64,000 nt of DNA, taken from the NCBI GenBank assembly GCA_001940925.1, contig MSGZ01000024.1, positions 177,264 through 241,263 on the forward strand, written 5' to 3'. Both the position numbers and the translations under genes were made by a program. The notes beneath the pieces are model-generated. The model saw only the letters and a program-made list of their open reading frames with translations. It had not been told where the DNA came from and did not search any database. The stretch comes from Ruminococcus sp. Phil11. GTDB lineage: Bacteria > Bacillota > Clostridia > Oscillospirales > Ruminococcaceae. Shown here piece by piece: positions 1 through 64,000 of this stretch (position 1 is the first letter of the stretch; the number at the start of each line of letters is the position of its first letter).

Positions 1-54
1 AAGAAGGCCAGAGAGCTGAATGTCGGCGGCGAGGTTCTCGCTTACGTTTGGTAA
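1..54 (+). CDS. rpsH: 30S ribosomal protein S8, C-terminal end (partial)
   Basis: Only the last 17 codons and the TAA are in the window; they read KKARELNVGGEVLAYVW, the conserved C-terminus of ribosomal protein S8, which binds 16S rRNA helix 21 and represses the spc operon in many bacteria. The gene runs in from the left edge. rplF follows after 20 bases with an AGGAGG Shine-Dalgarno sequence, the normal spc-operon order, which supports the call despite the short piece. Confidence 0.93.
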   Translation, partial: KKARELNVGGEVLAYVW

Positions 55-74
55 TATAAAGGAGGAAACGCATT

Positions 75-623
75 ATGTCAAGAATCGGAAGAATGCCGAT
101 CGCGATTCCTGCCGGCGTCACCGTTACGGTTGACGATACCAATCTGGTCACTGTCAAGGGACCGAAGGGCGAGAATAGCTATCGCGCAAACGCTGCTATG
201 CAGGTTAAGGTTGAGGACGGCACCGTGACGGTTGCACGCCCCAACGACAATAAGGAGAACCGTGCACTGCACGGCCTCACCAGAACGCTCATCGCAAACA
301 TGATCTTCGGTGTCAACACCGGCTTCAGCAAGACCCTCGTGATCGAAGGCGTCGGCTACCGTGCCAAGAAGGACGGCAAGAAGCTCGTCATGAACCTCGG
401 CTACTCGCATGAGGTCGTGATGCCTGAGATCGACGGCATTACCATTGATGTGCCGAATGCAAACACGATCGTGATCAACGGCTACGACAAGCAGAAGGTC
501 GGTCAGTTTGCAGCGGAAGTCCGTGAGAAGCGTCCGCCGGAGCCTTATAAGGGCAAGGGCATCCGCTACAACGGCGAGCACATCATCCGCAAGGAAGGTA
601 AGGCCGGTAAGGGCAAGAAGTAA
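75..623 (+). CDS. rplF: 50S ribosomal protein L6
   Basis: 182 residues, the usual L6 length. L6 binds 23S rRNA near the factor-binding site of the large subunit. It starts MSRIGRMPIAIPAGV and has the family's two repeated domains; the second holds the signature VIEGVGYRA and the C-terminal EPYKGKGIRY. The ATG follows AAAGGAGGAAACGC at good spacing. It lies between rpsH and rplR, co-transcribed in the spc operon. Nothing unusual is seen. Confidence 0.99.
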   Translation: MSRIGRMPIAIPAGVTVTVDDTNLVTVKGPKGENSYRANAAMQVKVEDGTVTVARPNDNKENRALHGLTRTLIANMIFGVNTGFSKTLVIEGVGYRAKKDGKKLVMNLGYSHEVVMPEIDGITIDVPNANTIVINGYDKQKVGQFAAEVREKRPPEPYKGKGIRYNGEHIIRKEGKAGKGKK

Positions 624-641
624 GGAGAAAGGTGCATTGTT

Positions 642-1001
642 ATGGTAAAGAAAATTGACAGCAACAAAGCCCGTCTCAAGAGACACCGCAGAGTTCGTGC
701 GAAGATCTCCGGTACCGCTGCTCGTCCGAGACTGAGCGTTTACCGCTCTACCAAGCACATCTATGCACAGCTCATTGATGATGTCGCAGGTGTGACACTC
801 GCAGCCGCATCCAGCCAGGATAAGGGCTTCGAGGGCAACGGCGGCAACAAGGAGGGTGCTCGCCTCGTCGGTGCAGCAATCGCAAAGAAAGCTGCTGACA
901 AGGGAATTTCCGAAGTTGTATTCGACCGCGGCGGTTATCTCTACCACGGCAGAGTGCAGGAGCTTGCAGACGGCGCCCGTGAAAATGGGCTGAAGTTCTA
1001 A
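642..1001 (+). CDS. rplR: 50S ribosomal protein L18
   Basis: 119 residues, typical for L18, which carries 5S rRNA into the large subunit. The basic N-terminus ([16 protein letters not shown]) is followed by the family core [20 protein letters not shown], and the C-terminal half has the [13 protein letters not shown] motif. The gene sits 18 bases after rplF with a GGAGAAAGG ribosome site and is followed by rpsE, the normal spc order. No anomaly is visible. Confidence 0.99.
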
Positions 1002-1018
1002 TAAAGGAGGGACTTTGA

Positions 1019-1522
1019 TTGGCACTGATTGATGCAACAAACATGGAGCTGATGGAAAGAGTCGTTTCCATTAACCGTGTCAGCAAGACCGTTAAGGGCG
1101 GCCGTATCATGAAGTTCTCGGCACTCGTTGTTGTCGGAGACGGAAACGGTATCGTCGGCTTCGGTCTGGGCAAGTCCGGCGAAGTTCCGGATGCGATCCG
1201 CAAGGGCATTGAGGATGCGAAGAAGAATCTCGTTCGCGTCAACCTCCGCGGAACCACGATCCCCCACGAGGTCATCGGCAAATTCGGCGCTGGCCGTGTG
1301 CTCATGATGCCCGCAGCTCCCGGTACCGGCGTGATCGCCGGCGGTCCGGTCCGTGCGGTCATCGAAATGGCAGGTATCCAGGATATCCGTACCAAGAGCC
1401 AGCGTTCCAATAACCCGTGCAACGTCGTTCGTGCAACGATCGCAGGTCTCTGTGAGTGCACCGACGCCAAGAGCGTTGCAGCAAAGCGCGGCAAGACCGT
1501 TGCTGAAGTCTTCGGTAAATAA
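1019..1522 (+). CDS. rpsE: 30S ribosomal protein S5
   Basis: 167 residues. S5 helps decoding accuracy and lies near the mRNA entry channel. The N-terminal double-stranded-RNA-binding-like domain includes [19 protein letters not shown]; the C-terminal domain includes [16 protein letters not shown]. The start is TTG, preceded by AAAGGAGGG; no in-frame ATG lies near enough to give the conserved N-terminus ([20 protein letters not shown]), so TTG is taken. Operon position is between rplR and rpmD. Confidence 0.98.
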
Positions 1523-1543
1523 TCGAGTTAGGAGTGAGCTCAA

Positions 1544-1720
1544 ATGGCTAAAAAAGTAGAGCTTGTCAAGAGCCTGATCGGCAGAAAGCAGGATCAGATC
1601 GCAACCGCTCATTCGCTCGGTCTCCGCAAGATCGGTGATGCTACCACGCAGCCTGATAACGCGGCGACGCAGGGCAAGATCAATAAAATCATCCACCTCG
1701 TAAAGGTGACGGAAGCTTAA
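1544..1720 (+). CDS. rpmD: 50S ribosomal protein L30
   Basis: 58 residues read directly from the sequence, beginning [18 protein letters not shown] and ending [10 protein letters not shown]30 is a small bacterial large-subunit protein; the family pattern [22 protein letters not shown] is clear. An AGGAGTGAGC ribosome site precedes the ATG. It lies between rpsE and rplO as expected in the spc operon. Confidence 0.98.
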
Positions 1721-1740
1721 GAGCAAGGAGGTGCGATCCA

Positions 1741-2184
1741 TTGAAGCTTCATGAATTAACACCCGCAGCAGATTCCAACCGTCCCGTCAAGCGCATCGGC
1801 AGAGGCCACGGCTCCGGCAGCGGCAAGACCGCAGGCAAGGGCCACAAGGGTCAGAACGCCCGTTCCGGCGGCGGCGTCAGAATCGGCTTTGAAGGCGGCC
1901 AGATGCCGCTTGCAAGACGTATCCCGAAGCGCGGCTTCCACAATCATTTCGCAACACGCTATGCAACCGTGAATGTCGGTGATCTCAACAAGTTCGTGGA
2001 GGGTACTGTCGTCAACGAGGAGCTGCTCAAGGCAGCCGGCCTGATCACGAAGGTCGAGAACGGCGGTATCAAGGTCCTCGGCGAGGGCGACCTGAATGTC
2101 AAGCTGACTGTTCAGGCTGCCAAGTTCTCTGCTTCCGCAGCAGAAAAAATTGAAAAGGCAGGCGGGAAGGCAGAGGTGATGTAA
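1741..2184 (+). CDS. rplO: 50S ribosomal protein L15
   Basis: 147 residues, usual for L15, which stabilises 23S rRNA during late assembly. The glycine/lysine-rich N-terminal arm contains [19 protein letters not shown] and [15 protein letters not shown], both diagnostic. The start is TTG (TTGAAGCTTCAT), with AAGGAGGTG nine bases upstream; it gives the conserved MKLHEL N-terminus. secY starts one base after the stop, suggesting translational coupling. Confidence 0.98.
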
Positions 2185-2185
2185 C

Positions 2186-3526
2186 GTGTTCAAAACACTC
2201 AAGACCGCTTGGGGTATCCCCGAGATCCGCAAGAAGATTTTGTTCACACTGTTCATCATCGCCGTGTTCCGTCTCGGATGCGTTCTGACGGTCCCGTTCC
2301 TCAATACGGATATCGTTACCTCGTGGATGCAGGAGAAGGCCAGCAACGGCAACTTCCTGGAATACCTCGACATCCTCTCGGGCGGTGCGCTTTCCAAGGC
2401 TACGATGTTCTGCCTCGGCGTTACACCTTATATTAACGCCAGCATCATCATTCAGCTTCTGACCTATGCACTTCCTCCGCTGGAAAGACTCCAGCAGGAG
2501 GGTGAGGACGGCAGAAAGAAGCTCAACAAGATCACATCCTATGTTGCGCTCGGCCTGTCCGCCTTCATGGCAGTTGCTTATTACCTGACACTCAAGAACA
2601 TGTTGAAGGACGGTGTCTCCGCTGTCACCTACACGAACGGTGCAGCCGGCATCTTCACGATGTTCGTCATCATCTTTTCCTTCATGGCGGGTTCCACGCT
2701 CGTTATCTGGATGGGCAACCGCATCAATGAGAAGGGTATCGGCAACGGCGTCTCCATGATCCTCTTTGCAGGTATCGTGGCACGTATCCCGACTGACATC
2801 GGTCAGATTGCTGCACTCGTTCAAGAGAACGCGAACGAGTACTTCCTCAAGTCTGTCATCTATATTCTGATCTTCGTTGCAATGGTTGTCGGTATCGTTT
2901 TCATGAACGAGTCCGAGCGCCGCATTCCTGTCCAGTACGCAAAGCGCGTCGTCGGCAGAAAGCAGTACGGCGGTCAGAGCACGCACATCCCGATCAAGGT
3001 GTGCATGTCCGGCGTTATGCCGATCATCTTCGCAATGAGCTTCATGTCTCTGCCGTCGATGTTCGCCATGTTCTGGAAGCCGGTCGAAAATATCACCGAG
3101 GAGACAACTTTCTGGCAGAAGTTCTACTACAACTTCGTAAACTTCTTCAGCACCAGAAGTTATTCCTACGCAGTTCTCTACTTCATCCTGATCATCCTGT
3201 TCAACTACTTCTATGTGGCGATCCAGTATAATCCGGTTGAAATGGCGAACAACCTCCGCCAGTCCAACGGCGGTATCCCCGGTATCCGTCCCGGTAAGCC
3301 CACCTCCGACTACATCCAGAGAGTTCTCTCCAAGATCGGTCTGGTCGGTGCGGTCTTCCTCGGTATCGTCGCTGTGTTCCCGATCATCTTCGTCAACCTG
3401 ACCCGCATGGACGTTTCGTCTATGGGCGGTACCTCGATCCTGATCGTTGTCAGCGTCGCGATCGAAACCGTGCGGACACTGGAATCTCAGCTGATGATGC
3501 GTCATCACAAGGGCTTCCTCGGCTGA
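2186..3526 (+). CDS. secY: Protein translocase subunit SecY
   Basis: 446 residues with ten predicted membrane helices, the core channel of the Sec translocon. The N-terminus has the family run FRLGCVLTVPFLNT, then the plug and helix region with MFCLGVTPYINASIIIQLL; the cytosolic loop ERRIPVQYAKRVVGRKQYGG is typical. The start is GTG, one base after the rplO stop. The plus-strand order rplO-secY-adk-map is the standard Firmicute arrangement. All the secreted dockerin enzymes further right would need this channel. Confidence 0.99.
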   Translation: MFKTLKTAWGIPEIRKKILFTLFIIAVFRLGCVLTVPFLNTDIVTSWMQEKASNGNFLEYLDILSGGALSKATMFCLGVTPYINASIIIQLLTYALPPLERLQQEGEDGRKKLNKITSYVALGLSAFMAVAYYLTLKNMLKDGVSAVTYTNGAAGIFTMFVIIFSFMAGSTLVIWMGNRINEKGIGNGVSMILFAGIVARIPTDIGQIAALVQENANEYFLKSVIYILIFVAMVVGIVFMNESERRIPVQYAKRVVGRKQYGGQSTHIPIKVCMSGVMPIIFAMSFMSLPSMFAMFWKPVENITEETTFWQKFYYNFVNFFSTRSYSYAVLYFILIILFNYFYVAIQYNPVEMANNLRQSNGGIPGIRPGKPTSDYIQRVLSKIGLVGAVFLGIVAVFPIIFVNLTRMDVSSMGGTSILIVVSVAIETVRTLESQLMMRHHKGFLG

Positions 3527-3553
3527 TGAATCGAACCTAAGGAGGATGCAAAC

Positions 3554-4192
3554 ATGAACCTTATTCTGTTGGGTGCGCCGGGTGCCGGCAAGGGCACACA
3601 GGCGGAAGCAATCTCCAAAAAGCTCGGTATTCCGCAGATCTCTACAGGCAATATGCTCCGTGAAGCCGTCAAGAACGGCACGGAGCTGGGCCTGAAGGCA
3701 AAGGCTGCTATGGAAAGCGGCGCGCTCGTTTCAGATGATATCGTCATCGGTATCCTCAAGGAGCGCATTGCGGAGCCGGATGCGAAGAACGGCTATATCC
3801 TCGACGGCTTCCCGCGCACGGTTGCGCAGGCGGAGGCACTCGATGAGATGGGTGTCACGATCGACAAGGTGCTCGAAATCCATGTCGCAAATGAGAAGAT
3901 CATTGCGAGAATGTCCGGCAGACGCGTCTGCGAACAGTGCGGCGCTTCCTACCACATCGAGTATAAGCCGACCACCAAGCCGGATGTCTGCGATGTCTGC
4001 GGCGGCAAGACCGTGCAGCGTGCGGATGATGCGCCGGAAACTGTCCTGCAGAGACTTGATGTCTATGAGGAAAAGACCGCGCCGCTCAAGGATTACTACT
4101 GGGAGACCGGAAAGCTCGTGACCGTCGAAGGTCAGGAAGAGGTTTCCGATACGACAAAGCTTGTTTACGAAGCACTCGGTATCAACGGTTGA
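3554..4192 (+). CDS. adk: Adenylate kinase, zinc-LID type
   Basis: 212 residues. It makes 2 ADP from ATP and AMP in the cytosol. The P-loop GAPGAGKGTQ is near the N-terminus, DGFPRTVAQAEAL in the middle, and the long LID domain has CEQC and CDVC pairs that form a structural zinc site, the Gram-positive form. A GGAGG ribosome site precedes the ATG. The stop lies just before the map start region, so the two are translationally linked. Confidence 0.98.
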   Translation: MNLILLGAPGAGKGTQAEAISKKLGIPQISTGNMLREAVKNGTELGLKAKAAMESGALVSDDIVIGILKERIAEPDAKNGYILDGFPRTVAQAEALDEMGVTIDKVLEIHVANEKIIARMSGRRVCEQCGASYHIEYKPTTKPDVCDVCGGKTVQRADDAPETVLQRLDVYEEKTAPLKDYYWETGKLVTVEGQEEVSDTTKLVYEALGING

Positions 4193-4203
4193 TGAGGCGC
4201 AAA

Positions 4204-4950
4204 ATGATCTCCATCAAAAGTAAATCCGATATCGAGAAAATGCTCGAAGCCGGCAAGATCGCTGCCGAGGCACTCAATACCGTCGAGGCAAAGCTCAGAC
4301 CCGGCATGACGACCAAGGATATCGACAAAATCGTTCATCAGGTGATCGTTTCGCACGGCGCGACGCCGAATTTCCTCGGACTGTACGGATTTCCGGCGAG
4401 CGCGTGTGTATCGGTCAATGAAGAAGTCATCCACGGGATACCGGGATCCAGAAGACTCAATGAGGGCGATATCGTCAGCGTTGATCTGGGCGCCTGCTAC
4501 AAAGGCTGGAACAGCGATACCTGCTTTACCTTCCCCGTCGGGCAAGTGAAGCCGGAGGTCGCAAAGCTGCTGGAAGATACGAACGCATCTCTCTATGCAG
4601 CGATCGAAAAGGCTCAGGTCGGTGCGCGGCTGGGTGATGTCTCCCATGCCGTTGAGGAATACTGCCGTTCCAGAGGCTATGGCATCGTCATGAATTACTG
4701 CGGCCACGGCATCGGAAAGGAAGTCCATGAGGATCCGGAGGTCCCGAATCACGGCAGAGCCGGTCACGGTATCCGCCTGATCGAGGGCATGACGATCTGC
4801 ATTGAACCGATGATCAATATGGAAGGGGACGGCGTGCATGTCATGCCCAACCAGTGGACGGTCGTAACAGACAACGGCTGCTGGTCCGCGCATTTCGAGC
4901 ACATGATCCTCATCACCGGAAACGGCCCTGTGATCATGACAAAGCGGTGA
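4204..4950 (+). CDS. map: Methionine aminopeptidase, type I
   Basis: 248 residues from the ATG at 4204. It removes the initiator methionine from nascent proteins. The metal ligands can be followed: SVDLGA and NSDTCF (aspartates), CGHGIGKEVHEDPEVPNHG (histidine), CIEPMI and the late HFEHM (glutamates). The ATG at 4204 is chosen because GAGG lies six bases upstream and the length matches the family; an ATG at 4192 or TTG at 4189 would add four or five residues and overlap the adk stop. Confidence 0.96.
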   Translation: MISIKSKSDIEKMLEAGKIAAEALNTVEAKLRPGMTTKDIDKIVHQVIVSHGATPNFLGLYGFPASACVSVNEEVIHGIPGSRRLNEGDIVSVDLGACYKGWNSDTCFTFPVGQVKPEVAKLLEDTNASLYAAIEKAQVGARLGDVSHAVEEYCRSRGYGIVMNYCGHGIGKEVHEDPEVPNHGRAGHGIRLIEGMTICIEPMINMEGDGVHVMPNQWTVVTDNGCWSAHFEHMILITGNGPVIMTKR

Positions 4951-4955
4951 CGTTT

Positions 4956-5276
4956 ATGCAGAGAAACATCTGTCGTCCCGGAATGATCGTGCTGGCGACC
5001 GCCGGCAGGGAAGCCGGAAGATTTTTCCTCGTCACGGCTGTTGAAGGGCAGGAGCTGCTGCTTGCAGACGGCAGGCACAGACTGCTCGCAAAGCCGAAGC
5101 GGAAAAATCCCGCACATGTTCAGGCAACCAGGCAGACACTCTGCCTTGACGGCCTGACGGATAAAGCACTCAGAGCAGTGCTGAATCCGCTCAATGAGGC
5201 GGCAAAACGTCCGCTGTCAAAACAAAATCAAATCCGCAAGGAGGTCATCGACGATGTCGAAACAGGATGTAATTGA
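4956..5276 (+). CDS. KOW-domain RNA-binding protein (L14e/L27e-like)
   Basis: 106 residues, starting [24 protein letters not shown]-like segment ([19 protein letters not shown]) opens the protein and is followed by a basic stretch KPKRKNP, the pattern of the small L14e/L27e-like proteins found between map and infA in clostridia. Its role is not settled; an accessory ribosome or translation function is inferred from position. The end overlaps the infA start by 23 bases, so it is probably translationally coupled to infA. Confidence 0.8.
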
Positions 5277-5472
5277 AGTGGAAGGCGTGGTTATTGATGC
5301 CCTGCCGAACGCAATGTTCAAGGTCGAGCTTTCAAACGGCCATGTGATCCTTGCGCATATTTCCGGCAAGCTGAGAACGAACTATATCCGAATCGTCCCC
5401 GGTGACCACGTTACAGTCGAGATGTCGCCCTATGATCTGACAAAGGGCAGAATCACTTGGCGCTCGAAGTAA
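5254..5472 (+). CDS. infA: Translation initiation factor IF-1
   Basis: 72 residues, the standard IF-1 length. IF-1 is a single OB-fold that blocks the ribosomal A site during initiation. It begins [20 protein letters not shown] and has the conserved [13 protein letters not shown] and LTKGRITWR ends. The ATG is chosen over an upstream in-frame start because GCAAGGAGG sits 8 bases before it and the length is exact. It starts inside the 3' end of the KOW gene. Confidence 0.98.
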
Positions 5473-5619
<147 letters not shown>

Positions 5620-5650
5620 TACCTGACCATTTGGAGGTGTAATAAGGAAT

Positions 5651-6019
5651 ATGGCTAGAATCGCTGGTGTTGACCTCCCGAAGAATAAGCGCGTTGAGAT
5701 CGGTCTCACGTATATCTTCGGAATCGGTCGTACGACGGCAACCAAGATTCTCAAGGAAACCGGAATCAACCCGGATACCAGAGTCAAGGATCTTACCGAA
5801 ACCGATGTCGCAGCACTGCGTGCGTACATTGATGCCAACTGCCTCGTGGAGGGCGATAAGCGCCGTCAGGTCGCAATGGATATCAAGCGTCTTGTCGATA
5901 TCGGCTGCTACCGCGGTGTCCGCCACCGTAAGGGTCTGCCTGTCAGAGGACAGCGCACAAAGACCAATGCAAGAACGCGCAAGGGCCCGGCAAAGACCAT
6001 TGCGAACAAGAAGAAGTAA
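5651..6019 (+). CDS. rpsM: 30S ribosomal protein S13
   Basis: 122 residues, starting [21 protein letters not shown]13 lies in the head of the small subunit and contacts the P-site tRNA and the large subunit. The helix-two-turns-helix motif near [14 protein letters not shown] and the basic tail ([14 protein letters not shown]) are typical. TTGGAGGTG is the ribosome site. It opens the alpha-operon part: rpsM, rpsK, rpsD, rpoA, rplQ. Confidence 0.99.
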
Positions 6020-6033
6020 GGAGGGACTGTATC

Positions 6034-6435
6034 TTGGCACAGCAAAAGAAAAAGGTAACCACGATCAGACGCCGCAGAGAGCGTAAGAACATCGAAAACG
6101 GCGCGGTGCATATTCAGTCCACGTTCAACAACACCATCGTGACGATCACCGATACACAGGGCAACGCGATCTCGTGGGCATCCGCCGGTGAGCTCGGCTT
6201 CCGCGGATCCAAGAAGTCTACGCCGTTCGCTGCACAGAGTGCTGCAGAAACTGCTGCAAGAGCTGCTATGGAGCACGGCCTCAAGACTGTTGAGGTCTAT
6301 GTTAACGGCCCGGGCTCCGGCAGAGAGGCTGCGATCCGTGCACTTCAGACCGTCGGTCTCGAAGTCCGCATGATCAAGGACGTAACCCCGATCCCGCACA
6401 ACGGCTGCCGTCCGCCCAAGAGAAGACGCGTATAA
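6034..6435 (+). CDS. rpsK: 30S ribosomal protein S11
   Basis: 133 residues. S11 forms part of the mRNA exit platform. The core [20 protein letters not shown] and the C-terminal [13 protein letters not shown] are conserved throughout bacteria. The start is TTG with AAGGAGGG upstream; no closer ATG exists that keeps the basic N-terminal arm. It follows rpsM by 14 bases. Confidence 0.98.
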
Positions 6436-6454
6436 TTATTGGAGGTGAACGAAG

Positions 6455-7054
6455 ATGGCAGTACAGAAAGAACCGATCCTGAAGAAGTGCAGAACCCTTG
6501 GCATCAGCCCCGGAGTCATGGGCGTTTCCAAGAAGGAATCCACCCGCTTCAAGAACGCTAACAACCGCAAGAAGGTTTCTGAATACGGTCTCCAGCTGAA
6601 GGAGAAGCAGAAGCTGAAGTTTATCTACGGCATGCTCGAAAAGCAGTTCAGACACTACTTTGAGCTGGCATCCAAGATGGAAGGCAAGACCGGTGATAAC
6701 CTCATCACCTGCCTCGAATCCAGACTGGACAATGTCGTTTTCCGCATGGGTCTCGCTCTCACCAGACGTGAGGCAAGACAGCTTGTCGCTCATGCACACT
6801 ACACCGTCAACGGTCAGAAGGTGAACATCGCTTCCTACCGTGTCAAGGTCGGTGATGTGATCGCACTGCGCGAGAAGGACAGAACTTCCGAGAAGTTCAA
6901 GGCCACTGTTGAGGCAACCGCTGACAGAGTCGTTCCGCTCTGGCTCGATGCCAAGAAGGATGACTTTTCTGCAACAGTCGTTCGTATGCCTTCTGCTGAC
7001 GATATCGAGTACGAAGCACAAACGCACCTCATCGTTGAGTTGTACTCCAAGTAA
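6455..7054 (+). CDS. rpsD: 30S ribosomal protein S4, zinc-free form
   Basis: 199 residues. S4 nucleates small-subunit assembly and often represses its own operon. The S4 RNA-binding domain (LESRLDNVVFRMGLA, then LVAHAHYTVNGQKV) is clear. The N-terminus, MAVQKEPILKKCRTLG, lacks the four-cysteine zinc knuckle of the common CRLCRREG type, so this is a C-minus S4; whether a zinc-binding copy exists elsewhere cannot be seen. A hairpin at 7073-7101 follows before rpoA. Confidence 0.97.
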   Translation: MAVQKEPILKKCRTLGISPGVMGVSKKESTRFKNANNRKKVSEYGLQLKEKQKLKFIYGMLEKQFRHYFELASKMEGKTGDNLITCLESRLDNVVFRMGLALTRREARQLVAHAHYTVNGQKVNIASYRVKVGDVIALREKDRTSEKFKATVEATADRVVPLWLDAKKDDFSATVVRMPSADDIEYEAQTHLIVELYSK

Positions 7055-7072
7055 TCTCGGGATGATACCGAG

Positions 7073-7101
7073 CGGCTGGCTAAGCCTTCGGCTTCCAGCC
7101 G
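7073..7101 (+). promoter_or_regulatory. RNA hairpin between rpsD and rpoA
   Basis: The 81-base gap holds an inverted repeat: CGGCTGG (7073-7079) pairs with CCAGCCG (7095-7101), and inside it AAGCC pairs with GGCTT around a TTC loop, with a two-base bulge. No U-run follows, so it is not an ordinary terminator. It may be a processing, stabilising or S4-binding element; that role is inference. Confidence 0.6.
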
Positions 7102-7135
7102 TCCAAACAACTGATTGCACAACAGGAGGGTATTT

Positions 7136-8092
7136 ATGCTGAAAATGGAAAAGCCGGAAATTGAGACGAAAGAACTGCACGGTGACGGCAAGTACGGCAA
7201 GTTTGAGATCCGTCCGCTGCCGCGCGGTTACGGCATCACGATCGGTAACAGTCTCAGAAGGATTCTGCTCTCCTCGCTGCCCGGTGTGGCAGTCTATGCC
7301 GTCAAAATCGACGGTGTTCATCACGAGCTCTCAACCATCCCCGGTGTCAAGGAGGATGTCACGGAAATCATCCTTGCAATCAAGGGTCTGACCGCAAAGC
7401 TTCACGGCGACGGTCCCAAGACCATCTATATTGACGCCCAGGGTGAATGTGAGGTCACCGCTGCTGATATCCGCACGGATTCTGAGGTCGAGATCCTGCC
7501 GCCGTTCCCGCACATCGCGACGATCGGCAAGGGCGCAAAGCTTGATATGCAGATCATGCTCGACCGCGGCAGAGGTTATGTCTCCGCTGAACGCAACAAG
7601 CAGACTCGTCAGAATCTGCCGCTGGATGTGATCACGGTTGACAGTATTTACACCCCGGTTCTGAAGGTGAATTATAAAGTCGAGGATACGCGCCTCGGTC
7701 AGGTCACAGACTACGACAAGCTCACGATTGAGGTCTGGACAGACGGTACGGTCGGTGCAAACGATGCACTTTCGCAGGCGGCCAGCCTGCTGACCGAGTA
7801 CCTGCAGCTGTTCGTCAACCTCTCCGATGAAAAGGTTTCCGAGCCTGTTCTCCAGGATACCACAGACGGCGGTCAGGAGAAGAAGCTCGAAACCACGATC
7901 GAGGAGCTTGATCTGTCGGTTCGCTCGTTCAATTGCCTGAAGCGTGCCGGCATCAATACCGTTGCTGATTTGATCAGCAGGTCTGAGGACGAGATGATGA
8001 AGGTTCGGAATCTCGGCAGAAAATCGTTTGATGAGGTCAAGGAAAAGCTGCAGTCTCTGGGCTTTGACCTTTCCTCTGACGACAACGACTAA
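7136..8092 (+). CDS. rpoA: DNA-directed RNA polymerase subunit alpha
   Basis: 318 residues. Alpha dimers start polymerase assembly, and the C-terminal domain contacts UP elements and activators. The N-terminal domain has [20 protein letters not shown]; the C-terminal helix-hairpin-helix domain has [20 protein letters not shown] and [15 protein letters not shown]. The ATG at 7136 follows ACAGGAGGG; an upstream in-frame start at 7115 would only add residues from the leader. It is followed by rplQ, as in nearly all Firmicutes. Confidence 0.99.
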
Positions 8093-8148
8093 TTCCCGGT
8101 CCGGCACTGGTTGCGAAAGCCGGAGATTTAACAAAGGAGTGAAACACA

Positions 8149-8514
8149 ATGGCGGGTTCCAGAAAGCTCGGCAGAGCCACGGATCACAGAAAGGCTATGC
8201 TTCGCGGCATGGTGACCTATCTGCTTGAGAACGGCCAGATCGAAACAACCGAAACGAGAGCGAAGGAAGTTCGTTCTATGGCAGAGAAGATGATCACCAT
8301 TGCGAAGGGGATCTCCAGTGAGAATACCGCTGCAGATCTTCACCTGAAGCGTCAGGTCTTTGCTTATGTTACGAAGGAGAGCGTCGCAAAGAAGCTCTTT
8401 GACGAGATCGCACCGCGCTACAAGGAGCGCAACGGCGGCTACACGAAGATGGTCAAGATCGGCCCTCGCCGCGGCGACGCTGCTGAAATGGCGATCATCA
8501 AGCTGGTTGACTGA
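8149..8514 (+). CDS. rplQ: 50S ribosomal protein L17
   Basis: 121 residues, bacterial L17. It begins [20 protein letters not shown], close to the family N-terminus, and ends with [19 protein letters not shown]17 sits near the polypeptide exit tunnel. It is the last gene of the alpha operon and is followed within 30 bases by a strong intrinsic terminator. Confidence 0.98.
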
Positions 8515-8540
8515 TCGCTGCTGATCTGAAACATGAAAAT

Positions 8541-8571
8541 GCACCCTGCGGACTGCGGGGTGCGTTTTTTT
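8541..8571 (+). terminator. Terminator of the ribosomal operon
   Basis: GCACCCTGC and GCGGGGTGC form a strong stem with a short GGACT loop, followed by seven T residues (8565-8571). It lies 26 bases after the rplQ stop. Confidence 0.92.
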
Positions 8572-8646
8572 GTTCGGCTATATGGACGAAATCCGATGCT
8601 TGTTGTATCTTGCGATGTGCAGAATCATGAAGTTTTAGGCGCAGAC

Positions 8647-8676
8647 TTGCATTTTTGCAGGAAAAGCGCGTATAAT
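8647..8676 (+). promoter_or_regulatory. Sigma-A promoter of the M23 peptidase gene
   Basis: TTGCAT (8647-8652) and TATAAT (8671-8676) are separated by 18 bases, 33 bases ahead of the start codon. Confidence 0.7.
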
Positions 8677-8708
8677 AAAATGATGAACGATGAAAGGGGG
8701 CTTCTCTC

Positions 8709-10367
8709 ATGCTGACGGAACTGCCGGTCTCTCTGCTTGCGAAAATCGGACGCTGCGGAGAAGCCGCCGTGATCTTGCTGCTGCGCTGTGCGGTCTTTGC
8801 ACTGCGGGCAGGTTATCGCCTGTTCAGAGAGCTGGTTCGTCTGCTTGCTGCGCTGCTGATGCTCGGAATTGAGCAGCTCCGCGGATTTGCAGCAGGGGAG
8901 GCAGAGTCCGCAAAGGAGATCCGTGCGATGTACCGGAAGCAGTCACCGGAGGGCAGCCGCGTTTCGCTTTGGCTGCATATCATTGGGCAGCTGCTGGTCG
9001 GAAAGCGCGGCGTGATCCGGACGCTTCTGCGGTATCTGATCCCTGTGACCTGCTGTATGCTGCTGTTTACGCTTGTACGGCGTGAGGTGCGGCAGGAATA
9101 CGCTGTTGCAGTTGCCGTGGACGGCAAAGCGGTCGGGACCGTTGCGTCTGAGGCTGATTATATTGCTGCAGAGGCGATTGTCCGCAAGCGGCTTTCGTAT
9201 TCTGTTGATGATGTGGATATTTCTCTGAACCGCAGTCTGCAGCTGGAAAAGGCGGAGGGCAGGATCCTCACCGCCGGCGAACTGGCCGATCAGCTGCTGA
9301 AAAACTCGGATATCGAGCTGTTTGAAGGCTGGGGCGTTTACGTCAACGACGAATTTGTCGGTGCGGTCGAGGATAAGCACCCGGTCGAAGCGGCACTGGT
9401 GCGCGTGCTGAGTGCATACAGCGACCGGATGCACGGCGAGATCGACAACATCCATTTTGCGGATACCGTGACTTATGAATGGGGCAATTATCTGGTCGGC
9501 AGCCGCGTATCGCCGCAGGCACTGGCCAATAAGCTGACCCATGTCGAGCACGGCACGCGGACGTATACCGCAGGCAAGCTGGACACGGTCTACAGCATTG
9601 CGGAGCGGTTTTCCGTGACTGCTGACGAGATCCGCAGGCTGAATCCGGATGTGGAGGATGCGGTGCCCTATGCGCATCGCATGACGGTCCCGTCCGAGAA
9701 ACGCTATCTGCCGATCGTGTTCACGCGCATCATCAAAGCAACGGAGTTCCTTGATTTTGAGACAAAGCGTTATGAGACGGCGGCACTTCCGCAGGGTACC
9801 GAGGAGGTGCTTGTCCGCGGCGTGCAGGGCGAGCGCGAGCAGAAGCTGCAGGTCACGTATACCGACGGCGCGGAGACATCCCGCAAGGTCATGTCATCCA
9901 GTCTGGTGATCCGGCCGGTCGATGAGGAGATCGGCATCGGTACGTACACCGCGCAGCCGTGGAGCTATGACACGAAGATCGACGGAAACGGACGCTATCC
10001 GTGGCCGGTGGACGGCGGCAAGATCACCAGTCTGTTCGGCGGCGACCGCAATCACGGCGGACTGGATATCGGTGCGGCGGAATATTCTGAAATCTATGCC
10101 GCGGATGACGGAACGGTCATGCTCTCGACATGGGAGGACAGCTACGGCTATTTTGTGCTGATCGACCACGGGGACGGTTTCGAGACGCTCTATGCGCACT
10201 GTGTCGAGCTGATCGCGCAGCCGGGACAGAAGGTGCGCAAGGGCGAACCGATCGCGCTGGTCGGCAATACCGGCGATTCGACCGGGCCGCATCTGCATTT
10301 TGAGGTGCGCGTGGACGGTGTCCGCGTCAATCCCACGCAGTATATGCGCGTGAATATGGACGATTGA
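8709..10367 (+). CDS. Membrane-anchored LysM/G5/M23 endopeptidase
   Basis: 552 residues. One membrane helix lies at about 105-123 after an unusually long N-terminal region (about 100 residues, itself partly hydrophobic). Outside are a LysM domain (about 284-330, TYTAGKLDTVYSIAERFSV), a G5-like domain (335-412) and a C-terminal M23 metallopeptidase (430-545) with all zinc/catalytic residues: HGGLD, YAH and GPHLHFEV. M23 enzymes cut peptidoglycan cross-bridges. The ATG follows GAAAGGGGG. It is transcribed alone, from its own promoter to a terminator at 10391. A role in cell separation or wall remodelling is inferred; sporulation proteins of this build are an alternative. Confidence 0.9.
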   Translation: MLTELPVSLLAKIGRCGEAAVILLLRCAVFALRAGYRLFRELVRLLAALLMLGIEQLRGFAAGEAESAKEIRAMYRKQSPEGSRVSLWLHIIGQLLVGKRGVIRTLLRYLIPVTCCMLLFTLVRREVRQEYAVAVAVDGKAVGTVASEADYIAAEAIVRKRLSYSVDDVDISLNRSLQLEKAEGRILTAGELADQLLKNSDIELFEGWGVYVNDEFVGAVEDKHPVEAALVRVLSAYSDRMHGEIDNIHFADTVTYEWGNYLVGSRVSPQALANKLTHVEHGTRTYTAGKLDTVYSIAERFSVTADEIRRLNPDVEDAVPYAHRMTVPSEKRYLPIVFTRIIKATEFLDFETKRYETAALPQGTEEVLVRGVQGEREQKLQVTYTDGAETSRKVMSSSLVIRPVDEEIGIGTYTAQPWSYDTKIDGNGRYPWPVDGGKITSLFGGDRNHGGLDIGAAEYSEIYAADDGTVMLSTWEDSYGYFVLIDHGDGFETLYAHCVELIAQPGQKVRKGEPIALVGNTGDSTGPHLHFEVRVDGVRVNPTQYMRVNMDD

Positions 10368-10390
10368 AGTTCACCGCAAGCATAATAAAA

Positions 10391-10423
10391 AAGGACGCTG
10401 ATGTCATGATCGGCGTCCTTTTT
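10391..10423. terminator. Bidirectional terminator
   Basis: A-run, GGACGC (10393-10398), then GCGTCC (10413-10418) and a T-run. It ends the M23 gene on the plus strand and could end leftward transcripts of the queF operon. Its stem is nearly the same as those at 18150 and 34719. Confidence 0.8.
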
Positions 10424-10665
10424 CTGTTTCCTGAACTTTTGGCAGGCTTCAGCATTGGGAGAAGAAACGCCCAAGAAGCCGCTCCGCGCTGTGGTGCTGA
10501 CCCCTCCGCCGCTTCGCGGTTCCCCTCCCCTTTCAGGGGAGGCAATTGGCGGGCTTCAGCATTGGGAGCAGTGAACTTTCAGAAGCCGCTCCGCGGCGTG
10601 TATTTCGCTGATTGGGAGAACTTCGCTCACCGCTCCCGGAGGAAAACGCCGGCGCGGGCTCCGCG
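10424..10665 (+). repeat. Dispersed intergenic repeat, family B, about one and a half copies
   Basis: The stretch holds GGCAGGCTTCAGCATTGGGA and then, after GC-rich filler, GGGCTTCAGCATTGGGA again, followed by AGAAGCCGCTCCGCGGCGTG, a TTGGGAGAACTTCGCTCACC segment and a CCCGGAGGAAAACG segment. The same order of words returns at 18006-18110 and 34566-34710 (reversed) and 63093-63225. No gene is visible in it. Confidence 0.75.
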
Positions 10666-11157
10666 CTATCTGTTGTTGACGGGTTCGGGGTAGAGGTCGT
10701 GGTGCGTCAGGCGGTCCCATGCGACCTGCTCCCATTTCGTGCCGGGCATCCCGTAATTGCAGTAGGGGTCAATGGAGATGCCGCCGCGCGGGAGGAACTT
10801 GCCCCACACCTCAATATAGGCAGGCTCCATGAGCCGGATCAGATCGTTCATGATGATGTTGACGCAGTCCTCGTGAAAATCCCCGTGATTGCGGAAGCTG
10901 AACAGATACAGCTTCAGCGACTTGCTCTCGACCATTTTCACGCGCGGAACGTATGAAATATAGATCGTCGCAAAGTCCGGCTGCCCCGTGATCGGGCAGA
11001 GGCTTGTAAACTCCGGGCAGTTGAACTTGACGAAATAGTCGCGGCCGGGATGCTTGTTTTCAAAGGTCTCCAGCACCGACGGGTCATAATCGGACGGATA
11101 TTTCGTGTGCTGATTGCCGAGCAATGTCATGCTCTCTTCGTGTTCGCGCTTGTTCAT
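10666..11157 (-). CDS. queF: NADPH-dependent 7-cyano-7-deazaguanine reductase
   Basis: 163 residues, the single-domain (YkvM-like) form. It reduces preQ0 to preQ1 in queuosine tRNA modification. The nucleophilic cysteine lies in [15 protein letters not shown]; the family motif [20 protein letters not shown], which binds NADPH, is intact. It is the last gene of the minus-strand FHA-FtsW-PBP operon (18-base gap, GAAGGAGG ribosome site). Other queuosine genes are not in the window; why it travels with cell wall genes is unclear. Confidence 0.95.
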
Positions 11158-11175
11158 AAGCAGCCTCCTTCGGAT

Positions 11176-12600
11176 TCAGGATATGCCGGAAACGGCATCG
11201 AGCAGGATTCTTGCGAGCTGTGCGGTCGTGATATCCCAGCTCTGACGCTCTTCGATCAGAATGCAGAACGCGACCGGTGCGCGGTCATCGAGGCAGAAGC
11301 CTGCGAGCAGCGAGTTTTCGTATTCTCTGCCGCCGTCGTTGACCTGCGCGGTGCCGCTCTTGCAGCCGCAGGAATAGACGTCAAATGACACATAGTAATG
11401 GTGCGTGGAATTGAGCGTCTCTACCTCTCTGACGGCCTGTGCCGCCTGTGCACTGAACATCTGCGGGGTCTGCCGCTGAACGGCAAGCTCGACGTTCTCG
11501 CCGGTCGGGGTCGTTCTGGACTTTACCAGATACGGCCGGACTGCAGAGCCGGTGCCGTTCGCGATCGCGCCCTGCCACAGCATGAGCTGATAGGGGCTGA
11601 CGAGCGTCTTGCCCTGCCCGAGCGCGCCCCATTCCGTTTCAAAATTATTGAGGTCGCTCAGCTTTGTGGACGCGGGATTGATCGTGATGCCGTCAAGATC
11701 CATCGCATCCGCCTTCTGTCCGTTGACGGCATAGCCCATGCGGGTGTATGTGCCGATGATCGACGAGAGCGGCGCAATGCCGGACTGTACGAGCTGCGCA
11801 AAATACGGATTGCAGCTGTTCTCGAATGCCTGCTGCAGATTCTGCGTGCCGTGGCCGTAGGCCTGATGACAGTTGATTGCATCGCCGTTCGGATTGACCC
11901 AGCTGCCCTCGCAGGTGTATTCCAGCGCATTGACACCGGTCACGCCTGCCGCCTCATAGGCAGCGATCAGCGTGGAGACCTTCTGCGTGGAGCCGGGAAC
12001 GGTCGGGAAGAATGCCTTGCAGAGCAGGCTGCCCGACGGCATGGATTCGAGATCTGCGTAGCCCTGTGCGATATCGACGCAGGGACGGCTGACGCAGACG
12101 AGGATCTCGCCGGTTTTCCAGTTGTATGCGATCGCCGCGCCGTTTTTGTCGCCGAATGCGTTATAAACGGTTTTGTTTGCGCGGTGCGAAAGCGTCGTAT
12201 GGATCGTGGCGTCGCCGGCCTCATTGCCGTAGGTAAAGCTGTAATTTGCCAGTTCCTCAAGATGCTTTGCGACGATCGTATTGGACATCTGTCCGCTGGT
12301 ATCGCCGATCAGATTTCCGATATCGGCAAACTGACCCGGCGGATAATTCGTCAGCGGCTGACTGCCGTCAAAGAGAACGTCGCCGTCGCGGTCAAGCACC
12401 TTGCCGTAGGTCGTTTTGCCGGATTTCGCCATGTAGGACGGTGCCTTGGAGATCAGCGTATAGCCGAGATAGATCAGCGCAAGGATAAAGCATGTGAGCA
12501 GCAGTGCCGTCCATTTTCCGGCTCTGCGGGTGCTGCGCGGCGCGGAGATATCGAGCTGCGGCGCAGAGGGACGCTGCTGCTTTTTCTGTCTGCCTGCCAT
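11176..12600 (-). CDS. Class B penicillin-binding protein, transpeptidase (PbpA-like)
   Basis: 474 residues. A cytosolic basic N-terminus and one membrane helix (about 27-50) precede the outer part. The three active-site motifs of penicillin-binding transpeptidases are present: STQK (SxxK), SCN (SxN) and KSGT (KTG class). Such enzymes cross-link peptidoglycan and work with a SEDS polymerase; the adjacent FtsW/RodA homologue, one base away, is the obvious partner. The N-terminal dimerisation region is short, as in PbpA of actinobacteria and clostridia rather than FtsI with PASTA domains. It could serve elongation, division or sporulation. Confidence 0.92.
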   Translation of the reverse strand: MAGRQKKQQRPSAPQLDISAPRSTRRAGKWTALLLTCFILALIYLGYTLISKAPSYMAKSGKTTYGKVLDRDGDVLFDGSQPLTNYPPGQFADIGNLIGDTSGQMSNTIVAKHLEELANYSFTYGNEAGDATIHTTLSHRANKTVYNAFGDKNGAAIAYNWKTGEILVCVSRPCVDIAQGYADLESMPSGSLLCKAFFPTVPGSTQKVSTLIAAYEAAGVTGVNALEYTCEGSWVNPNGDAINCHQAYGHGTQNLQQAFENSCNPYFAQLVQSGIAPLSSIIGTYTRMGYAVNGQKADAMDLDGITINPASTKLSDLNNFETEWGALGQGKTLVSPYQLMLWQGAIANGTGSAVRPYLVKSRTTPTGENVELAVQRQTPQMFSAQAAQAVREVETLNSTHHYYVSFDVYSCGCKSGTAQVNDGGREYENSLLAGFCLDDRAPVAFCILIEERQSWDITTAQLARILLDAVSGIS

Positions 12601-12601
12601 G

Positions 12602-13864
12602 TTATGCGCCTCCCTTCGCGGTGCTGCGGTCTGTCAGGACAGGTGCCTGCGCCGCTTTCAGGAAGCCCGCAAGTATGCCGCTGGCCAGCATGGAGCTGCC
12701 GCCCTGCGAAATAAACGGGATCGTGACGCCGGTGAACGGGATCAGGTTGCAGGAGCCGAAGATATTGAGCGTCATCTGCACCATGAACACCGCAGCCACG
12801 CCGACCGCCAGTCCGGAGTGGTAATAGCTGCGCGGCGGAACGGTCAGGATCGAGGCGGGCAGGAACAGCACGAGGATGACAGTCATCATGCCGGTGAACA
12901 GGCCCCATTCCTCACAGATTGTCGAAAAAACGATATCCGTTCTAGATGCTGCGACATGGATCAGGGAGCCGTTGCCCGCCCCTTTGCCGAACCAGCCGCC
13001 TTCCGCGATTGCAGTCAGAGCCTTGACCTGCTGATAGCCCGTGCCGGACATATCTGCCCAGATATCCGAATGCAGACGCTCCTGCACATAGGCAGGTGCC
13101 GCCTTCCAAGCAAAGACCGCCGCAGCGACCGCGCAGAGGATCAGAAAAACCATCAGGCGCGCGGAGATTTTTTCGCGCAGATAGCAGAACCGCAGCAGGA
13201 ATGCAAAGCCTGCGACGGCAAGGAAGGTCGGCAGCGAGCCGAGGTCACGGCACCACCACTGCAGCACCGCGATCACGCCCGTGCAGAAGATCAGCAGCAG
13301 GTTGTCCGGTACGAAGTGAATGCCGAGGAAGGACGATTTTTTCAGCTGTGTGCGGATCGAACTTGCGCAGATCAGCACAAAGACCGGCTTGACAAATTCC
13401 GAGGGCTGGATCGTGATGAAGCCGAGGTCGATCCACATGCTGCGGCTGCCGGTCAGGAAGCGGATCGCGGCGACCAGTCCGAAGAACAGCGCATACCAGA
13501 GCGGCTTCATGCGCTCGGCACGGTAGGGGTTCCGCGTGACAAGATAGGACGCCTGACACATCAGGAACGCCCCGACGCCGAAGGCAAAATGCTTGAGTGC
13601 AAATTCCAGCCCGCCGAAGCAGGACTGATAGATCGTGCTCATGCCGATCACCAGCAGCAGCACGGTATCGACCGTGCATGCCTCGCGCTGGACAAACTGC
13701 AGGATGATCGAGCCGATGAAGTCGGCGGTCAGAACGATGCAGGCCAGCTTGACGACCTCCGCCGTGATGCCGAAGGACAGAGCAACGAGGATCATCATGG
13801 CGGCGTGTGCGATCAGGACGAGCAGCAGCAGGAACGGGTGAGAGATCGGTTTTGTCTTTGTCAT
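12602..13864 (-). CDS. SEDS-family glycosyltransferase FtsW/RodA
   Basis: 420 residues from the ATG at 13864, with about ten membrane helices. SEDS proteins polymerise glycan strands from lipid II. Conserved pieces include GSRSMWIDLGFITIQPSEF, the loop with DLGSLPTF, and the late FISQGGSSMLASGILAGF. The start overlaps the FHA stop as ATGA, so the reading frame open further upstream is not used. Together with the PBP it forms a polymerase-transpeptidase pair. Whether it is RodA, FtsW or SpoVE cannot be settled from sequence alone. Confidence 0.93.
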   Translation of the reverse strand: MTKTKPISHPFLLLLVLIAHAAMMILVALSFGITAEVVKLACIVLTADFIGSIILQFVQREACTVDTVLLLVIGMSTIYQSCFGGLEFALKHFAFGVGAFLMCQASYLVTRNPYRAERMKPLWYALFFGLVAAIRFLTGSRSMWIDLGFITIQPSEFVKPVFVLICASSIRTQLKKSSFLGIHFVPDNLLLIFCTGVIAVLQWWCRDLGSLPTFLAVAGFAFLLRFCYLREKISARLMVFLILCAVAAAVFAWKAAPAYVQERLHSDIWADMSGTGYQQVKALTAIAEGGWFGKGAGNGSLIHVAASRTDIVFSTICEEWGLFTGMMTVILVLFLPASILTVPPRSYYHSGLAVGVAAVFMVQMTLNIFGSCNLIPFTGVTIPFISQGGSSMLASGILAGFLKAAQAPVLTDRSTAKGGA

Positions 13865-14313
13865 GCGACCACGCCCTTTCCGGTTCCTTTGACGACGGTC
13901 ATGCGGTGCTTGCCGATCTGGATCGCGTCGTTCTGATGCAGCGTGCAGGGTTTGGTGATGCGTCTGCCGTTGACGAGCACACCGTTCTGTGCGCCGATGT
14001 CCTCGATCTGCCATTTGCCGCCGGATAAGCAGAGCAGCGCGTGAAAGCGCGAGACCTCTGTGTCCGGGAAGCGGATATCCGCAGAGGGGTGCCGTCCGAT
14101 CAGGATCTCAGCGGCACCGAGGGGATACAGCGTGCCCTCACAGGCAAGCATATAGCCTCTGCCCTCCTGCGCCCAGCCTCTGTCGCCGCGGCGGCGTTCG
14201 CGGCCGGCCGCAAGCAGGATCACCAGTGCGCAGATATCGACGAATATGACGACAAACGCCGTCGCAGCCTCCCGCAGAAACGGGTACTGCTCAAACAGCG
14301 GTGTTAAGTCCAT
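13861..14313 (-). CDS. Membrane-anchored FHA-domain protein
   Basis: 150 residues: one membrane helix (about 18-36), a basic cytosolic linker, then an FHA domain (about 60-145) with the signature residues GRHPSAD, S-R-FH (EVSRFHALL) and NGVLVNG. FHA domains bind phosphothreonine. It is the first gene of an operon with FtsW/RodA, PBP and QueF. FHA-RodA-PbpA order is known from actinobacteria, where a Ser/Thr kinase with PASTA domains controls it; no kinase is in this window. Confidence 0.93.
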   Translation of the reverse strand: MDLTPLFEQYPFLREAATAFVVIFVDICALVILLAAGRERRRGDRGWAQEGRGYMLACEGTLYPLGAAEILIGRHPSADIRFPDTEVSRFHALLCLSGGKWQIEDIGAQNGVLVNGRRITKPCTLHQNDAIQIGKHRMTVVKGTGKGVVA

Positions 14314-14362
14314 ATCTGTGTTTCCTTTCTGTATTCGCCCGGAGGCGGTTTCTTATCATAAT

Positions 14363-14392
14363 AGTATAGCACAAATTCGCAGATTTTGTCAA
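14363..14392 (-). promoter_or_regulatory. Promoter of the FHA-FtsW-PBP-queF operon
   Basis: On the minus strand TTGACA (14392-14387) and TATACT (14368-14363) are separated by 18 bases, 50 bases before the FHA start. Between it and the divergent promoter at 14499 lies a short GC-rich piece that resembles fragments of repeat family B. Confidence 0.85.
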
Positions 14393-14498
14393 GGTCGGCA
14401 GAGCCGACAGCTGTTTCCCTCCGCGCCCGGAGCCCCCGCGGGCCATTCCTAAAGTTCGCCGGAAGGCAGCGCAAAACATAAAATAGACTGTGCGCAGC

Positions 14499-14527
14499 TT
14501 GCTTTTTGCCTGATAATATGATATAAT
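14499..14527 (+). promoter_or_regulatory. Promoter of the PH/SHOCT-like gene array
   Basis: TTGCTT (14499-14504), 17 bases, TATAAT (14522-14527), 34 bases before the first start codon. Confidence 0.8.
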
Positions 14528-14560
14528 AATGTAATATTGCAAAGAAAGGCGGTGCGCAAT

Positions 14561-15286
14561 ATGCAGGAAAATGAGCCGGTCATCATGCAGGAAGAGATCA
14601 GCGAATACGACGGCGGCTGTGCGATGACCATGTGGGTCATTTTCCTGACGTTCTGGTGCTGCCTGATCTTCGCCGGATGGTTATCCGGCTTCCGGCTGCT
14701 GGATGTGCTCTGGAAATCAGCCGTATACTGCCTCGGCTTCTGCGCCGTGATCGGACTGGTACAGATCACCGAATATCTGCTGCGGCAGCGCATCCGCATC
14801 CTCGTTACGCCGTCGTATATCACGATGATTTCCGTCCGGCGGTTCAGAGGGGAAAAAGTCCGGCAGATCCCGGTTCCGGCAATTTACGACATTCAGTCCT
14901 TTCACAACAAAGTGGTTATTTTCACACCCGGGAAAAAATATGAGATCCTGCATTTTGCTGGCGCAGAACGCTTCGCCGGGCAGCTCCGGCCGCTTCTCCG
15001 TCAGACGGGCGCGGATATCCCGAAAACCGCGCAGGAGCGTTATGATGAGGTGCGCGAACTGACGGCGGACTGGAAGCGCAGACAGGTCGAACGGGCACTC
15101 ATGCAGCAAAAGGAGCAGAAACCGCCTTCCGTGACGGTTGACGAATTCGGACAGCCGATCCTGCCGCAGGTACTGACCGACGAGCAGGCCGAAGGCGTAT
15201 TCCGCCCGGCTGTCGGAACAGAGACACCGGCGGCACCGCAGTATGAGACGACAGAGCAGCAGGGAACGCTGCAAGAGGGACAATGA
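14561..15286 (+). CDS. Membrane protein with PH-like core, array member 1
   Basis: 241 residues. Two membrane helices (about 24-42 and 47-72) are followed by a segment with the strand pattern of bacterial PH-like (YcxB/bPH) domains, around RIRILVTPSYITMISVRRF and QIPVPAIYDIQSFHNKVVIF. A charged helix and a Gln/Pro-rich tail follow. No catalytic motif is seen. The ATG follows AAAGGCGGTG. It overlaps or abuts three similar genes downstream (one-base gap to the next), all from one promoter. Function unknown. Confidence 0.7.
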   Translation: MQENEPVIMQEEISEYDGGCAMTMWVIFLTFWCCLIFAGWLSGFRLLDVLWKSAVYCLGFCAVIGLVQITEYLLRQRIRILVTPSYITMISVRRFRGEKVRQIPVPAIYDIQSFHNKVVIFTPGKKYEILHFAGAERFAGQLRPLLRQTGADIPKTAQERYDEVRELTADWKRRQVERALMQQKEQKPPSVTVDEFGQPILPQVLTDEQAEGVFRPAVGTETPAAPQYETTEQQGTLQEGQ

Positions 15287-15287
15287 T

Positions 15288-16034
15288 ATGGAATCGAATG
15301 TAATGTTTTCATGTATCTATCGGGATACCGGCGGCAGCGCGGAACAGAAGCCGCTTTCCAAAAAGACGCTTTCCGCATACGGTGCGGCTGTGCTGCTTTT
15401 TGTTATCGGTTGTCTGACAGGCCTTCCGTTCCTGTTTTTTCTGGCAGTGGCAATAATTGTGGGTTCGCTTTTCATCAAAGAGCAGCCGGCCGCCGTCCGG
15501 AAAATACAGGTGACGCCGACGCATCTGATGGCAGTGGAATTTAACGGCCGGATCCTGCAGAGCTTTGCGCTCAAAGATATTATGGCGATCTGTGCAGAGG
15601 GTGCGGATACTGTGGTCATGAAGGTCAAGACACGGAATCCGCAGACACTGGAAATCGAATTGTCGGAATGCCGGTTCGAGGGTGTCGGGGACTGTTCCGG
15701 TCTGATTGCAGCCGTGAAGCGGCAGATCACAGGACATAGCACGCCGCCGCAGCTTCCGGCGCGGCAGACCGCTGCCGTGCAGCAGCCGCAGTTTCCGGCA
15801 CAGCCGCAGCCCCGTATGCTGACGGAGGATGAAGCAGACCGTCTCCATGCGGCGCAGCATCTGCTGCATCAGGGTGCGATCTCAAAGCAGCAGTACAGCG
15901 GGGTCATGAAGCCCGCAGCACCGCAGCCGCGCCCGCTGACGGCGGACGAACTCAATGCAATGAATGCCGCGGATTATCAGCAGCGGCAGGCGAAAATCGC
16001 GCAGCAGCTTGAAATGACACAGACAGAGGAGTAA
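15288..16034 (+). CDS. Membrane protein with PH-like core and SHOCT-like tail, array member 2
   Basis: 248 residues. MESNVMFSCIYR opens it, two close membrane helices follow (about 28-62), then a PH-like region (IQVTPTHLMAVEFNGRILQS, FALKDIMAI). The C-terminal third holds a SHOCT-like hairpin, EADRLHAAQHLLHQGAISKQ, and a last helix with NAMNAADYQQRQAKIAQQL. SHOCT helices are often found at the ends of membrane or PH proteins and mediate oligomerisation. It starts one base after the previous stop. The longest in-frame opening at 15243 lies inside the previous gene and is not used. Confidence 0.72.
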   Translation: MESNVMFSCIYRDTGGSAEQKPLSKKTLSAYGAAVLLFVIGCLTGLPFLFFLAVAIIVGSLFIKEQPAAVRKIQVTPTHLMAVEFNGRILQSFALKDIMAICAEGADTVVMKVKTRNPQTLEIELSECRFEGVGDCSGLIAAVKRQITGHSTPPQLPARQTAAVQQPQFPAQPQPRMLTEDEADRLHAAQHLLHQGAISKQQYSGVMKPAAPQPRPLTADELNAMNAADYQQRQAKIAQQLEMTQTEE

Positions 16035-16038
16035 GGAT

Positions 16039-16761
16039 ATGGATCCGGACGTAAAGTTTTCTTGCGGTTATAAACCCACTGACGCAAATCAGAATTCCGT
16101 ATTATCATGCGGAGGCATCATTTTCAGTGCTTTCTTTCTGATCGTTCTGCTCACGATTAGCACACTCAAGCGGGAGTGGTTCATGTTACTGTTATTGCTG
16201 GCCTTTTCAGTGCCGTTTTACGGGATTATGTGGAAGTCATTTTTGGATCAGTATATCCATGTGACGGCGACAGAACTGCAGGTGGTGCGTTCGGACGGCA
16301 AGGTGCAGTGGAGCTGCGCATTGAAGGATATCTGGGACGTCAATGCGCCTGACCGGGATACCCTGAATTTTATGGTGCGGTCGAATGAGAGCGGCGTGTC
16401 GACGGAAGTGACGCTCAGAACGGTCGCGGATATCGACGGTCTGATCGCGGCGATCGCAAAGTGGGGGGCTGTGCAGAGTGCAGCTCCGCACATGATCCCG
16501 GAGCTTCCGGTGCTGCCGCAGCCGAAGCCGGTTCCGCTGCATAGGATGAGTGAGAACGAAGCAGATGAGCTCCACGCGGCGCAGCATCTGCTCAATCTGG
16601 GCATGATCACATCACAGCAGTATGCGGATGTCCTGTCACCGCCGGAACCGGAGCCGGTACCGGTACAGTTTGCGGATATCAACGCACAGAACGCCGCAGA
16701 TTATCTGAAGCGGCAGGAGCAGCTTGCACAGCAGCTCGGAATGACGCAATCGGAGGAATAA
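16039..16761 (+). CDS. Membrane protein with PH-like core and SHOCT-like tail, array member 3
   Basis: 240 residues, clear paralogue of the genes on both sides. It begins MDPDVKFSCGYKPTD, has two membrane helices (about 28-68), a PH-like segment (VTATELQVVRSDGKVQWSCA, LKDIWDV), a SHOCT-like hairpin (EADELHAAQHLLNLGMITSQ) and the shared end helix (NAADYLKRQEQLAQQL). A GGAGTAAGGAT ribosome site lies in the end of the previous gene, four bases from its stop. Function unknown. Confidence 0.72.
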   Translation: MDPDVKFSCGYKPTDANQNSVLSCGGIIFSAFFLIVLLTISTLKREWFMLLLLLAFSVPFYGIMWKSFLDQYIHVTATELQVVRSDGKVQWSCALKDIWDVNAPDRDTLNFMVRSNESGVSTEVTLRTVADIDGLIAAIAKWGAVQSAAPHMIPELPVLPQPKPVPLHRMSENEADELHAAQHLLNLGMITSQQYADVLSPPEPEPVPVQFADINAQNAADYLKRQEQLAQQLGMTQSEE

Positions 16762-16766
16762 GGGAC

Positions 16767-17531
16767 ATGGATCCGAACGTAAAGTTTTCGTGCCGCTATA
16801 AGCCTGCGACAGATAAAAACAGTTCTGTCGAAACATTCGGGGATGTATGCTTTATCTGCTTGATTCTGGCTGTTTTTTTAGCGATCGGTGTGGCATTACA
16901 CTCTATATTATTGACTGCGTTCACGCTGATTTTTTCTGCTCTCACGTTTGTGTGCATCAAGAAGGCACGTCTGAAGCAGTTTATTCAGGTGACACCGACT
17001 GCGCTTCAGATCGTGCGCTCGGACAAAAAGATTCTGGCACAGTTCGCATTGAAGGATATCATGGAAGTATCTTCGCCCGACAAGCATACTGCGGTACTCA
17101 CGATGTATCCCGGCAGAGGTTCTGAGGATGCAGAGCATACGCTTTGGTTTGTCGGAGACGCCGACGGTCTGCTTGTAGCCCTGAGCGAGTGGGGCGGTGT
17201 GCACATTGCGGGTTCTGTGCCGAAGCCGCAGCTTTCTGAAAGTGATCCGGATCCTGCGCAGCCGCGTGTTCTGACGGATGAGGAAGCCGATGAGCTCCAT
17301 GCGGCGCAGCATCTGCTCAATCAGGGGATGATCTCGGAGCAGCAGTACAGCGGTCTGCTGGTGCCGCCGGTACAGCAGCCTGTGCCGCTCCCGGCGGAGG
17401 ATATCAATGCGATGAACGCTGCAGATTATCAGCAGCGGCAGGAGCAGCTTGCACAGCAGCTCGGAACAGTTCCGCTGAATACTGCGGATGAAAAGGAAAA
17501 GGATGAAAATGGACGGGCAGGTTTTATTTGA
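16767..17531 (+). CDS. Membrane protein with PH-like core and SHOCT-like tail, array member 4
   Basis: 254 residues. The start MDPNVKFSCRYKPATD is almost the same as member 3. Two membrane helices, a PH-like segment (VTPTALQIVRSDKKILAQFA, LKDIMEVSSPD), SHOCT-like EADELHAAQHLLNQGMISEQ and the end helix NAADYQQRQEQLAQQL follow. The reading frame continues 20 residues past that helix and overlaps the next gene by 23 bases. The close similarity to member 3 points to recent tandem duplication. Confidence 0.72.
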   Translation: MDPNVKFSCRYKPATDKNSSVETFGDVCFICLILAVFLAIGVALHSILLTAFTLIFSALTFVCIKKARLKQFIQVTPTALQIVRSDKKILAQFALKDIMEVSSPDKHTAVLTMYPGRGSEDAEHTLWFVGDADGLLVALSEWGGVHIAGSVPKPQLSESDPDPAQPRVLTDEEADELHAAQHLLNQGMISEQQYSGLLVPPVQQPVPLPAEDINAMNAADYQQRQEQLAQQLGTVPLNTADEKEKDENGRAGFI

Positions 17532-18078
17532 GGGAAACATCCGGTATCACATTTCCGGAATGCGGATCGCGATTTTTCTGCTGATGGCACTCCTTGCGGG
17601 TGTGGTGATGCTTCTGACCGGGATCGCCGGCGCACTGGACGGATTCATTCTCGGGATGCTGACCGTTTTTGTGGGACTGCCGACGGCGATCCTGCTGCTG
17701 ACGACGGCTTCCCGCTTTTCGATCGTAAAGAAGCGGCGGCTGCAGCTTTATCCGGATGCGGTGCTGTGGGAATATGTTTCGGCACTGACAGGGCGGCCGA
17801 GCGGCGTGCAGATCCCGCTGGAACGGATCAGCGTCATGGAGACCGGCAGTGACCGCTCCCTGACGATCACGGCGGACGGGCAGCGTTATACGATCCGCGA
17901 ACTGGACAATGCGGATGAATTTGCAAATGCAGTCCGGCAGCAGATCCGTGTGCGGGAGCAGGCGCGTCAGCTTGCGATGCAGCAGGTGCAGAGCCCGCAG
18001 CCGCAATTCCCTCCGGTCGGCAGGGCCGACGGCCGATTCCCTCCGGGGGAAGTGAACGAAGCACGCCCAACAGTCTGA
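17509..18078 (+). CDS. Small two-helix membrane protein with PH-like core, last gene of the array
   Basis: 189 residues from the ATG at 17509 (MDGQVLFEGNIRYHISG), chosen because it aligns with the MDPNVKF starts of its neighbours and has AAGGA seven or more bases upstream; ATGs at 17488 and 17503 are alternatives. Two helices (about 20-62), then a PH-like region (RRLQLYPDAVLWEYVS, IPLERISVMETGSD). It lacks the SHOCT hairpin. The last 20-odd residues (VGRADGRFPPGEVNEA) are encoded by a copy of intergenic repeat family B, so the original end has probably been replaced. Confidence 0.65.
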   Translation: MDGQVLFEGNIRYHISGMRIAIFLLMALLAGVVMLLTGIAGALDGFILGMLTVFVGLPTAILLLTTASRFSIVKKRRLQLYPDAVLWEYVSALTGRPSGVQIPLERISVMETGSDRSLTITADGQRYTIRELDNADEFANAVRQQIRVREQARQLAMQQVQSPQPQFPPVGRADGRFPPGEVNEARPTV

Positions 18079-18110
18079 ACTGCACGCCGCTGATCGCGGC
18101 TTCTTTGCGT
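18006..18110 (-). repeat. Dispersed repeat family B, reversed copy overlapping a gene end
   Basis: Read on the minus strand it gives AAGAAGCCGCGATCAGCGGC, then GTGCAGTTCAGACTGTTGGG, CTTCGTTCAC and CCCCCGGAGGGAAT, the same order of words as the copy at 10520-10660. Its right part lies after the stop at 18078; its left part codes for the C-terminus of the preceding gene. Confidence 0.65.
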
Positions 18111-18145
18111 TTTCTTTCCCCGATGATTAAAATCAAAGGGACAGA

Positions 18146-18181
18146 AAAAGGACGCCGATTTGCATATCAGCGTCCTTTTTT
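18146..18181. terminator. Bidirectional terminator between convergent genes
   Basis: A-run, GGACGC (18150-18155), GCGTCC (18170-18175), then six T. It serves the membrane-protein array on the plus strand and the GH97 gene on the minus strand. Confidence 0.85.
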
Positions 18182-18269
18182 ATGTTTATATCGGGATTCC
18201 TAAGAGCCGGCAGCCCTTAAGCAGGGTTGGCGGCAGACCCCCATTTGAGATGCATCGCAGATACGCTTA

Positions 18270-21200
18270 TCATCCCTCACGGCAGGTCAGGAACCTGACC
18301 ATTGCTGCGGCGTCCTTGGCATCGGCCTTGCCGTCGGTATTGAAGTCCGCGGCGCGCTCGGTTCTGCTGTCGGGGAATCCCTTGCTGAGTCCCTGCTTGA
18401 GCAGCGAAAGGTCTCTTGCATCCACGCGGCCGTCGAAGTTCACATCGCCTGCCAGCACTGCCTCTGCGGGCGGCTGATAATCCGGGTTCGGGATCGCCAG
18501 CGCGATGCGGTCGATCGAAGGCGCATTGCCGCTGCTGTTATACAGCTTCACGGTGTTTTTGCCCTTTTTCAGCGTGACCGTCGTATTGACGGCGCGGATG
18601 CCGCTCCAGTCGTTTTTGTTTGCGTAGCAGTTGTCGATCTTCGTGACGAATCCGCCGTTGACATCGACCATGAGGCTGCGCGGTTCGCCGGAAATGTAGT
18701 AGATGCGCAGCGTGTACTCGCCGTCCGCCGGTGCTTCGACATTCTCAAAGGTGACGCTGTTTCCGCCGCCGCCGACATAGCCGACATAGGCATTTCCGGA
18801 GGAATACTTGCCGTCCTTGCCGTAGGTGACGGATGCACGGCCGTCGAGCTTTGCCTTTTCCGCCTCATAGAATCTGTAATTCGAGTACGGCGTTTCGAGG
18901 TTCATCGTGCCCTTTGTCAGCTTGATGACGAATCCGCCGTTTGCCAGCATACTCCGCTCGATCGAATCATTTTTGGTCAGGCCGTTCAGGACGGTGACCT
19001 CCAGTGCGCTGCCGTCGGTGTTGTCTGCGAAGATATAGGCATTGTATGTGCCGTCATCCGAGATCAGCTCGGAAAGCGGAATGCTGACCGTTCTTGCATC
19101 GAGCGTCGAAGCACCGATGTACCAGTCAGAGCCCTTGCGTCTTGCCGTGACATTGAACTTCATCGGTCTGCCGTCGATGACATGGATATCATCCCATGCA
19201 ACCGGAACGTCATTGAGCAGCGGCAGGGCAGGGGAGCCCTCGTAGGTATAGACCGAATGCGCAAAATGCTGCACGCCGGATTCGATCGTGACAACATCCG
19301 CGAGCGCGAAGCCGGCCGTCGCCTTGATGCCGTAGATCGGCACGCCGGTCGGGGTGAAGTCCGCGGAGCCGATCACATTGCGCGTGAACGTATACGAAAC
19401 ACGGTTTGCGAGTGCCGGTGCATCGAACCATTTGTAGTATTCGGAGCCGTTGATCGCCTCGTAGGAAACGACATTCGGATAGGTGCGGCTCTCCCCGCGC
19501 GGAACGGTACAGCCGTGGAACAGCACCATAAGGTGATTCTTCGCGGCAATATCCATGCAGAGATACATCTGCTTCATGGTCTCCTGCGTATCGCTCTCAT
19601 AGTAGTCCACCTTGACGCCCTGCACGCCGAGTCCGCTGATGCGTTCAAATTCGCGGACGATTGTCTGCTCGTCAAGCAGCGAGTAATACGGATATGCCGG
19701 ATGCCCCTGACTGTCCTTATAGCCTGAATGCCCCTTGTTGTTGACGCCGTACCAGAGGTAAATGCCGATGCCGCGCTCCTTTGCGTAATCGCAGAGCTCC
19801 TTGACCTTGGCGGCACTGTCATCCCAGAGTGCCCAGCCGAAGTCGAGGCAGACATAATCCCAGCCGTTGTCCGCGGCAAAGTCGATGTAGTCCTTCTGTG
19901 TATGGTATTCGACCGGCGAATCACCGCCGCTGCTCCACCATGACCACGCGACCTTTCCGGGCTTGATCCAGCTTGTATCCGTGAGCTTGGACGGCGGATT
20001 CAGGTTGAGGATCAGGTCACTGGATGACATTTCGTCGAGCGTGTCGCCGATGACGACTGCACGCCACGGCGTATGGAACGCGCCCTGCATGGTGATGCCT
20101 TCGACCTTGACGCCGCCCTTCCAGTGCAGCTTTCTGTAGTTGCCCTCAAATTCGAGTGCGCCTGCGCAGTACGGATTTTCCTCATTGAACACATTGGCCT
20201 CGGAGACTGTGACCCAGTAGCGGTTCGCAACCAGTCCGGTATACGGCACGGAGTAGGTCGAGGACGTTTCGTTGCTGCGGTCACGCGGCAGCTCGACCAT
20301 GTCCCATTCGTAGGTCGCATTCGGCCAGTTGCCCCAGAACGTGCTGTTGTCCGGGAAAATGACCTGTGTGGCCTCGCGCCTGATCGACGCGCCGTGATTG
20401 AGCGCATAGCGCACGCCGACGCCGTCGTCATAGGTGCGCAGATAAACGGTCAGGATGCTGTCGCCCTTGACCAGCGGGAACACGACCTCATTGTAATGGT
20501 CGCGGATGACGACATGCTTGCCGTTCGGCATTTTATAGGTCTCGTCATGCTCGGTGATCGTGCCGTCAGGGTCTGTCTGCGGGAAGCCCGAGGACAGATC
20601 CTCTGTCGTGGTCGTGAAGCCGAGCTTTGACGGCAGAATGACATTGCCGGCCTTATTGCCCTTCATCGAAACGGAGTAGTAATAGCTGCCGCGGCTGTCG
20701 CGCCAGATCTTGGAAACGAGCGTGCCGTCCGGCGAAACGGTTTCCAGACCGGGCACCGCTGTGAGCTGTGTGCCGTCGGAAGCCGTGCTGACCTCCGGTT
20801 CAGCGGGCTCCTCACCCTCCGTGATCGTATTCTCATCGAAAGTGTAGATATACGCCGGATCGTCCGGCATGGTCCTGACCTGTGCGGCCGTCAGCGGGTA
20901 GTCGTAGAATGCGACGTCATCGACGCGTGCTTTCAGGTCGTTGTCGGTATACAGCGAATGTCCGACGCTGCAGTACTGATACTTCTGCAGCAGACCGTCA
21001 CTGTAAAGTGTCTGCATCACGGCGGAAAGATCGTCTGCGCCGTCGAGCGTCAGCAGATTGCCGTCGAGATAGAAGTTCGCGCCGGACGGCGTATAAACGA
21101 CCGTGATCTGATGCCACTTGCCGGAATCCGGTGCTGCGCTCATCGTGAAGATCGAGCGGTGTCTGCCGTCGTTTTCGGTCGCGGACGAGGTGCCCGCAAA

Positions 21201-21677
21201 GACGCTTGCACGGTAGGCTGTCTTGTCGTTGAGGTCCACGGAGATGTCCGGCGAGGAATACGACGGCGCGGCACCGGTCCCGAGCGGGATGCTCGAAAAC
21301 TGGAACATGCGCATGTATTTCTCTGTGTCGGCGTTCAGCTTGAACCGCATGGAAAACGTGAAGCCGTCCGCGCAGCCCGCGGAAAACAGCTTCGGGAGCT
21401 GGAGCCAGCCGTCTCCGAAAGCGGAGCCGTTCAGCACCAGAACATCGGACTGCCGGTCGCTGTCATAGACCACGGAAGCACTTGTTCCGCGGATGACGGC
21501 CGGGTCCTTGATTTTGCCTCTGCTTGCGACGTTCGCACCGGCGAAGTTCGTGACCGCTGACACGGACTGCTGCGGGCGGACACCGGAAAGCATCGACGGA
21601 TTTGCGAATCCTGCCTCAATGCTGACTGCGGCTGCTGCCAGCATACAGGCTGCTTTTCTGATCAGTGTCTGTTTCAT
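18270..21677 (-). CDS. Secreted GH97 glycosidase with LamG-like, CBM35-like and dockerin domains
   Basis: About 1135 residues. A signal peptide (MKQTLIRKAACMLAAAA) is followed by a LamG/concanavalin-like domain (about 40-260), the GH97 beta-sandwich and TIM barrel (about 290-900, with GKVAWSWWSSGGDSP and VCLDFGWALWDD), a CBM35/CBM6-like domain (YRFYEAEKAKLDG onward) and a C-terminal dockerin (DVNFDGRVDARD and DFNTDGKADAKD). GH97 covers inverting alpha-glucosidases and retaining alpha-galactosidases; the aspartate in GVKVDYYESD favours the retaining type. The ATG at 21677 is chosen over one at 21689, which is too close to AGAGAGG. It has its own promoter at 21817. It would act outside the cell on alpha-linked side chains, tethered to a cohesin. 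Confidence 0.88.
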   Translation of the reverse strand: MKQTLIRKAACMLAAAAVSIEAGFANPSMLSGVRPQQSVSAVTNFAGANVASRGKIKDPAVIRGTSASVVYDSDRQSDVLVLNGSAFGDGWLQLPKLFSAGCADGFTFSMRFKLNADTEKYMRMFQFSSIPLGTGAAPSYSSPDISVDLNDKTAYRASVFAGTSSATENDGRHRSIFTMSAAPDSGKWHQITVVYTPSGANFYLDGNLLTLDGADDLSAVMQTLYSDGLLQKYQYCSVGHSLYTDNDLKARVDDVAFYDYPLTAAQVRTMPDDPAYIYTFDENTITEGEEPAEPEVSTASDGTQLTAVPGLETVSPDGTLVSKIWRDSRGSYYYSVSMKGNKAGNVILPSKLGFTTTTEDLSSGFPQTDPDGTITEHDETYKMPNGKHVVIRDHYNEVVFPLVKGDSILTVYLRTYDDGVGVRYALNHGASIRREATQVIFPDNSTFWGNWPNATYEWDMVELPRDRSNETSSTYSVPYTGLVANRYWVTVSEANVFNEENPYCAGALEFEGNYRKLHWKGGVKVEGITMQGAFHTPWRAVVIGDTLDEMSSSDLILNLNPPSKLTDTSWIKPGKVAWSWWSSGGDSPVEYHTQKDYIDFAADNGWDYVCLDFGWALWDDSAAKVKELCDYAKERGIGIYLWYGVNNKGHSGYKDSQGHPAYPYYSLLDEQTIVREFERISGLGVQGVKVDYYESDTQETMKQMYLCMDIAAKNHLMVLFHGCTVPRGESRTYPNVVSYEAINGSEYYKWFDAPALANRVSYTFTRNVIGSADFTPTGVPIYGIKATAGFALADVVTIESGVQHFAHSVYTYEGSPALPLLNDVPVAWDDIHVIDGRPMKFNVTARRKGSDWYIGASTLDARTVSIPLSELISDDGTYNAYIFADNTDGSALEVTVLNGLTKNDSIERSMLANGGFVIKLTKGTMNLETPYSNYRFYEAEKAKLDGRASVTYGKDGKYSSGNAYVGYVGGGGNSVTFENVEAPADGEYTLRIYYISGEPRSLMVDVNGGFVTKIDNCYANKNDWSGIRAVNTTVTLKKGKNTVKLYNSSGNAPSIDRIALAIPNPDYQPPAEAVLAGDVNFDGRVDARDLSLLKQGLSKGFPDSRTERAADFNTDGKADAKDAAAMVRFLTCREG

Positions 21678-21816
21678 TCCCAATTTCATCCTCTCTTTAT
21701 CATGGACGCAGCTTTTTGGTTCCCCCAAGAAACTATGTATCGTTCCGGCGGACAGGCAGTACGCAGCGATCCGAAGCTGTCTGTGCAAATTTGCCGAAAC
21801 ATCTATACACATCTTT

Positions 21817-21845
21817 ATTTTATCCGATAATCTGTACAGTGTCAA
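21817..21845 (-). promoter_or_regulatory. Promoter of the GH97 gene
   Basis: Minus strand TTGACA (21845-21840), 17 bases, TAAAAT (21822-21817). The spacer contains the palindrome CTGTACAG (21832-21839). The leader to the start codon is about 130 bases. Confidence 0.75.
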
Positions 21846-21951
21846 GCAATAATTGGGCACTCTTCGCAAATAATAAACGATTCGTCACAAACGCACAGTA
21901 CAAGTATACAAAAAATCAGCCGGAGTTGTATGCTTCTCCGGCTGATGACAG

Positions 21952-24900
21952 TTAGTGGATATAGATTGTTGCTGTTACAGTGCGATATTGCGGGTCCAGC
22001 AGGTCATCCGGCCGCATCGCGATATCCGGTACGCCGTCCGCACCGATATAGACCTGACGGATGCGGGTATGCCGGCACGGGTCATACAGCGGGTCGGAAG
22101 CGTAGGTGCCGCAGGCTTTGGAATCATGCGCGGACGGCCTTGCGTGGTAGACGATCAGCAGTCTGCCCTGCTCGTCGGTGACGAAGGAATTGTGTCCGGG
22201 GCCTGATTCGCCCGGCACATCCGCGGAGCTGAGCACGGGGGACTTGTGCTTTGTCCAGCTTTTGATATCCATGAGATTTGCATCGGCAGAGGCTTCCATT
22301 CTGCCGACGCAGTATTCCGAGCCGGTACCGGACGCCGAGAAGAACACATAGACCTTGCCGCCGGTTTTCAGGACGGCTGCGCCCTCATTGACGCGGTGAT
22401 TGACCTTTTCCCAGTCGTATTCCGGCTTGGTCAGCAGGATTGGCTTGGAGATCAGCTTCCACGGTTCATCGGGATTGATCTCCGCCATGAACAGCGAGGA
22501 ATCACCCTTGATCTCCGCCCAGATCACATAATGCTTTCCGTTGTTCTCAAAATAGGTCATGTCCAGCGAAAAGCTGGTGAAGGAATCGGTATCGCCGGAA
22601 GAAGCCTGCATCTGCCCGCATTCCTTCCAGTTCCCGGTATAGGGATCACCGTCACATTGCAGCACATAGGGGCGGATTGCCCAGATATCCGAGCTTGCGC
22701 CGGCAGCAAAGAAGATATACCATTTCCCGCCGATCTTGTGCATCTCCGGCGCCCAGATATGCTTTGCCAGAATGCCGCTGCTGTGCGCTTTCCAGACCGT
22801 TTTTTCCTCTGCGGATGCCAGCCCCGCAACGGTGCTGCTCCGGCGCAGGATGATCCGGTCATAGCCTTTGTCCACACTGCCGTATGCCGGATATGATGCG
22901 GTGAAGTAGAAATATCCGTCACCGCCGTCCGTGACAAAGGGGTCGGCACGTTCTTCGATAAACGGATTCTTGTAATCTGCGGCGAGCACCTTGCCGTTCA
23001 CAGTATAGGTGCCGCGCTTTGATGTGTCAACCTTTGCGAGCGCGTCGGCATCCCACTGCACGGGAAGCTTCATGCTGCCGCCGTCACTGTAGTGCGCCGT
23101 GACGGTCTGCGGGAGATTCAGCGCGTTTCCGGTAAACATGACCTCCGTGACGTCATCCACGCCGGTGTTGAATAATGACGATTGACTGCCGCCGCCGAAC
23201 GCGCCGGTCAGTGCGGTGTACTGATCCGCCGTGATCCGGATGACGTAGCCGTGCCGCGGTGTGAAGCCTTCAAAGCTGTAGCTGCTGCGGCTGACCGTTG
23301 TGAAGTTTTCGAGGTCATCCGTTTTCTGCATGACATAGTAGCCGTCGCCGTAGGCATCGGACATCATGATCCATTCATTTTTGCCGATGAGCCGGTAAAT
23401 ATTCGGTCCCTCAACGCCGAGGCTGCCCTCGGAGATCTGTTTGATCTCTTTGTAGGGGCCGTTTGCCTTGTCCGCCGTCGCAAGATAGATGCGCTTGTTC
23501 GTCTCGTTTTTATAATACATATAGTATTTGCCGTTCGCGTAAATGATATCCGAGTCGATCGCGTCATTGCCGTTTGCAGGCGCAAAGAGCAGCTTCGGTG
23601 CGCTGTCCAGCTTCATCAGATCCTTGCTGTATGCGTAGTACATGACTGTACGGTCGTCCGTGCCGGGGACGCGTGCCGCAAAGTAGATCATATATGCCTG
23701 CGCGTCCGGGTCGTAGATCGCCTGCGGTGCCCATGCGCGGTCACAGCCCTGCATGTTCGGGTACTTGTTTGCAATTTCGATCAGGGACTCATCGAACCAG
23801 TGCACAAGATCGGTCGATTTCGCGCTGATGAGATTGCGGTTGCTGCTCCAGCCGAGCGACGATTTCATATCAGTGGCGAGCAGATGCCAGAGACCGTCCT
23901 CCCCCTTGAAGATATACGGGTCACGGATGCAGCCGGTGCCGACGGATGACTGCCAGACGGCCTTGCCGCCGTTCAGCGCTGTGAAGTGATAGCCGTCGCG
24001 GCTGACCGCATAGGAAAGACGCTCCTGCTCCGGTGCATTGCCGAGGAAATACACGAACAGGTAAGCGACCGGTGCACCTTCGTAATACTTGTGCGCGGCG
24101 ATCTCCGACAGGCTGAATTTGTCCCGCTGTACGGTGAGATATTCGCTGAGTGCTTCGGCATCTGCCTTGGCGACAGGCGAGCGCGTGATCACCTGATCGG
24201 GTGCCAGCACAGCCGCTGCGGTATAATCCCCGCAGTGCGCAACGGATGTCATCAGGTCGTCAAAGCCTTTCATGAGACCGCGCTTCTGGAGCGTCAGATC
24301 TTTGGCGGTCAGTACGCCGTCAAAATCAAGGTCGCACCGGAGATAACGGTATTTGTTCTCCGCCGGACGGATGTAGAACTTCTGTCCCTCGCCGCCCCAG
24401 TAATCCCACTGGTCAATGTTCGCGCCGTTGTCATAGCTGATATCGTAGACGTCCATGGCCGCATTCCCGCTGCATTTCGCGGTGATGTAATACGCATCGT
24501 CGGTGCGGTTCAGCCTGAACATCTGCGAATCCGCGCCGGTATAGGCAGACAGCGAGAAATTGTTTCCGTTTGTGCTGTCGCCGCCCTCAACGGTGATCGC
24601 TTTGGTATGGTCAGCACCGGCAAGGAACGCGACATATCCGCCGCCTGCGTCAATGATGTGCCAGTTCTGGGAGTCGCCGCTGCGGGCTTCCCACTGCATG
24701 ACGTTGCCGTCATCGGCCGCGGTGATGAACTTGCCGCTCAGCCGCACCATGATCGAATAGTCCGTGCCGAACGCGATCCTTTTCGCGGCGTCGGCATAGC
24801 TTGCGCAGACCGCTGCATCTGCGGCATCCGCAGGCGGTGCAGGCAGCAGCGGAAGCATACAAACAGCGAGTGCCGCTGCTGTCAGATATCTTTTTCTCAT
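21952..24900 (-). CDS. Secreted double GH43 enzyme with ricin-type lectin and internal dockerin-like segment
   Basis: 982 residues. A signal peptide (to about residue 27) is followed by a ricin/CBM13-like trefoil (about 43-175), one dockerin calcium loop (about 190-201, DLDFDGVLTAKD), a first GH43 five-blade propeller (about 255-545), a Big_4-like linker domain (about 575-645) and a second GH43 propeller (650-975). Each propeller shows plausible D-D-E catalytic positions: IRDPYIF and GVEGPNIY in the first, RADPFVT, SLDMTYF and VNEGAAVL in the second. GH43 enzymes remove arabinose or xylose from arabinoxylan, arabinan and related chains. The second dockerin repeat is not recognisable, so docking may be weak or lost. 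Confidence 0.85.
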   Translation of the reverse strand: MRKRYLTAAALAVCMLPLLPAPPADAADAAVCASYADAAKRIAFGTDYSIMVRLSGKFITAADDGNVMQWEARSGDSQNWHIIDAGGGYVAFLAGADHTKAITVEGGDSTNGNNFSLSAYTGADSQMFRLNRTDDAYYITAKCSGNAAMDVYDISYDNGANIDQWDYWGGEGQKFYIRPAENKYRYLRCDLDFDGVLTAKDLTLQKRGLMKGFDDLMTSVAHCGDYTAAAVLAPDQVITRSPVAKADAEALSEYLTVQRDKFSLSEIAAHKYYEGAPVAYLFVYFLGNAPEQERLSYAVSRDGYHFTALNGGKAVWQSSVGTGCIRDPYIFKGEDGLWHLLATDMKSSLGWSSNRNLISAKSTDLVHWFDESLIEIANKYPNMQGCDRAWAPQAIYDPDAQAYMIYFAARVPGTDDRTVMYYAYSKDLMKLDSAPKLLFAPANGNDAIDSDIIYANGKYYMYYKNETNKRIYLATADKANGPYKEIKQISEGSLGVEGPNIYRLIGKNEWIMMSDAYGDGYYVMQKTDDLENFTTVSRSSYSFEGFTPRHGYVIRITADQYTALTGAFGGGSQSSLFNTGVDDVTEVMFTGNALNLPQTVTAHYSDGGSMKLPVQWDADALAKVDTSKRGTYTVNGKVLAADYKNPFIEERADPFVTDGGDGYFYFTASYPAYGSVDKGYDRIILRRSSTVAGLASAEEKTVWKAHSSGILAKHIWAPEMHKIGGKWYIFFAAGASSDIWAIRPYVLQCDGDPYTGNWKECGQMQASSGDTDSFTSFSLDMTYFENNGKHYVIWAEIKGDSSLFMAEINPDEPWKLISKPILLTKPEYDWEKVNHRVNEGAAVLKTGGKVYVFFSASGTGSEYCVGRMEASADANLMDIKSWTKHKSPVLSSADVPGESGPGHNSFVTDEQGRLLIVYHARPSAHDSKACGTYASDPLYDPCRHTRIRQVYIGADGVPDIAMRPDDLLDPQYRTVTATIYIH

Positions 24901-24955
24901 AAAACAGCCCCCTTTTTCCCTCGTACAGATTGTACAGACAGGTGTATCTTTTTTG

Positions 24956-24984
24956 ATTATAGCACATCCCGATCACAAATGCAA
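24956..24984 (-). promoter_or_regulatory. Promoter of the GH43 gene with a direct repeat downstream
   Basis: Minus strand TTGCAT (24984-24979), 17 bases, TATAAT (24961-24956). Just downstream, plus-strand GTACAGA occurs twice at 9-base spacing (24923-24929 and 24932-24938); the same word forms CTGTACAG in the GH97 promoter spacer. Confidence 0.75.
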
Positions 24985-25063
24985 TGTTTATTTTTGCGAA
25001 CGGCATGTATTTTATTATGCCGCTTGCGGCGGGCTTCAGGAAATGCCCGCGGGGGCTCCCCGC

Positions 25064-25092
25064 TTGCAGTTTTTTCTTTTTTATGCTATGAT
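25064..25092 (+). promoter_or_regulatory. Promoter of the first ECF sigma operon
   Basis: TTGCAG (25064-25069), 17 bases, TATGAT (25087-25092), about 75 bases before the start. It looks like a sigma-A site. The stretch just before it (25017-25063) is a GC-rich fragment resembling repeat family B. Confidence 0.65.
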
Positions 25093-25170
25093 AGGAATAG
25101 AAAAAGATGTAACGCAGCAGGTGAAAATCTTGTCTATTAAAGAAAAGACGGGGGAAAAGGGGGGGTGCCG

Positions 25171-25728
25171 GTGAAGGATGAAGCGATTTTACAGATGTTC
25201 GAGGAACGTGATGAGCGTGCGATCCGGTGGGCAAACAGGAAATACGGAAAGGGCTGCATGAAGATTGCGCGGGATATCCTGCGGAGCCCGGAGGATGCAG
25301 AGGAGGCAGTCGATGACATGTGGCTGCGCGTCTGGGAGGCGATCCCGCCGGCACACCCGGATAATCTGTTTGCGTTTCTCTCTGCGACGGTCCGCAACTG
25401 CGCACTGAACCGCGTCACCGCCGGTCGGACGCAGAAGCGCGGGGGCGGGGAGCAGGATGCCGTTCTGGACGAGCTTGCATACTGCGTTGCGGACAAAAGC
25501 TCCGTGGAGGACACTGTCGATGCGGTCATGCTGCAGAACGCGATCGAGCAGTTTCTCAATACGCTTTCCTACGATGCGAGAACGGTGTTCGTCGAGCGGT
25601 GTACGAATCTGACGCCCGTCGCGGAGGTCGCGGAGAAATTCGGCATCAGCGAGAGCAAGGTCAAGATCACGCTGATGCGTACAAGGAAGAAGCTGAAGGC
25701 ATATCTGGTAAAGGAGGGCTGGCTATGA
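25171..25728 (+). CDS. ECF-type RNA polymerase sigma factor
   Basis: 185 residues. Region 2 (DAEEAVDDMWLRVWEAIPP, then FLSATVRNCALNRV) and region 4 (LSYDARTVFVERCTN, FGISESKVKITLMRTRKKLK) fill the protein; no region 1.1 or 3. Such factors direct polymerase to stress or signal regulons and are held by a membrane partner. The GTG at 25171 follows a GGGGAAAAGGGGGG stretch; GTG 25165 is an alternative. The stop overlaps the next ATG (ATGA), which marks the next gene as its translationally coupled partner. It lies beside dockerin enzymes on both sides. Confidence 0.9.
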   Translation: MKDEAILQMFEERDERAIRWANRKYGKGCMKIARDILRSPEDAEEAVDDMWLRVWEAIPPAHPDNLFAFLSATVRNCALNRVTAGRTQKRGGGEQDAVLDELAYCVADKSSVEDTVDAVMLQNAIEQFLNTLSYDARTVFVERCTNLTPVAEVAEKFGISESKVKITLMRTRKKLKAYLVKEGWL

Positions 25729-27368
25729 CGGAACAGGATCTGCTGTATGCAATGCGCCATGTCAGCAGCAGGTATACCGATGAAGCGCGTGAACGTGCGG
25801 AAAAGGCCGCAGAGAAAAAGCGCAGCCGCATCGTGAGGCGGACGGCTTTGGCAGCAGTAGGGGCAGCGGCATGCTTCGGGCTGGTGCTGTTCGGTCTGTC
25901 GCATATCCCGGAGCAGGATCTCAACGTCGCGGAAAGCGATGCGGAGGTCGAGGTCACGCAGATCGCGGAGACTTCCGCGGCGGAAACATCCGGAACACTT
26001 CCTGCCGGCACGGAATCCGGAGACCGGCCGGCAAAAACGGTCCTTGCCGCAAACGGTACGGCACCGCAGCAAAATAATCAGACAGCGGCGGCAAAGGAAA
26101 CCGGTACGGCAGCTGTCACGGCGGAACAGACCGTAAAGCCTGCTGCCGGTCAGACGGCGGCAGCGGTCACGGGTAAAACGACCGTCGTATCCGCAGCGGC
26201 AGCGAAAACGACCGCTCCGGCATCTGCACAGGCTGTCATGCCGGACAGACTGACCTACGAGCTGGTGCCGCGGGGCAAAACGGGCTGGCTTTCGGCGTAT
26301 GAAAACGGGCTTGCGAATCATGTTTACCGCGCAGAGCCGGGCGAGGATCTCTGGCTTGACCTGCGCGTGCGGAACGATCCGGGCACGTATTCATGTTTTC
26401 TGACCTTTGAACTTGGGGAACTGGAACTGCTGGAATGGGAGAACGGAAATGTATTCCCGGAGCTTTCGGTCAGAGATTACGTCAAGGAACCGCTCTTCTT
26501 CCCTGACGATTATCCGAAATATGACAGATATGAACTTGTGGAACCGGAGCGGCATTATGTCTGCTGTTCTGCGATGAACAGGCGTTCGGAAAATACTTAT
26601 GCTGCGGACGGCAGCGTGCTGTGCAGTCTGCATGTGAAGGTACCGGAAGCCGGCGGACGCTATCCGCTGACGCTGACGCAGAAACCGATGATTTTCACCT
26701 GGTACTTAAATTACATCCCATACGCGAATGAAGTGACCCGGATGGATCCGTTCCTGTATCTCACACAAACGAAGCTGCAGCCCTTTACGTTTGTCGGAAC
26801 GGATATCCTTGTCGGAGATGAACCTGTGCCGGGAAAGGCAGAGCCGCTCGGAACGGAAACGCTGTACCGCGAGTCCTTCTATGCAGATGACCCGGAAAAG
26901 CGGCGTGAGATCATGCAGCTCGGCATTCTCCGCGCGGAGGGAAACGCCGGTGATGATCATGTGCCGGTGCAGCTTTTCGTCCTGAATAATGACGGCTTCG
27001 GCAGCCTGTATCTGCAGATCAGGCATGGTATTGAACTGACGGCCTGTGAGGACGGAAACGGCATCATCTTTGAACCCGCTGAAGCTTTTTCGGATATGAC
27101 CTGCACCGCTTCGGCAACCACGGACGGCGTCTGGTCGTTCCGGCTGGAACGCGGCAGCAATGCGGATCTGAATGCAGAGGGCTGTCTCGGAACATTTTAT
27201 GTGAAGATCCCCGAGGATACGGTATCCGGTCGTTTCTGGGAACTGGAAACGGATGTTCAGCGTGCGCAGTATCCGGACGGCAGACCGCTGACCTATTACG
27301 AAAGCGAGAACGCTGAGCTTCAGGTCATTTTCGGACGCTGGTATGAGGATGAGGAAACAGAGGAATAA
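25725..27368 (+). CDS. Transmembrane anti-sigma-like protein with two cohesin-like outer domains
   Basis: 547 residues. A short charged cytosolic part (1-36), one membrane helix (about 37-58), an Ala/Thr/Gln-rich linker (60-172), then two outer domains. Domain 1 (about 200-360) has AEPGEDLWLDLRVRNDPGTY early and DGSVLCSLHVKVPEAGGRYP late; domain 2 (about 398-537) has DHVPVQLFVLNNDGFGSLYL early and GCLGTFYVKIPEDTVSG late. This early/late pairing (N-terminal strands with a VxVxNNPG run, later G-L-xxLxFKVP and aG-Y) is the pattern of cohesins, which bind dockerins. That it is an anti-sigma factor is inferred from overlap with the ECF gene and topology; its cytosolic part shows no known anti-sigma motif. 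Confidence 0.6.
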   Translation: MTEQDLLYAMRHVSSRYTDEARERAEKAAEKKRSRIVRRTALAAVGAAACFGLVLFGLSHIPEQDLNVAESDAEVEVTQIAETSAAETSGTLPAGTESGDRPAKTVLAANGTAPQQNNQTAAAKETGTAAVTAEQTVKPAAGQTAAAVTGKTTVVSAAAAKTTAPASAQAVMPDRLTYELVPRGKTGWLSAYENGLANHVYRAEPGEDLWLDLRVRNDPGTYSCFLTFELGELELLEWENGNVFPELSVRDYVKEPLFFPDDYPKYDRYELVEPERHYVCCSAMNRRSENTYAADGSVLCSLHVKVPEAGGRYPLTLTQKPMIFTWYLNYIPYANEVTRMDPFLYLTQTKLQPFTFVGTDILVGDEPVPGKAEPLGTETLYRESFYADDPEKRREIMQLGILRAEGNAGDDHVPVQLFVLNNDGFGSLYLQIRHGIELTACEDGNGIIFEPAEAFSDMTCTASATTDGVWSFRLERGSNADLNAEGCLGTFYVKIPEDTVSGRFWELETDVQRAQYPDGRPLTYYESENAELQVIFGRWYEDEETEE

Positions 27369-27373
27369 AGGGC

Positions 27374-27450
27374 GATCAGCTTTTTAGGCGGCTTCTGTAA
27401 TCCAAAAGGCGGCTGACGGTTTTATGCCAACCACCCCAAAGTTATATACC
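27374..27450 (+). repeat. Imperfect direct repeat, left copy
   Basis: About 77 bases, from GATCAGCTTTTTAGGCGGCT to CCCCAAAGTTATATACC, just before the transporter's ribosome site. It matches the copy at 28820-28890: shared words are AGCTTTTTAGG, CCAAAGGCGG-like, and a final CACCCCAAAG/TATATACC. Confidence 0.7.
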
Positions 27451-27485
27451 AAGAAATTGTAAGACGGTTAGCAGGGAGATGCAGG

Positions 27486-28811
27486 ATGGAAAGGATAAAG
27501 CGTTCGTTGAAGAATATCAACGGAAGACTGTTCCTCGCTTTGCTCGTGATGGGACTTTGTCCGACGCTGTACACAACGCTGCGGACATTCTTTCTCGGGC
27601 AGCTGCCGGGAGAATGGTCATATTCTATTGCAGGACAGCTGTCATGGGTGAACCTGCTGTATGAGGTCATAAACGAAGCGATCGTTCTGCCGCTTTATTT
27701 CTTTATGGGACAGGCTGTCACGAACAAAGAGGAATACGCCGACAGGATCCGGAGTGGCCTTTTCGTCTCGCTTGGCATCTACGCGATATGCTCTGCACTT
27801 GTGATGATATTTGTATATCCGCTGCTGCGGTTTATGGCGGTATCTCCTGACATCATCCCGGAGTCGGCAAGCTATATCCGTATCGAGTGCATTGCAAATG
27901 ATTTCGGGATCCTTTACAGCTTTATCTGTGTAGCGCTTATCACCGTCGGCAGAGATAAGCTTGTCTATGCGATCACGGCTGCGAAACTGATCCTGAGTAT
28001 GATTCTTGACACGCTGTTTGTTTCAACTCTGCCCGTATCACTGAAACTCGGCGTAAACGGAATCGGCGTATCGAATATAATTTCAAACCTGATCCTGTTT
28101 GTGCTCTCTGCCGTTCTGATCAGCAGCTGCGGTTATCCGATATTTGAGAAGAAAAAACTCTCGTTTGTATGGATGAAGGATTTTTTCAGGATCGGCGGTA
28201 TTTCCGGACTTGAATCATTTGTCAGAAACATCGCCTATATGCTTATGGTATCGCGCATGGTGAATATGGTCGGAGAGCAGGGAACCTATTGGGTCGCCAA
28301 CAACTTCATTTGGGGCTGGATGCTGCTGCCGGTCATTCAGCTGGGTGAGCTGATCAAGCAGGAAACAGCGAAAGACAAGAACGCTGTCAGGAACAATACG
28401 CCCGGATATTTTGCTATCACCGCAATGACCTGCCTGCTCTGGATCGTAACAATCCCGCTTTACAAGCCGTTCATGCGGTATGTCCTGAATTACAGCGACG
28501 CAGACAAACTCTTTGAGCTGGTAATGGTTCTGTTCGGATTCTATGTGTTATACGCATTTCAAAACATATTCGACGCAACATTCTATGGCAGGGGCAAGAC
28601 CGCATATATGCTGTTTGAGTCGATCGTGACGAACAGCGTTTATTACGGAGCATTTTTTATTCTGTACCTCTGCGGAGTATGGAAGCCTACCCTTATTGGG
28701 ATAGCGCTGATGTTCGGCTGCGGAAACGCCTTCGATACGGTCGTGTCTTTCGCTGCATACCGATATTTCCTTAAAAAAGAGAATATCAGGATCTTCTCTG
28801 ATGCAAATTAG
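27486..28811 (+). CDS. MATE-family membrane transporter
   Basis: 441 residues with about twelve hydrophobic segments and a repeated half structure (two MatE-like halves). MATE carriers export drugs or metabolites using Na+ or H+. The ribosome site AGGGAG lies seven bases from the ATG. It stands alone between two imperfect direct repeats, with a terminator at 28900. The coding sequence uses more A/T-ending codons (ATA, TTA, AAA) than its neighbours, which with the repeats suggests it was acquired as a unit. The substrate cannot be told. Confidence 0.8.
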   Translation: MERIKRSLKNINGRLFLALLVMGLCPTLYTTLRTFFLGQLPGEWSYSIAGQLSWVNLLYEVINEAIVLPLYFFMGQAVTNKEEYADRIRSGLFVSLGIYAICSALVMIFVYPLLRFMAVSPDIIPESASYIRIECIANDFGILYSFICVALITVGRDKLVYAITAAKLILSMILDTLFVSTLPVSLKLGVNGIGVSNIISNLILFVLSAVLISSCGYPIFEKKKLSFVWMKDFFRIGGISGLESFVRNIAYMLMVSRMVNMVGEQGTYWVANNFIWGWMLLPVIQLGELIKQETAKDKNAVRNNTPGYFAITAMTCLLWIVTIPLYKPFMRYVLNYSDADKLFELVMVLFGFYVLYAFQNIFDATFYGRGKTAYMLFESIVTNSVYYGAFFILYLCGVWKPTLIGIALMFGCGNAFDTVVSFAAYRYFLKKENIRIFSDAN

Positions 28812-28819
28812 AATTGGGG

Positions 28820-28890
28820 GAGCAGCTTTTTAGGGGGATAACCCCAAAGGCGGTTGTCAGTTCTGTGTCAGTCACCCAAAAAGATATACC
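28820..28890 (+). repeat. Imperfect direct repeat, right copy
   Basis: About 71 bases, GAGCAGCTTTTTAGGGGGAT to CAAAAAGATATACC, starting 8 bases after the transporter stop. It pairs with the copy at 27374-27450; the differences are small gaps and substitutions. Confidence 0.7.
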
Positions 28891-28899
28891 AAAAATAAA

Positions 28900-28934
28900 C
28901 AGACCGGCTGCAGGAATGCGCCGGTCTGCTGTTT
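28900..28934 (+). terminator. Terminator of the transporter gene
   Basis: CAGACCGG (28900-28907) pairs with CCGGTCTG (28921-28928), followed by CTGTTT. Confidence 0.65.
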
Positions 28935-28949
28935 CATATCATACAAAAG

Positions 28950-28979
28950 AAAAATGCTCATGCATCACTGCATGAGCAT
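28950..28979 (-). terminator. Terminator of tRNA-Arg
   Basis: A perfect 11-base stem, ATGCTCATGCA with TGCATGAGCAT, four-base loop, followed on the minus strand by TTTTTCTTTT. It lies six bases beyond the tRNA 3' end. Confidence 0.9.
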
Positions 28980-28984
28980 CGGAA

Positions 28985-29058
28985 TGCGCCGGAAGGGATT
29001 CGAACCCCCGACCTACTGGTTCGTAGCCAGTTACTCTATCCAGCTGAGCTACCGGCGC
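28985..29058 (-). tRNA. tRNA-Arg (anticodon ACG)
   Basis: On the minus strand the acceptor GCGCCGG pairs with CCGGCGC; D-arm TAGCTCAGCTGGATAGAG; anticodon stem ACTGG/CCAGT around CTACGAA, giving ACG; T-arm GGGGGTTCGAATCCC-like; discriminator A. 74 bases. The ACG anticodon is normally edited to ICG and reads CGU, CGC and CGA. It is not followed by an encoded CCA. Confidence 0.95.
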
Positions 29059-29085
29059 ATTTGACGTTTTTCCGTCAACTCTGAT

Positions 29086-29114
29086 ATTATAGCACATCCT
29101 TCCGGAAAAGTCAA
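29086..29114 (-). promoter_or_regulatory. Promoter of tRNA-Arg
   Basis: Minus strand TTGACT (29114-29109), 17 bases, TATAAT (29091-29086), 28 bases before the tRNA 5' end. A short TTGACG...CGTCAA inverted repeat lies between. Confidence 0.85.
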
Positions 29115-29262
29115 GCCTTTTCTGCGAAAAATTTTCCGGATATCCGAATTTGACAGCAGATGCGGAGTTCGGGCACATTTCCGGAGAAATCATGTGTAAA
29201 ATCACAAAATTCATTTCAGGCGTTTATTCGCAATTATTGGTACATTTTTCGCAATCTCTGAT

Positions 29263-29291
29263 TTGCAGGCGGTGCTTTTTTTGTCTATACT
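29263..29291 (+). promoter_or_regulatory. Promoter of the CE3/CE1 esterase gene
   Basis: TTGCAG (29263-29268), 17 bases, TATACT (29286-29291). A leader of about 135 bases follows. Confidence 0.65.
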
Positions 29292-29316
29292 GTAAATAGA
29301 GATAGAATGGCATAAA

Positions 29317-29346
29317 CTAAAATTCGACAGAATGACAAAATTTTAG
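29317..29346 (+). promoter_or_regulatory. Inverted repeat with GACA words in the esterase leader
   Basis: CTAAAATT (29317-29324) and AATTTTAG (29339-29346) are exact complements. Between and after them lie CGACA, TGACA and AGACA. Similar GACA-rich sites lie upstream of the genes at 32001 and 40306. It may be an operator or an RNA hairpin. Confidence 0.45.
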
Positions 29347-29434
29347 ACATCAATGGCAAAAAAATCGACACCGCACAAGAATGGGGAAACGGGACCGTAC
29401 CGTTCCCGAAAAAAGATTAGGGAGGATCTGAAAC

Positions 29435-31807
29435 ATGAAGAAGCTTTTTGCACTACTGGCATCTGCCGTGCTTGCGGCGGCTGCCGTCCCGCGGTTCGGT
29501 CCGGAGCAGACCGTGTCCGCTGCGGACAAGATCAAGATCATGCCGGTCGGCGACTCGATCACCTACGGCATGGGCGAGGACGGCGGTTACAGAAAGTATC
29601 TGGACGTCAATCTCAAGGCCAAGAACATTGACTTTGACATGGTCGGCCCGGAGGGACCGGATACCGGTTCCTTCAACTACAACGGCCAGCGTGTCACATA
29701 CGACAACAACCATGCGGGCTACAGCGGCTTCCAGATCAAGGAGGAGCCGGGCTGGGCACAGCAGCAGGGCACTTCCGGCAGCCTGTACAACAAGCTGAAA
29801 AGCAACAATGCCGTCAAGCAGTACAAGCCGGATATCATTCTGCTGATTATCGGTACGAACGATATGACCGCGAACCGTTCCATGGACGCCTGCGCAAGCG
29901 ATCTGCGCGCGTTGGTCGATTTCATGCTCGCGGATATGCCGTCCGGCGGCGCGATCTTCATGGGCTCTATCCCGGAGTTCACGGCTTACGGCGGCAATGC
30001 GCAGAGAGTTGCGAACTACAACAACACCGTGAAGTCCGTTGCGGAGGAATATGCAAGCTCCGGCAAGAATGTCAAGTTTGCAGATGTCCACGGCTCCATG
30101 AACGGCACTTCCGATCTCGGTTCCGACAATCTCCACCCGAATGGCTCCGGCTATTCCAAGATGGGCAAGTTCTGGGCGGAGACGATCGCAGATTATCTCG
30201 GCAGCAGCAGCTCGACCGACCCCGGCACGACTGATCCGGGCACGACCGATCCCGGTACGACGAATCCGCCGGTGAGCACGACCGATCCGGACGGCTACAT
30301 CGCACATTATACGTTTGAGAACGGTGACGAGGACTTCACCGGCCGCGGCGGCGCATCCGTCAAGACCGCTTCCGAAGCGTATGCAGGCAGCAAGTCCCTG
30401 CTCTGCTCCGGCAGAACCGACGGCTGGAACGGCGCAGCACACGCACTCCCGTCCGGCTGCTCCGCAGGTGAGACGTACAGCTTCAGCGCAGTTGTCAAGT
30501 ATACGTCCGGCTCCGCGTCGGATACGTTCCACTTCACGCTGCAGTACAGCGACGGCAGCACCAGCTACAAGAAGATCGCGACCGAGACCGTCACAAAGGG
30601 CGACTGGGTACAGCTCGCAAATCCGTCCTTTACGATCCCGGCGGGCGCGACCGACTGCACGATCTACATCGAAACAGACAGCAGTACCAACGATTTCTAT
30701 GTTGATGAAATGATCGTCGCAAAGAGCGGCACATCCGTTTCCGGCCCGAAGCCTGCAAAGTACGCACTGGCTGACGTCAACGGCGACGGCTTCACGAATG
30801 CGGCTGACCTTTCGCTGGCAAAGCAGGTCGCGTCCGGCAAGCTCGAAGACAAGACCAAGAAGAAAATGGCAGACGTCAACTGTGACGGCAATGTCGATAA
30901 GACGGATCTGGAATGGTTCGTCAAGTTCCTGACAACGCAGGAAAAGGAACTGCCGGAGCCGCTGACACCGCCGAAGGGTGAAATGCGCCCGATCGAGGAG
31001 TATACGCCGGTCGTCAAAGCGCAGGTCGTTGAGAAGGAAACCAATGATTCCACGCAGCGCAAGAACGGCGTGACCTATCCGCAGATTCAGAAGAAAACAT
31101 ACTTCTCCAAGAAAGCCAACAAGAACAAGAATGTCAATGTTATGCTCCCTGCGAACTATGACGAAAGCAAGCAGTATCCGGTTCTCTATATCCTGCACGG
31201 CTTCTTCGAGAATGAAGACCGCATGATCAAGACGGGCAACAACCCGCCGATCCGTACACCGGAGATCATTACGAACGCGATCGCTGCGGGCGAGGCAGAG
31301 GAAATGATCGTTGTTGTACCGTTTGTCTTTACCAGTGCAACGATGAACGATGCAACCGGCTTTGCTGATCCGGGCTCTAACGAGGGCTACGATAATTTCG
31401 TGGACGATATCGTGGACAGCCTGATGCCGTGGGTTGAGCAGAATTACAGTGCTGCGACCGGCAGAGAGAATACTGCTGTTACCGGCTTCTCCATGGGCGG
31501 CAGAGAGTCGCTGCAGATCGGCATGAAGTACGGCGACAAGTTCGGCTATGTCGGCGCGATCTGCCCGGCACCGGGTGCATCCGGCGCATGGAAGTGGAGC
31601 AGCCCGGAGGCGACACCTTCGCTCGTGTTCATCACCGGCGGTACACAGGACGATGTTGTCGGCCTGAGCACCCCGGAGGGCTATCATAACAACTTCGACA
31701 AAAACGGTGTTCCGCACATCTGGCATATCGTGAACGGCGGTCATCACGGCGACGATTCGATTCTGGCACATATCTACAACTTCGTCAGAGCGATATTCAA
31801 GGCATAA
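29435..31807 (+). CDS. Secreted bifunctional esterase: CE3 acetyl esterase, CBM, dockerin, CE1 feruloyl-type esterase
   Basis: 790 residues. Signal peptide (1-30), SGNH hydrolase of the CE3 type (about 33-255; GDSIT with Ser41, GTNDM, and DNLHP for the histidine), a Pro/Thr/Asp linker of TTDPG repeats, a CBM22/CBM4-like beta-sandwich (about 290-430), a full dockerin (about 445-505; DVNGDGFTNAAD and DVNCDGNVDKTD), and a C-terminal CE1 esterase D-type domain (about 545-788; GFSMGGRES nucleophile, GGHHGDD histidine). It would remove acetyl and feruloyl groups from xylan while tethered to a cellulosome. It has its own promoter and a terminator at 31845. Confidence 0.9.
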   Translation: MKKLFALLASAVLAAAAVPRFGPEQTVSAADKIKIMPVGDSITYGMGEDGGYRKYLDVNLKAKNIDFDMVGPEGPDTGSFNYNGQRVTYDNNHAGYSGFQIKEEPGWAQQQGTSGSLYNKLKSNNAVKQYKPDIILLIIGTNDMTANRSMDACASDLRALVDFMLADMPSGGAIFMGSIPEFTAYGGNAQRVANYNNTVKSVAEEYASSGKNVKFADVHGSMNGTSDLGSDNLHPNGSGYSKMGKFWAETIADYLGSSSSTDPGTTDPGTTDPGTTNPPVSTTDPDGYIAHYTFENGDEDFTGRGGASVKTASEAYAGSKSLLCSGRTDGWNGAAHALPSGCSAGETYSFSAVVKYTSGSASDTFHFTLQYSDGSTSYKKIATETVTKGDWVQLANPSFTIPAGATDCTIYIETDSSTNDFYVDEMIVAKSGTSVSGPKPAKYALADVNGDGFTNAADLSLAKQVASGKLEDKTKKKMADVNCDGNVDKTDLEWFVKFLTTQEKELPEPLTPPKGEMRPIEEYTPVVKAQVVEKETNDSTQRKNGVTYPQIQKKTYFSKKANKNKNVNVMLPANYDESKQYPVLYILHGFFENEDRMIKTGNNPPIRTPEIITNAIAAGEAEEMIVVVPFVFTSATMNDATGFADPGSNEGYDNFVDDIVDSLMPWVEQNYSAATGRENTAVTGFSMGGRESLQIGMKYGDKFGYVGAICPAPGASGAWKWSSPEATPSLVFITGGTQDDVVGLSTPEGYHNNFDKNGVPHIWHIVNGGHHGDDSILAHIYNFVRAIFKA

Positions 31808-31844
31808 GTGCATCGCAAAATATTAAACATCTTCCATAAAATCA

Positions 31845-31884
31845 CCCCGCGTGAAGCGTCCTGCTTTGCGCGGGGTTCCTTTAT
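31845..31884 (+). terminator. Terminator of the esterase gene
   Basis: CCCCGCG (31845-31851) pairs with CGCGGGG (31869-31875); the tail TTCCTTTATTT is moderately T-rich. Confidence 0.7.
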
Positions 31885-31930
31885 TTCGGCGGATTATCCA
31901 GTAAATATAGACAAAATTCAGACATTCCCC

Positions 31931-31959
31931 TTGACATATCCTATTTTCGCGATTATAAT
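31931..31959 (+). promoter_or_regulatory. Consensus sigma-A promoter of the fusion regulator
   Basis: TTGACA (31931-31936), 17 bases, TATAAT (31954-31959): a full consensus match. Just upstream (31912-31926) lies TAGACAAAATTCAGACATT, like the words in the leader at 29317-29350. Confidence 0.9.
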
Positions 31960-32000
31960 TATTGTTAAGCATAGTATGACACATGAGGGGAGGGGGAAGT

Positions 32001-34187
32001 ATGCCCGGTCAGATCCGGCAGATCATCGGCGTGATCGCCGCGGAAGCCAACAATATTGAGCAGCGGCAGATCATCAAAGGCGTGATCGGCGAGGCGCAGG
32101 CCAGAAATCTGACGACCGTCGTGCTGTCCAATGTTTACAATCCGTATGATTACGACTATGCACTGCGGCTCGAAAACGACATTTACAAGCTGATCTTCTC
32201 CCCGCAGCTGAGCGGCCTGATCCTTGTGGAGGAATCGTTCATCAATGAAACGATCCGCCAGATCCTGCGGAATCTGCTCTCCAAGCGGCAGGATCTCCCC
32301 GTTGTGTCGATCGGCATTTATATTGAGGAGCTCGATTTCGGCAATGTCCACTTCATTAACACCGATGACAAGGAGGACATGAAATTCATTATGCGGCATC
32401 TCATGGACGACCACGGGATGCGCAAAATCGACATCTTAACAGGCTTTGAGGGCAATATGGCGGCCGAAAACCGTGTCGCCGGCTACCGCGAGGTGCTCGA
32501 GGAGCACGGCGTCGAATTTGATCCGGCGCGCGTGCATTACGGCGATTTCTGGTTCTCGTCCGGCGAGGCACTGGCAAAACGCTATGTCAGCGGTGAGCTT
32601 CCGCTGCCGGAGGCCGTGTTCTGCACAAGCGACCACATGGCATTCGGCCTGCTCGATGTGTTCCTCAAAAACGGCATCCGCGTGCCGGAGGATGTGGCCG
32701 TCACCGGCTATGAATATGTCCACGAACGCATTTATCATTCTCCGCTGCTGAGCACCTATCAGCGGGCGCGCACCGATATGGGCAAGCGTGCCGTCCGGAT
32801 GCTCTGCCGCCTGATGAGCGGCGACGAACCGGATTTCACGCCGCCTGCCGGTATCTGGGTGCCGGGACAGAGCTGCGGCTGTGCGGCCGACCCGGCGCAG
32901 CTTCATGCGGAGCTGGAGCTGATGCGCTCCAAGCAGCAGTACGAAAAATGGAATGTGCTCGGCACGCTGGAGCAGCAGCTGACGCTCTGCAGCAGTCTGG
33001 ATGAGTTCATCTCCGTGCTCGGCAAGCACAATTACTGGGTGCGCTGGGTGCAGAATATGTTTCTGTGCCTGTTCGAGAACTGGTACGATACCGATTCCGA
33101 TACGCCGAGCGGCCTGCTCACCTGCCGGAGCGTCATGCCGTGGAACGACTGGCAGCAGCCGGTCACCTGCGACCGTTACGACTTTTCCGCGCTGTATGCC
33201 TATTCGCCGGAGACCAGTGCGCATTTTTATCTGCCGCTGTTCTTTGAAAAGCATTTCTTCGGTTATTATGTGCTGGAATATCATGCACCGGATGCCTATG
33301 ACGATGTGTTCCGCAACTGGATGAAGTCGATCTCCATTGCGCTGAACTTCCTGTGCATGAAAAATGATATCCGCTATCTGCTGCAGTGTCAGAATCTATC
33401 CGAGCAGCATGATTCGCTGACGGGACTTTATAACAAGCGCGGCTTTGAGTCTGCGCTTTCCGCAAGATGTGCCGCGGACTCCGAGCCGATCTACGTCATT
33501 GCGCTGAAGCTCGGCGTACTGCAGAACGATCTCAGCCCGGAGACGCAGGCGACCATGAGCGGTCTGATGCAGAAAACCGCAGAGGTTCTGCGGACGGTCG
33601 GGACACAGGGCAGCGTCTGCGGCAGAGTCAGCTCCCAGACCTTCCTCTGTGCGGGATTCCCCTGCGATTCCGACGAACACTGCGAACGCGTCTGCGGAAA
33701 GCTGCGCGCCGTGATGATCCATCAGGCGGGACTGACCGAGAGCATCGGCATGGAGTCGATGCTGGTCAGCAGCTGCCGCATCGGCGGTGACATTACGCCG
33801 GAGCGCGTGACGCAGCATCTGGAATCCCTGCTCGTCGAAAACACCGCGGTGCTTGCTGCGCAGAAAAAGCTGCCGCACGCCGGGATCCTGTTCACGGTGC
33901 GCAATCAGCTGTACAGCACCGGCACGCTTTCTGCGGATATCATCTGCAAAAAGTACGTATTCAGTGCCGGATATTTCCGGCAGATCTACCGCGACTGCTT
34001 TCAGATCAGCTTTCATCAGGACGTTATCAATGCGCGTGTGTTCCATGCGATCTATCTGCTGACAACGACGGTTCTGAGCATTTCGAGCATTGCGGAACAG
34101 TGCGGCTATGAGGACTGCAACTATTTCCTGCGCCAGTTTCAGAAGGTCACCGGCATGACCCCCGGCCAGTACCGGCGGCAAATATAG
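32001..34187 (+). CDS. Fusion regulator: LacI-type sensor, degenerate GGDEF domain, AraC DNA-binding domain
   Basis: 728 residues from ATG 32001 (GAGGGGAGGGGG just upstream). Residues 1-300 are a LacI/Peripla_BP_3-like sugar-sensing fold (IRQIIGVIAAEANNIEQRQI, then PEDVAVTGYEY). A helical and mixed region follows. About 465-620 begins like a diguanylate cyclase (HDSLTGLYNKRGFESAL), but the GGDEF signature is absent, so it should not make c-di-GMP. About 635-728 is an AraC helix-turn-helix pair (ISSIAEQCGYEDCNYFLRQF, TGMTPGQYRRQI). There is no signal peptide, so it is cytosolic. It probably controls the nearby esterase genes in response to a sugar; that is inference from position. Confidence 0.85.
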   Translation: MPGQIRQIIGVIAAEANNIEQRQIIKGVIGEAQARNLTTVVLSNVYNPYDYDYALRLENDIYKLIFSPQLSGLILVEESFINETIRQILRNLLSKRQDLPVVSIGIYIEELDFGNVHFINTDDKEDMKFIMRHLMDDHGMRKIDILTGFEGNMAAENRVAGYREVLEEHGVEFDPARVHYGDFWFSSGEALAKRYVSGELPLPEAVFCTSDHMAFGLLDVFLKNGIRVPEDVAVTGYEYVHERIYHSPLLSTYQRARTDMGKRAVRMLCRLMSGDEPDFTPPAGIWVPGQSCGCAADPAQLHAELELMRSKQQYEKWNVLGTLEQQLTLCSSLDEFISVLGKHNYWVRWVQNMFLCLFENWYDTDSDTPSGLLTCRSVMPWNDWQQPVTCDRYDFSALYAYSPETSAHFYLPLFFEKHFFGYYVLEYHAPDAYDDVFRNWMKSISIALNFLCMKNDIRYLLQCQNLSEQHDSLTGLYNKRGFESALSARCAADSEPIYVIALKLGVLQNDLSPETQATMSGLMQKTAEVLRTVGTQGSVCGRVSSQTFLCAGFPCDSDEHCERVCGKLRAVMIHQAGLTESIGMESMLVSSCRIGGDITPERVTQHLESLLVENTAVLAAQKKLPHAGILFTVRNQLYSTGTLSADIICKKYVFSAGYFRQIYRDCFQISFHQDVINARVFHAIYLLTTTVLSISSIAEQCGYEDCNYFLRQFQKVTGMTPGQYRRQI

Positions 34188-34188
34188 G

Positions 34189-34303
34189 TATCTGCGATGC
34201 ATTCAAAATGGGGCTCCGCCCCAAACCCCGCTGGGGACTAGTCCCCAGACCCCGTTATATGTAATAAAATGGGTGCTGACGCAACGGTCGGCACCCGTTT
34301 TGC
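34189..34303 (+). repeat. Dispersed 3'-end repeat, family A, with built-in terminator
   Basis: Right after the regulator stop: ATGGGGCTCCGCCCC, CCCCGCTGGGGAC, GTCCCCAGACCCCGTTATA, then the terminator stem GGGTGCTGAC (34271-34280) with GTCGGCACCC (34287-34296) and GTTTTG. The same order is found at 57244-57355 and, reversed, at 60021-60165, each time at a gene 3' end. Confidence 0.85.
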
Positions 34304-34312
34304 ATTCAGCTG

Positions 34313-34440
34313 CCGGTCGGGCGGTAGGCTGACCGTTTGCAGCCTCACAAAAGTTTCGCTCAAGCCTTTTTAAAGGCTTGCAGGGTCGAGGGGCGGAGCC
34401 CCCGTCGCCGTCCGCAGACGGCGAAATTCCACAGCGTCAG
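34313..34440 (+). repeat. GC-rich repeat with ACAAAAGTTT core
   Basis: GGTCGGGCGGTAGGCTGACC, GTTTGCAGCC, CACAAAAGTTTCGCTCAAGC, a TTTTTAAAGGCTTGC hairpin, then GGGCGGAGCCC and CCGTCCGCAGACGG. A similar series occurs twice in 57361-57620. No gene is visible here. Confidence 0.65.
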
Positions 34441-34462
34441 GCGCACCGCAGGGGTGAATCAT

Positions 34463-34487
34463 AAAAACGCTCCGGGGGAGCGTTTTT
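34463..34487. terminator. Bidirectional terminator-like hairpin
   Basis: AAAAACGCTCC, a GGG loop and GGAGCGTTTTT form a perfect hairpin with A- and T-rich ends. Confidence 0.75.
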
Positions 34488-34565
34488 ATGAGAGGGGGGC
34501 CCTGTAAGAGAGGGCCTCCCTAGGCGGATTGCAGAGCAATCCGCAGCGCGCAAAAGCGTTCAGGT

Positions 34566-34710
34566 TTCCAAGGGACGGGCAGTGCCCGCTGCCGTTTTCC
34601 TCCGAGGGCGGTGCGCGAAGCTCTCCCAACGATCTGAACGCACGCCGCAAAGCGGCTTCTTCGGTGTTGCTGCTTCAAATGCTGAAGCCTGCCGAAAGTA
34701 CAGCAAATAC
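34566..34710 (-). repeat. Dispersed repeat family B, reversed copy
   Basis: On the minus strand it gives GGCAGGCTTCAGCATTTGAA, AAGAAGCCGCTTTGCGGCGT, CGTTGGGAGAGCTTCGCGCA and CTCGGAGGAAAACGGC, the same order as at 10430-10660. It lies after the terminator of the TetR gene. Confidence 0.75.
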
Positions 34711-34748
34711 GAAAAAAAGGCGCCGAACAAACCGTTCAGCGTCCTTTT
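34711..34748 (-). terminator. Terminator of the TetR gene
   Basis: Minus strand GGACGCTGAAC (34744-34734) pairs with GTTCGGCGCC (34728-34719), then TTTTTTT. The stem resembles those at 10393 and 18150. Confidence 0.85.
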
Positions 34749-34811
34749 CATATCCGAATCACGCGGTCCGGGGCAGATCCCTCATTCCGGATCACCGCGG
34801 AGCGATCCCGC

Positions 34812-35357
34812 TTACATCCCCCGCACATCGCGGAGAAGCGAATCGAGCATGGAATAATGCAGTCCGGCCAGATACTCCGGCGGGGTGCGGTAGCCGCTGT
34901 GCGCCCATGAGATCACCGTGCCGATGCACCCGTTCACATAGAACAGGACGGCAAGCTCCTGTGTCTCCGAAAGCTGCGCTGTTCCGAGCTTTTCCGCGAC
35001 CAGCGCACGGATCCGCTCCGCCTCCTGCTGAAAGATAAACTTCGGCAGCAGCGCGTTCATCTCATCGTTATACAGCCGCCGGTAGAACAGCTGGTGTCCG
35101 CGGATCGTTTCCAGATAAGCTGTCAGCTGTTCCCTGGAGTAGTTCCCCCCGAACTGCTCCAATGCGGTGTCCCAGTCCCGGAACAGCATCCATGTCGCGA
35201 GATCGTATTTGTCCTTGAAATGATAATAGAACGTCTGCCGCTCGGCACCGCACTGCGCACAGAGCGACTTCACACTGACCTTCTGCATCGGCGTCGTTTT
35301 CAGCAGATCGTCCAGTGCCTGCGCAAGGACGTTCTTTGTCGCATCCTTGATACCCAT
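34812..35357 (-). CDS. TetR-family transcriptional regulator
   Basis: 181 residues. The N-terminal helix-turn-helix (MQKVSVKSLCAQCGAERQTF then YYHFKDKYDLATWML) is typical of TetR proteins; the C-terminal part is a ligand/dimer domain of the DhaS/TetR_C_8 kind. It is divergent from the CE15-CotH operon; a 16-base inverted repeat lies between the two promoters, so self-regulation and control of the divergent leader are likely but not shown. Confidence 0.88.
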   Translation of the reverse strand: MGIKDATKNVLAQALDDLLKTTPMQKVSVKSLCAQCGAERQTFYYHFKDKYDLATWMLFRDWDTALEQFGGNYSREQLTAYLETIRGHQLFYRRLYNDEMNALLPKFIFQQEAERIRALVAEKLGTAQLSETQELAVLFYVNGCIGTVISWAHSGYRTPPEYLAGLHYSMLDSLLRDVRGM

Positions 35358-35402
35358 GGTAAACCCCTCTCGGCAAAATTGTTATTCTTTCTCTATGTTT
35401 TT

Positions 35403-35431
35403 AGTATAACACATCTTCACTTTGTTGTCAA
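35403..35431 (-). promoter_or_regulatory. Promoter of the TetR gene
   Basis: Minus strand TTGACA (35431-35426), 17 bases, TATACT (35408-35403), 46 bases before the start. Confidence 0.88.
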
Positions 35432-35437
35432 TGTATA

Positions 35438-35453
35438 AAAACTAGACAGTTTT
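35438..35453. promoter_or_regulatory. Candidate TetR operator
   Basis: AAAACT-AGAC-AGTTTT is a perfect 6-base inverted repeat. It lies 6 bases upstream of the TetR promoter's -35 and 13 bases upstream of the divergent -35 at 35467. Confidence 0.5.
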
Positions 35454-35466
35454 GAGAATCTGTATG

Positions 35467-35495
35467 GTGACATTACCCCATTTCTATGCTATAAT
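35467..35495 (+). promoter_or_regulatory. Promoter of the leader RNA before the CE15 gene
   Basis: GTGACA (35467-35472), 17 bases, TATAAT (35490-35495). It is the only good promoter ahead of the CE15-CotH operon, and lies about 340 bases from its start codon. Confidence 0.8.
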
Positions 35496-35501
35496 GAACT
35501 T

Positions 35502-35715
35502 GTAATGGGAATTATGGCCATTCGGAAACGGATGACCGGGAAATAAAAATTCCAAACGAGAAAGAGATAGATAAACAGATAAGCAGAGAGATGTTTTTGG
35601 GGAATCATGCTGAGCAAACGCTTTGCGTGCGGATTGTGCTGTCTGTTTTTTGCTATAGATATCAAACGAACCTGAAACAGATGACAGCCGTACTTTGCAA
35701 AGTGCGGCTGTTTTT
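35502..35715 (+). ncRNA. Candidate structured leader or small RNA
   Basis: Three structures follow the promoter: a GAAA-tetraloop hairpin (GGCCATTCG / CGGATGACC near 35516-35537) closed by GGAATT/AATTCC; a long stem with ACAGA..CAG paired to CTG..TCTGT and six T after it (to 35650); and a strong terminator hairpin, CAGCCG-ACTTTGCAAAGT-CGGCTG with TTTTT (35685-35715). No known riboswitch class was recognised. It could be a terminated small RNA or a regulated leader of the CE15-CotH operon. Confidence 0.45.
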
Positions 35716-35837
35716 ATTTCCAGCCTGTCTGCCGGCAGATTTCACAGAAGCGGTTTGGAGGTGAATTATTTATCTTTTGGAAAGAGTGGATGCCAAGCTG
35801 ACCACGCAGGGGCATTACAATGGGGAGTGAATATCAC

Positions 35838-37406
35838 ATGAAAAAAAGGAAATGTTACTGGGAGAAAGCAACGGCAGCCGTATCCTCTGCGGTCATCGCA
35901 GCGACTGCCCTGACCTGTGTCACACTGAACAGCTCCGCAGCGGATGCTGCGATCACCGGCGATCTGTCCGGAAACGGATTTCTGGACGCCGCCGACCTTT
36001 CCCTGATGAAGCAGGGCATTCTGGAACAGAAAAAGGATGCCGCCTTCAAACAGACCGGTGACGTCAACCAGAGCGGCGCGGTCAACGCCAAAGACACGGC
36101 GATGCTGCGCGAATACCTGCTCGGGAAGATCACCGCATTTGAAAAGGGTGAACCGGACGGCGAACCCTCCGGAGAGATCCCGACCTTCGAGAAGTCCTAC
36201 AACTTCCCGGCGGTCTCATCGCTCAAGGCGAGCAACGAGGTTCCTGACCCGTTCGTCTTCCAGGACGGCTCCAAGGTCGAAAGTCCGGATGACTGGTGGC
36301 GCCGTCAGGCGGAGATCAGCTGTATGTACGAATATTATATGTACGGCGTCTGGCGGGACGGCTCCGACGATGAGGTCAGCTACAAGATCAGCGGAAACAG
36401 CATGACGGTCACAGTGAAGCGCAAGAGCACGGGCAAGACCGCTTCGTTCAAGGCTGTCATCAGTCTGCCGAAGCAGGTGCGGCATGAAGGCGGTGCACCG
36501 GTCGTGCTCGGTATGCACAAGGGCATTTCCGAGGGAACGGCAACCGCAAACGGCTATGCTGTTATCACATACGACAGCGACGGCATGTTCTCTGCACCGG
36601 GAACGGCACAGGATAACAACCAGCACAAGGGTGCTTTTTACGATCTCTATCCCTACGGAAGAAACTGGGACGAGCAGACCGGCGACCTGATGGCGTGGTC
36701 GTGGGGCATCAGCAGGATCCTTGACGCGCTCTATCAGGGTGCAGGCAAGGAGCTGAACATCAACCCGGACAGCTCCATCGTGACCGGCGTTTCCAGATAC
36801 GGCAAAGCAGCCGCCGTATGCGGTGCCTTTGAGCCGCGCATCAAAATGTGCGCACCTTCGTGCTCGGGCGCGGGCGGACTGGCACTTTACCGCTACAAAT
36901 CCGAGGGCAAGACCTACGACTTTTCCAGCAAAGGCGGATCAGCGAGATATACCTACGATCAGAACGAGCCGCTCGGAAGCTTGCAGGCATCCGGCGAGCA
37001 GGGCTGGTTCAACGGCCGGTTCATGGAGTTCAGAGCCGAGAACCAGATCCCGGTCGATCAGCACATGCTGGCTTCGCTCGTTGTGAATCCGAACCGGTAT
37101 CTGTTCATTATCTGCTCATGCCAGAACGAAAACTGGGTCAATGCGCCCGCACAGTGGATGACCTATCTCGGTGCAAAGCGCGTGTTTGACTATGTCGGAC
37201 TGGGCGACCACATTGCGATCAATGTGCATCTTTCGGGACATGCGGTCATTGAGGAGGATATGAAGTACATGATGGACTACTTCGATCACCATGTCTACGG
37301 CGCGGAGCCGAAAACAGACCTCAGTCAACTGACGCATTCCCCGTTCGAGCTTGATAAGAACAAGGACTCCTTCGCTGACACCTTTACCAAAAACTGGATC
37401 CATTGA
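35838..37406 (+). CDS. Secreted CE15 glucuronoyl esterase with N-terminal dockerin
   Basis: 522 residues. Signal peptide (about 1-38), dockerin (about 40-95; DLSGNGFLDAAD and DVNQSGAVNAKD), then a CE15 alpha/beta hydrolase. The nucleophile motif is GVSRYGKAA, where fungal enzymes have GCSRxGK; the late histidine lies in HLSGHAV. CE15 enzymes cut the ester between lignin and the glucuronic acid of xylan. The ATG at 35838 is chosen because it opens the signal peptide (MKKRKCYWEKATAAV); an in-frame ATG at 35820 has no signal sequence. The CotH gene starts 15 bases after the stop, so the two form an operon. Confidence 0.88.
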   Translation: MKKRKCYWEKATAAVSSAVIAATALTCVTLNSSAADAAITGDLSGNGFLDAADLSLMKQGILEQKKDAAFKQTGDVNQSGAVNAKDTAMLREYLLGKITAFEKGEPDGEPSGEIPTFEKSYNFPAVSSLKASNEVPDPFVFQDGSKVESPDDWWRRQAEISCMYEYYMYGVWRDGSDDEVSYKISGNSMTVTVKRKSTGKTASFKAVISLPKQVRHEGGAPVVLGMHKGISEGTATANGYAVITYDSDGMFSAPGTAQDNNQHKGAFYDLYPYGRNWDEQTGDLMAWSWGISRILDALYQGAGKELNINPDSSIVTGVSRYGKAAAVCGAFEPRIKMCAPSCSGAGGLALYRYKSEGKTYDFSSKGGSARYTYDQNEPLGSLQASGEQGWFNGRFMEFRAENQIPVDQHMLASLVVNPNRYLFIICSCQNENWVNAPAQWMTYLGAKRVFDYVGLGDHIAINVHLSGHAVIEEDMKYMMDYFDHHVYGAEPKTDLSQLTHSPFELDKNKDSFADTFTKNWIH

Positions 37407-37421
37407 TAAGGGTGATTCATC

Positions 37422-40049
37422 ATGAAATTCTTTCAGGCAAATGCAGCCGGTATCCTGCTGGCTGCTGCTCTCCTGCCGGTCTCGGCACTCGGCGGACTGA
37501 CTGCATCGGCAGTGTCCGGCGACCTGACCGGCGACGGAAAGGTCTCATCCGCTGACGTCAAAGCTTTGCAGCAGTATCTGCTGGCAAAAAGCAGCAGTCT
37601 CTCTGACTGGCAGGCGGGCGACATGAACGGCGACCGCGTTCTGAACGCTGCGGACCTTTCCTTATTAAAGCGCATCGCTCCGGCCGAGGAGGAACCGGAT
37701 CCCGTTTATATCCACTTAAAGGGATCCTCGATCACCTCCGAGGGCGGCAATGTTGATATCTCCGGCAAGACCGCGACGATCTCCTCCTCCGGCGTGTACT
37801 ACATCGACGGCACGCTGGACGGCGGTCAGGTCATCGTGAACATCCCGGACGAGACCGTTGATTCCAAAACCGTCAAGCTGTTCCTGAACGGTGTCAAAAT
37901 GACAAATAACAGTGCACCGTGCATCCTCGTGGAGAATGCGGAGAATACCTCCGTCAATCTCGTCGAGGGGAAGGAGAACACGCTCTCCGACGGCAAGGAA
38001 GCCCCGGCGGCTGAAGTCGAACCGCAGTTCGCGGTGCTGGAAGCAAAGGATGACATGACGATCAAAGGTGACGGCAGCCTGACCATTACAGCCGGCACCG
38101 AGTACGGCATCCACTGCAACAACGACTTAAAGCTCAACGGCGGCACCCTTTCGGTCACAACAGAAAACACCGACGGCATCCGCGGGCGGACTTCCCTGAC
38201 AGTCAAAGGCGGAAGCATTACGGTGGACAGCAAGGGCGACGGCATCAAATCGACCAAGGGTTCTCTGGAGATCATCGGCGGCGATGTGGCGATCAAATCC
38301 GGCAAGGATGCTTTGCAGGCGGAAACAACAATGGCGCTCAGCGGCGGCACTGTTCTGGCCTGCGGCGACCGCGGACTGACGGCTCCGGCACTCAGTCTGG
38401 ACGGGTGCACGCTTCTCGCGACCGCAACAGATAATCAGTGCGAGACGCTCAGCAGCACCGCGCAGAGCACCATTGCAGTCGATCTGACCAAGGAGTGGTC
38501 GAAGAACAATCCGATCGCTCTGACAGACGGTTCCGGACGGACAGTCTTTGACCGGAACACCCTCAAGAAATTCCGTTACGGCATCATCTCTTCCCCGGAG
38601 CTGAACAGCAGCACCGGCTATGAGCTGTATGTCGGCGGCATTCAGGTCAAGCAGAACGGCAGCGGCAGCTTCAAGGCGGGATCCCCGGCGGCATATACCA
38701 ATGTCAACAATACCGTCACCGATACAAAGCTGCTGTACGGCGATCTGTTTAACCAGTCCAAGGTGCACCGCATTGAGATCACCATGCCGAACTGGTCACA
38801 GTTCCTTTCCTCCTGCGATCAGCAGAAAGAGGACTGGTATCCCTGTGATGTCAGGATCGACGGCGAGGAGATCAAAAATGTCGGCATCCGTGCCAAGGGA
38901 AACAGCTCTCATATGTTTGTCGCACAGGCAGGCAGTGCCGGAAAGGGCAAGTACAGCTGGCGCATGAAGTTCGATAAGTATGACAAATACGGCAATTATC
39001 ACGGTCTGACCGAGATCTGCATGAACAACATGTATTCCGACCCTTCCTGCATGAGAGACATTCTGTGCTACAATGCCTGCTATGAGGTCGGCAGCTACGC
39101 ACCGGTCTGTTCATATACCAATATGTACGTGAACGGTCAGCTTTACAGCTTCTACTTCCTGGCAGAGCAGCCGGGCACAACACTTGCCGAGCGTCTTGCG
39201 ACCAAGGATGACGCGGTCTTTTATAAGGCAATCGACAAAACCAATGCACAGGGCAGTTATGACTGCTCGTTTACATCCAATATGACACTGGATAATTTTG
39301 AGGTGAAGTGGGGCACGGACGATCAGCTAAAGCATATTGACGAGGTCAAGCAGGCGATCAACCGGGTCACAACATCCAATTACAAGTTCATTGAGGATGT
39401 CATTGATGTGCCGAGCTTTTTACAGGGCTTTGCCGTCAATGCAATGATGTGCAACTACGACAGCTACAACGGCATGATGCCGCATAACTACTATCTGGAG
39501 TATGATAACGGCAAAATGTACTATGTGAGCTGGGACTTCAACCTGTCGCTCGGAAACTTCATGGATAACGGCGCATCTGTCAATTCGGATATCAACACCG
39601 GCATGTATCAGGCGCAGATCGAACAGCGGCCGCTTCTGAAGCTGCTGCAGATCCCGGAGTACAAGAAACTGTACGACGGCTATGTGCGGCAGATCATGCA
39701 GATGTACAGTAATCCGGAGCAGACGGTCAACAGCATCGCATCCGTGATCCGCAATGACGTCAAGGCTGATCCGCGCTTCTTCTTCACGCCGGAAAAGTTT
39801 GAGTCCAACATCGCCAAGAGCCCGAACGGCCTGCAGGTCTCCGGCGGAGGCGGCGGCATGGGCGGCTGGCCCGGCGGCGGAGGCGGCTGGGGCGGAGGCT
39901 TCGGCGGAGGCTTCGGCGGCGGTTTCGGAGGAGGCTTCGGCGGCGGTATGTTCGGCGGCGGTCTGTATTCCTACGGCGGCGAAAATGTCTCGATCGTTGA
40001 CTTCATGATCAAACGAAATGAAGTCGTCAGCAGTACCCTGGGCAAATAA
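37422..40049 (+). CDS. Dockerin protein with carbohydrate-binding-like and CotH kinase domains, copy 1
   Basis: 875 residues. Signal peptide, N-terminal dockerin (about 33-90; DLTGDGKVSSAD and DMNGDRVLNAAD), a DUF4353-type beta-rich domain (about 95-340, repeated GDGSLTITAG-like turns), a CotH domain (about 420-800; NVGIRAKGNSS, YSDPSCMRDILC, YYVSWDFNLSLG) and a Gly-rich stretch (about 825-855) before a last conserved VSIVDFMIKRNEVV. CotH proteins are atypical protein kinases first known from spore coats; dockerin-CotH proteins are known from ruminal cellulosomes but their role is open. A close paralogue lies at 47042-49666. Confidence 0.85.
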   Translation: MKFFQANAAGILLAAALLPVSALGGLTASAVSGDLTGDGKVSSADVKALQQYLLAKSSSLSDWQAGDMNGDRVLNAADLSLLKRIAPAEEEPDPVYIHLKGSSITSEGGNVDISGKTATISSSGVYYIDGTLDGGQVIVNIPDETVDSKTVKLFLNGVKMTNNSAPCILVENAENTSVNLVEGKENTLSDGKEAPAAEVEPQFAVLEAKDDMTIKGDGSLTITAGTEYGIHCNNDLKLNGGTLSVTTENTDGIRGRTSLTVKGGSITVDSKGDGIKSTKGSLEIIGGDVAIKSGKDALQAETTMALSGGTVLACGDRGLTAPALSLDGCTLLATATDNQCETLSSTAQSTIAVDLTKEWSKNNPIALTDGSGRTVFDRNTLKKFRYGIISSPELNSSTGYELYVGGIQVKQNGSGSFKAGSPAAYTNVNNTVTDTKLLYGDLFNQSKVHRIEITMPNWSQFLSSCDQQKEDWYPCDVRIDGEEIKNVGIRAKGNSSHMFVAQAGSAGKGKYSWRMKFDKYDKYGNYHGLTEICMNNMYSDPSCMRDILCYNACYEVGSYAPVCSYTNMYVNGQLYSFYFLAEQPGTTLAERLATKDDAVFYKAIDKTNAQGSYDCSFTSNMTLDNFEVKWGTDDQLKHIDEVKQAINRVTTSNYKFIEDVIDVPSFLQGFAVNAMMCNYDSYNGMMPHNYYLEYDNGKMYYVSWDFNLSLGNFMDNGASVNSDINTGMYQAQIEQRPLLKLLQIPEYKKLYDGYVRQIMQMYSNPEQTVNSIASVIRNDVKADPRFFFTPEKFESNIAKSPNGLQVSGGGGGMGGWPGGGGGWGGGFGGGFGGGFGGGFGGGMFGGGLYSYGGENVSIVDFMIKRNEVVSSTLGK

Positions 40050-40120
40050 GCCCGCAAACAAAACTGTAACGGGGGTGTCCCCAATATCCCCGGAACACGA
40101 TCACATGATACCAAATATAA

Positions 40121-40155
40121 CCCCCTCACGCTGTATCAGTGTGAGGGGGTTCCCC
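40121..40155 (+). terminator. Hairpin after the CE15-CotH operon
   Basis: CCCCCTCAC...GTGAGGGGG forms a strong stem with inner CTG/CAG pairing; the tail TTCCCCTTTG is only weakly T-rich. Confidence 0.65.
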
Positions 40156-40196
40156 TTTGCGGGGGTTGGCGGAATGAACAGCTTGCCCTATGAACA

Positions 40197-40257
40197 TTTG
40201 TCAAATTCGACAATTTTGACAAAATCGCTTGCGTTTGTATTATTGTTGTGTTATAAT
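40197..40257 (+). promoter_or_regulatory. Promoter of the dockerin lysozyme with upstream inverted repeat
   Basis: TTGCGT (40229-40234), 17 bases, TATAAT (40252-40257). Upstream, TTTGTCAAA (40197-40205) and TTTGACAAA (40215-40223) are exact complements 18 bases apart, with TTCGACA between them, the same word as in the esterase leader at 29323. Confidence 0.7.
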
Positions 40258-40305
40258 TTTAACAGCGGCATAACATGCCGGAATTGTGATGAAAGGATGT
40301 TGATT

Positions 40306-42714
40306 ATGAAAGGGAAAAGCAGATTGAAACGATTGTTTGCGGCAGTCAGCGCGGCGGCAGTGATGTGCGGAGGACTTGGCGTTCTGCCGGAGAAACTGGG
40401 TGCCGGGCTGTTCGGAAGTATCACGGCACATGCAGTAAGTGCAGATGACGTACTGTCTGTTGCACGCAGATATGAGGGCGATACGTCTTATACAGGCTGG
40501 TGCCTGAAATATGTCGCTGACGTATTCCGCGAAGTCGGTATCGAATACCCTTCGGTTATTCCCAATGCAACCGAAGCGGAACGGCTGTTCATGTCACATC
40601 CGGGTGACAGAAATATTCCGATCGGCGCAGTTGTTTTTTTCGACAGTGATGATATCGGGGCAAACGGACACATTGAAATCTACACCGGAAATAATAAAAT
40701 CATCGGCAGCGGCAATTTACAGTCCATCCACGAAAGAGATTTTACGGATTGGTATTGGGCACGTTATTCCGGCTGGGGCTGGTACAACAATGTTGAGCTA
40801 CCCACCGATCCGCCCATTGAAGCACCCGATCCCGCACATAACCAGAACATTCCGGAAGGGACGCACCGCATCATCAATGTCGGCGCAAACAAGAACATGA
40901 ACTATGCATGGGGCATCGGTAACCCGAACCCGATGTGGATCGACGATGCAGACGGCTCTCCGGAGCAGAATTTCACGCTGGACTACATGACGGACGGTAA
41001 GTATCTGCTCCGCATCAATCATTCGGACGGCGGCGTCGTCAACTGTGAATGCGGAACGCCGGATGATGTCAGAGCAGGCGTCAAGCTGACCGGACGTTCC
41101 GCTGATAACAACGATACACAGTATTTCTGGATTACGCCGGTCGGCAGCAATGAATATATCCTGCAAAGCGGGCACGACAAGAATCTGGTCATCGGCGCAT
41201 CCTCGCCCGGTGCGCGCTCGCAGCTTTACATTCAGCGATACACCGGCAATGCGCTGCAAAAATGGAAGTTTGATCCGAATGTCTCTGTGATCTCACCTGT
41301 TACGACTGCGCCCCCGACTGTCGAGATTCCGGAGCCTTCCCGCAATCAAAATGTGACGGAGGGCATCTATAATCTTGTCAACTGTGATTCCGGAAAATAC
41401 ATGAACTACGCATGGGGCATCAGCAATCCGAATCCGATGTGGATCGACAATGCGGACGGCTCACCGGAGCAGAAATTCACGCTGAAATATGTCTCTGACG
41501 GCAAATATATGCTTGCAATCAACCATTCGGACGGCGGCGTGGTCAACTGCGAATGCGCAACGCCTTCGGACGTCAAGGACGGCGTCAAGCTGACCGGACG
41601 CACAGCAGAAAACAATGACACGCAGTATTTCTGGATAACCTCCGTCGGAAACGGACAATATGTTTTCCAGAACGGCCATGATATGTCGCTGGTCATCGGC
41701 GCACCGTCCGGCGCAGCCAGAACACAGCTCACACTCCAGAAATATACCGGAAGCGCCCTGCAAAAATGGAAACTGGAACTGCTGGAGCCGCTGACAGTCA
41801 CGACGACTGCACCGACAGTCACCACAGCAGCACCGGTCACAACGACAACCGAACCCGTCATCACCACGGAACCGGTTTCGGAGAAGTTTGCCAAAGGCAT
41901 TGACGTTTCCGAATTTCAGGGCACAATCGACTGGCAGGCAGTCGCGGACAGCGGCGTGAAATTCGCAGTCATCCGCAGTGCGACGACGAATCTGAGCAAT
42001 GCAACCTTTATCACGGATTCTTGCTTTGCGCAGAATTATGCAGACGCAAAAGCAGCCGGACTGAAAATCGGTACATATATGTATACCTGTGCGAACTCAA
42101 ACGAAGAGATGCGCGCAAACATCAACGATCTGCTGGGCATCATCGCCGGAAAGCAGTTTGATTTGCCGGTCTATCTGGATATCGAGCAGGCGTCGCGGCA
42201 GTCCGAGCTCGGCAAGGATGCTCTGACAGACGTCATTTCCTACGGATGCAGCCTGCTGCGGGCAGCGGGATATCAGCCCGGCGTATACGCAAACAAAAAC
42301 TGGTACAGCAACTATATTGATGCGGACAGGCTGCGCAGCGAGGGCGTTGAAATCTGGATGGCCGCATGGCCTTATTCCGACAGAGCCGCTGATCCCGCAG
42401 ACTATGACTATTCTGCGGAATGCAAAATCTGGCAGTACAGCAGCTCCGGCTCGGTCTCCGGCATCAGCGGGCGCGTAGACGTTGATGTGCGCTACGGCAA
42501 ATTTGAGGAATCCCCGAAAATCACCCTCGGCGATGTCAACGACGACAGCTGCATCGACCTGAAAGACGTCACCTTCATGCGCCGCGCACTCGCGGGCTGG
42601 GATGTCACGGTCAACGAAACCGCCGCAGACGTCAACAAGGACGGCTCTTTCGATCTGAAGGACGTTGTCATTCTCCGCCGGTACTTGGCAGGCGGCTGGG
42701 ATATTGATCTGTAA
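40306..42714 (+). CDS. Secreted two-enzyme cell wall hydrolase with two ricin domains and dockerin
   Basis: 802 residues. Signal peptide (1-43); a CHAP/NlpC-like amidase domain (about 45-155; nucleophile in YTGWCLKYVADVF, histidine in ANGHIEIYTG); two ricin-type trefoils (about 170-310 and 325-465) that are near copies of each other (MNYAWGI..NPNPMWID.ADGSPEQ in both); a Thr-rich linker; a GH25 lysozyme (about 525-735; KGIDVSEFQG, PVYLDIEQ); and a C-terminal dockerin (DVNDDSCIDLKD, DVNKDGSFDLKD). It should cut both peptide and glycan parts of peptidoglycan. The dockerin's Leu-Lys recognition pair differs from the Ala-type pairs of the plant-wall enzymes here. Confidence 0.85.
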   Translation: MKGKSRLKRLFAAVSAAAVMCGGLGVLPEKLGAGLFGSITAHAVSADDVLSVARRYEGDTSYTGWCLKYVADVFREVGIEYPSVIPNATEAERLFMSHPGDRNIPIGAVVFFDSDDIGANGHIEIYTGNNKIIGSGNLQSIHERDFTDWYWARYSGWGWYNNVELPTDPPIEAPDPAHNQNIPEGTHRIINVGANKNMNYAWGIGNPNPMWIDDADGSPEQNFTLDYMTDGKYLLRINHSDGGVVNCECGTPDDVRAGVKLTGRSADNNDTQYFWITPVGSNEYILQSGHDKNLVIGASSPGARSQLYIQRYTGNALQKWKFDPNVSVISPVTTAPPTVEIPEPSRNQNVTEGIYNLVNCDSGKYMNYAWGISNPNPMWIDNADGSPEQKFTLKYVSDGKYMLAINHSDGGVVNCECATPSDVKDGVKLTGRTAENNDTQYFWITSVGNGQYVFQNGHDMSLVIGAPSGAARTQLTLQKYTGSALQKWKLELLEPLTVTTTAPTVTTAAPVTTTTEPVITTEPVSEKFAKGIDVSEFQGTIDWQAVADSGVKFAVIRSATTNLSNATFITDSCFAQNYADAKAAGLKIGTYMYTCANSNEEMRANINDLLGIIAGKQFDLPVYLDIEQASRQSELGKDALTDVISYGCSLLRAAGYQPGVYANKNWYSNYIDADRLRSEGVEIWMAAWPYSDRAADPADYDYSAECKIWQYSSSGSVSGISGRVDVDVRYGKFEESPKITLGDVNDDSCIDLKDVTFMRRALAGWDVTVNETAADVNKDGSFDLKDVVILRRYLAGGWDIDL

Positions 42715-42722
42715 TACAACGG

Positions 42723-42757
42723 ACACCGCAGGGCTGCACGCGCTGCGGTGTTTTTTT
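42723..42757 (+). terminator. Terminator of the lysozyme gene
   Basis: CACCGCAG (42724-42731) pairs with CTGCGGTG (42743-42750), followed by seven T. Confidence 0.92.
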
Positions 42758-42767
42758 GCGCCGCCTA

Positions 42768-42796
42768 TTGAAATGATCGCGGATTTGTGTTATAAT
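42768..42796 (+). promoter_or_regulatory. Promoter of the GMP synthetase gene
   Basis: TTGAAA (42768-42773), 17 bases, TATAAT (42791-42796), 48 bases before the start. Confidence 0.85.
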
Positions 42797-42843
42797 GAAA
42801 TCACCCCATTTTTGTAAGCGAAATGATAACAGGAGGATCAATT

Positions 42844-43824
42844 ATGAGTTCAAACGTCAGACCCGAAAGCATGGAGCGCATCACAACGGAGGCACTCGCA
42901 CAGGCATTTATCGACGAGCAGGTCAAAGAGCTGCGCGCGCAGATCGGCGATAAGAAGGTTCTGCTCGCACTCTCCGGCGGCGTGGACAGCTCCGTCGTCG
43001 CAGCTTTGCTGATCAAGGCCGTCGGGCAGCAGCTTGTCTGCGTGCATGTCAATCACGGCCTGCTGCGCAAGGGCGAGCCGGAACAGGTCATTGAGGTGTT
43101 CCGCAACCAGATGAACGCGAACCTTGTTTATGTAGACGCTGTTGACCGCTTCCTCGATAAGCTGGCAGGCGTTGCAGAGCCGGAGAAGAAGCGCAAGATT
43201 ATCGGCGCAGAGTTCATCCGCGTCTTTGAAGAAGAAGCACGCAAGCAGGACGGCATCGAGTTCCTCGCACAGGGCACGATCTATCCGGATATCCTCGAGA
43301 GCGACGGCGTCAAGGCGCATCACAATGTCGGCGGTCTGCCGGAGGACATGCAGTTTGAGCTGGTCGAGCCGGTCAAGCTCCTGTTCAAGGACGAAGTCCG
43401 CGTAGTCGGCAAGGCACTGGGTCTGCCGGATAATATGGTCTACCGTCAGCCGTTCCCGGGACCGGGTCTCGGCGTGCGCTGCCTCGGCGCGATCACCCGC
43501 GACCGCCTCGAAGCAGTACGCGAGAGCGACGCGATCCTGCGCGAGGAGTTTGAGAAGAACGGTCTTGCAGGCAAGGTCTGGCAGTATTTCACCGCTGTCC
43601 CGGATTTCAAGTCTGTCGGCGTCAAGGACGGCAAGCGCACCTTTGCGTATCCGGTCATCATCCGTGCGGTCAACACCAAGGACGCAATGACCGCGACCGT
43701 TGAGGATGTGCCGTTTGCACTGCTCCAGCATATCACCGCGCGCATCACCGCGGAGGTCGAGAACGTCAACCGCGTGCTCTATGACCTCACCCCGAAGCCC
43801 TGCGCGACGATTGAGTGGGAATAA
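42844..43824 (+). CDS. guaA: GMP synthetase, ATP-pyrophosphatase subunit (no amidotransferase domain)
   Basis: 326 residues. It adenylates XMP and accepts ammonia to form GMP. The PP-loop [16 protein letters not shown] is near the N-terminus and the C-terminal dimerisation domain is complete ([14 protein letters not shown], ending [11 protein letters not shown]). The usual bacterial enzyme is about 510 residues with an N-terminal glutamine amidotransferase; here that half is missing and the gene has its own promoter, ribosome site (AGGAGG) and terminator, so it is not a fragment. The partner, if any, must be elsewhere, as in the archaeal two-subunit form. Confidence 0.93.
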
Positions 43825-43920
43825 TTAACGAATTCTGAAATTCAACGTATTTACGCTATTTTAGAATTTGAAATGCGCCAAATGGCAACATTTTGGCAAC
43901 AAAGGGTATTATTCAAGAAT

Positions 43921-43959
43921 AAGAGCGAACTGTTTTTTCAGCCGGTTCGCTCTTTCTTT
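43921..43959. terminator. Terminator after guaA
   Basis: AAGAGCGAAC (43921-43930) pairs with GTTCGCTCTT (43945-43954), then TCTTTATTG. It also faces the end of the pseudogene on the minus strand. Confidence 0.8.
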
Positions 43960-44435
43960 ATTGTTGTATTTCCAGAACCCATTTGTAGTCATCAGAAAGA
44001 TTTGGACGGCATTCATCTAATTTCGTCATGATAGGAAGTTCAGGATATACCTGAAAAGGAATGCCATGCTTATATAAATTTCTCCCTATTTTTATCATAT
44101 TGTGAAAATCAACTTTTTCACAGCATGATGTTTGTTGTTCAATTGCCTTGTATATTTGAAGAGGCGTTTTGTCTGTAAACGGTGCAATGCTCTTAATTTG
44201 ATCCGCTGATAACTTTAATGTTATTACGATATCATGCTCGTAAAAAAATTGGATAGTCGCAGTTTTTTCTGCCGCAGAAACTGATTCCTAAAGTCGTAAT
44301 ATGATGTAAGCCGGTAGAGCAATACAGTTCATGGGTGTGGCAATCTCCAATGACTCTGCCGATTTTGCATTCTGGACATAATCCTAAATCTTTATAGCGA
44401 TCACCGTATTCACAATGCTAACATAAATCAATCAT
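43958..44435 (-). pseudogene. Broken gene for a small Cys-rich (zinc-ribbon-like) protein
   Basis: On the minus strand an ATG at 44435, preceded by AAAGAGG, opens MIDLC, then a TAG, then in the same frame HCEYGDRYKDLGLCPECKIG...CGRKNCDYPI. At a run of seven T the frame shifts by one and continues FYEHDIVITLKLSADQIKSI... to DDYKWVLEIQQ and a TAA. Restoring TGG for TAG and removing one T gives one continuous protein of about 158 residues with a CxxC pair. It is much richer in A/T than its surroundings. Function unknown; remnant of transferred DNA is likely. A sequencing error could explain one lesion but hardly both. Confidence 0.7.
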
Positions 44436-44611
44436 GGCTATACCTCTTTTATTGTTCAGTAATCCTTTTCATTTCGCTTTCAAATCGTATACGCAAAGGC
44501 GAAGCAGTCGTTGCCGGTTGATAAAAATATTATACCAGAAATCGTGCAGGATTGCAAGGTGCAGAATGAATATTCTTCACTCTTCTGAACAGCTTTTTTC
44601 ACCGCGCTCCA

Positions 44612-44640
44612 TTGCTTTTTTTTTCATAATATGCTATAAT
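44612..44640 (+). promoter_or_regulatory. Promoter of nfnAB
   Basis: TTGCTT (44612-44617), 17 bases, TATAAT (44635-44640), 54 bases before the start. The stretch 44436-44611 shows no gene or repeat. Confidence 0.8.
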
Positions 44641-44694
44641 ATACGCAAACAAAAACGGCCAATACCCGTCAGTTTGAAAGACAGGAGAACCGCA

Positions 44695-45552
44695 ATGTAT
44701 CGAATAATCAACCGGAAAGAACTGAACCGCACGGTCACGATGCTCGAGATCGAAGCGCCGCTTGTCGCAAGAAAAGCCAAAGCGGGACAGTTTATCATTC
44801 TGCGCGTGGACGATGACGGCGAGCGCGTTCCGTTCACCATTTACAATGCCGACCCCGAACGCGGCACGGTGTCGGTCATTTTTCAGGTGCTCGGCGCAAC
44901 GACCAAAAAGCTCGATCAGAAGCGTCCCGGCGAGTATATCAGCGATTTTGCCGGACCGCTCGGCATCGCAACGAACACCGAGGGCAAGAAGCGCGTCTGC
45001 ATCATCGGCGGCGGCGTGGGCTGCGCGATCGCGCTGCCGATCGCCCGCGCATTCCGGAAAAACGGCGCGCATGTGACCAGTATCATCGGCTTCCGCAGCC
45101 GCGAGCTGATCATCCTCCGCAATGAGTTCAGAGCCTGCTCCGACGTATTCCGCATCATGACCGATGACGGTTCCTACGGCGAGCACGGCAATGTCTGTAT
45201 GCCGCTGGTCGAAATGCTCGGTGCCGGTGCGCAGTTCGATGAGATCATGACCGTCGGCCCGATGATGATGATGAAATTTGTGGTTGAGGCTGCGCGCCCG
45301 TATCGAACGCCGGTCACGGTCTCCATGAATCCGATCATGATCGACGGCACGGGCATGTGCGGCGGCTGCCGCGTGACGCTGCACAGAAACGGCGAGCGCA
45401 TCACGAAATTCGCCTGCGTGGACGGCCCCGATTTCAACGGCTATGAGATCGACTTTGACGAGGCGATCTCCCGCAACCGGATGTATGTTGATTTTGAACG
45501 CCGCGCCTATGAAAACACCTGTAATCTGCTGCGGAAACGGGAGGAACTGTAA
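44695..45552 (+). CDS. nfnA: NfnA: FAD/NAD(H) subunit of ferredoxin:NADP+ oxidoreductase
   Basis: 285 residues, ferredoxin-reductase-like. FAD-binding part with RVPFTIYNADPERGT, NAD-binding part with CIIGGGVGCAIALPIAR, and a C-terminal 2Fe-2S site in GMCGGCRVTL plus a later Cys (KFACVDGPDF). NfnAB couples NADH and reduced ferredoxin to NADPH formation by electron bifurcation in anaerobes. The related SudB/PyrK-like and glutamate synthase small partners are alternatives, but the immediate neighbour settles the NfnAB pairing. AGGAG ribosome site; the second gene starts one base after the stop. Confidence 0.85.
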   Translation: MYRIINRKELNRTVTMLEIEAPLVARKAKAGQFIILRVDDDGERVPFTIYNADPERGTVSVIFQVLGATTKKLDQKRPGEYISDFAGPLGIATNTEGKKRVCIIGGGVGCAIALPIARAFRKNGAHVTSIIGFRSRELIILRNEFRACSDVFRIMTDDGSYGEHGNVCMPLVEMLGAGAQFDEIMTVGPMMMMKFVVEAARPYRTPVTVSMNPIMIDGTGMCGGCRVTLHRNGERITKFACVDGPDFNGYEIDFDEAISRNRMYVDFERRAYENTCNLLRKREEL

Positions 45553-45553
45553 A

Positions 45554-46963
45554 ATGAGCATCATTCCGAAGAAGCATGAAATGCCGACGCAGTCTCCCGT
45601 TCTGCGCTCGCGGAACTTTGAGGAGGTCGCGCTCGGCTATGACGAGGAGACAGCCGTTTCCGAGGCGGAACGCTGCCTGAACTGCAAAAATCAGCCCTGT
45701 GTGACCGGATGTCCCGTGCATATCAGCATCCCGGATTTCATCGCGCAGATCAAGACACGCAATTTTGAGGGTGCCTATCAGACAATCACGAGATCGTCCT
45801 CGCTGCCGGCGGTCTGCGGCAGAGTATGTCCGCAGGAGAGCCAGTGCGAGAGCAAATGCACGCTCGGCATCAAATTCGAGCCGGTCGCGATCGGGCGGCT
45901 GGAACGCTATGCTGCCGACCGGCACAACAATGCGCTGCAGAGCGAAATACAGAAGCCGGAGCCGAACGGCCACAAGGTCGCGGTCATCGGCTCGGGGCCT
46001 TCCGGACTGACCTGCGCGGGCGATCTGGCGAAAAAGGGCTTTGCGGTCACGGTGTACGAGGCACTGCATACAGCAGGCGGCGTGCTGGTATACGGCATTC
46101 CGGAATTTCGCCTGCCGAAGAAGATCGTCGCAAAGGAGATCGAATCGCTGAAGGCACTCGGCGTCAGCATTGAGACGAATATCATCATCGGCCGCACGCT
46201 GACGGTCGATGAGCTGTTTGATATGGGCTTTGAGGCTGTGTTTATCGGCTCCGGCGCAGGACTGCCGAATTTCATGGGCATTCCCGGCGAGAGCTATAAG
46301 GGCGTGTATTCCGCAAACGAATATCTGACGCGCAGCAATCTGATGAAGGCGTATCTGGACGATCCCGTCACGCCGATCATGAAGCACGGCAAGGTCGCGG
46401 TCGTCGGCGGCGGAAACGTGGCCATGGACGCCGCAAGAACCGCCCTGCGTCTCGGCGCGGAAAAGGTGTATATCGTCTACCGCCGTTCGATGGAGGAGCT
46501 GCCCGCCCGGAAGGAGGAGGTCGAGCACGCAATGGAGGAGGGCGTGGAGTTCCGCCTGCTGACGAATCCCGTGGAGATCCTCGGCTTCCATAACCCGGAT
46601 GTTCCGCGTGATGAGCGCAACGGCTTTGTGACGTCGATGCGCTGCATCAGAATGGAGCTCGGCGAGCCGGACGAAAAGGGACGCCGCAGACCGGTCCCGG
46701 TCGAGGGCTCCGAATTTGAGGTGGATGTGGATACCGTCATCATTGCGATCGGCACCTCGCCGAATCCGCTGATCAAATCAACGACTGACGGGCTGGAGGT
46801 CAACCGGCGCGGCGGCATCATCGTCACGGAGGAAGGACTGACCTCGCGTGCGCATGTCTATGCAGGCGGCGATGCGGTCACGGGGGCGGCGACCGTCATT
46901 TCCGCAATGGGCGCGGGAAAAACTGCGGCGAAAGCGATCATGAAGCAGTTTGGGATCGAATAA
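45554..46963 (+). CDS. nfnB: NfnB: flavin/iron-sulfur subunit of ferredoxin:NADP+ oxidoreductase (GltD-like)
   Basis: 469 residues. The N-terminal iron-sulfur domain has CLNCKNQPCVTGCPVHI and CGRVCPQESQCESKC; the FAD site is VAVIGSGPSGLTCAGDLAK, the NADP site KVAVVGGGNVAMDAARTA, and the C-terminal FAD contact YAGGDAVTGAATV. It pairs with NfnA. GltD-type glutamate synthase small subunit shares this fold, but no large GltB subunit is nearby. The ATG at 45554 (MSIIPKKHEMPTQ) is the natural start; the longer open frame lies inside nfnA. Confidence 0.87.
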   Translation: MSIIPKKHEMPTQSPVLRSRNFEEVALGYDEETAVSEAERCLNCKNQPCVTGCPVHISIPDFIAQIKTRNFEGAYQTITRSSSLPAVCGRVCPQESQCESKCTLGIKFEPVAIGRLERYAADRHNNALQSEIQKPEPNGHKVAVIGSGPSGLTCAGDLAKKGFAVTVYEALHTAGGVLVYGIPEFRLPKKIVAKEIESLKALGVSIETNIIIGRTLTVDELFDMGFEAVFIGSGAGLPNFMGIPGESYKGVYSANEYLTRSNLMKAYLDDPVTPIMKHGKVAVVGGGNVAMDAARTALRLGAEKVYIVYRRSMEELPARKEEVEHAMEEGVEFRLLTNPVEILGFHNPDVPRDERNGFVTSMRCIRMELGEPDEKGRRRPVPVEGSEFEVDVDTVIIAIGTSPNPLIKSTTDGLEVNRRGGIIVTEEGLTSRAHVYAGGDAVTGAATVISAMGAGKTAAKAIMKQFGIE

Positions 46964-46971
46964 ACGCAAAA

Positions 46972-47001
46972 CAGCACCCTCCGGTTCTCCGGAGGGTGCT
47001 G
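46972..47001. terminator. Bidirectional terminator-like hairpin between convergent genes
   Basis: CAGCACCCTCCGG, a TTCT loop and CCGGAGGGTGCTG: a perfect 13-base stem. On the minus strand it is followed by TTTTG, so it suits the CotH copy 2 transcript better. Confidence 0.8.
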
Positions 47002-47041
47002 CTGTTATCTGTCGGGGTATTCCCGCGTCAGAGCCGCTTGA

Positions 47042-49666
47042 TCAGCCGCCGATCGCGGCGCGGATGACCGAGTTGCGCTCGATCAGGAAGTCAACAACGG
47101 AAACGTCACCGCCGCCGAACATTCCTCCTCCGCCGCCGAAGCCGCCGAAGCCGCCGCCCCAGCCGCCGCCGCCCCAGCCGCCTTGCTGGCCGCCCTGCTG
47201 CTGGCCGCCGTTCAGACCGCCTGCGGACTTGGTGGTGTTGGTCTGGAAGGACTGGTAAGTGCTTGCATTGCGCGGATCAGCCTGCACATGGCTGCCGATC
47301 AGGTTGACGTAGTTCTTCACATACGATTCCGGATCTCTGAACAGATTGGTGATCTGTTTGACATAGCCGATATACTCGGTGTGGTATTCCGGAACCTGCA
47401 CGAGCTTTGCAAGCGGACGGTCTTTCAGTTCCACCTGGTAAAGGCTCGTGGTAACATCGGAGTTGACGGAATCCTTGCCGCCCATGAAAACGCCGAGCGA
47501 GAGGTTGTAGTCCCAGCCGACAAAGTAGAACTTGCCGCCGCTGTACATCAGATAGTAGTTATGTGCAAGCGAGCCGTTATAGCTGTCGTAGTTGCACATG
47601 ACGGAGTTGACCGCGAAGCCCTTGAGGAAGCTCGGAACATCGACAAGATCCTCGATGAACTTGTAGTTGTTGTCGGAGAGCTTGTTGATCGCCTGCTTGA
47701 GGTCCTCAATATGCTGGTAGCCGTCGTCCACACCGAATTTGACGTCAAAGTTGCTGTTGTTCATGTTCTGGGTGAACGAGCAATAGGAGTCGCCGCCGAA
47801 GCCGAAGCCTCCGCCGAAGCCGCCGCCTCCTCCTCCGCCGTTGTTGTTGCGCTCTGTTGCCTTATAGAGCGCAGAATCGTCATCGTATGCAAGGCGCTCT
47901 GCGAGGGTCTTGCCCGGCTGTTCGATCAGGATATAGAAGCTGAACAGCTTGCCGTTCAGATACACATCGGTATACGAACACTCCGGTCCGACGCCGTTGA
48001 TCTCATGCAGCGCATCGTAGCAGAGCATATCGCGCATACAGGACGGATCGGAATAGAAATTGTTGATGCAGAATTCGGTCAGACCGTGATAGTTCACATA
48101 CTCATCGTACTCATCGAGCTTGAAGCGGAAGCTGTACTTTTCGTTGCTGACGGACATACGGGAGCTGTTGCCCTTGGAACGGATCGCAACATTCTTCAGT
48201 TCTTCGCCGTCAATGATGAGATCGCACGGATAGAAGACCTCGGAGCTCTTCTGGGCGTTGATAAACTCATTCCAGTTGTTCATTTTGATCTCGATCTTGT
48301 GAACCTTCGTCTTGTCAAAGACGCCGTTGTAGAGCAGATCCGGATTCGCAGCGTTGTTGACGTTCGTGTATTCCGCGTTGCCGGAGAAGGTATCCTTGCC
48401 GCCGGAAACGACTTCGATGCCGCCTGCATAGACCTTGCAGGCGCCGGAAGCGAGTGCCGGATCGGAGATAACCGCATAGCGGTATTTCTTGAGCGTATTC
48501 TGATCGAACACTGTTCTGCCGCCGGAAGTCAGCGCGATCGGATTATTTTTCTTCCATTCCTTGGTGAAGCTGAGCTGCATGGTGCCTGCGGACTTGCTCA
48601 GCGTTTCGCACGGATTGTCCGAAGCAGTCGCGAGCAGCGAGCAGCCGTCAGCAGCGACCACGCCGCCTGCCGTAAGGCCGCGGTCACCGCATGCACGGAT
48701 CGTGCCGCCTGTGAGATCCATATTGGTCTCGGACTGGATCGCGTCCTTGGAGGACTTGATATCGACCGTGCCGCCGGAGATTTCCATGCTGCCCTTTGTG
48801 GACTTCAGGCCGTCGCCCTGCGTTTCAATCGTGAGGCTGCCGTCCTTGACAGTGACGGAGGTCTTGCCTCTGACGGCGTCTGCACCGCCGGCTGTGACCT
48901 TGACGGTACCGCCGTTGAACTTGAGATCATTGTTGCAGTGAATGCCGTACTGCATTCCTGCGGTAATTTCCAGAGAGCCTTCACCCTTGACCGTCAGGTC
49001 GTCCTTTGCATGAAGAACTGCAAATTCCGGCTCAGTCTCAGATGCGCCGTTCGCGGGTGCCTCTTTGCCGTCGGACAGCGTATTTTCCTTGTTTGCCACG
49101 AGATTGACGGAGGTGTTCTCCGCATTCTCAACCATGATGCACGGCGCACTGCCGTTTGTGATCTTTACGCCGTCGAGGAACAGCTTGACTGTATTGGCAT
49201 CGGCGGTTTCATCCGCCACATTGACAAGGATCTGACCGTTGTTCAGTGTACCGTCGATATAATAGGTACCGGACGCGGAGATCGTTGCCGTCGTGCCGGA
49301 AACGCTGATATTGTCACCCTCAAAGGAGATGCTGCTGCCCTTCAGGTGAATGTATTTCGGAACGGTATCTTCCTCCCGCTGCACCGGTGCGGCAGCTGCC
49401 GCGCGCTTCATTCTGGAAAGATCCACGGAATCGAGCATACGGTTGCCGTCGTAATCGGCATTGTTCCAGTTTTCCAGCGAGGTGGTCTTGCCGACAAGGA
49501 AGTCGGCGAGCATTCTGACATCCGATACGTTCAGCTTGCCGTCGCCGTTCAGATCGCCGGAGGGTGCCGCACTTGCGTGGAGCATCGCTGCCGGGAACGA
49601 GCCGGTGACCGTTGTGAGCAGAACCGCAGCGGAGACGCCGCATCGCGTCAGGAAACGAGATTTCAT
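47042..49666 (-). CDS. Dockerin protein with carbohydrate-binding-like and CotH kinase domains, copy 2
   Basis: 874 residues from ATG 49666 (CAGGAGGAAATACCA upstream; a longer frame to 49705 has no signal peptide). Same order as copy 1: signal peptide, dockerin (DLNGDGKLNVSD and DYDGNRMLDSVD), DUF4353-like domain, CotH domain (NVAIRSKGNSS, YSDPSCMRDMLC, FYFVGWDYNLSLGV), Gly/Gln-rich end and VSVVDFLIERNSVI. The Gly-rich inserts differ in place and length: copy 2 has an extra one (GGGGGGFGGGFGFGG) inside the CotH domain. It lies opposite to copy 1, with a 434-base leader of its own. Confidence 0.85.
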   Translation of the reverse strand: MKSRFLTRCGVSAAVLLTTVTGSFPAAMLHASAAPSGDLNGDGKLNVSDVRMLADFLVGKTTSLENWNNADYDGNRMLDSVDLSRMKRAAAAAPVQREEDTVPKYIHLKGSSISFEGDNISVSGTTATISASGTYYIDGTLNNGQILVNVADETADANTVKLFLDGVKITNGSAPCIMVENAENTSVNLVANKENTLSDGKEAPANGASETEPEFAVLHAKDDLTVKGEGSLEITAGMQYGIHCNNDLKFNGGTVKVTAGGADAVRGKTSVTVKDGSLTIETQGDGLKSTKGSMEISGGTVDIKSSKDAIQSETNMDLTGGTIRACGDRGLTAGGVVAADGCSLLATASDNPCETLSKSAGTMQLSFTKEWKKNNPIALTSGGRTVFDQNTLKKYRYAVISDPALASGACKVYAGGIEVVSGGKDTFSGNAEYTNVNNAANPDLLYNGVFDKTKVHKIEIKMNNWNEFINAQKSSEVFYPCDLIIDGEELKNVAIRSKGNSSRMSVSNEKYSFRFKLDEYDEYVNYHGLTEFCINNFYSDPSCMRDMLCYDALHEINGVGPECSYTDVYLNGKLFSFYILIEQPGKTLAERLAYDDDSALYKATERNNNGGGGGGGFGGGFGFGGDSYCSFTQNMNNSNFDVKFGVDDGYQHIEDLKQAINKLSDNNYKFIEDLVDVPSFLKGFAVNSVMCNYDSYNGSLAHNYYLMYSGGKFYFVGWDYNLSLGVFMGGKDSVNSDVTTSLYQVELKDRPLAKLVQVPEYHTEYIGYVKQITNLFRDPESYVKNYVNLIGSHVQADPRNASTYQSFQTNTTKSAGGLNGGQQQGGQQGGWGGGGWGGGFGGFGGGGGMFGGGDVSVVDFLIERNSVIRAAIGG

Positions 49667-49892
49667 TGGTATTTCCTCCTGTTCAATTTTTCCGGTTTGA
49701 ACCAAAGGGATCTGATTCCGGTCAGCCTGCTTCGGCTGCCGAGGGTCAAGATCAACACCCGTTATTTTCCCGAAATTCTATTTTTTCTTTTCCCCAAACA
49801 AAGCATTCTGAGATCATTCTGCGTGTTGTGTATTCCAGCCGGATTCCTCCTTTCCGGTAAGCACGTTTGCACCGGCGCAGGATAGCCGGTAC

Positions 49893-49932
49893 ACGAAAAA
49901 CAAAGCCGCTCCCTTGAAAACGGAACGGCTTT
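49893..49932 (-). terminator. Attenuator-like hairpin in the CotH copy 2 leader
   Basis: On the minus strand AAAGCCG (49932-49926) pairs with CGGCTTT (49908-49902), followed by GTTTTTCG. It lies about 170 bases after the promoter start point and 230 bases before the gene; a second hairpin (ACCGGC/GCCGGT) follows at 49870-49890. Readthrough control is inferred. The rest of 49667-50100 shows no further recognisable element. Confidence 0.55.
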
Positions 49933-50106
49933 TTCTGCGGTCATTGCGGGAAACTGCCTGATTGCAGCGCGCAGAAAAGACACCGTTTTCGTATTTTTCC
50001 AACGGTTCAACATCCATTTTCGCCCTAATCAAACAGAACAGTATAGTCCCTGATAAGAGATGTATCTCTTTCTCTGCTGTTGCCCGAACAGTACACTCTT
50101 GTATTA

Positions 50107-50135
50107 AGCATAGCACAAATCCCGAAAAAAGTCAA
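50107..50135 (-). promoter_or_regulatory. Promoter of CotH copy 2
   Basis: Minus strand TTGACT (50135-50130), 17 bases, TATGCT (50112-50107). The next start codon is over 430 bases away. Confidence 0.75.
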
Positions 50136-50223
50136 GAGGTATTCCAAACATTTGTGAATATTTCAGGAAATAGACGCTTATGCAGCAATTCTGTACGAAT
50201 TTTATCTCATTTTTCGGCGATTT

Positions 50224-50256
50224 TGAAACAAAACGCCCCGGAAAACCGGAGCGTTT
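50224..50256 (-). terminator. Terminator of tRNA-Leu (UAG)
   Basis: Minus strand CGCTCCGG, TTTT loop, CCGGGGCG, then TTTTGTTT, five bases beyond the tRNA. Confidence 0.88.
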
Positions 50257-50260
50257 CTGA

Positions 50261-50342
50261 TGCGAGTAACAGGAATCGAACCTGCACGGATCTCTCCGCC
50301 AGAACCTAAATCTGGTGCGTCTGCCAGTTCCGCCATACTCGC
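50261..50342 (-). tRNA. tRNA-Leu (anticodon UAG)
   Basis: 82 bases on the minus strand. Acceptor GCGAGTA with TACTCGC; anticodon stem CCAGA/TCTGG around TTTAGGT, giving TAG; a long variable arm (GGCGGAGAGATCC region), as expected for leucine; T-arm CAGGTTCGATTCCTG; discriminator A. No encoded CCA. Confidence 0.95.
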
Positions 50343-50384
50343 ATATCGCCGGAGCAGCGGAAAAGCGCGGCTCCGGCCTGTACC

Positions 50385-50413
50385 ATTATAACAAGTTTCC
50401 GCCGGTTTGTCAA
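50385..50413 (-). promoter_or_regulatory. Promoter of tRNA-Leu (UAG)
   Basis: Minus strand TTGACA (50413-50408), 17 bases, TATAAT (50390-50385): full consensus, right after the rnhA stop. Confidence 0.9.
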
Positions 50414-50416
50414 GAT

Positions 50417-50887
50417 TCACGCAAACTTCATGCGCTCCGCCACAGCGAGCCGGTCGCAGCGTTCGTTCTCCGGATGCCCGGCGTGCCCCTTGACCCATAC
50501 GATCGTGACCTTATGCTTTTTCAGCAGGGGGAGCAGCTGTTCCCAGAGATCGACGTTCAGTGCGGGCTTTTTGTCCGCCTTGACCCATCCCTTTTTCTGC
50601 CACGCATAGACCCAGCCCTTCGTGATGCTGTCCGCGACATAGCGGCTGTCGGTCGTCAGCGTGACGGCGCACGGCATGATGAGCGCGTTCAGCCCCGCGA
50701 TCACGCCGGTCAGCTCCATGCGGTTGTTCGTGGTGTGCGCCTCACCGCCGGAGAGCTCCTTTTCGTGCAGCTTTCCCTGCGGATCGGTGAACTGGAGGAT
50801 CGTTCCCCAGCCGCCCGGCCCCGGATTGCCGCTGCACGCGCCGTCCGAAAAGATCTTTACCTGCGGGAGCCCGTTTTCAATGACCAT
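50417..50887 (-). CDS. rnhA: Ribonuclease HI
   Basis: 156 residues, the E. coli-like length. It cuts RNA in RNA-DNA hybrids. The catalytic residues can be followed: [13 protein letters not shown] (Asp), [10 protein letters not shown] (Glu), TTDSRYV (Asp), and the histidine loop [14 protein letters not shown] with the last Asp. The start at 50887 ([13 protein letters not shown]) is preceded by AAAGGCAGG-like sequence; the open frame runs on to 51007 but without family similarity. Confidence 0.96.
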
Positions 50888-51025
50888 TCTGATGATGCCT
50901 GCCTTTCCCTTTTTCTGTGCATATTCCTTATTATCCCCGATTTTGACGGAAATTGCAAGAGAAAACTGTAGATTTGTGGAAAATGCCAAAAATATACAGA
51001 CCCGCAAAAATATTATGAAAAAGAC

Positions 51026-51054
51026 TGGATTTTTCCGGCAGGTTGTGTTATAAT
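51026..51054 (+). promoter_or_regulatory. Probable promoter of ppdK
   Basis: TATAAT (51049-51054) is clear; the -35 at 17 bases (TGGATT, 51026-51031) is poor. Confidence 0.5.
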
Positions 51055-51142
51055 GGTACTATCTCCGGCTGGACGGGCGGACTGCGCCCGCAGACTGCTT
51101 CCGAATTGGTCAGCCGGTATACAAAGAATGGAGGTTTTTCCA

Positions 51143-53767
51143 ATGGGCAAAAAGTATTGTTACCTCTTCTCTGAGGGTAACGCAAACATGCGTGAGCTCC
51201 TCGGCGGAAAAGGCGCGAACCTCGCTGAGATGACCAACATCGGTCTTCCGGTTCCGCAGGGCTTCACCATTTCGACTGAGGCTTGCACACAGTACTACGA
51301 GGACGGCCGTCAGATCAATGATGAGATCATGGCTGAAATCGAAGAGTACATCGTCAAGATGGAAGGCATCACCGGCAAGAAGTTCGGTGACAAGGAGAAC
51401 CCGCTGCTCGTTTCCGTCCGTTCGGGCGCAAGAGCATCCATGCCGGGTATGATGGACACGATCCTCAACCTCGGTCTGAACGAAGAAGTCGTCAAGACCA
51501 TGGCTGAAAAGTCCGGCAATGAGCGCTGGGCATATGACTGCTACAGAAGATTCATCCAGATGTATTCCGACGTCGTTATGGAAGTCGGCAAGAAGTACTT
51601 TGAGGAGCTCATCGACAAGATGAAAGCAGACCGCGGCGTCACGCAGGACGTCGAGCTGACCGCTGCTGACCTCAAGGAGCTGGCTGAGCAGTTCAAGGCT
51701 GAGTACAAGTCCAAGATCGGCGAGGACTTCCCGTCTGACCCGAAGGATCAGCTGATGGGCGCGATCAAGGCTGTGTTCCGTTCCTGGGACAACCCGCGTG
51801 CAAACGTCTACCGCCGCGACAATGATATCCCGTATTCCTGGGGTACCGCTGTCAACGTGCAGATGATGGCATTCGGCAACATGGGCGATGACTGCGGCAC
51901 CGGCGTTGCGTTCACCCGTGACCCGGCTACCGGCGAGAAGAAGCTCATGGGCGAGTTCCTGAAGAACGCACAGGGCGAGGACGTCGTTGCAGGTGTCCGT
52001 ACTCCGATGCCGATCGCACAGATGGAGGAGGAGTTCCCGGAGGCATATGCAGAGTTCGTCAAGGTCTGCAAGATCCTCGAGGACCGCTATCACGATATGC
52101 AGGACATGGAGTTCACTGTTGAGAACAAGAAGCTCTACATGCTCCAGTGCCGCAACGGTAAGAGAACTGCTCCGGCAGCACTCCAGATCGCATGCGATCT
52201 CGTTGATGAGGGAATGAAGACCGAGGAAGAGGCCGTTCTGATGATCGACCCGCGTAACCTCGACACCCTGCTCCACCCGCAGTTCGATGCAAAGGCTCTG
52301 AAGGCGGCTACACCGCTCGGCAAGGGTCTGGGTGCATCTCCGGGCGCAGCCTGCGGTAAGGTCGTCTTTACGGCTGATGACGCTGAGGCTTGGAACGCAC
52401 GCGGCGAGAAGGTCGTTCTGGTTCGTCTGGAGACCTCTCCGGAGGACATCACCGGTATGAAGGCATCTCAGGGTATCCTGACTGTCCGCGGCGGTATGAC
52501 CTCCCACGCAGCTGTTGTTGCCCGCGGTATGGGTACCTGCTGCGTTTCCGGCTGCTCCGAGATCAATATGGATGAGGCAAACAAGGTGTTCACGCTGGCA
52601 GGCGAGACCTTCAAGGAAGGCGACGCGATCTCCATCGACGGCACCACCGGCAACATCTACAAGGGCATTATCCCGACTGTTGACGCTCAGATCGCAGGCA
52701 CCTTCGGCCGCGTCATGGGCTGGGCAGATAAGTTCCGCAAGCTGAAGGTCCGCACCAATGCGGATACCCCGGCTGATGCGAAGAAGGCAAGAGAGCTTGG
52801 TGCTGAGGGTATCGGCCTCTGCCGTACCGAGCACATGTTCTTCGAGCCGTCCAGAATCGCAGCATTCCGTGAGATGATCTGCGCAGACACCGTCGAGCAG
52901 CGTGAGGCAGCACTCGCAAAGATCGAGCCGATGCAGCAGGCTGACTTCGAGGCTCTGTACGAGGCTCTGGAAGGCAATCCTGTTACCATCCGTTTCCTGG
53001 ATCCGCCGCTCCACGAGTTCGTTCCGACCGAAGAAGCTGATATCAAGGCACTGGCTGATGCACAGGGCAAGTCCGTTGAGGACATCAAGGCGATTATCGC
53101 TTCCCTGCATGAGTTCAACCCGATGATGGGTCACCGCGGCTGCCGTCTGGCTGTCACCTATCCGGAGATCGCTGCAATGCAGACCAAGGCTGTCATCAAG
53201 GCTGCGATCAATGTCAAGAAGGCACATCCGGACTGGAATGTCGAGCCGGAGATCATGATCCCGCTGGTCGGCGAGGTCAAGGAGCTCAAGTTCGTCAAGA
53301 AGGTCGTTGTTGAGACTGCTGATGCTACCATCAAGGCAGCAGGTGCAGATCTGAAGTATCAGGTCGGTACAATGATCGAGATCCCGCGTGCAGCACTGAC
53401 TGCTGACGAAATCGCGAAGGAAGCAGACTTCTTCTGCTTCGGCACCAACGATCTGACCCAGATGACCTTCGGCTTCTCCCGTGACGACGCAGGCAAGTTC
53501 CTCGGCGCTTACTACGATGCCAAGATCTTCGAGAGCGATCCGTTCGCAAAGCTGGATCAGACCGGCGTCGGCAAGCTGATGAAGATGGCGATCGAGCTGG
53601 GCAAGCCGGTCAATCCGAAGCTTCACTGCGGTATCTGCGGTGAGCACGGCGGCGACCCGTCCTCTGTCGAGTTCTGCCACGAGATCGGTCTGGACTACGT
53701 GTCCTGCTCGCCGTTCCGCGTGCCGATCGCAAGACTGGCTGCGGCACAGGCTGCACTCCGCAAGTAA
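51143..53767 (+). CDS. ppdK: Pyruvate, phosphate dikinase
   Basis: 874 residues, the same length as the clostridial enzyme. It interconverts PEP, AMP and PPi with pyruvate, ATP and Pi, and in fermenters saves energy in glycolysis. The ATP-grasp part begins GKKYCYLFSEGNANMRELLG; the phosphohistidine is in LTVRGGMTSHAAVVARGMG; the PEP/pyruvate TIM barrel has GLCRTEHMFF, GHRGCRLA and the active-site Cys in NPKLHCGICGEHGGDP. A GGAGG ribosome site precedes ATG 51143. Codon use is strongly biased, as for a highly expressed gene. Single-gene unit with a strong terminator. Confidence 0.98.
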   Translation: MGKKYCYLFSEGNANMRELLGGKGANLAEMTNIGLPVPQGFTISTEACTQYYEDGRQINDEIMAEIEEYIVKMEGITGKKFGDKENPLLVSVRSGARASMPGMMDTILNLGLNEEVVKTMAEKSGNERWAYDCYRRFIQMYSDVVMEVGKKYFEELIDKMKADRGVTQDVELTAADLKELAEQFKAEYKSKIGEDFPSDPKDQLMGAIKAVFRSWDNPRANVYRRDNDIPYSWGTAVNVQMMAFGNMGDDCGTGVAFTRDPATGEKKLMGEFLKNAQGEDVVAGVRTPMPIAQMEEEFPEAYAEFVKVCKILEDRYHDMQDMEFTVENKKLYMLQCRNGKRTAPAALQIACDLVDEGMKTEEEAVLMIDPRNLDTLLHPQFDAKALKAATPLGKGLGASPGAACGKVVFTADDAEAWNARGEKVVLVRLETSPEDITGMKASQGILTVRGGMTSHAAVVARGMGTCCVSGCSEINMDEANKVFTLAGETFKEGDAISIDGTTGNIYKGIIPTVDAQIAGTFGRVMGWADKFRKLKVRTNADTPADAKKARELGAEGIGLCRTEHMFFEPSRIAAFREMICADTVEQREAALAKIEPMQQADFEALYEALEGNPVTIRFLDPPLHEFVPTEEADIKALADAQGKSVEDIKAIIASLHEFNPMMGHRGCRLAVTYPEIAAMQTKAVIKAAINVKKAHPDWNVEPEIMIPLVGEVKELKFVKKVVVETADATIKAAGADLKYQVGTMIEIPRAALTADEIAKEADFFCFGTNDLTQMTFGFSRDDAGKFLGAYYDAKIFESDPFAKLDQTGVGKLMKMAIELGKPVNPKLHCGICGEHGGDPSSVEFCHEIGLDYVSCSPFRVPIARLAAAQAALRK

Positions 53768-53797
53768 TCTGATCCGATCAGAGAACTGAATAAACAA

Positions 53798-53836
53798 GCG
53801 ACCCTCACAGGTACAAGCCTGCGGGGGTCGCTTTTT
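53798..53836 (+). terminator. Terminator of ppdK
   Basis: GCGACCC (53798-53804) pairs with GGGTCGC (53825-53831), then TTTTT. Confidence 0.9.
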
Positions 53837-53847
53837 GCGTATCTGCG

Positions 53848-53884
53848 AAAAAAAGAGGTGCCGACCGCAGTCAGCACCTCTTTG
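53848..53884 (-). terminator. Terminator of the minus-strand gene at 53893
   Basis: Minus strand AGAGGTGCTGAC with GTCGGCACCTCT and seven T. The inner stem TGCTGAC/GTCGGCA is the same as in the family A terminators. Confidence 0.88.
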
Positions 53885-53892
53885 CTTTGTGA

Positions 53893-54846
53893 TCACTCAA
53901 AACTGAGTACGCCGTTTTCCTCCAGCCATCTCATAAACTGAAAACGCGCCTCATCGCGGCACTCCTCTTTCACCATATAGTACATATAGTGCTCAATCAG
54001 ATTCAGGAGACTGGATGTGCGGCCCTCCAGCTTGAATTGCTCAAAGCCCATCGGAATATAGGTATTCCAGATTTCATCCGGCTTAATGATGTTTTCATAG
54101 TCCAGAATCTCAAACAGCGATTGATTCTGATGCGGACATGACAAATAACGCTTCAGCTCCGGATGCTGAAGCAGGAGCTTTTTGTTGTCAAACGGTTCGC
54201 CGCGGTGATTTTTCACATGCTCGGCGTATGCGATCTGCTGCACGCCGATCGACCGGTAATGCGAAGCACGCTTCGGACATTTCGCCGCACAGCTCGCATT
54301 GACAAGCAGCTCGCATTTTTTCTTATCCGGAATCTTTTCCAGAATATCCAGCCTGTGGTTCAGGTCGTAGTCAATGACGACGATATGATAATCCTTTCCG
54401 ACCTCCTGAATCAGCTTGTCCCCGTCCGTGATGCGCTTGCAGGTCGAGCTGGTGATCTTATAATTCGGATAATTCTTCCGGATGTATTCCTCCAGCATCG
54501 GCGAAAACACGATGCACTCATTGAGCCCGTTGTCCGCAAGACGCATCACCATATTGCAGAATTCATCATCCAGATGCTTCTTTTCCAGCATCGGATTGGT
54601 GAACGTGAACCGCAGCGGAATGCCTAAGTCATTATAGGATTTGATTACGGTCTTGATAAACGGCTCATTACAGAAGCCGTCCAGCGTGCGGCCGCCGTTC
54701 CAGATCGACTGCGGGAATGTGCCGTAGACCGACGCGATCTCCACGCCCTCGCGGAAATACTCCGGATTATGTGCCAGAAATTCAGCAAATACGAGATTGA
54801 ATTTGAATTTGGCTACAAAGTCCGGAAGATGAAATCTTGCTCTCAT
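53893..54846 (-). CDS. Conserved Cys-containing protein of unassigned function (possibly U32-like)
   Basis: 317 residues, soluble, no signal peptide. Features: VYGTFPQSIWNGGRTLDGF near the N-terminus, repeated strand-helix units suggesting a TIM barrel, and cysteines in DEFCNM, SSTCKRI, NASCAAKCPKRASHYRS and YLSCPHQ. Layout and late cysteine cluster recall peptidase U32-type or iron-sulfur TIM barrel proteins, some of which act in tRNA/rRNA hydroxylation, but the family motif itself is not clear. It stands alone after ppdK with its own terminator. Function not assigned. Confidence 0.6.
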   Translation of the reverse strand: MRARFHLPDFVAKFKFNLVFAEFLAHNPEYFREGVEIASVYGTFPQSIWNGGRTLDGFCNEPFIKTVIKSYNDLGIPLRFTFTNPMLEKKHLDDEFCNMVMRLADNGLNECIVFSPMLEEYIRKNYPNYKITSSTCKRITDGDKLIQEVGKDYHIVVIDYDLNHRLDILEKIPDKKKCELLVNASCAAKCPKRASHYRSIGVQQIAYAEHVKNHRGEPFDNKKLLLQHPELKRYLSCPHQNQSLFEILDYENIIKPDEIWNTYIPMGFEQFKLEGRTSSLLNLIEHYMYYMVKEECRDEARFQFMRWLEENGVLSFE

Positions 54847-55021
54847 TCAGATAAACATCCTTTCTTCGTCCTGCCAGCATTCTGCCGTATGCGGTGTGCA
54901 GCAGGAAGTTGTCTGTATCTATAGTATAGCATAGACAGGTGTGCAAAGATGTTAAGATTCTGTGAACAATGCGGGCATCGGGCGAAAATGCGGTTGACCG
55001 CAAGATTATTTGTATAAACCA

Positions 55022-55050
55022 TTGAAATTATGACAAAACCGTGCTATAAT
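55022..55050 (+). promoter_or_regulatory. Promoter of the membrane hydrolase gene
   Basis: TTGAAA (55022-55027), 17 bases, TATAAT (55045-55050), 57 bases before the start. Confidence 0.85.
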
Positions 55051-55107
55051 AAAAATGGCGCAGCTAAGGTTCCGCTGCGACTGTGTCGAAAAAAGGTGGC
55101 TGTATCA

Positions 55108-57243
55108 ATGAAGGAATGGATCGAGACCCTGAAAGAAAAAACCATGCCGTATCGTTCGCTGATGAGCGCGGGCAGGCTGTCCGCGACGATCCTGATGTGG
55201 ATCGCGATGACGCTGCTGCTCGGCGAGATGGTCGCGGACCTCTATCCGGTGCTGCCGTTCTGGGCAGGGTATCCGGTCGCAGCGGGCATTGTCATTGTGC
55301 TGACCTTTGCGCTGTACCTGCTGATCCGCGTGATTTTCGGGGGCAAGTCGCTGAGCCGTGCGGCATTTCTGCTGCTGCTGACGCTGCTGCTGATGATGTT
55401 CTTTGCAGCAGATCACGATGCGCATCCGGTGACCTGCATTCTGTTTGCACTGCTCGGCGCATTTGCAGCGGACGGCGCAGGCCGTGCCGTCGTGGGTATG
55501 ATCCGAACCCGGCAGTTCCGCATTTCGGGGCTTGTGACCTTCCTTGTCAGCGGTGCCGTGATCGCGGGCTTTGTGCTGGCGTTCCTGCAAAAGGGCTTCG
55601 GCGAAAACCGCATCCCGGCATATACTTCCCTGCGCGCGAAAAGTACGGAGGCACCCAAAGGCTTTTCCGATACGCTGGCGAACGGCTCGCTGGATGTCAA
55701 AAGCTTCAGCTACGGCCCCGGCAGCAATTATGACCGCGAATCGCAGACGATCGACCTTTCCGAAATGGCGGAGCGCAAGGGCATTGCCGCGCCCGGCATG
55801 AAGCTGTACTTCAACAGGGGGCTCGATCAGGCACCGGTCTGCGGCCGCGTCTGGTATCCGCTCGGCAAAAAGAAATGTCCGACGCTGTTCATCGTGCACG
55901 GCAATCACAACTATGGCACGGAATCTTATCTCGGCTACGAATATCTCTGCAGAATGCTCGCGACAAACGGCTATGTTGCCGTGTCCGTCGATGAAAACAT
56001 CCTCAACGACCTTTCCGATGAAAACGATGCCCGTGCTGTGCTCATGCTGGAAAACATGAAGCAGCTGCTCAAATGGTCGGAGGAGGACAGCAGTTCTCCG
56101 CTCTACGGCATGATCGACCCCGAAAAGCTCGCAGTTGCGGGCCATTCCAGAGGCGGCGAGACCGCTGCCCTGACTGCATTGCTCACAAATTATGAACGCT
56201 ATCCTGAAAACGGCTGCATCAAGCTCGGCTATCATATCCCGATTCAGTCGGTCATCGCGATCGCACCGACCTGCGACCAGTATCAGCCGGCAGGCCGCTC
56301 CGCAGTCCTTGAGGACGTCAATTATCTGATGATTCACGGCGCGGACGATCAGGACGTTTTCACGCCCATGGGCGAAAAGCAGTATAACAACGTGCATTTC
56401 ACCGGCGAAAAAGACTGCTTCAAATCCATGATCTTCCTGCTCGGTGCAAACCACGGCCAGTTCAATACCAAGTGGGGCGATAACGACATGGGGATGCCGT
56501 TCGGTTATGTGATGAACCGCAATGCCTTCCTGAACGCCGATGACCAGCGCGCACTGCTCTGCGCGTATGTCAAGACCTTCCTTGATGTCACGCTCAAGGG
56601 TGATACAAAATACCGCAGTCTGTTCTCGAACACCGATGCCTACCGCAGTGCGCTGCCGGATACGGTTACCTGCGCGATGTATCAGGACTCGGAATTTGAA
56701 CCGCTGACGGACTTCAATGCCGCATCGGATCTCGCGGTACAGAACGGTGTAAAGCTCAATGTCAAAAACGCCGACCTCTGGACGGAACAGCTCTATGATA
56801 CAATGACCGAGGCGGAAAGCGGCGACTACGGCCTTTATATGGAATGGGACGACGAAAACGATGTGACGGTCAGCATGGAATTTGATAAAGCAGACCTCTC
56901 GAAAAAAAGCTTCTCGTTTGCGGTAGCCGATCTCCGCGAGAAGGATGTGCCGCGTGCGCTGCTGGACTACACCGTCACGCTGACGGACAGCAATGGCAAG
57001 ACCGCGACCGCCAAAAAGCACATGGAGGTATTCCCGGCACTGGGCATTCAGGCGACCAAGTTCCATTCGCTCTGGTTTGATTATGTATACCGGCACCCGT
57101 TCACGACCGTGACCGTTCCGCAGGATGCCTATCAGGCAGAGGACGGTTTTGATCCGTCAAAGGTGACCGCCGCGGAGATCAGCTTCCGCGACATGAAGGA
57201 CGGCAAGCTCCTGCTCAACGACATCGGCTTTGCGGCGAAGTGA
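55108..57243 (+). CDS. Membrane protein with extracytoplasmic alpha/beta hydrolase domain
   Basis: 711 residues. About five membrane helices (20-190) precede an alpha/beta hydrolase core (about 265-480) with oxyanion region LFIVHGNHNYGTES, nucleophile elbow VAGHSRGGETAA, acid near MIHGADDQDVF and histidine in LLGANHGQFN. The C-terminal 190 residues are beta-rich. The fold recalls platelet-activating-factor acetylhydrolase/cutinase-like esterases. It begins with ATG 55108 (AAAGGTGG upstream); a longer frame from 55030 lies in the promoter. Likely acts on an outside ester or lipid; the substrate is unknown. Confidence 0.75.
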   Translation: MKEWIETLKEKTMPYRSLMSAGRLSATILMWIAMTLLLGEMVADLYPVLPFWAGYPVAAGIVIVLTFALYLLIRVIFGGKSLSRAAFLLLLTLLLMMFFAADHDAHPVTCILFALLGAFAADGAGRAVVGMIRTRQFRISGLVTFLVSGAVIAGFVLAFLQKGFGENRIPAYTSLRAKSTEAPKGFSDTLANGSLDVKSFSYGPGSNYDRESQTIDLSEMAERKGIAAPGMKLYFNRGLDQAPVCGRVWYPLGKKKCPTLFIVHGNHNYGTESYLGYEYLCRMLATNGYVAVSVDENILNDLSDENDARAVLMLENMKQLLKWSEEDSSSPLYGMIDPEKLAVAGHSRGGETAALTALLTNYERYPENGCIKLGYHIPIQSVIAIAPTCDQYQPAGRSAVLEDVNYLMIHGADDQDVFTPMGEKQYNNVHFTGEKDCFKSMIFLLGANHGQFNTKWGDNDMGMPFGYVMNRNAFLNADDQRALLCAYVKTFLDVTLKGDTKYRSLFSNTDAYRSALPDTVTCAMYQDSEFEPLTDFNAASDLAVQNGVKLNVKNADLWTEQLYDTMTEAESGDYGLYMEWDDENDVTVSMEFDKADLSKKSFSFAVADLREKDVPRALLDYTVTLTDSNGKTATAKKHMEVFPALGIQATKFHSLWFDYVYRHPFTTVTVPQDAYQAEDGFDPSKVTAAEISFRDMKDGKLLLNDIGFAAK

Positions 57244-57355
57244 GCGGTGCCTCCGGCGGATCAAAAATGGGGCTCCGCCCCAAACCCCGCTGGGGACATT
57301 GTCCCCAGACCCCGTTATAAAGGACAAGAGGGTGCTGACGGAACGGTCGGCACCC
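57244..57355 (+). repeat. Dispersed 3'-end repeat, family A, with built-in terminator
   Basis: Directly at the hydrolase stop: GCGGTGCCTCCGGCGGATCA, ATGGGGCTCCGCCCC, CCCCGCTGGGGAC, GTCCCCAGACCCCGTTATA and terminator stem GGGTGCTGAC (57330-57339) with GTCGGCACCC (57346-57355). Same as at 34189, and reversed at 60021. Confidence 0.85.
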
Positions 57356-57360
57356 TATTT

Positions 57361-57620
57361 TATCCGGTCGGGCGTTAGGCTAACCGTTTGCAGCCATATC
57401 GAAAGTTTTGGTCGAGCTTTTTTAAAAGCTTGGCGCGGAGCCCGCGCTGGCAATTCCTAAAGCCCGCCGGTTACGCCATGCGAAAAATAGAATTACTTGT
57501 TTCCGGTCTGCAACCACACAAAAGTTTTGATCAAACTTTTTCAAAAGTTTGCGGGTCAAGGGCAGAGCCCTTGTCGCGCTCCGCAGAGTGCGAAACTCCC
57601 CTAGCGTTCAAGCACTCGAA
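57361..57620 (+). repeat. GC-rich repeat with ACAAAAGTTT core, two units
   Basis: GGTCGGGCGTTAGGCTAACC and GTTTGCAGCC, then ATCGAAAGTTTTGGTCGAGC and a TTTAAAAGCTTGG turn; after GCCCGCCGG the series returns: CTGCAACCACACAAAAGTTT, TGATCAAACTTTTTCAAAAG, GCAGAGCCCTTG. Related to 34313-34440. No gene is visible in 57244-57746. Confidence 0.7.
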
Positions 57621-57692
57621 GGGCTTGGGAGCAGGCAAGAGCGGCTCCCATTCTAAAACAGCATCCGCGCAGCGGATACCTTATTTCCAAAC

Positions 57693-57730
57693 AAAAATCC
57701 GCCGGTATGCGCAAGGGCACACCGGCGGAA
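57693..57730 (-). terminator. Terminator of the ECF/PASTA operon
   Basis: Minus strand CCGCCGGT (57728-57721) with ACCGGCGG (57706-57699), then ATTTTTG. Confidence 0.8.
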
Positions 57731-57746
57731 GATTTCTGTTTGCAGA

Positions 57747-59375
57747 TCATTCACTGAACGCTCTGAATGCACTTTCAATGTCCTCGTCAACAGTCTCATA
57801 GGATGCGGTTTCAGGGTGGAGAATATAGCTTCCTGCATATTCCTCCCGATTGGTCTCCCAGTCAACCAGATACGCAGTCGCCAGCGTATGTTCTTTGCTG
57901 CAGTCCGGATACATATAATCCGTTGCAAATCCGTCTCCTTCCATGTCGGCCGGGAGCGTAACACCGATAATCTTCTGCGATTCATCGCGCAGGCAATAAT
58001 ATAATTTCTTATCCGGACGCTGCCCGGAATAGCTGAATTTCATCACGATGTTCTGCTCGCCTTCTTTTTTCACAACCTGAAGCACAACGAACGACTGTAA
58101 ACCGCACGGTTTTGACACTTCACTTTGCTTCACGACAGTTCCTGCCGGATACTCGTCTGAATCTATGAGATACCTGAGCGGCAGAACGCCGGATTCTTCT
58201 GCAATTTGCTTTGCACTTTCCCAGTCCATACCGGTCACATCCGGAATCTCAGCTTTCTGCCCTAAGCTGACCGTCACATACACCGTGCTGCCGATCGCAG
58301 CCTCCGTGCCCGGTTCCGGGTCGATCGAGATCGGCTGACCGGACGGCACTTCATCGTCATAGCGGGTGCGCTTGTCAATGACAAGACCGTGATCCATAAG
58401 CGTCTTTTTGGCAGCTTCCCAGTCCATGCCCATGATATCCGGCACAGTCGTCGGGTCGCCCTTTGCACCGATGTTCACAAACAGCTTGATCTCATCGCCC
58501 GGATTGACCCAGTAGCCCTCGCCGTCAGAGTAGCTGTACTCCCTCGCGCCCCCGTCAACATATTCCGTGTTATACGGCGGCACAAGTTCAAACGTGACAG
58601 CCCCGATGTCAACATCGGCGTCAGAACCGAGGATCTGTCCCTCCATAACGACGCTGACACCCTTGTCTGCGAGCATTGCCGCTGCTTCCTCATACTGCAT
58701 CCCATAAACATCCGGGATCCAGATCATGCTGTCAAACACATCCGAAATTTCAAAATCGAGATGCCCGAGGATGCCCTCTGTTTCGCCGTCCTCTGCAAGA
58801 TTCACCAGCGTATAGCTGCCGGCGGGGAGCTGTTCAAAGCAGAGCCGCTGCAGGCTTTCGCCCCGTGCAATATCATCGAAAAACACCGTATAGGGTTCAC
58901 AGTCCGCGACCTTTTCGCCGTTCTGCGTCACGATATATACCGGATTGTACGGGATATGATCCTGCTCTGTACGATTGATAATATTGATCATGATGCCGGT
59001 CGGCAGGGGAGCGGTTACATCTGTATTGAGCTCCATATAAGGCTTTGCAATATCCTGCACCTCTGATTCTGCGGAGACCGCCGCGCCCGGCGTCACGCTG
59101 TCGGACGCTTTCATTCTGCTGATGCCGTAGATCAGCGCGCCGTTCAGCCCGAGGCAAAGCGCGACTGCCGCAGCAATGCCTGCTCTGCCGATGCGGAGCG
59201 GTGCCTGCTTTGCTTTTTCTGCACGCTGTTTCTTCATTGTATGCGCTCCTTTCGTCATGCGGATTGCCTGACCGCGCTGTTCCTGCGGAGATTCGGAATC
59301 CGCCGTCCGGAATGCGCAGTCCACAAGGTCCTCCGGCAGATCGCCGAGCAGCTCCATATAGTTCATCGGCTTCAA
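57747..59375 (-). CDS. Transmembrane anti-sigma-like protein with three PASTA domains
   Basis: 542 residues. A cytosolic N-terminus (1-64) with ELLGDLPEDLVDCAFR, one membrane helix (about 65-86), a bacterial Ig-like segment (about 125-205), then three PASTA domains (about 216-302, 308-372, 375-437; IPDVYGMQYEEAAAML, VPDIMGMDWEAAKKTL, IPDVTGMDWESAKQIA) and a C-terminal beta-rich domain. PASTA domains bind peptidoglycan stem peptides and are known from Ser/Thr kinases and PBPs. TTG 59375 is taken as start: GGAGG lies seven bases before it and it overlaps the sigma stop (TTGA). Anti-sigma role is inferred from that coupling. Confidence 0.72.
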   Translation of the reverse strand: MKPMNYMELLGDLPEDLVDCAFRTADSESPQEQRGQAIRMTKGAHTMKKQRAEKAKQAPLRIGRAGIAAAVALCLGLNGALIYGISRMKASDSVTPGAAVSAESEVQDIAKPYMELNTDVTAPLPTGIMINIINRTEQDHIPYNPVYIVTQNGEKVADCEPYTVFFDDIARGESLQRLCFEQLPAGSYTLVNLAEDGETEGILGHLDFEISDVFDSMIWIPDVYGMQYEEAAAMLADKGVSVVMEGQILGSDADVDIGAVTFELVPPYNTEYVDGGAREYSYSDGEGYWVNPGDEIKLFVNIGAKGDPTTVPDIMGMDWEAAKKTLMDHGLVIDKRTRYDDEVPSGQPISIDPEPGTEAAIGSTVYVTVSLGQKAEIPDVTGMDWESAKQIAEESGVLPLRYLIDSDEYPAGTVVKQSEVSKPCGLQSFVVLQVVKKEGEQNIVMKFSYSGQRPDKKLYYCLRDESQKIIGVTLPADMEGDGFATDYMYPDCSKEHTLATAYLVDWETNREEYAGSYILHPETASYETVDEDIESAFRAFSE

Positions 59376-59932
59376 AGCAATCCCTCCTTTTCAAAAGCTT
59401 CTTTCAGTTTTTTGCGTGTACGCCGCAGCGAAAGCTTGACGGCGTTCTGGGTGATGCCGAACTGTGCCGCGATGCTCTGCACAGAAGCGGCGAGGTAATA
59501 CCGCTGCAGAAAGATCGCCTTTTCCCTGTCAGGGAGGGTGCGCAGAAGCGCGGCGGTCTGATCGAGCAGTTCGCGGCGTTCCAGCTCCGTTTCGACCGTT
59601 TCCGCTGCCGGAACGATCTCTGCGATCTCGTCAAGCGCAGCGGCAAACTGGGAGCCGCCGCGTTTCAGTCTGCGTTCATGCTGATAGCGGTTGATCGCGT
59701 TGCGACGTGTCAGTGCCGCGAGGTAGGCGCGGAGACTTTCTGGTTCATTCGGCGGAATGCTGCGCCAGACCGCCATGAGTGTATCACTGACGCATTCCTC
59801 TGCATCCTCATGGTTTCCCGTGATCTGATATGCAAGCTGCCTGCACAGCTTTCCGTAAACGGAACGGATCATCTCCAATGCAGCTTCATCGCGCTTCTGC
59901 AGCAGCGCAATGATCTTGCTGTCGTGAAGCAT
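59372..59932 (-). CDS. ECF-type RNA polymerase sigma factor
   Basis: 186 residues. Region 2 (HEDAEECVSDTLMAVWRSI, YLAALTRRNAINRYQ) and region 4 (LPDREKAIFLQRYYL, FGITQNAVKLSLRRTRKKLK) are well conserved. It is a distant paralogue of the sigma factor at 25171. The downstream PASTA-domain gene overlaps it by four bases. An ATG with GGTGAGGAGGTGAG upstream is the start. The regulon cannot be told; self-control is likely. Confidence 0.92.
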   Translation of the reverse strand: MLHDSKIIALLQKRDEAALEMIRSVYGKLCRQLAYQITGNHEDAEECVSDTLMAVWRSIPPNEPESLRAYLAALTRRNAINRYQHERRLKRGGSQFAAALDEIAEIVPAAETVETELERRELLDQTAALLRTLPDREKAIFLQRYYLAASVQSIAAQFGITQNAVKLSLRRTRKKLKEAFEKEGLL

Positions 59933-59961
59933 CGCCTCACCTCCTCACCTATATAGACAGC

Positions 59962-59986
59962 AGGCAGGAGAAAAGGTGTCCTGCCT
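59962..59986. promoter_or_regulatory. Inverted repeat ahead of the ECF/PASTA operon
   Basis: AGGCAGGA (59962-59969) and TCCTGCCT (59979-59986) are exact complements, 30 bases before the sigma start; TATATA (59951-59956) lies between. No T-run follows, so an operator or promoter element is more likely than a terminator. Confidence 0.45.
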
Positions 59987-60020
59987 CTTCTGAAAAAAAC
60001 TCTGACGATAGACGCAGTAA

Positions 60021-60165
60021 GGGTGCCGATTGTAACATCAGCACCCAATTCGCTATTTATAATGAGGGTCTGGGAACATGTCCCCGGCAGGGGTCAACGC
60101 GAAGAAACAGGTTTCTTCATGTTTAGGGGCGGAGCCCCATTTTTGATCTGCCGGAGGCACCGTTC
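60021..60165 (-). repeat. Dispersed 3'-end repeat, family A, reversed copy
   Basis: Read on the minus strand from the histidine kinase stop: ACGGTGCCTCCGGCAGATCA, ATGGGGCTCCGCCCC, GGGGACATGTTCCCAGACCC, and terminator stem GGGTGCTGAT with ATCGGCACCC (60046-60021). It is more diverged in the middle than the other two copies. Confidence 0.8.
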
Positions 60166-61926
60166 TCACCACTTCAGCTCTGCGATGAAGTCTTTGTCGG
60201 TGCAGGAGAGCGTCAGCTTCCAGCCGTTGGCCAGAGCGGTTTGTTCCGCGATCGCGAGCCCGAGCCCGGTGCCCTCCGTATTGCTGCGGGCTTCGTCGCC
60301 GCGTACAAACGGCTGTTTCAGGTTCCAGACCGCGATCTTTTTCTCCACGCTGTTCGCCAGCGTCAGACGCTTTTTGTTCATCTGTGCGCGGATGCTGCCG
60401 TCATTCGGCGTATACTTCACCGCATTGGAGACCAGATTCTCGATGACCGTTTCCAGCGCTGCGCGGTCTGCCGTGATTGCTGCGCAGCCCTGTACGCTGT
60501 ACCCGATGCCGCGTTCCGAGAGCATCAGCTCATACTTTTTGAGCATTTCCTCGGTGATCTGTTCCGCCTGCAGCTTTTCGGGCTTTGACTTCTGTGCGGT
60601 GTCCATGCTGTTCAGGAACAGCGTCCGGCTGATGATCTGATCGGTAAAGGCAACATTGTCGAGAATGGATCTCAGATACTGCTGCTGTTCGTCCTCGGAG
60701 AGCCTGCCGTCCAGAATGTTCTCCGCATAGCCGCCGATCGCGGTCAGCGGGGTCTTGATGTCATGCGCCAGATGATTTGTCAGGTCGCGCCGGAGATCGT
60801 CGAATGCGTATTTTGCCTTGTTGACAACATTCTGTCTCCAGCTCCACAGCAGCGCGAGCGCAATGAGCAATGCCGCGACCGGAATCACAGCTCTCCAAAA
60901 GCACTGCATCATCACAGGGTCATTGAGGTTGACGTAGAAGTGCATCGCAAGATAATAGGGTTCTCCCGCAATCGTCATCGCCGCACTGCGGATGTATTCG
61001 GTGTTTTCCTCATGGCCTCTTACATCACTATTGAGATAAGTATCTTTTGACAAAAAGGTCCAGTCCTTTGTCAGTTCATGGAAAACCTTGCTTTCCGTTC
61101 CGGGAATACCCGGCATGAGTGCACACGGATATTCGTTAGACGAGTCGTAATGCACCTCGATCAGCTCATAAGCATCATCATCGACATTGATCTCAAATGT
61201 TTCAAACGTTTTGTCCGCGCTTACCAGCGGGCTGTTTTTGTCGGGCTCATCCGTTCGCACGGTAACAGAACCGGTATGCGGGATCATGCGGCGGGTCTCA
61301 CGGTCAACGTAGACACTGTCGATATGAATCTCCGGCCAGCCGGCGTCTGACCAGAACGCAGGATCAATGCCTGTCTGTGCGGCGAAATATTGCTTTTCCA
61401 GCTCTGCGTATGTCTCATACAGCTTCGTGACCTCAGGAATATTGAGCGCTTCATGATCGCAGGTGTAATATCCCTTGTCCGGGTCTGTTCCGTCCTGAAA
61501 TCTGATGTGCATCATCAGAAGCTCCCGGCTCGAGGCAGCGATGTTTTCATCCCAGTCGAGCAGTGCCGAAACTGCATAGCAGTTCTCGGAAGAATCCGGC
61601 TGAATCACCGTCACGTAATCGCAAAGCGAATTCTGCAAAAAGAACACCGGAAGATCGACATAGTAATAGGTCTGCAAGGACATATACAAATCAATGTACT
61701 GCATCAGATCTTTGATCTCCGGATCGTTTTCTGCCCGGCTGATCTCATATTGCATTGTCATAAAGCGTTCGTCCAGCATTTTCTCTGTCTGGTTCCGCAC
61801 CGACTGGCGCAGATATTCCGAATACCCGAATCCGAATGCCGCAGACAGCGCAGCGGCAACACAAAGCGATTTCGCCAGCAGCTTCGGCAGTGTTTCTCTC
61901 TTCTTCTTTTTGATCTGTTTTTTCAT
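60166..61926 (-). CDS. Sensor histidine kinase
   Basis: 586 residues. Membrane helices at about 16-34 and 345-365 bracket a large outer sensor domain of about 310 residues that I do not recognise. The kinase has H-box HLAHDIKTPLTAI, N-box VIENLVSNAVKYTPNDGS, F-box KQPFVRGDEARS and G-box GTGLGLAIAEQ. The usual DxGxG box before the F-box is shortened to a bare strand (RLTLANSVEKKIAVWNL). No HAMP domain is obvious between helix 2 and the H-box. It follows the response regulator by 35 bases on the minus strand. The ligand is unknown. Confidence 0.92.
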   Translation of the reverse strand: MKKQIKKKKRETLPKLLAKSLCVAAALSAAFGFGYSEYLRQSVRNQTEKMLDERFMTMQYEISRAENDPEIKDLMQYIDLYMSLQTYYYVDLPVFFLQNSLCDYVTVIQPDSSENCYAVSALLDWDENIAASSRELLMMHIRFQDGTDPDKGYYTCDHEALNIPEVTKLYETYAELEKQYFAAQTGIDPAFWSDAGWPEIHIDSVYVDRETRRMIPHTGSVTVRTDEPDKNSPLVSADKTFETFEINVDDDAYELIEVHYDSSNEYPCALMPGIPGTESKVFHELTKDWTFLSKDTYLNSDVRGHEENTEYIRSAAMTIAGEPYYLAMHFYVNLNDPVMMQCFWRAVIPVAALLIALALLWSWRQNVVNKAKYAFDDLRRDLTNHLAHDIKTPLTAIGGYAENILDGRLSEDEQQQYLRSILDNVAFTDQIISRTLFLNSMDTAQKSKPEKLQAEQITEEMLKKYELMLSERGIGYSVQGCAAITADRAALETVIENLVSNAVKYTPNDGSIRAQMNKKRLTLANSVEKKIAVWNLKQPFVRGDEARSNTEGTGLGLAIAEQTALANGWKLTLSCTDKDFIAELKW

Positions 61927-61961
61927 GATATACCCCTCCTTCGTTTTGTAAACCGGTAATG

Positions 61962-62630
61962 TTATTTTTCCGTCAGCTTATAGCCTCTGCCGACCGCGGT
62001 ATGGATCTGCTTTCCGGCATGACCGAGCGCTTTCCGGAGCCGCTTGATGTGGTTATCGACCACGCGGTCGGCACCGAAGTAATCGCTGCCCCAGACATTG
62101 TTCAGCAGCGTGTCGCGGTCCACGATCCAGCCCGGATGCTCCATGAGATACCGGAGGATCGCAAAGCCCTTCGGCGGCAGCTCGACCTCCGCGCCGTCCA
62201 CGGTACAGGTCAGGCGTCTGGTGTCCAGCCGGATCGCGCCGCAGAGCAGCACGCTTTCATGGGCGCCGCCCGTCCGTTTGACAACGGCCGCACATTTCGC
62301 ATACAGCGCAGAAAGCAGAAACGGTTTGATGATATAATCGTCGCAGCCGAGCTCATAGCCGCGCAGAATATCCTCTTCCAGGCCGCGTGCGGTGATGAAC
62401 AGCACGGGGATGTCACTTTTCCGGCGGATGCTGCGGCAGACCGTAAAGCCGTCCGCGCCGGGCAGCATGATGTCCAGCAGGACAAGGTCAAAGCCGTCCA
62501 GACCGCCGTCAATGATCTCCAGCGCGTCGCTGCCGTTCATGACAACGGTGACCGCCGCACCCTGATTCGTGAAATAACGCTTGGTGACCTCGCAGATCTG
62601 TCTGTCATCCTCGATCATCAGGATCTTCAT
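61962..62630 (-). CDS. OmpR/PhoB-family response regulator
   Basis: 222 residues. Receiver domain with MIEDDR (acidic pair), phospho-acceptor in LVLLDIMLPGADGF, Thr in LFITARG and Lys in DDYIIKPF; C-terminal winged helix (PPKGFAILRYLMEHPGWIVD, VVDNHIKRLRKAL, VGRGYKL). It pairs with the kinase downstream. The ATG is preceded by GAAAGGGG. A TATAAT box lies at 62666-62661 on the minus strand, but the -35 is poor. Confidence 0.96.
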   Translation of the reverse strand: MKILMIEDDRQICEVTKRYFTNQGAAVTVVMNGSDALEIIDGGLDGFDLVLLDIMLPGADGFTVCRSIRRKSDIPVLFITARGLEEDILRGYELGCDDYIIKPFLLSALYAKCAAVVKRTGGAHESVLLCGAIRLDTRRLTCTVDGAEVELPPKGFAILRYLMEHPGWIVDRDTLLNNVWGSDYFGADRVVDNHIKRLRKALGHAGKQIHTAVGRGYKLTEK

Positions 62631-62735
62631 GATTGTGTTCCCCTTTCCTGTTCTGAGCTCATTATAGCACAGCGGTGTGTCATTTGTGTATCATTTCCGG
62701 TACAATTTGATATGATTTTGCGGAGGCGGGATATC

Positions 62736-62768
62736 AAAAGAACCGGACTGAAAACAGCCCGGTTCTTG
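62736..62768 (-). terminator. Terminator of tRNA-Leu (UAA)
   Basis: Minus strand AAGAACCGG-CTG, TTTT loop, CAG-CCGGTTCTT, then TT; ten bases beyond the tRNA. Confidence 0.8.
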
Positions 62769-62777
62769 AGGGTATCA

Positions 62778-62861
62778 TGCTGCTGACCGGACTTGAACCG
62801 GTACGGTGTATCCACCGAGAGATTTTAAGTCTCTTGCGTCTGCCGATTTCGCCACAGCAGC
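62778..62861 (-). tRNA. tRNA-Leu (anticodon UAA)
   Basis: 84 bases on the minus strand. Acceptor GCTGCTG/CAGCAGC; anticodon stem AGAGA/TCTCT around CTTAAAA, giving TAA; long variable arm (CGGTGGATACACCG); T-arm ACCGGTTCAAGTCCGGT; discriminator A. No encoded CCA. Confidence 0.95.
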
Positions 62862-62870
62862 ATATTTGAT

Positions 62871-62899
62871 ATTATAGCATAACTCTGCGAAAATGTCAA
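62871..62899 (-). promoter_or_regulatory. Promoter of tRNA-Leu (UAA)
   Basis: Minus strand TTGACA (62899-62894), 17 bases, TATAAT (62876-62871): full consensus. Confidence 0.9.
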
Positions 62900-63043
62900 G
62901 AAATATGCAGAAGAAAGATGAAGATATTGCGCGGGACGCACCGCATACGCTTGTCTGTTTGGCGTTTTCCGTTTTGGGTATCGCTCCGTTCCTGCGGTGT
63001 GAATCGGGGCATCTCCCGGCAGACTGCTGTAAAAAACAGAAAC

Positions 63044-63075
63044 GGGTGCCGACTGTTGCGTCAGCACCCTTTTTT
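63044..63075. terminator. Terminator hairpin of the shared stem family
   Basis: GGGTGCCGAC (63044-63053) pairs with GTCAGCACCC (63060-63069), then TTTTTT. No plus-strand gene ends here; on the minus strand it could end the mreCD transcript. Confidence 0.8.
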
Positions 63076-63092
63076 CGTTTTCAGTTATGCCT

Positions 63093-63225
63093 CCGCAAGC
63101 TTCAGCATTGGGAGAAGCATCCTTTCAGAAGCCGCGTTAGCGGCATGTGTTTTGCTGCCGGGGAGCACTTTGTTCACAGCCCCCGGAGGGAAATGCCTGC
63201 GCGGGCTCCGCGCCGGATTCACCGC
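63093..63225 (+). repeat. Dispersed repeat family B, plus copy
   Basis: CAAGCTTCAGCATTGGGAGA, CAGAAGCCGCGTTAGCGGCA, TTTGTTCACAGCCCCCGGAG and GCGGGCTCCGCGCC, in the same order as at 10530-10665. It ends at the mreD stop. No gene is visible in 62862-63225. Confidence 0.72.
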
Positions 63226-63804
63226 TTACCAGTCGCGGCGGATCGCGGCGGCGTCCATGGAGCGGACCTGCTTGGTCAGCAGCCGGGAGAGCGGCAGGAA
63301 CAGCAGATAGACCGGGACCGCCGCCAATACCGTGCGCAGCGAGACCGGGATCAGCAGATCCGTCCAGAGCAGCTCGCGCCCCGGTGTCCGGAAGATGCCG
63401 ACGGTCAGCACCCAGCGCAGGATGCTGTGCAGAAATACACATGCTGCCGTCAGTACCATGTAATGCAGAAATGTCCGGCGCAGAATCTGCTCAAACAGCA
63501 GACAGACCAGCGTGCAGAAGCATACCATATAGATCGCGTTTGTGCCGAGCGTATTTCCGCAGGCAAGATCAATGCAGAAGCCTGCGATCACACCGGCCGC
63601 CATGCAGAAATACAGATCCTCGTTCATGCAGATGCAGATCGCTGCGGGGATCACCCAGAGCGCGTGCATCCCGCCGCCGAGCATCGGAACGGCGCACAGC
63701 AGCAGGATCAGCAGGCTCAGGAATTTCCGCACACGGTTCCGGCGCAGCGTCCGCCGCTCGGAGCCCGTTCTGCGCTGCCGCTGCTGCTTTTGCCTGTTAC
63801 TCAC
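63226..63804 (-). CDS. mreD: Rod shape-determining protein MreD
   Basis: 192 residues with about five membrane helices, the size and hydrophobicity of MreD, which links MreC to the elongasome. Conserved touches are YFCMAAGVIAGFCIDLACG and the late LLFLPLSRLL. A basic N-terminus (RQKQQRQRRTGSERRTLRRN) is longer than usual. GTG 63804 is taken as start because it overlaps the mreC stop (GTGAGTAA) with AAGGAAAGGG upstream; TTG 63828 or GTG 63816 would give a slightly longer protein. Confidence 0.85.
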   Translation of the reverse strand: MSNRQKQQRQRRTGSERRTLRRNRVRKFLSLLILLLCAVPMLGGGMHALWVIPAAICICMNEDLYFCMAAGVIAGFCIDLACGNTLGTNAIYMVCFCTLVCLLFEQILRRTFLHYMVLTAACVFLHSILRWVLTVGIFRTPGRELLWTDLLIPVSLRTVLAAVPVYLLFLPLSRLLTKQVRSMDAAAIRRDW

Positions 63805-64000
63805 CGAAGGACTCACCCTTTCCTTCAAAATCCAGCAGCACGGTCACCGCTTCCAGAGAAGCGTAATCGACCGACGGCGCAACGATCGCGTATTTTGCAA
63901 GCCCCGTATCCTCAATGCCCGTTTCCGTAACATTGCCGACCGGCAGCCCGTAGGGGAACAGGCCGGTCGTGCCTGCCGTGATGATGAGATCACCGGCGGA
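63797..64000 (-). CDS. mreC: Rod shape-determining protein MreC, C-terminal end (partial)
   Basis: The last 67 codons are in the window. They read ...GDLIITAGTTGLFPYGLPVG, then NVTETGIEDTGLAKYAIVAP and DYASLEAVTVLLDFEG, the end of the MreC beta domain (GD-x-V-x-TSG-xx-G-x-FPxGL-x-VG pattern). MreC organises the cell elongation machinery with MreB, MreD, RodA and PBP2. It is cut by the right edge and overlaps mreD by eight bases. Confidence 0.9.
   Translation of the reverse strand, partial: SAGDLIITAGTTGLFPYGLPVGNVTETGIEDTGLAKYAIVAPSVDYASLEAVTVLLDFEGKGESFGE

Follow-up and report, generated by a model that had tools for sequence, protein, structure and literature searches.

Ruminococcus sp. 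Phil11, whose genome encodes a cellulosome, an assembly of plant-degrading enzymes at the cell surface, carries an ECF sigma factor gene that overlaps the gene of a one-helix membrane protein, a probable anti-sigma factor, whose outer part holds two cohesin-family domains. With slightly less than even confidence we read this pair as an autoregulated sigma/anti-sigma switch in which the tandem of cohesin-family domains is the outer sensor and its ligand is a protein. The pair lies in the window, by which we mean the whole stretch of DNA analyzed (64,000 nucleotides), with the following features:

21952..24900, minus strand: gene for a GH43 protein (Pfam GH43) with a dockerin-like EF-hand repeat, divergently transcribed from the pair
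25108..25138, plus strand: promoter-like element TGTAAC-N17-TGTCTATT, upstream of the sigma gene
25165..25728, plus strand: ECF sigma factor gene, 187 aa, GTG start, with an alternative GTG at 25171
25725..27368, plus strand: gene for the membrane protein, 547 aa, probable anti-sigma factor with two cohesin-family domains, ATGA overlap with the sigma gene
25725..25832, plus strand: cytosolic N-terminus, residues 1-36, probable sigma-binding segment with a motif common to 33 paralogous partners
25842..25898, plus strand: the only transmembrane helix (residues about 40-58), with a hydropathy of 2.14 at residue 40
25905..26243, plus strand: Ala/Thr-rich linker, residues 61-173, read from the sequence
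26244..26819, plus strand: cohesin-family domain 1 (D1), residues about 174-365
26331..26573, plus strand: divergence hotspot in D1, residues about 203-283, 60 mismatches in 240 bp
26910..27335, plus strand: cohesin-family domain 2 (D2), residues about 396-537

An earlier note on this DNA had described an ECF sigma gene overlapping the gene of a one-helix membrane protein, and the open reading frame coordinates, the Pfam sigma domains and the single hydrophobic segment of the partner confirm both points. The ATG of the membrane-protein gene (25725) and the TGA of the sigma gene share ATGA in a 4-base overlap, and the second gene, directly behind the first, is translationally coupled to it, which we count toward an anti-sigma role. 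The sigma protein exceeds the Pfam cut-offs for Sigma70_r2, Sigma70_r4_2 and Sigma70_ECF; of the sigma-70 regions it has just 2 and 4 (PF04542 and PF08281 both pass their cut-offs), as an ECF factor does, and also scores above the cut-off of the NCBIfam model TIGR02937 (sigma70-ECF). Basic residues precede the transmembrane helix of the partner, placing its N-terminus inside.

The pair belongs to a large family within its own genome. The window's sigma matches 33 places there, itself included (E 2.9e-32 or better), and behind each lies the gene of a membrane protein that has one hydrophobic segment; 31 of the 33 pairs share the 4-base overlap. The N-termini of the 33 partners have a common motif, roughly (M/V)K..D.(hydrophobic)...(hydrophobic)..(hydrophobic)P..(hydrophobic)(hydrophobic)..A, a conserved cytosolic segment before one membrane helix that also speaks for an anti-sigma role. 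A short N-terminal part and one helix common to all 33 are as expected for a sigma-binding part, and we infer that the motif is this part. Beyond it the partners share little, their outer domains being very different and mostly without a Pfam family: among 30 of the other 32 partners (the scan left out L051 and L197), four have PASTA domains and no other family is above cut-off. A second pair of the family is found in the window itself, on the minus strand at 57750-59926 (sigma match 59375-59926, PASTA partner 57750-59375). When cohesin profiles are run across the 33 partners the window's protein alone is clear, with E 1e-59 or better, and the next best, the window's own PASTA partner, reaches E 6e-4 with a mixed profile. 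The sigma family is present in all 30 genus genomes, at 1 to 33 copies per genome, and in 71 of the 197 genomes sampled across the bacterial family.

Upstream of the sigma gene stands a conserved promoter-like element. TGTAAC-N17-TGTCT(A/T)TT precedes the sigma gene in three cohesin pairs (L073, L055 and that of the window) and also in L058, L062 and L064, three loci with the same sigma type and other outer domains, and is absent upstream of the sigma gene in L056 and in L036 and L059, two pairs with a second sigma type, sigB. The 60-bp bin that contains it (25080-25139) has 0 mismatches relative to the sister species, a near relative represented by a sheep-omasum metagenome assembly (G015, L073, JAFWQJ010000058.1). 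In its own genome the element has a single exact match, the one upstream of the window's sigma gene, which suggests autoregulation. A regulon search of the same genome with one mismatch allowed gave 4 matches versus 4 for the reversed control and hence no convincing regulon, while a looser promoter pattern is found upstream of 4 of the 33 sigma genes versus 0.4 in shuffles. One copy with one mismatch (C35:102831-102861, L077) lies ~160 bp before an ORF with an in-frame dockerin match; at that stringency the pattern is no better than the reversed-pattern control, and we treat this copy as a lead only.

The two outer cohesin-like domains proposed by the earlier note are borne out both by profile search and by predicted structure. 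Their suggested borders (residues 195-360 and 395-540) are close to the homology-derived ones given above, and the four peptides that the note quotes for their cohesin-like strand patterns locate to residues 203-220, 295-307, 411-424 and 486-497. Pfam and NCBIfam scans of the membrane protein gave chance matches only and no cohesin model, PF00963 included, and a phmmer search of the single protein against the PDB gave one chance match (E 2.9). The Pfam and NCBIfam miss is unsurprising because many Ruminococcus cohesins escape PF00963 and are found only by structure prediction, according to the available part of a 2024 survey (PMC11557425). Modules of the genome's own scaffoldin-like ORFs are matched within residues about 151-376, with E down to 1.4e-15, and profiles built from anti-sigmas only (7 of the 12 described below) retrieve solved cohesins first: the D1 profile reaches 5n5p with E 8.1e-6, and the first 19 rows for the D2 profile are all solved cohesins. 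By sequence homology both domains thus fall in the cohesin family, though PF00963 does not reach them. Predicted models of the outer domains, which used two sequences each and are both of low confidence (mean pLDDT 51.8 and 55.9), show the nine-strand cohesin fold and match cohesins best. Together these data support the assignment of D1 and D2 as cohesin homologs with a cohesin-like predicted fold. The resemblance could in principle be a chance likeness between beta-rich domains, as the lack of a Pfam or NCBIfam match and the low-confidence models might suggest, but this is very improbable in view of the significant sequence similarity to the genome's own scaffoldin-like modules, the reach of the profiles to solved cohesins and structure matches that stand above other beta sandwiches. 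The closest known domains are the cohesins of Ruminococcus flavefaciens ScaA/ScaB and ScaE: the frame strands and end motif of D1 resemble this genome's ScaA/ScaB-like modules, and D2 is by profile nearest to ScaE-type and other solved cohesins. The window protein differs from the R. flavefaciens ScaA, ScaB and ScaE cohesins in its membrane helix at the N-terminus and in the sigma gene that precedes its own gene.

The arrangement recurs in relatives. A profile of seven full-length proteins found 12 full-length two-cohesin anti-sigmas in 6 of 30 genus genomes (full-length meaning rows from position 11 or earlier to position 481 or later of 520, with G010 counted in two pieces), and in every case the gene immediately upstream, on the same strand, encodes an ECF sigma factor; this supports sigma factor and membrane protein as a conserved unit. 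Among 297 sampled family genomes, 5 of them from this genus and with at most 5 candidates scored per genome, the full-length forms are confined to this genus; a scan of one genome per species found only an 87% orthologue, and viral contigs searched with two profiles gave no match. ScaB-like modules without a cohesin anti-sigma are present, as we read the matches, in 11 of the 30 genus genomes. The sigma factor belongs to the window's family in 7 of the 12 pairs, four of these being only 40-45% identical to the window's sigma, and is of the sigB type in the remaining 5, one sigB pair in each of five genomes. In four of those five genomes the sigB pair is upstream of, and co-oriented with, ScaA/ScaB-like modules, at a distance of 13 kb in G000, G005 and G015 and of 6 kb in G008; the fifth genome, G001, has only 3.9 kb of contig past the pair in that direction. 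D1 of the sigB pair in G008 is 43% identical to the window's D1, versus 22-25% for the D1 domains in two further sigB pairs, which suggests a transfer of sensors from one chassis to another. The genome studied here has two scaffoldin-like gene sets with ScaA/ScaB-like modules, at C5:27-38 kb (L036, L037) and at C9:258-264 kb (L039). Since a membrane anchor that bears two cohesins would be a fitting design for an anchoring scaffoldin, the membrane protein might be a small cell-bound scaffoldin that shares an operon with the sigma gene and does not regulate the sigma factor. We consider this quite improbable, because its N-terminal motif is common to 32 partners without clear cohesins, the 4-base overlap is kept in nearly every pair of the family and each of the 12 cohesin forms sits behind an ECF sigma gene.

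The outer part of the protein changes fast. Relative to the sister species, the window's pair has 290 mismatches over 4590 aligned bases, and the hotspot in D1 is 25% diverged (60/240 bp) versus 5.3% elsewhere (230/4350); the highest value in 2000 shuffles was 38, versus the 60 observed. By alignment the hotspot covers strands that form part of the dockerin plateau in ScaB cohesins, and so the presumed dockerin face, the plateau being described as the 8-3-6-5 sheet in the available text of PMC5934362. The cytosolic N-terminus is 94% identical between the two species, and the sigma factor has a dN/dS of 0.09. For D1 residues 224-292 both dS (0.58) and dN (0.26) are raised; their ratio of 0.45 on this variable face is no demonstration of positive selection, and the elevated dS is better explained by import of a segment than by point selection.

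A similar comparison for the sigB pair shows about 5% divergence from the relative across the upstream DNA, the sigma gene and the segments for the N-terminus, the helix and most of the linker; the outer part is 30-67% diverged per 60-bp bin throughout, and similarity is back at the stop codon. The sigB sigma of G000 is 97% identical to that of G015 and 79% to that of G001, but the cohesin part only 42% and 50% (in this comparison of sigB pairs the outer part of G005 was bounded by a fallback rule), which fits an exchange of alleles. Pairing by the central sigma of each locus gave a one-to-one sister partner (reciprocal best) for 27 of the 33 pairs and none for 6, with 3 of the 33 sister places yielding no locus; in 9 of the 27 the outer part is 25-62% identical though the sigma factor is 95-99% identical, the outer part being compared in part only at the 12 sister loci that are cut. 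DNA similarity ends inside the partner gene at C11, C9, C8, C21:165459 and C24:32967; a return of similarity is seen at C11, 0.7 kb beyond the stop, and in the sigB pair only, and at the others there is no clear resumption or the locus ends. At L175, L188, L191, L182, L051 and L036 the outer domains are strongly diverged or replaced relative to the G015 loci, and the sigma gene and upstream DNA are about 90-98% identical. Mis-assembly in metagenome genomes is a caveat for such outer-part differences; the frames nonetheless stay open. The outer domains might also vary through exposure to phage or host defense, the pair being an envelope-stress switch that changes its coat and the cohesin fold incidental. 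The nine sister pairs with an outer part below 65% identity and the PASTA domains in four partners would fit such a switch, but the cohesin architecture survives the change (both domains of L132 remain covered by its profile match) and the linker, equally exposed, has no divergence peak in the window's pair, and we judge this explanation improbable.

If the tandem senses dockerins, the contacts used by known cohesins are of interest. In CohScaB5, a ScaB cohesin, Ala-775 and Ala-777 are in a hydrophobic platform and Gln-778 makes a hydrogen bond, as the available text of PMC5934362 reports. Profile and module alignments of D1 place these three contacts (the three that can be placed) at Tyr-222, Cys-224 and Phe-225, so that none is retained, whereas in the genome's own ScaA/ScaB-like modules the first position is still Ala and the third is Gln or Glu. 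For CohScaB3, binding is abolished by changing Ala-38 to Gln (PMC5429695, available part), and this Ala probably occupies the same position as the mapped D1 contact. ScaB-type dockerin binding in the known way is therefore not predicted for D1, which could bind partners of another type. The lost contacts also favor an explanation in which the domains are cohesins by descent and fold whose dockerin binding has been lost, a re-used scaffold that senses a glycan, a cell-wall piece or a foreign protein. Consistent with this, divergence is seen on the face and conservation in the frame strands, PASTA or unknown domains occur in other partners of this sigma family, and cohesin-like modules that exist outside cellulosomes are among the structure matches. 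However, the ScaB and ScaC cohesins of one organism differ greatly in specificity at the same face, as far as the available text of PMC5429695 shows, so loss of one contact set does not equal loss of dockerin binding, and the second cohesin pair is near scaffoldin-like genes in four genomes. We regard a re-used scaffold as possible but on balance unlikely.

The earlier note had further pointed to dockerin enzymes on both sides of the pair. These are present, but as a signal they are weak because the genome is so rich in dockerins, with at least 149 dockerin matches when 150 of 291 candidates are scored. Of the 33 pairs, 7 are within 3 kb of dockerin genes versus 7.4 expected, 14 within 5 kb versus 10.5 at random positions (P 0.12, not significant), and 20 within 8 kb versus 14.2 (P 0.026), that is, weakly closer. 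The GH43 protein is a conserved divergent neighbor, also present in L054 and L055 (three genomes); it has a ricin-type lectin, and its dockerin-like repeat lies mid-protein and was read by eye, not called by Pfam. A dockerin profile run on the 33 partners and one relative gave one clear first-calcium-loop match (E 3.7e-7; L182, C24:32967); among the other partners one match was weak (0.0027) and the rest at 0.01 or above, and none of these matches establishes a full dockerin. Dockerin-like calcium loops are seen in the outer parts of L182, L185 (C35:39716) and L196 (C27:86484) and, in other genomes, of L062 and L068 (the last read by eye), with L182 alone clear by profile; such anti-sigma-like partners could be counterparts of the cohesin sensors. 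Sensing of dockerins or of cellulosome occupancy, as the earlier note had supposed, is a plausible hypothesis.

In the autoregulated switch that we favor, the short cytosolic N-terminus would hold the sigma factor at the membrane, as operon structure, conserved overlap and the motif of the 33 paralogous partners lead us to expect. Outside, the Ala/Thr-rich linker would carry the two cohesin domains, whose ligand is most likely a protein; enzymes with dockerins, or scaffoldin components of the cellulosome made by the same cell, are the first candidates. By analogy with RsiV, ligand capture on the outside would be followed by proteolysis that frees the sigma factor to transcribe its own operon and further targets; a site-2 protease gene is present in the genome, as in all 14 control genomes.

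RsgI/sigma-I of Clostridium (Acetivibrio) thermocellum and relatives likewise combines a membrane-bound anti-sigma with an outer sensor domain, in several paralogues per cellulosome producer, each paired with its own sigma gene. In the available portions of the respective papers, the RsgI sensors of A. cellulolyticus are CBM3, CBM42, CBM35, PA14, peptidase or unknown domains with no cohesin (PMC3413522), RsgI sensors are found only in Acetivibrio-type bacteria (PMC11557425), and, as of 2018, no transcriptional regulator of cellulosome genes other than sigma-RsgI is said to be known (PMC5801460). In contrast to sigma-I, the window's sigma is an ECF factor by Pfam, and we rejected membership of the RsgI family, as the partner is an ECF sigma and no RsgI model in Pfam or NCBIfam matches up to E 10, a range in which HMMER filters drop most matches above about 0.1. 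RsiV/sigma-V of Bacillus subtilis likewise pairs an ECF sigma with an anti-sigma factor and, in the literature text available, the outer part of RsiV binds lysozyme, leading to regulated proteolysis. RsiV resembles the window protein in its short cytosolic N-terminus and one helix and differs in that its outer domain is not known to be a cohesin. Moreover, RsiV/sigma-V is one pair whereas the window's family has 33 paralogous members. The earlier note knew of no described cohesin-bearing anti-sigma factor, and none was found in the available text of the open-licence PMC literature searched. An ECF sigma factor with a probable sensing anti-sigma is a familiar arrangement; the cohesin sensor and the changeable outer domains would be what is new in it.

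More broadly, and more tentatively than for the switch itself, we suggest that the genus runs a battery of ECF switches (33 paralogous pairs plus a second sigma type in this genome) with a fixed sigma and cytosolic chassis and exchangeable, fast-changing outer cassettes, in which the cohesin-pair cassette would read dockerins and so sense cellulosome make-up or occupancy, with sensor alleles swapped between lineages as the enzyme set changes. As the outer half of this probable switch is of the enzyme-holding domain kind and changes fast, the cell may read its own enzyme complex. If a cohesin anti-sigma counts enzyme-docking events, it could provide direct feedback from the extracellular machine to the genes, and the variable outer domains suggest how bacteria alter what is sensed while leaving the regulator unchanged, which bears on how Ruminococcus controls its cellulosome.
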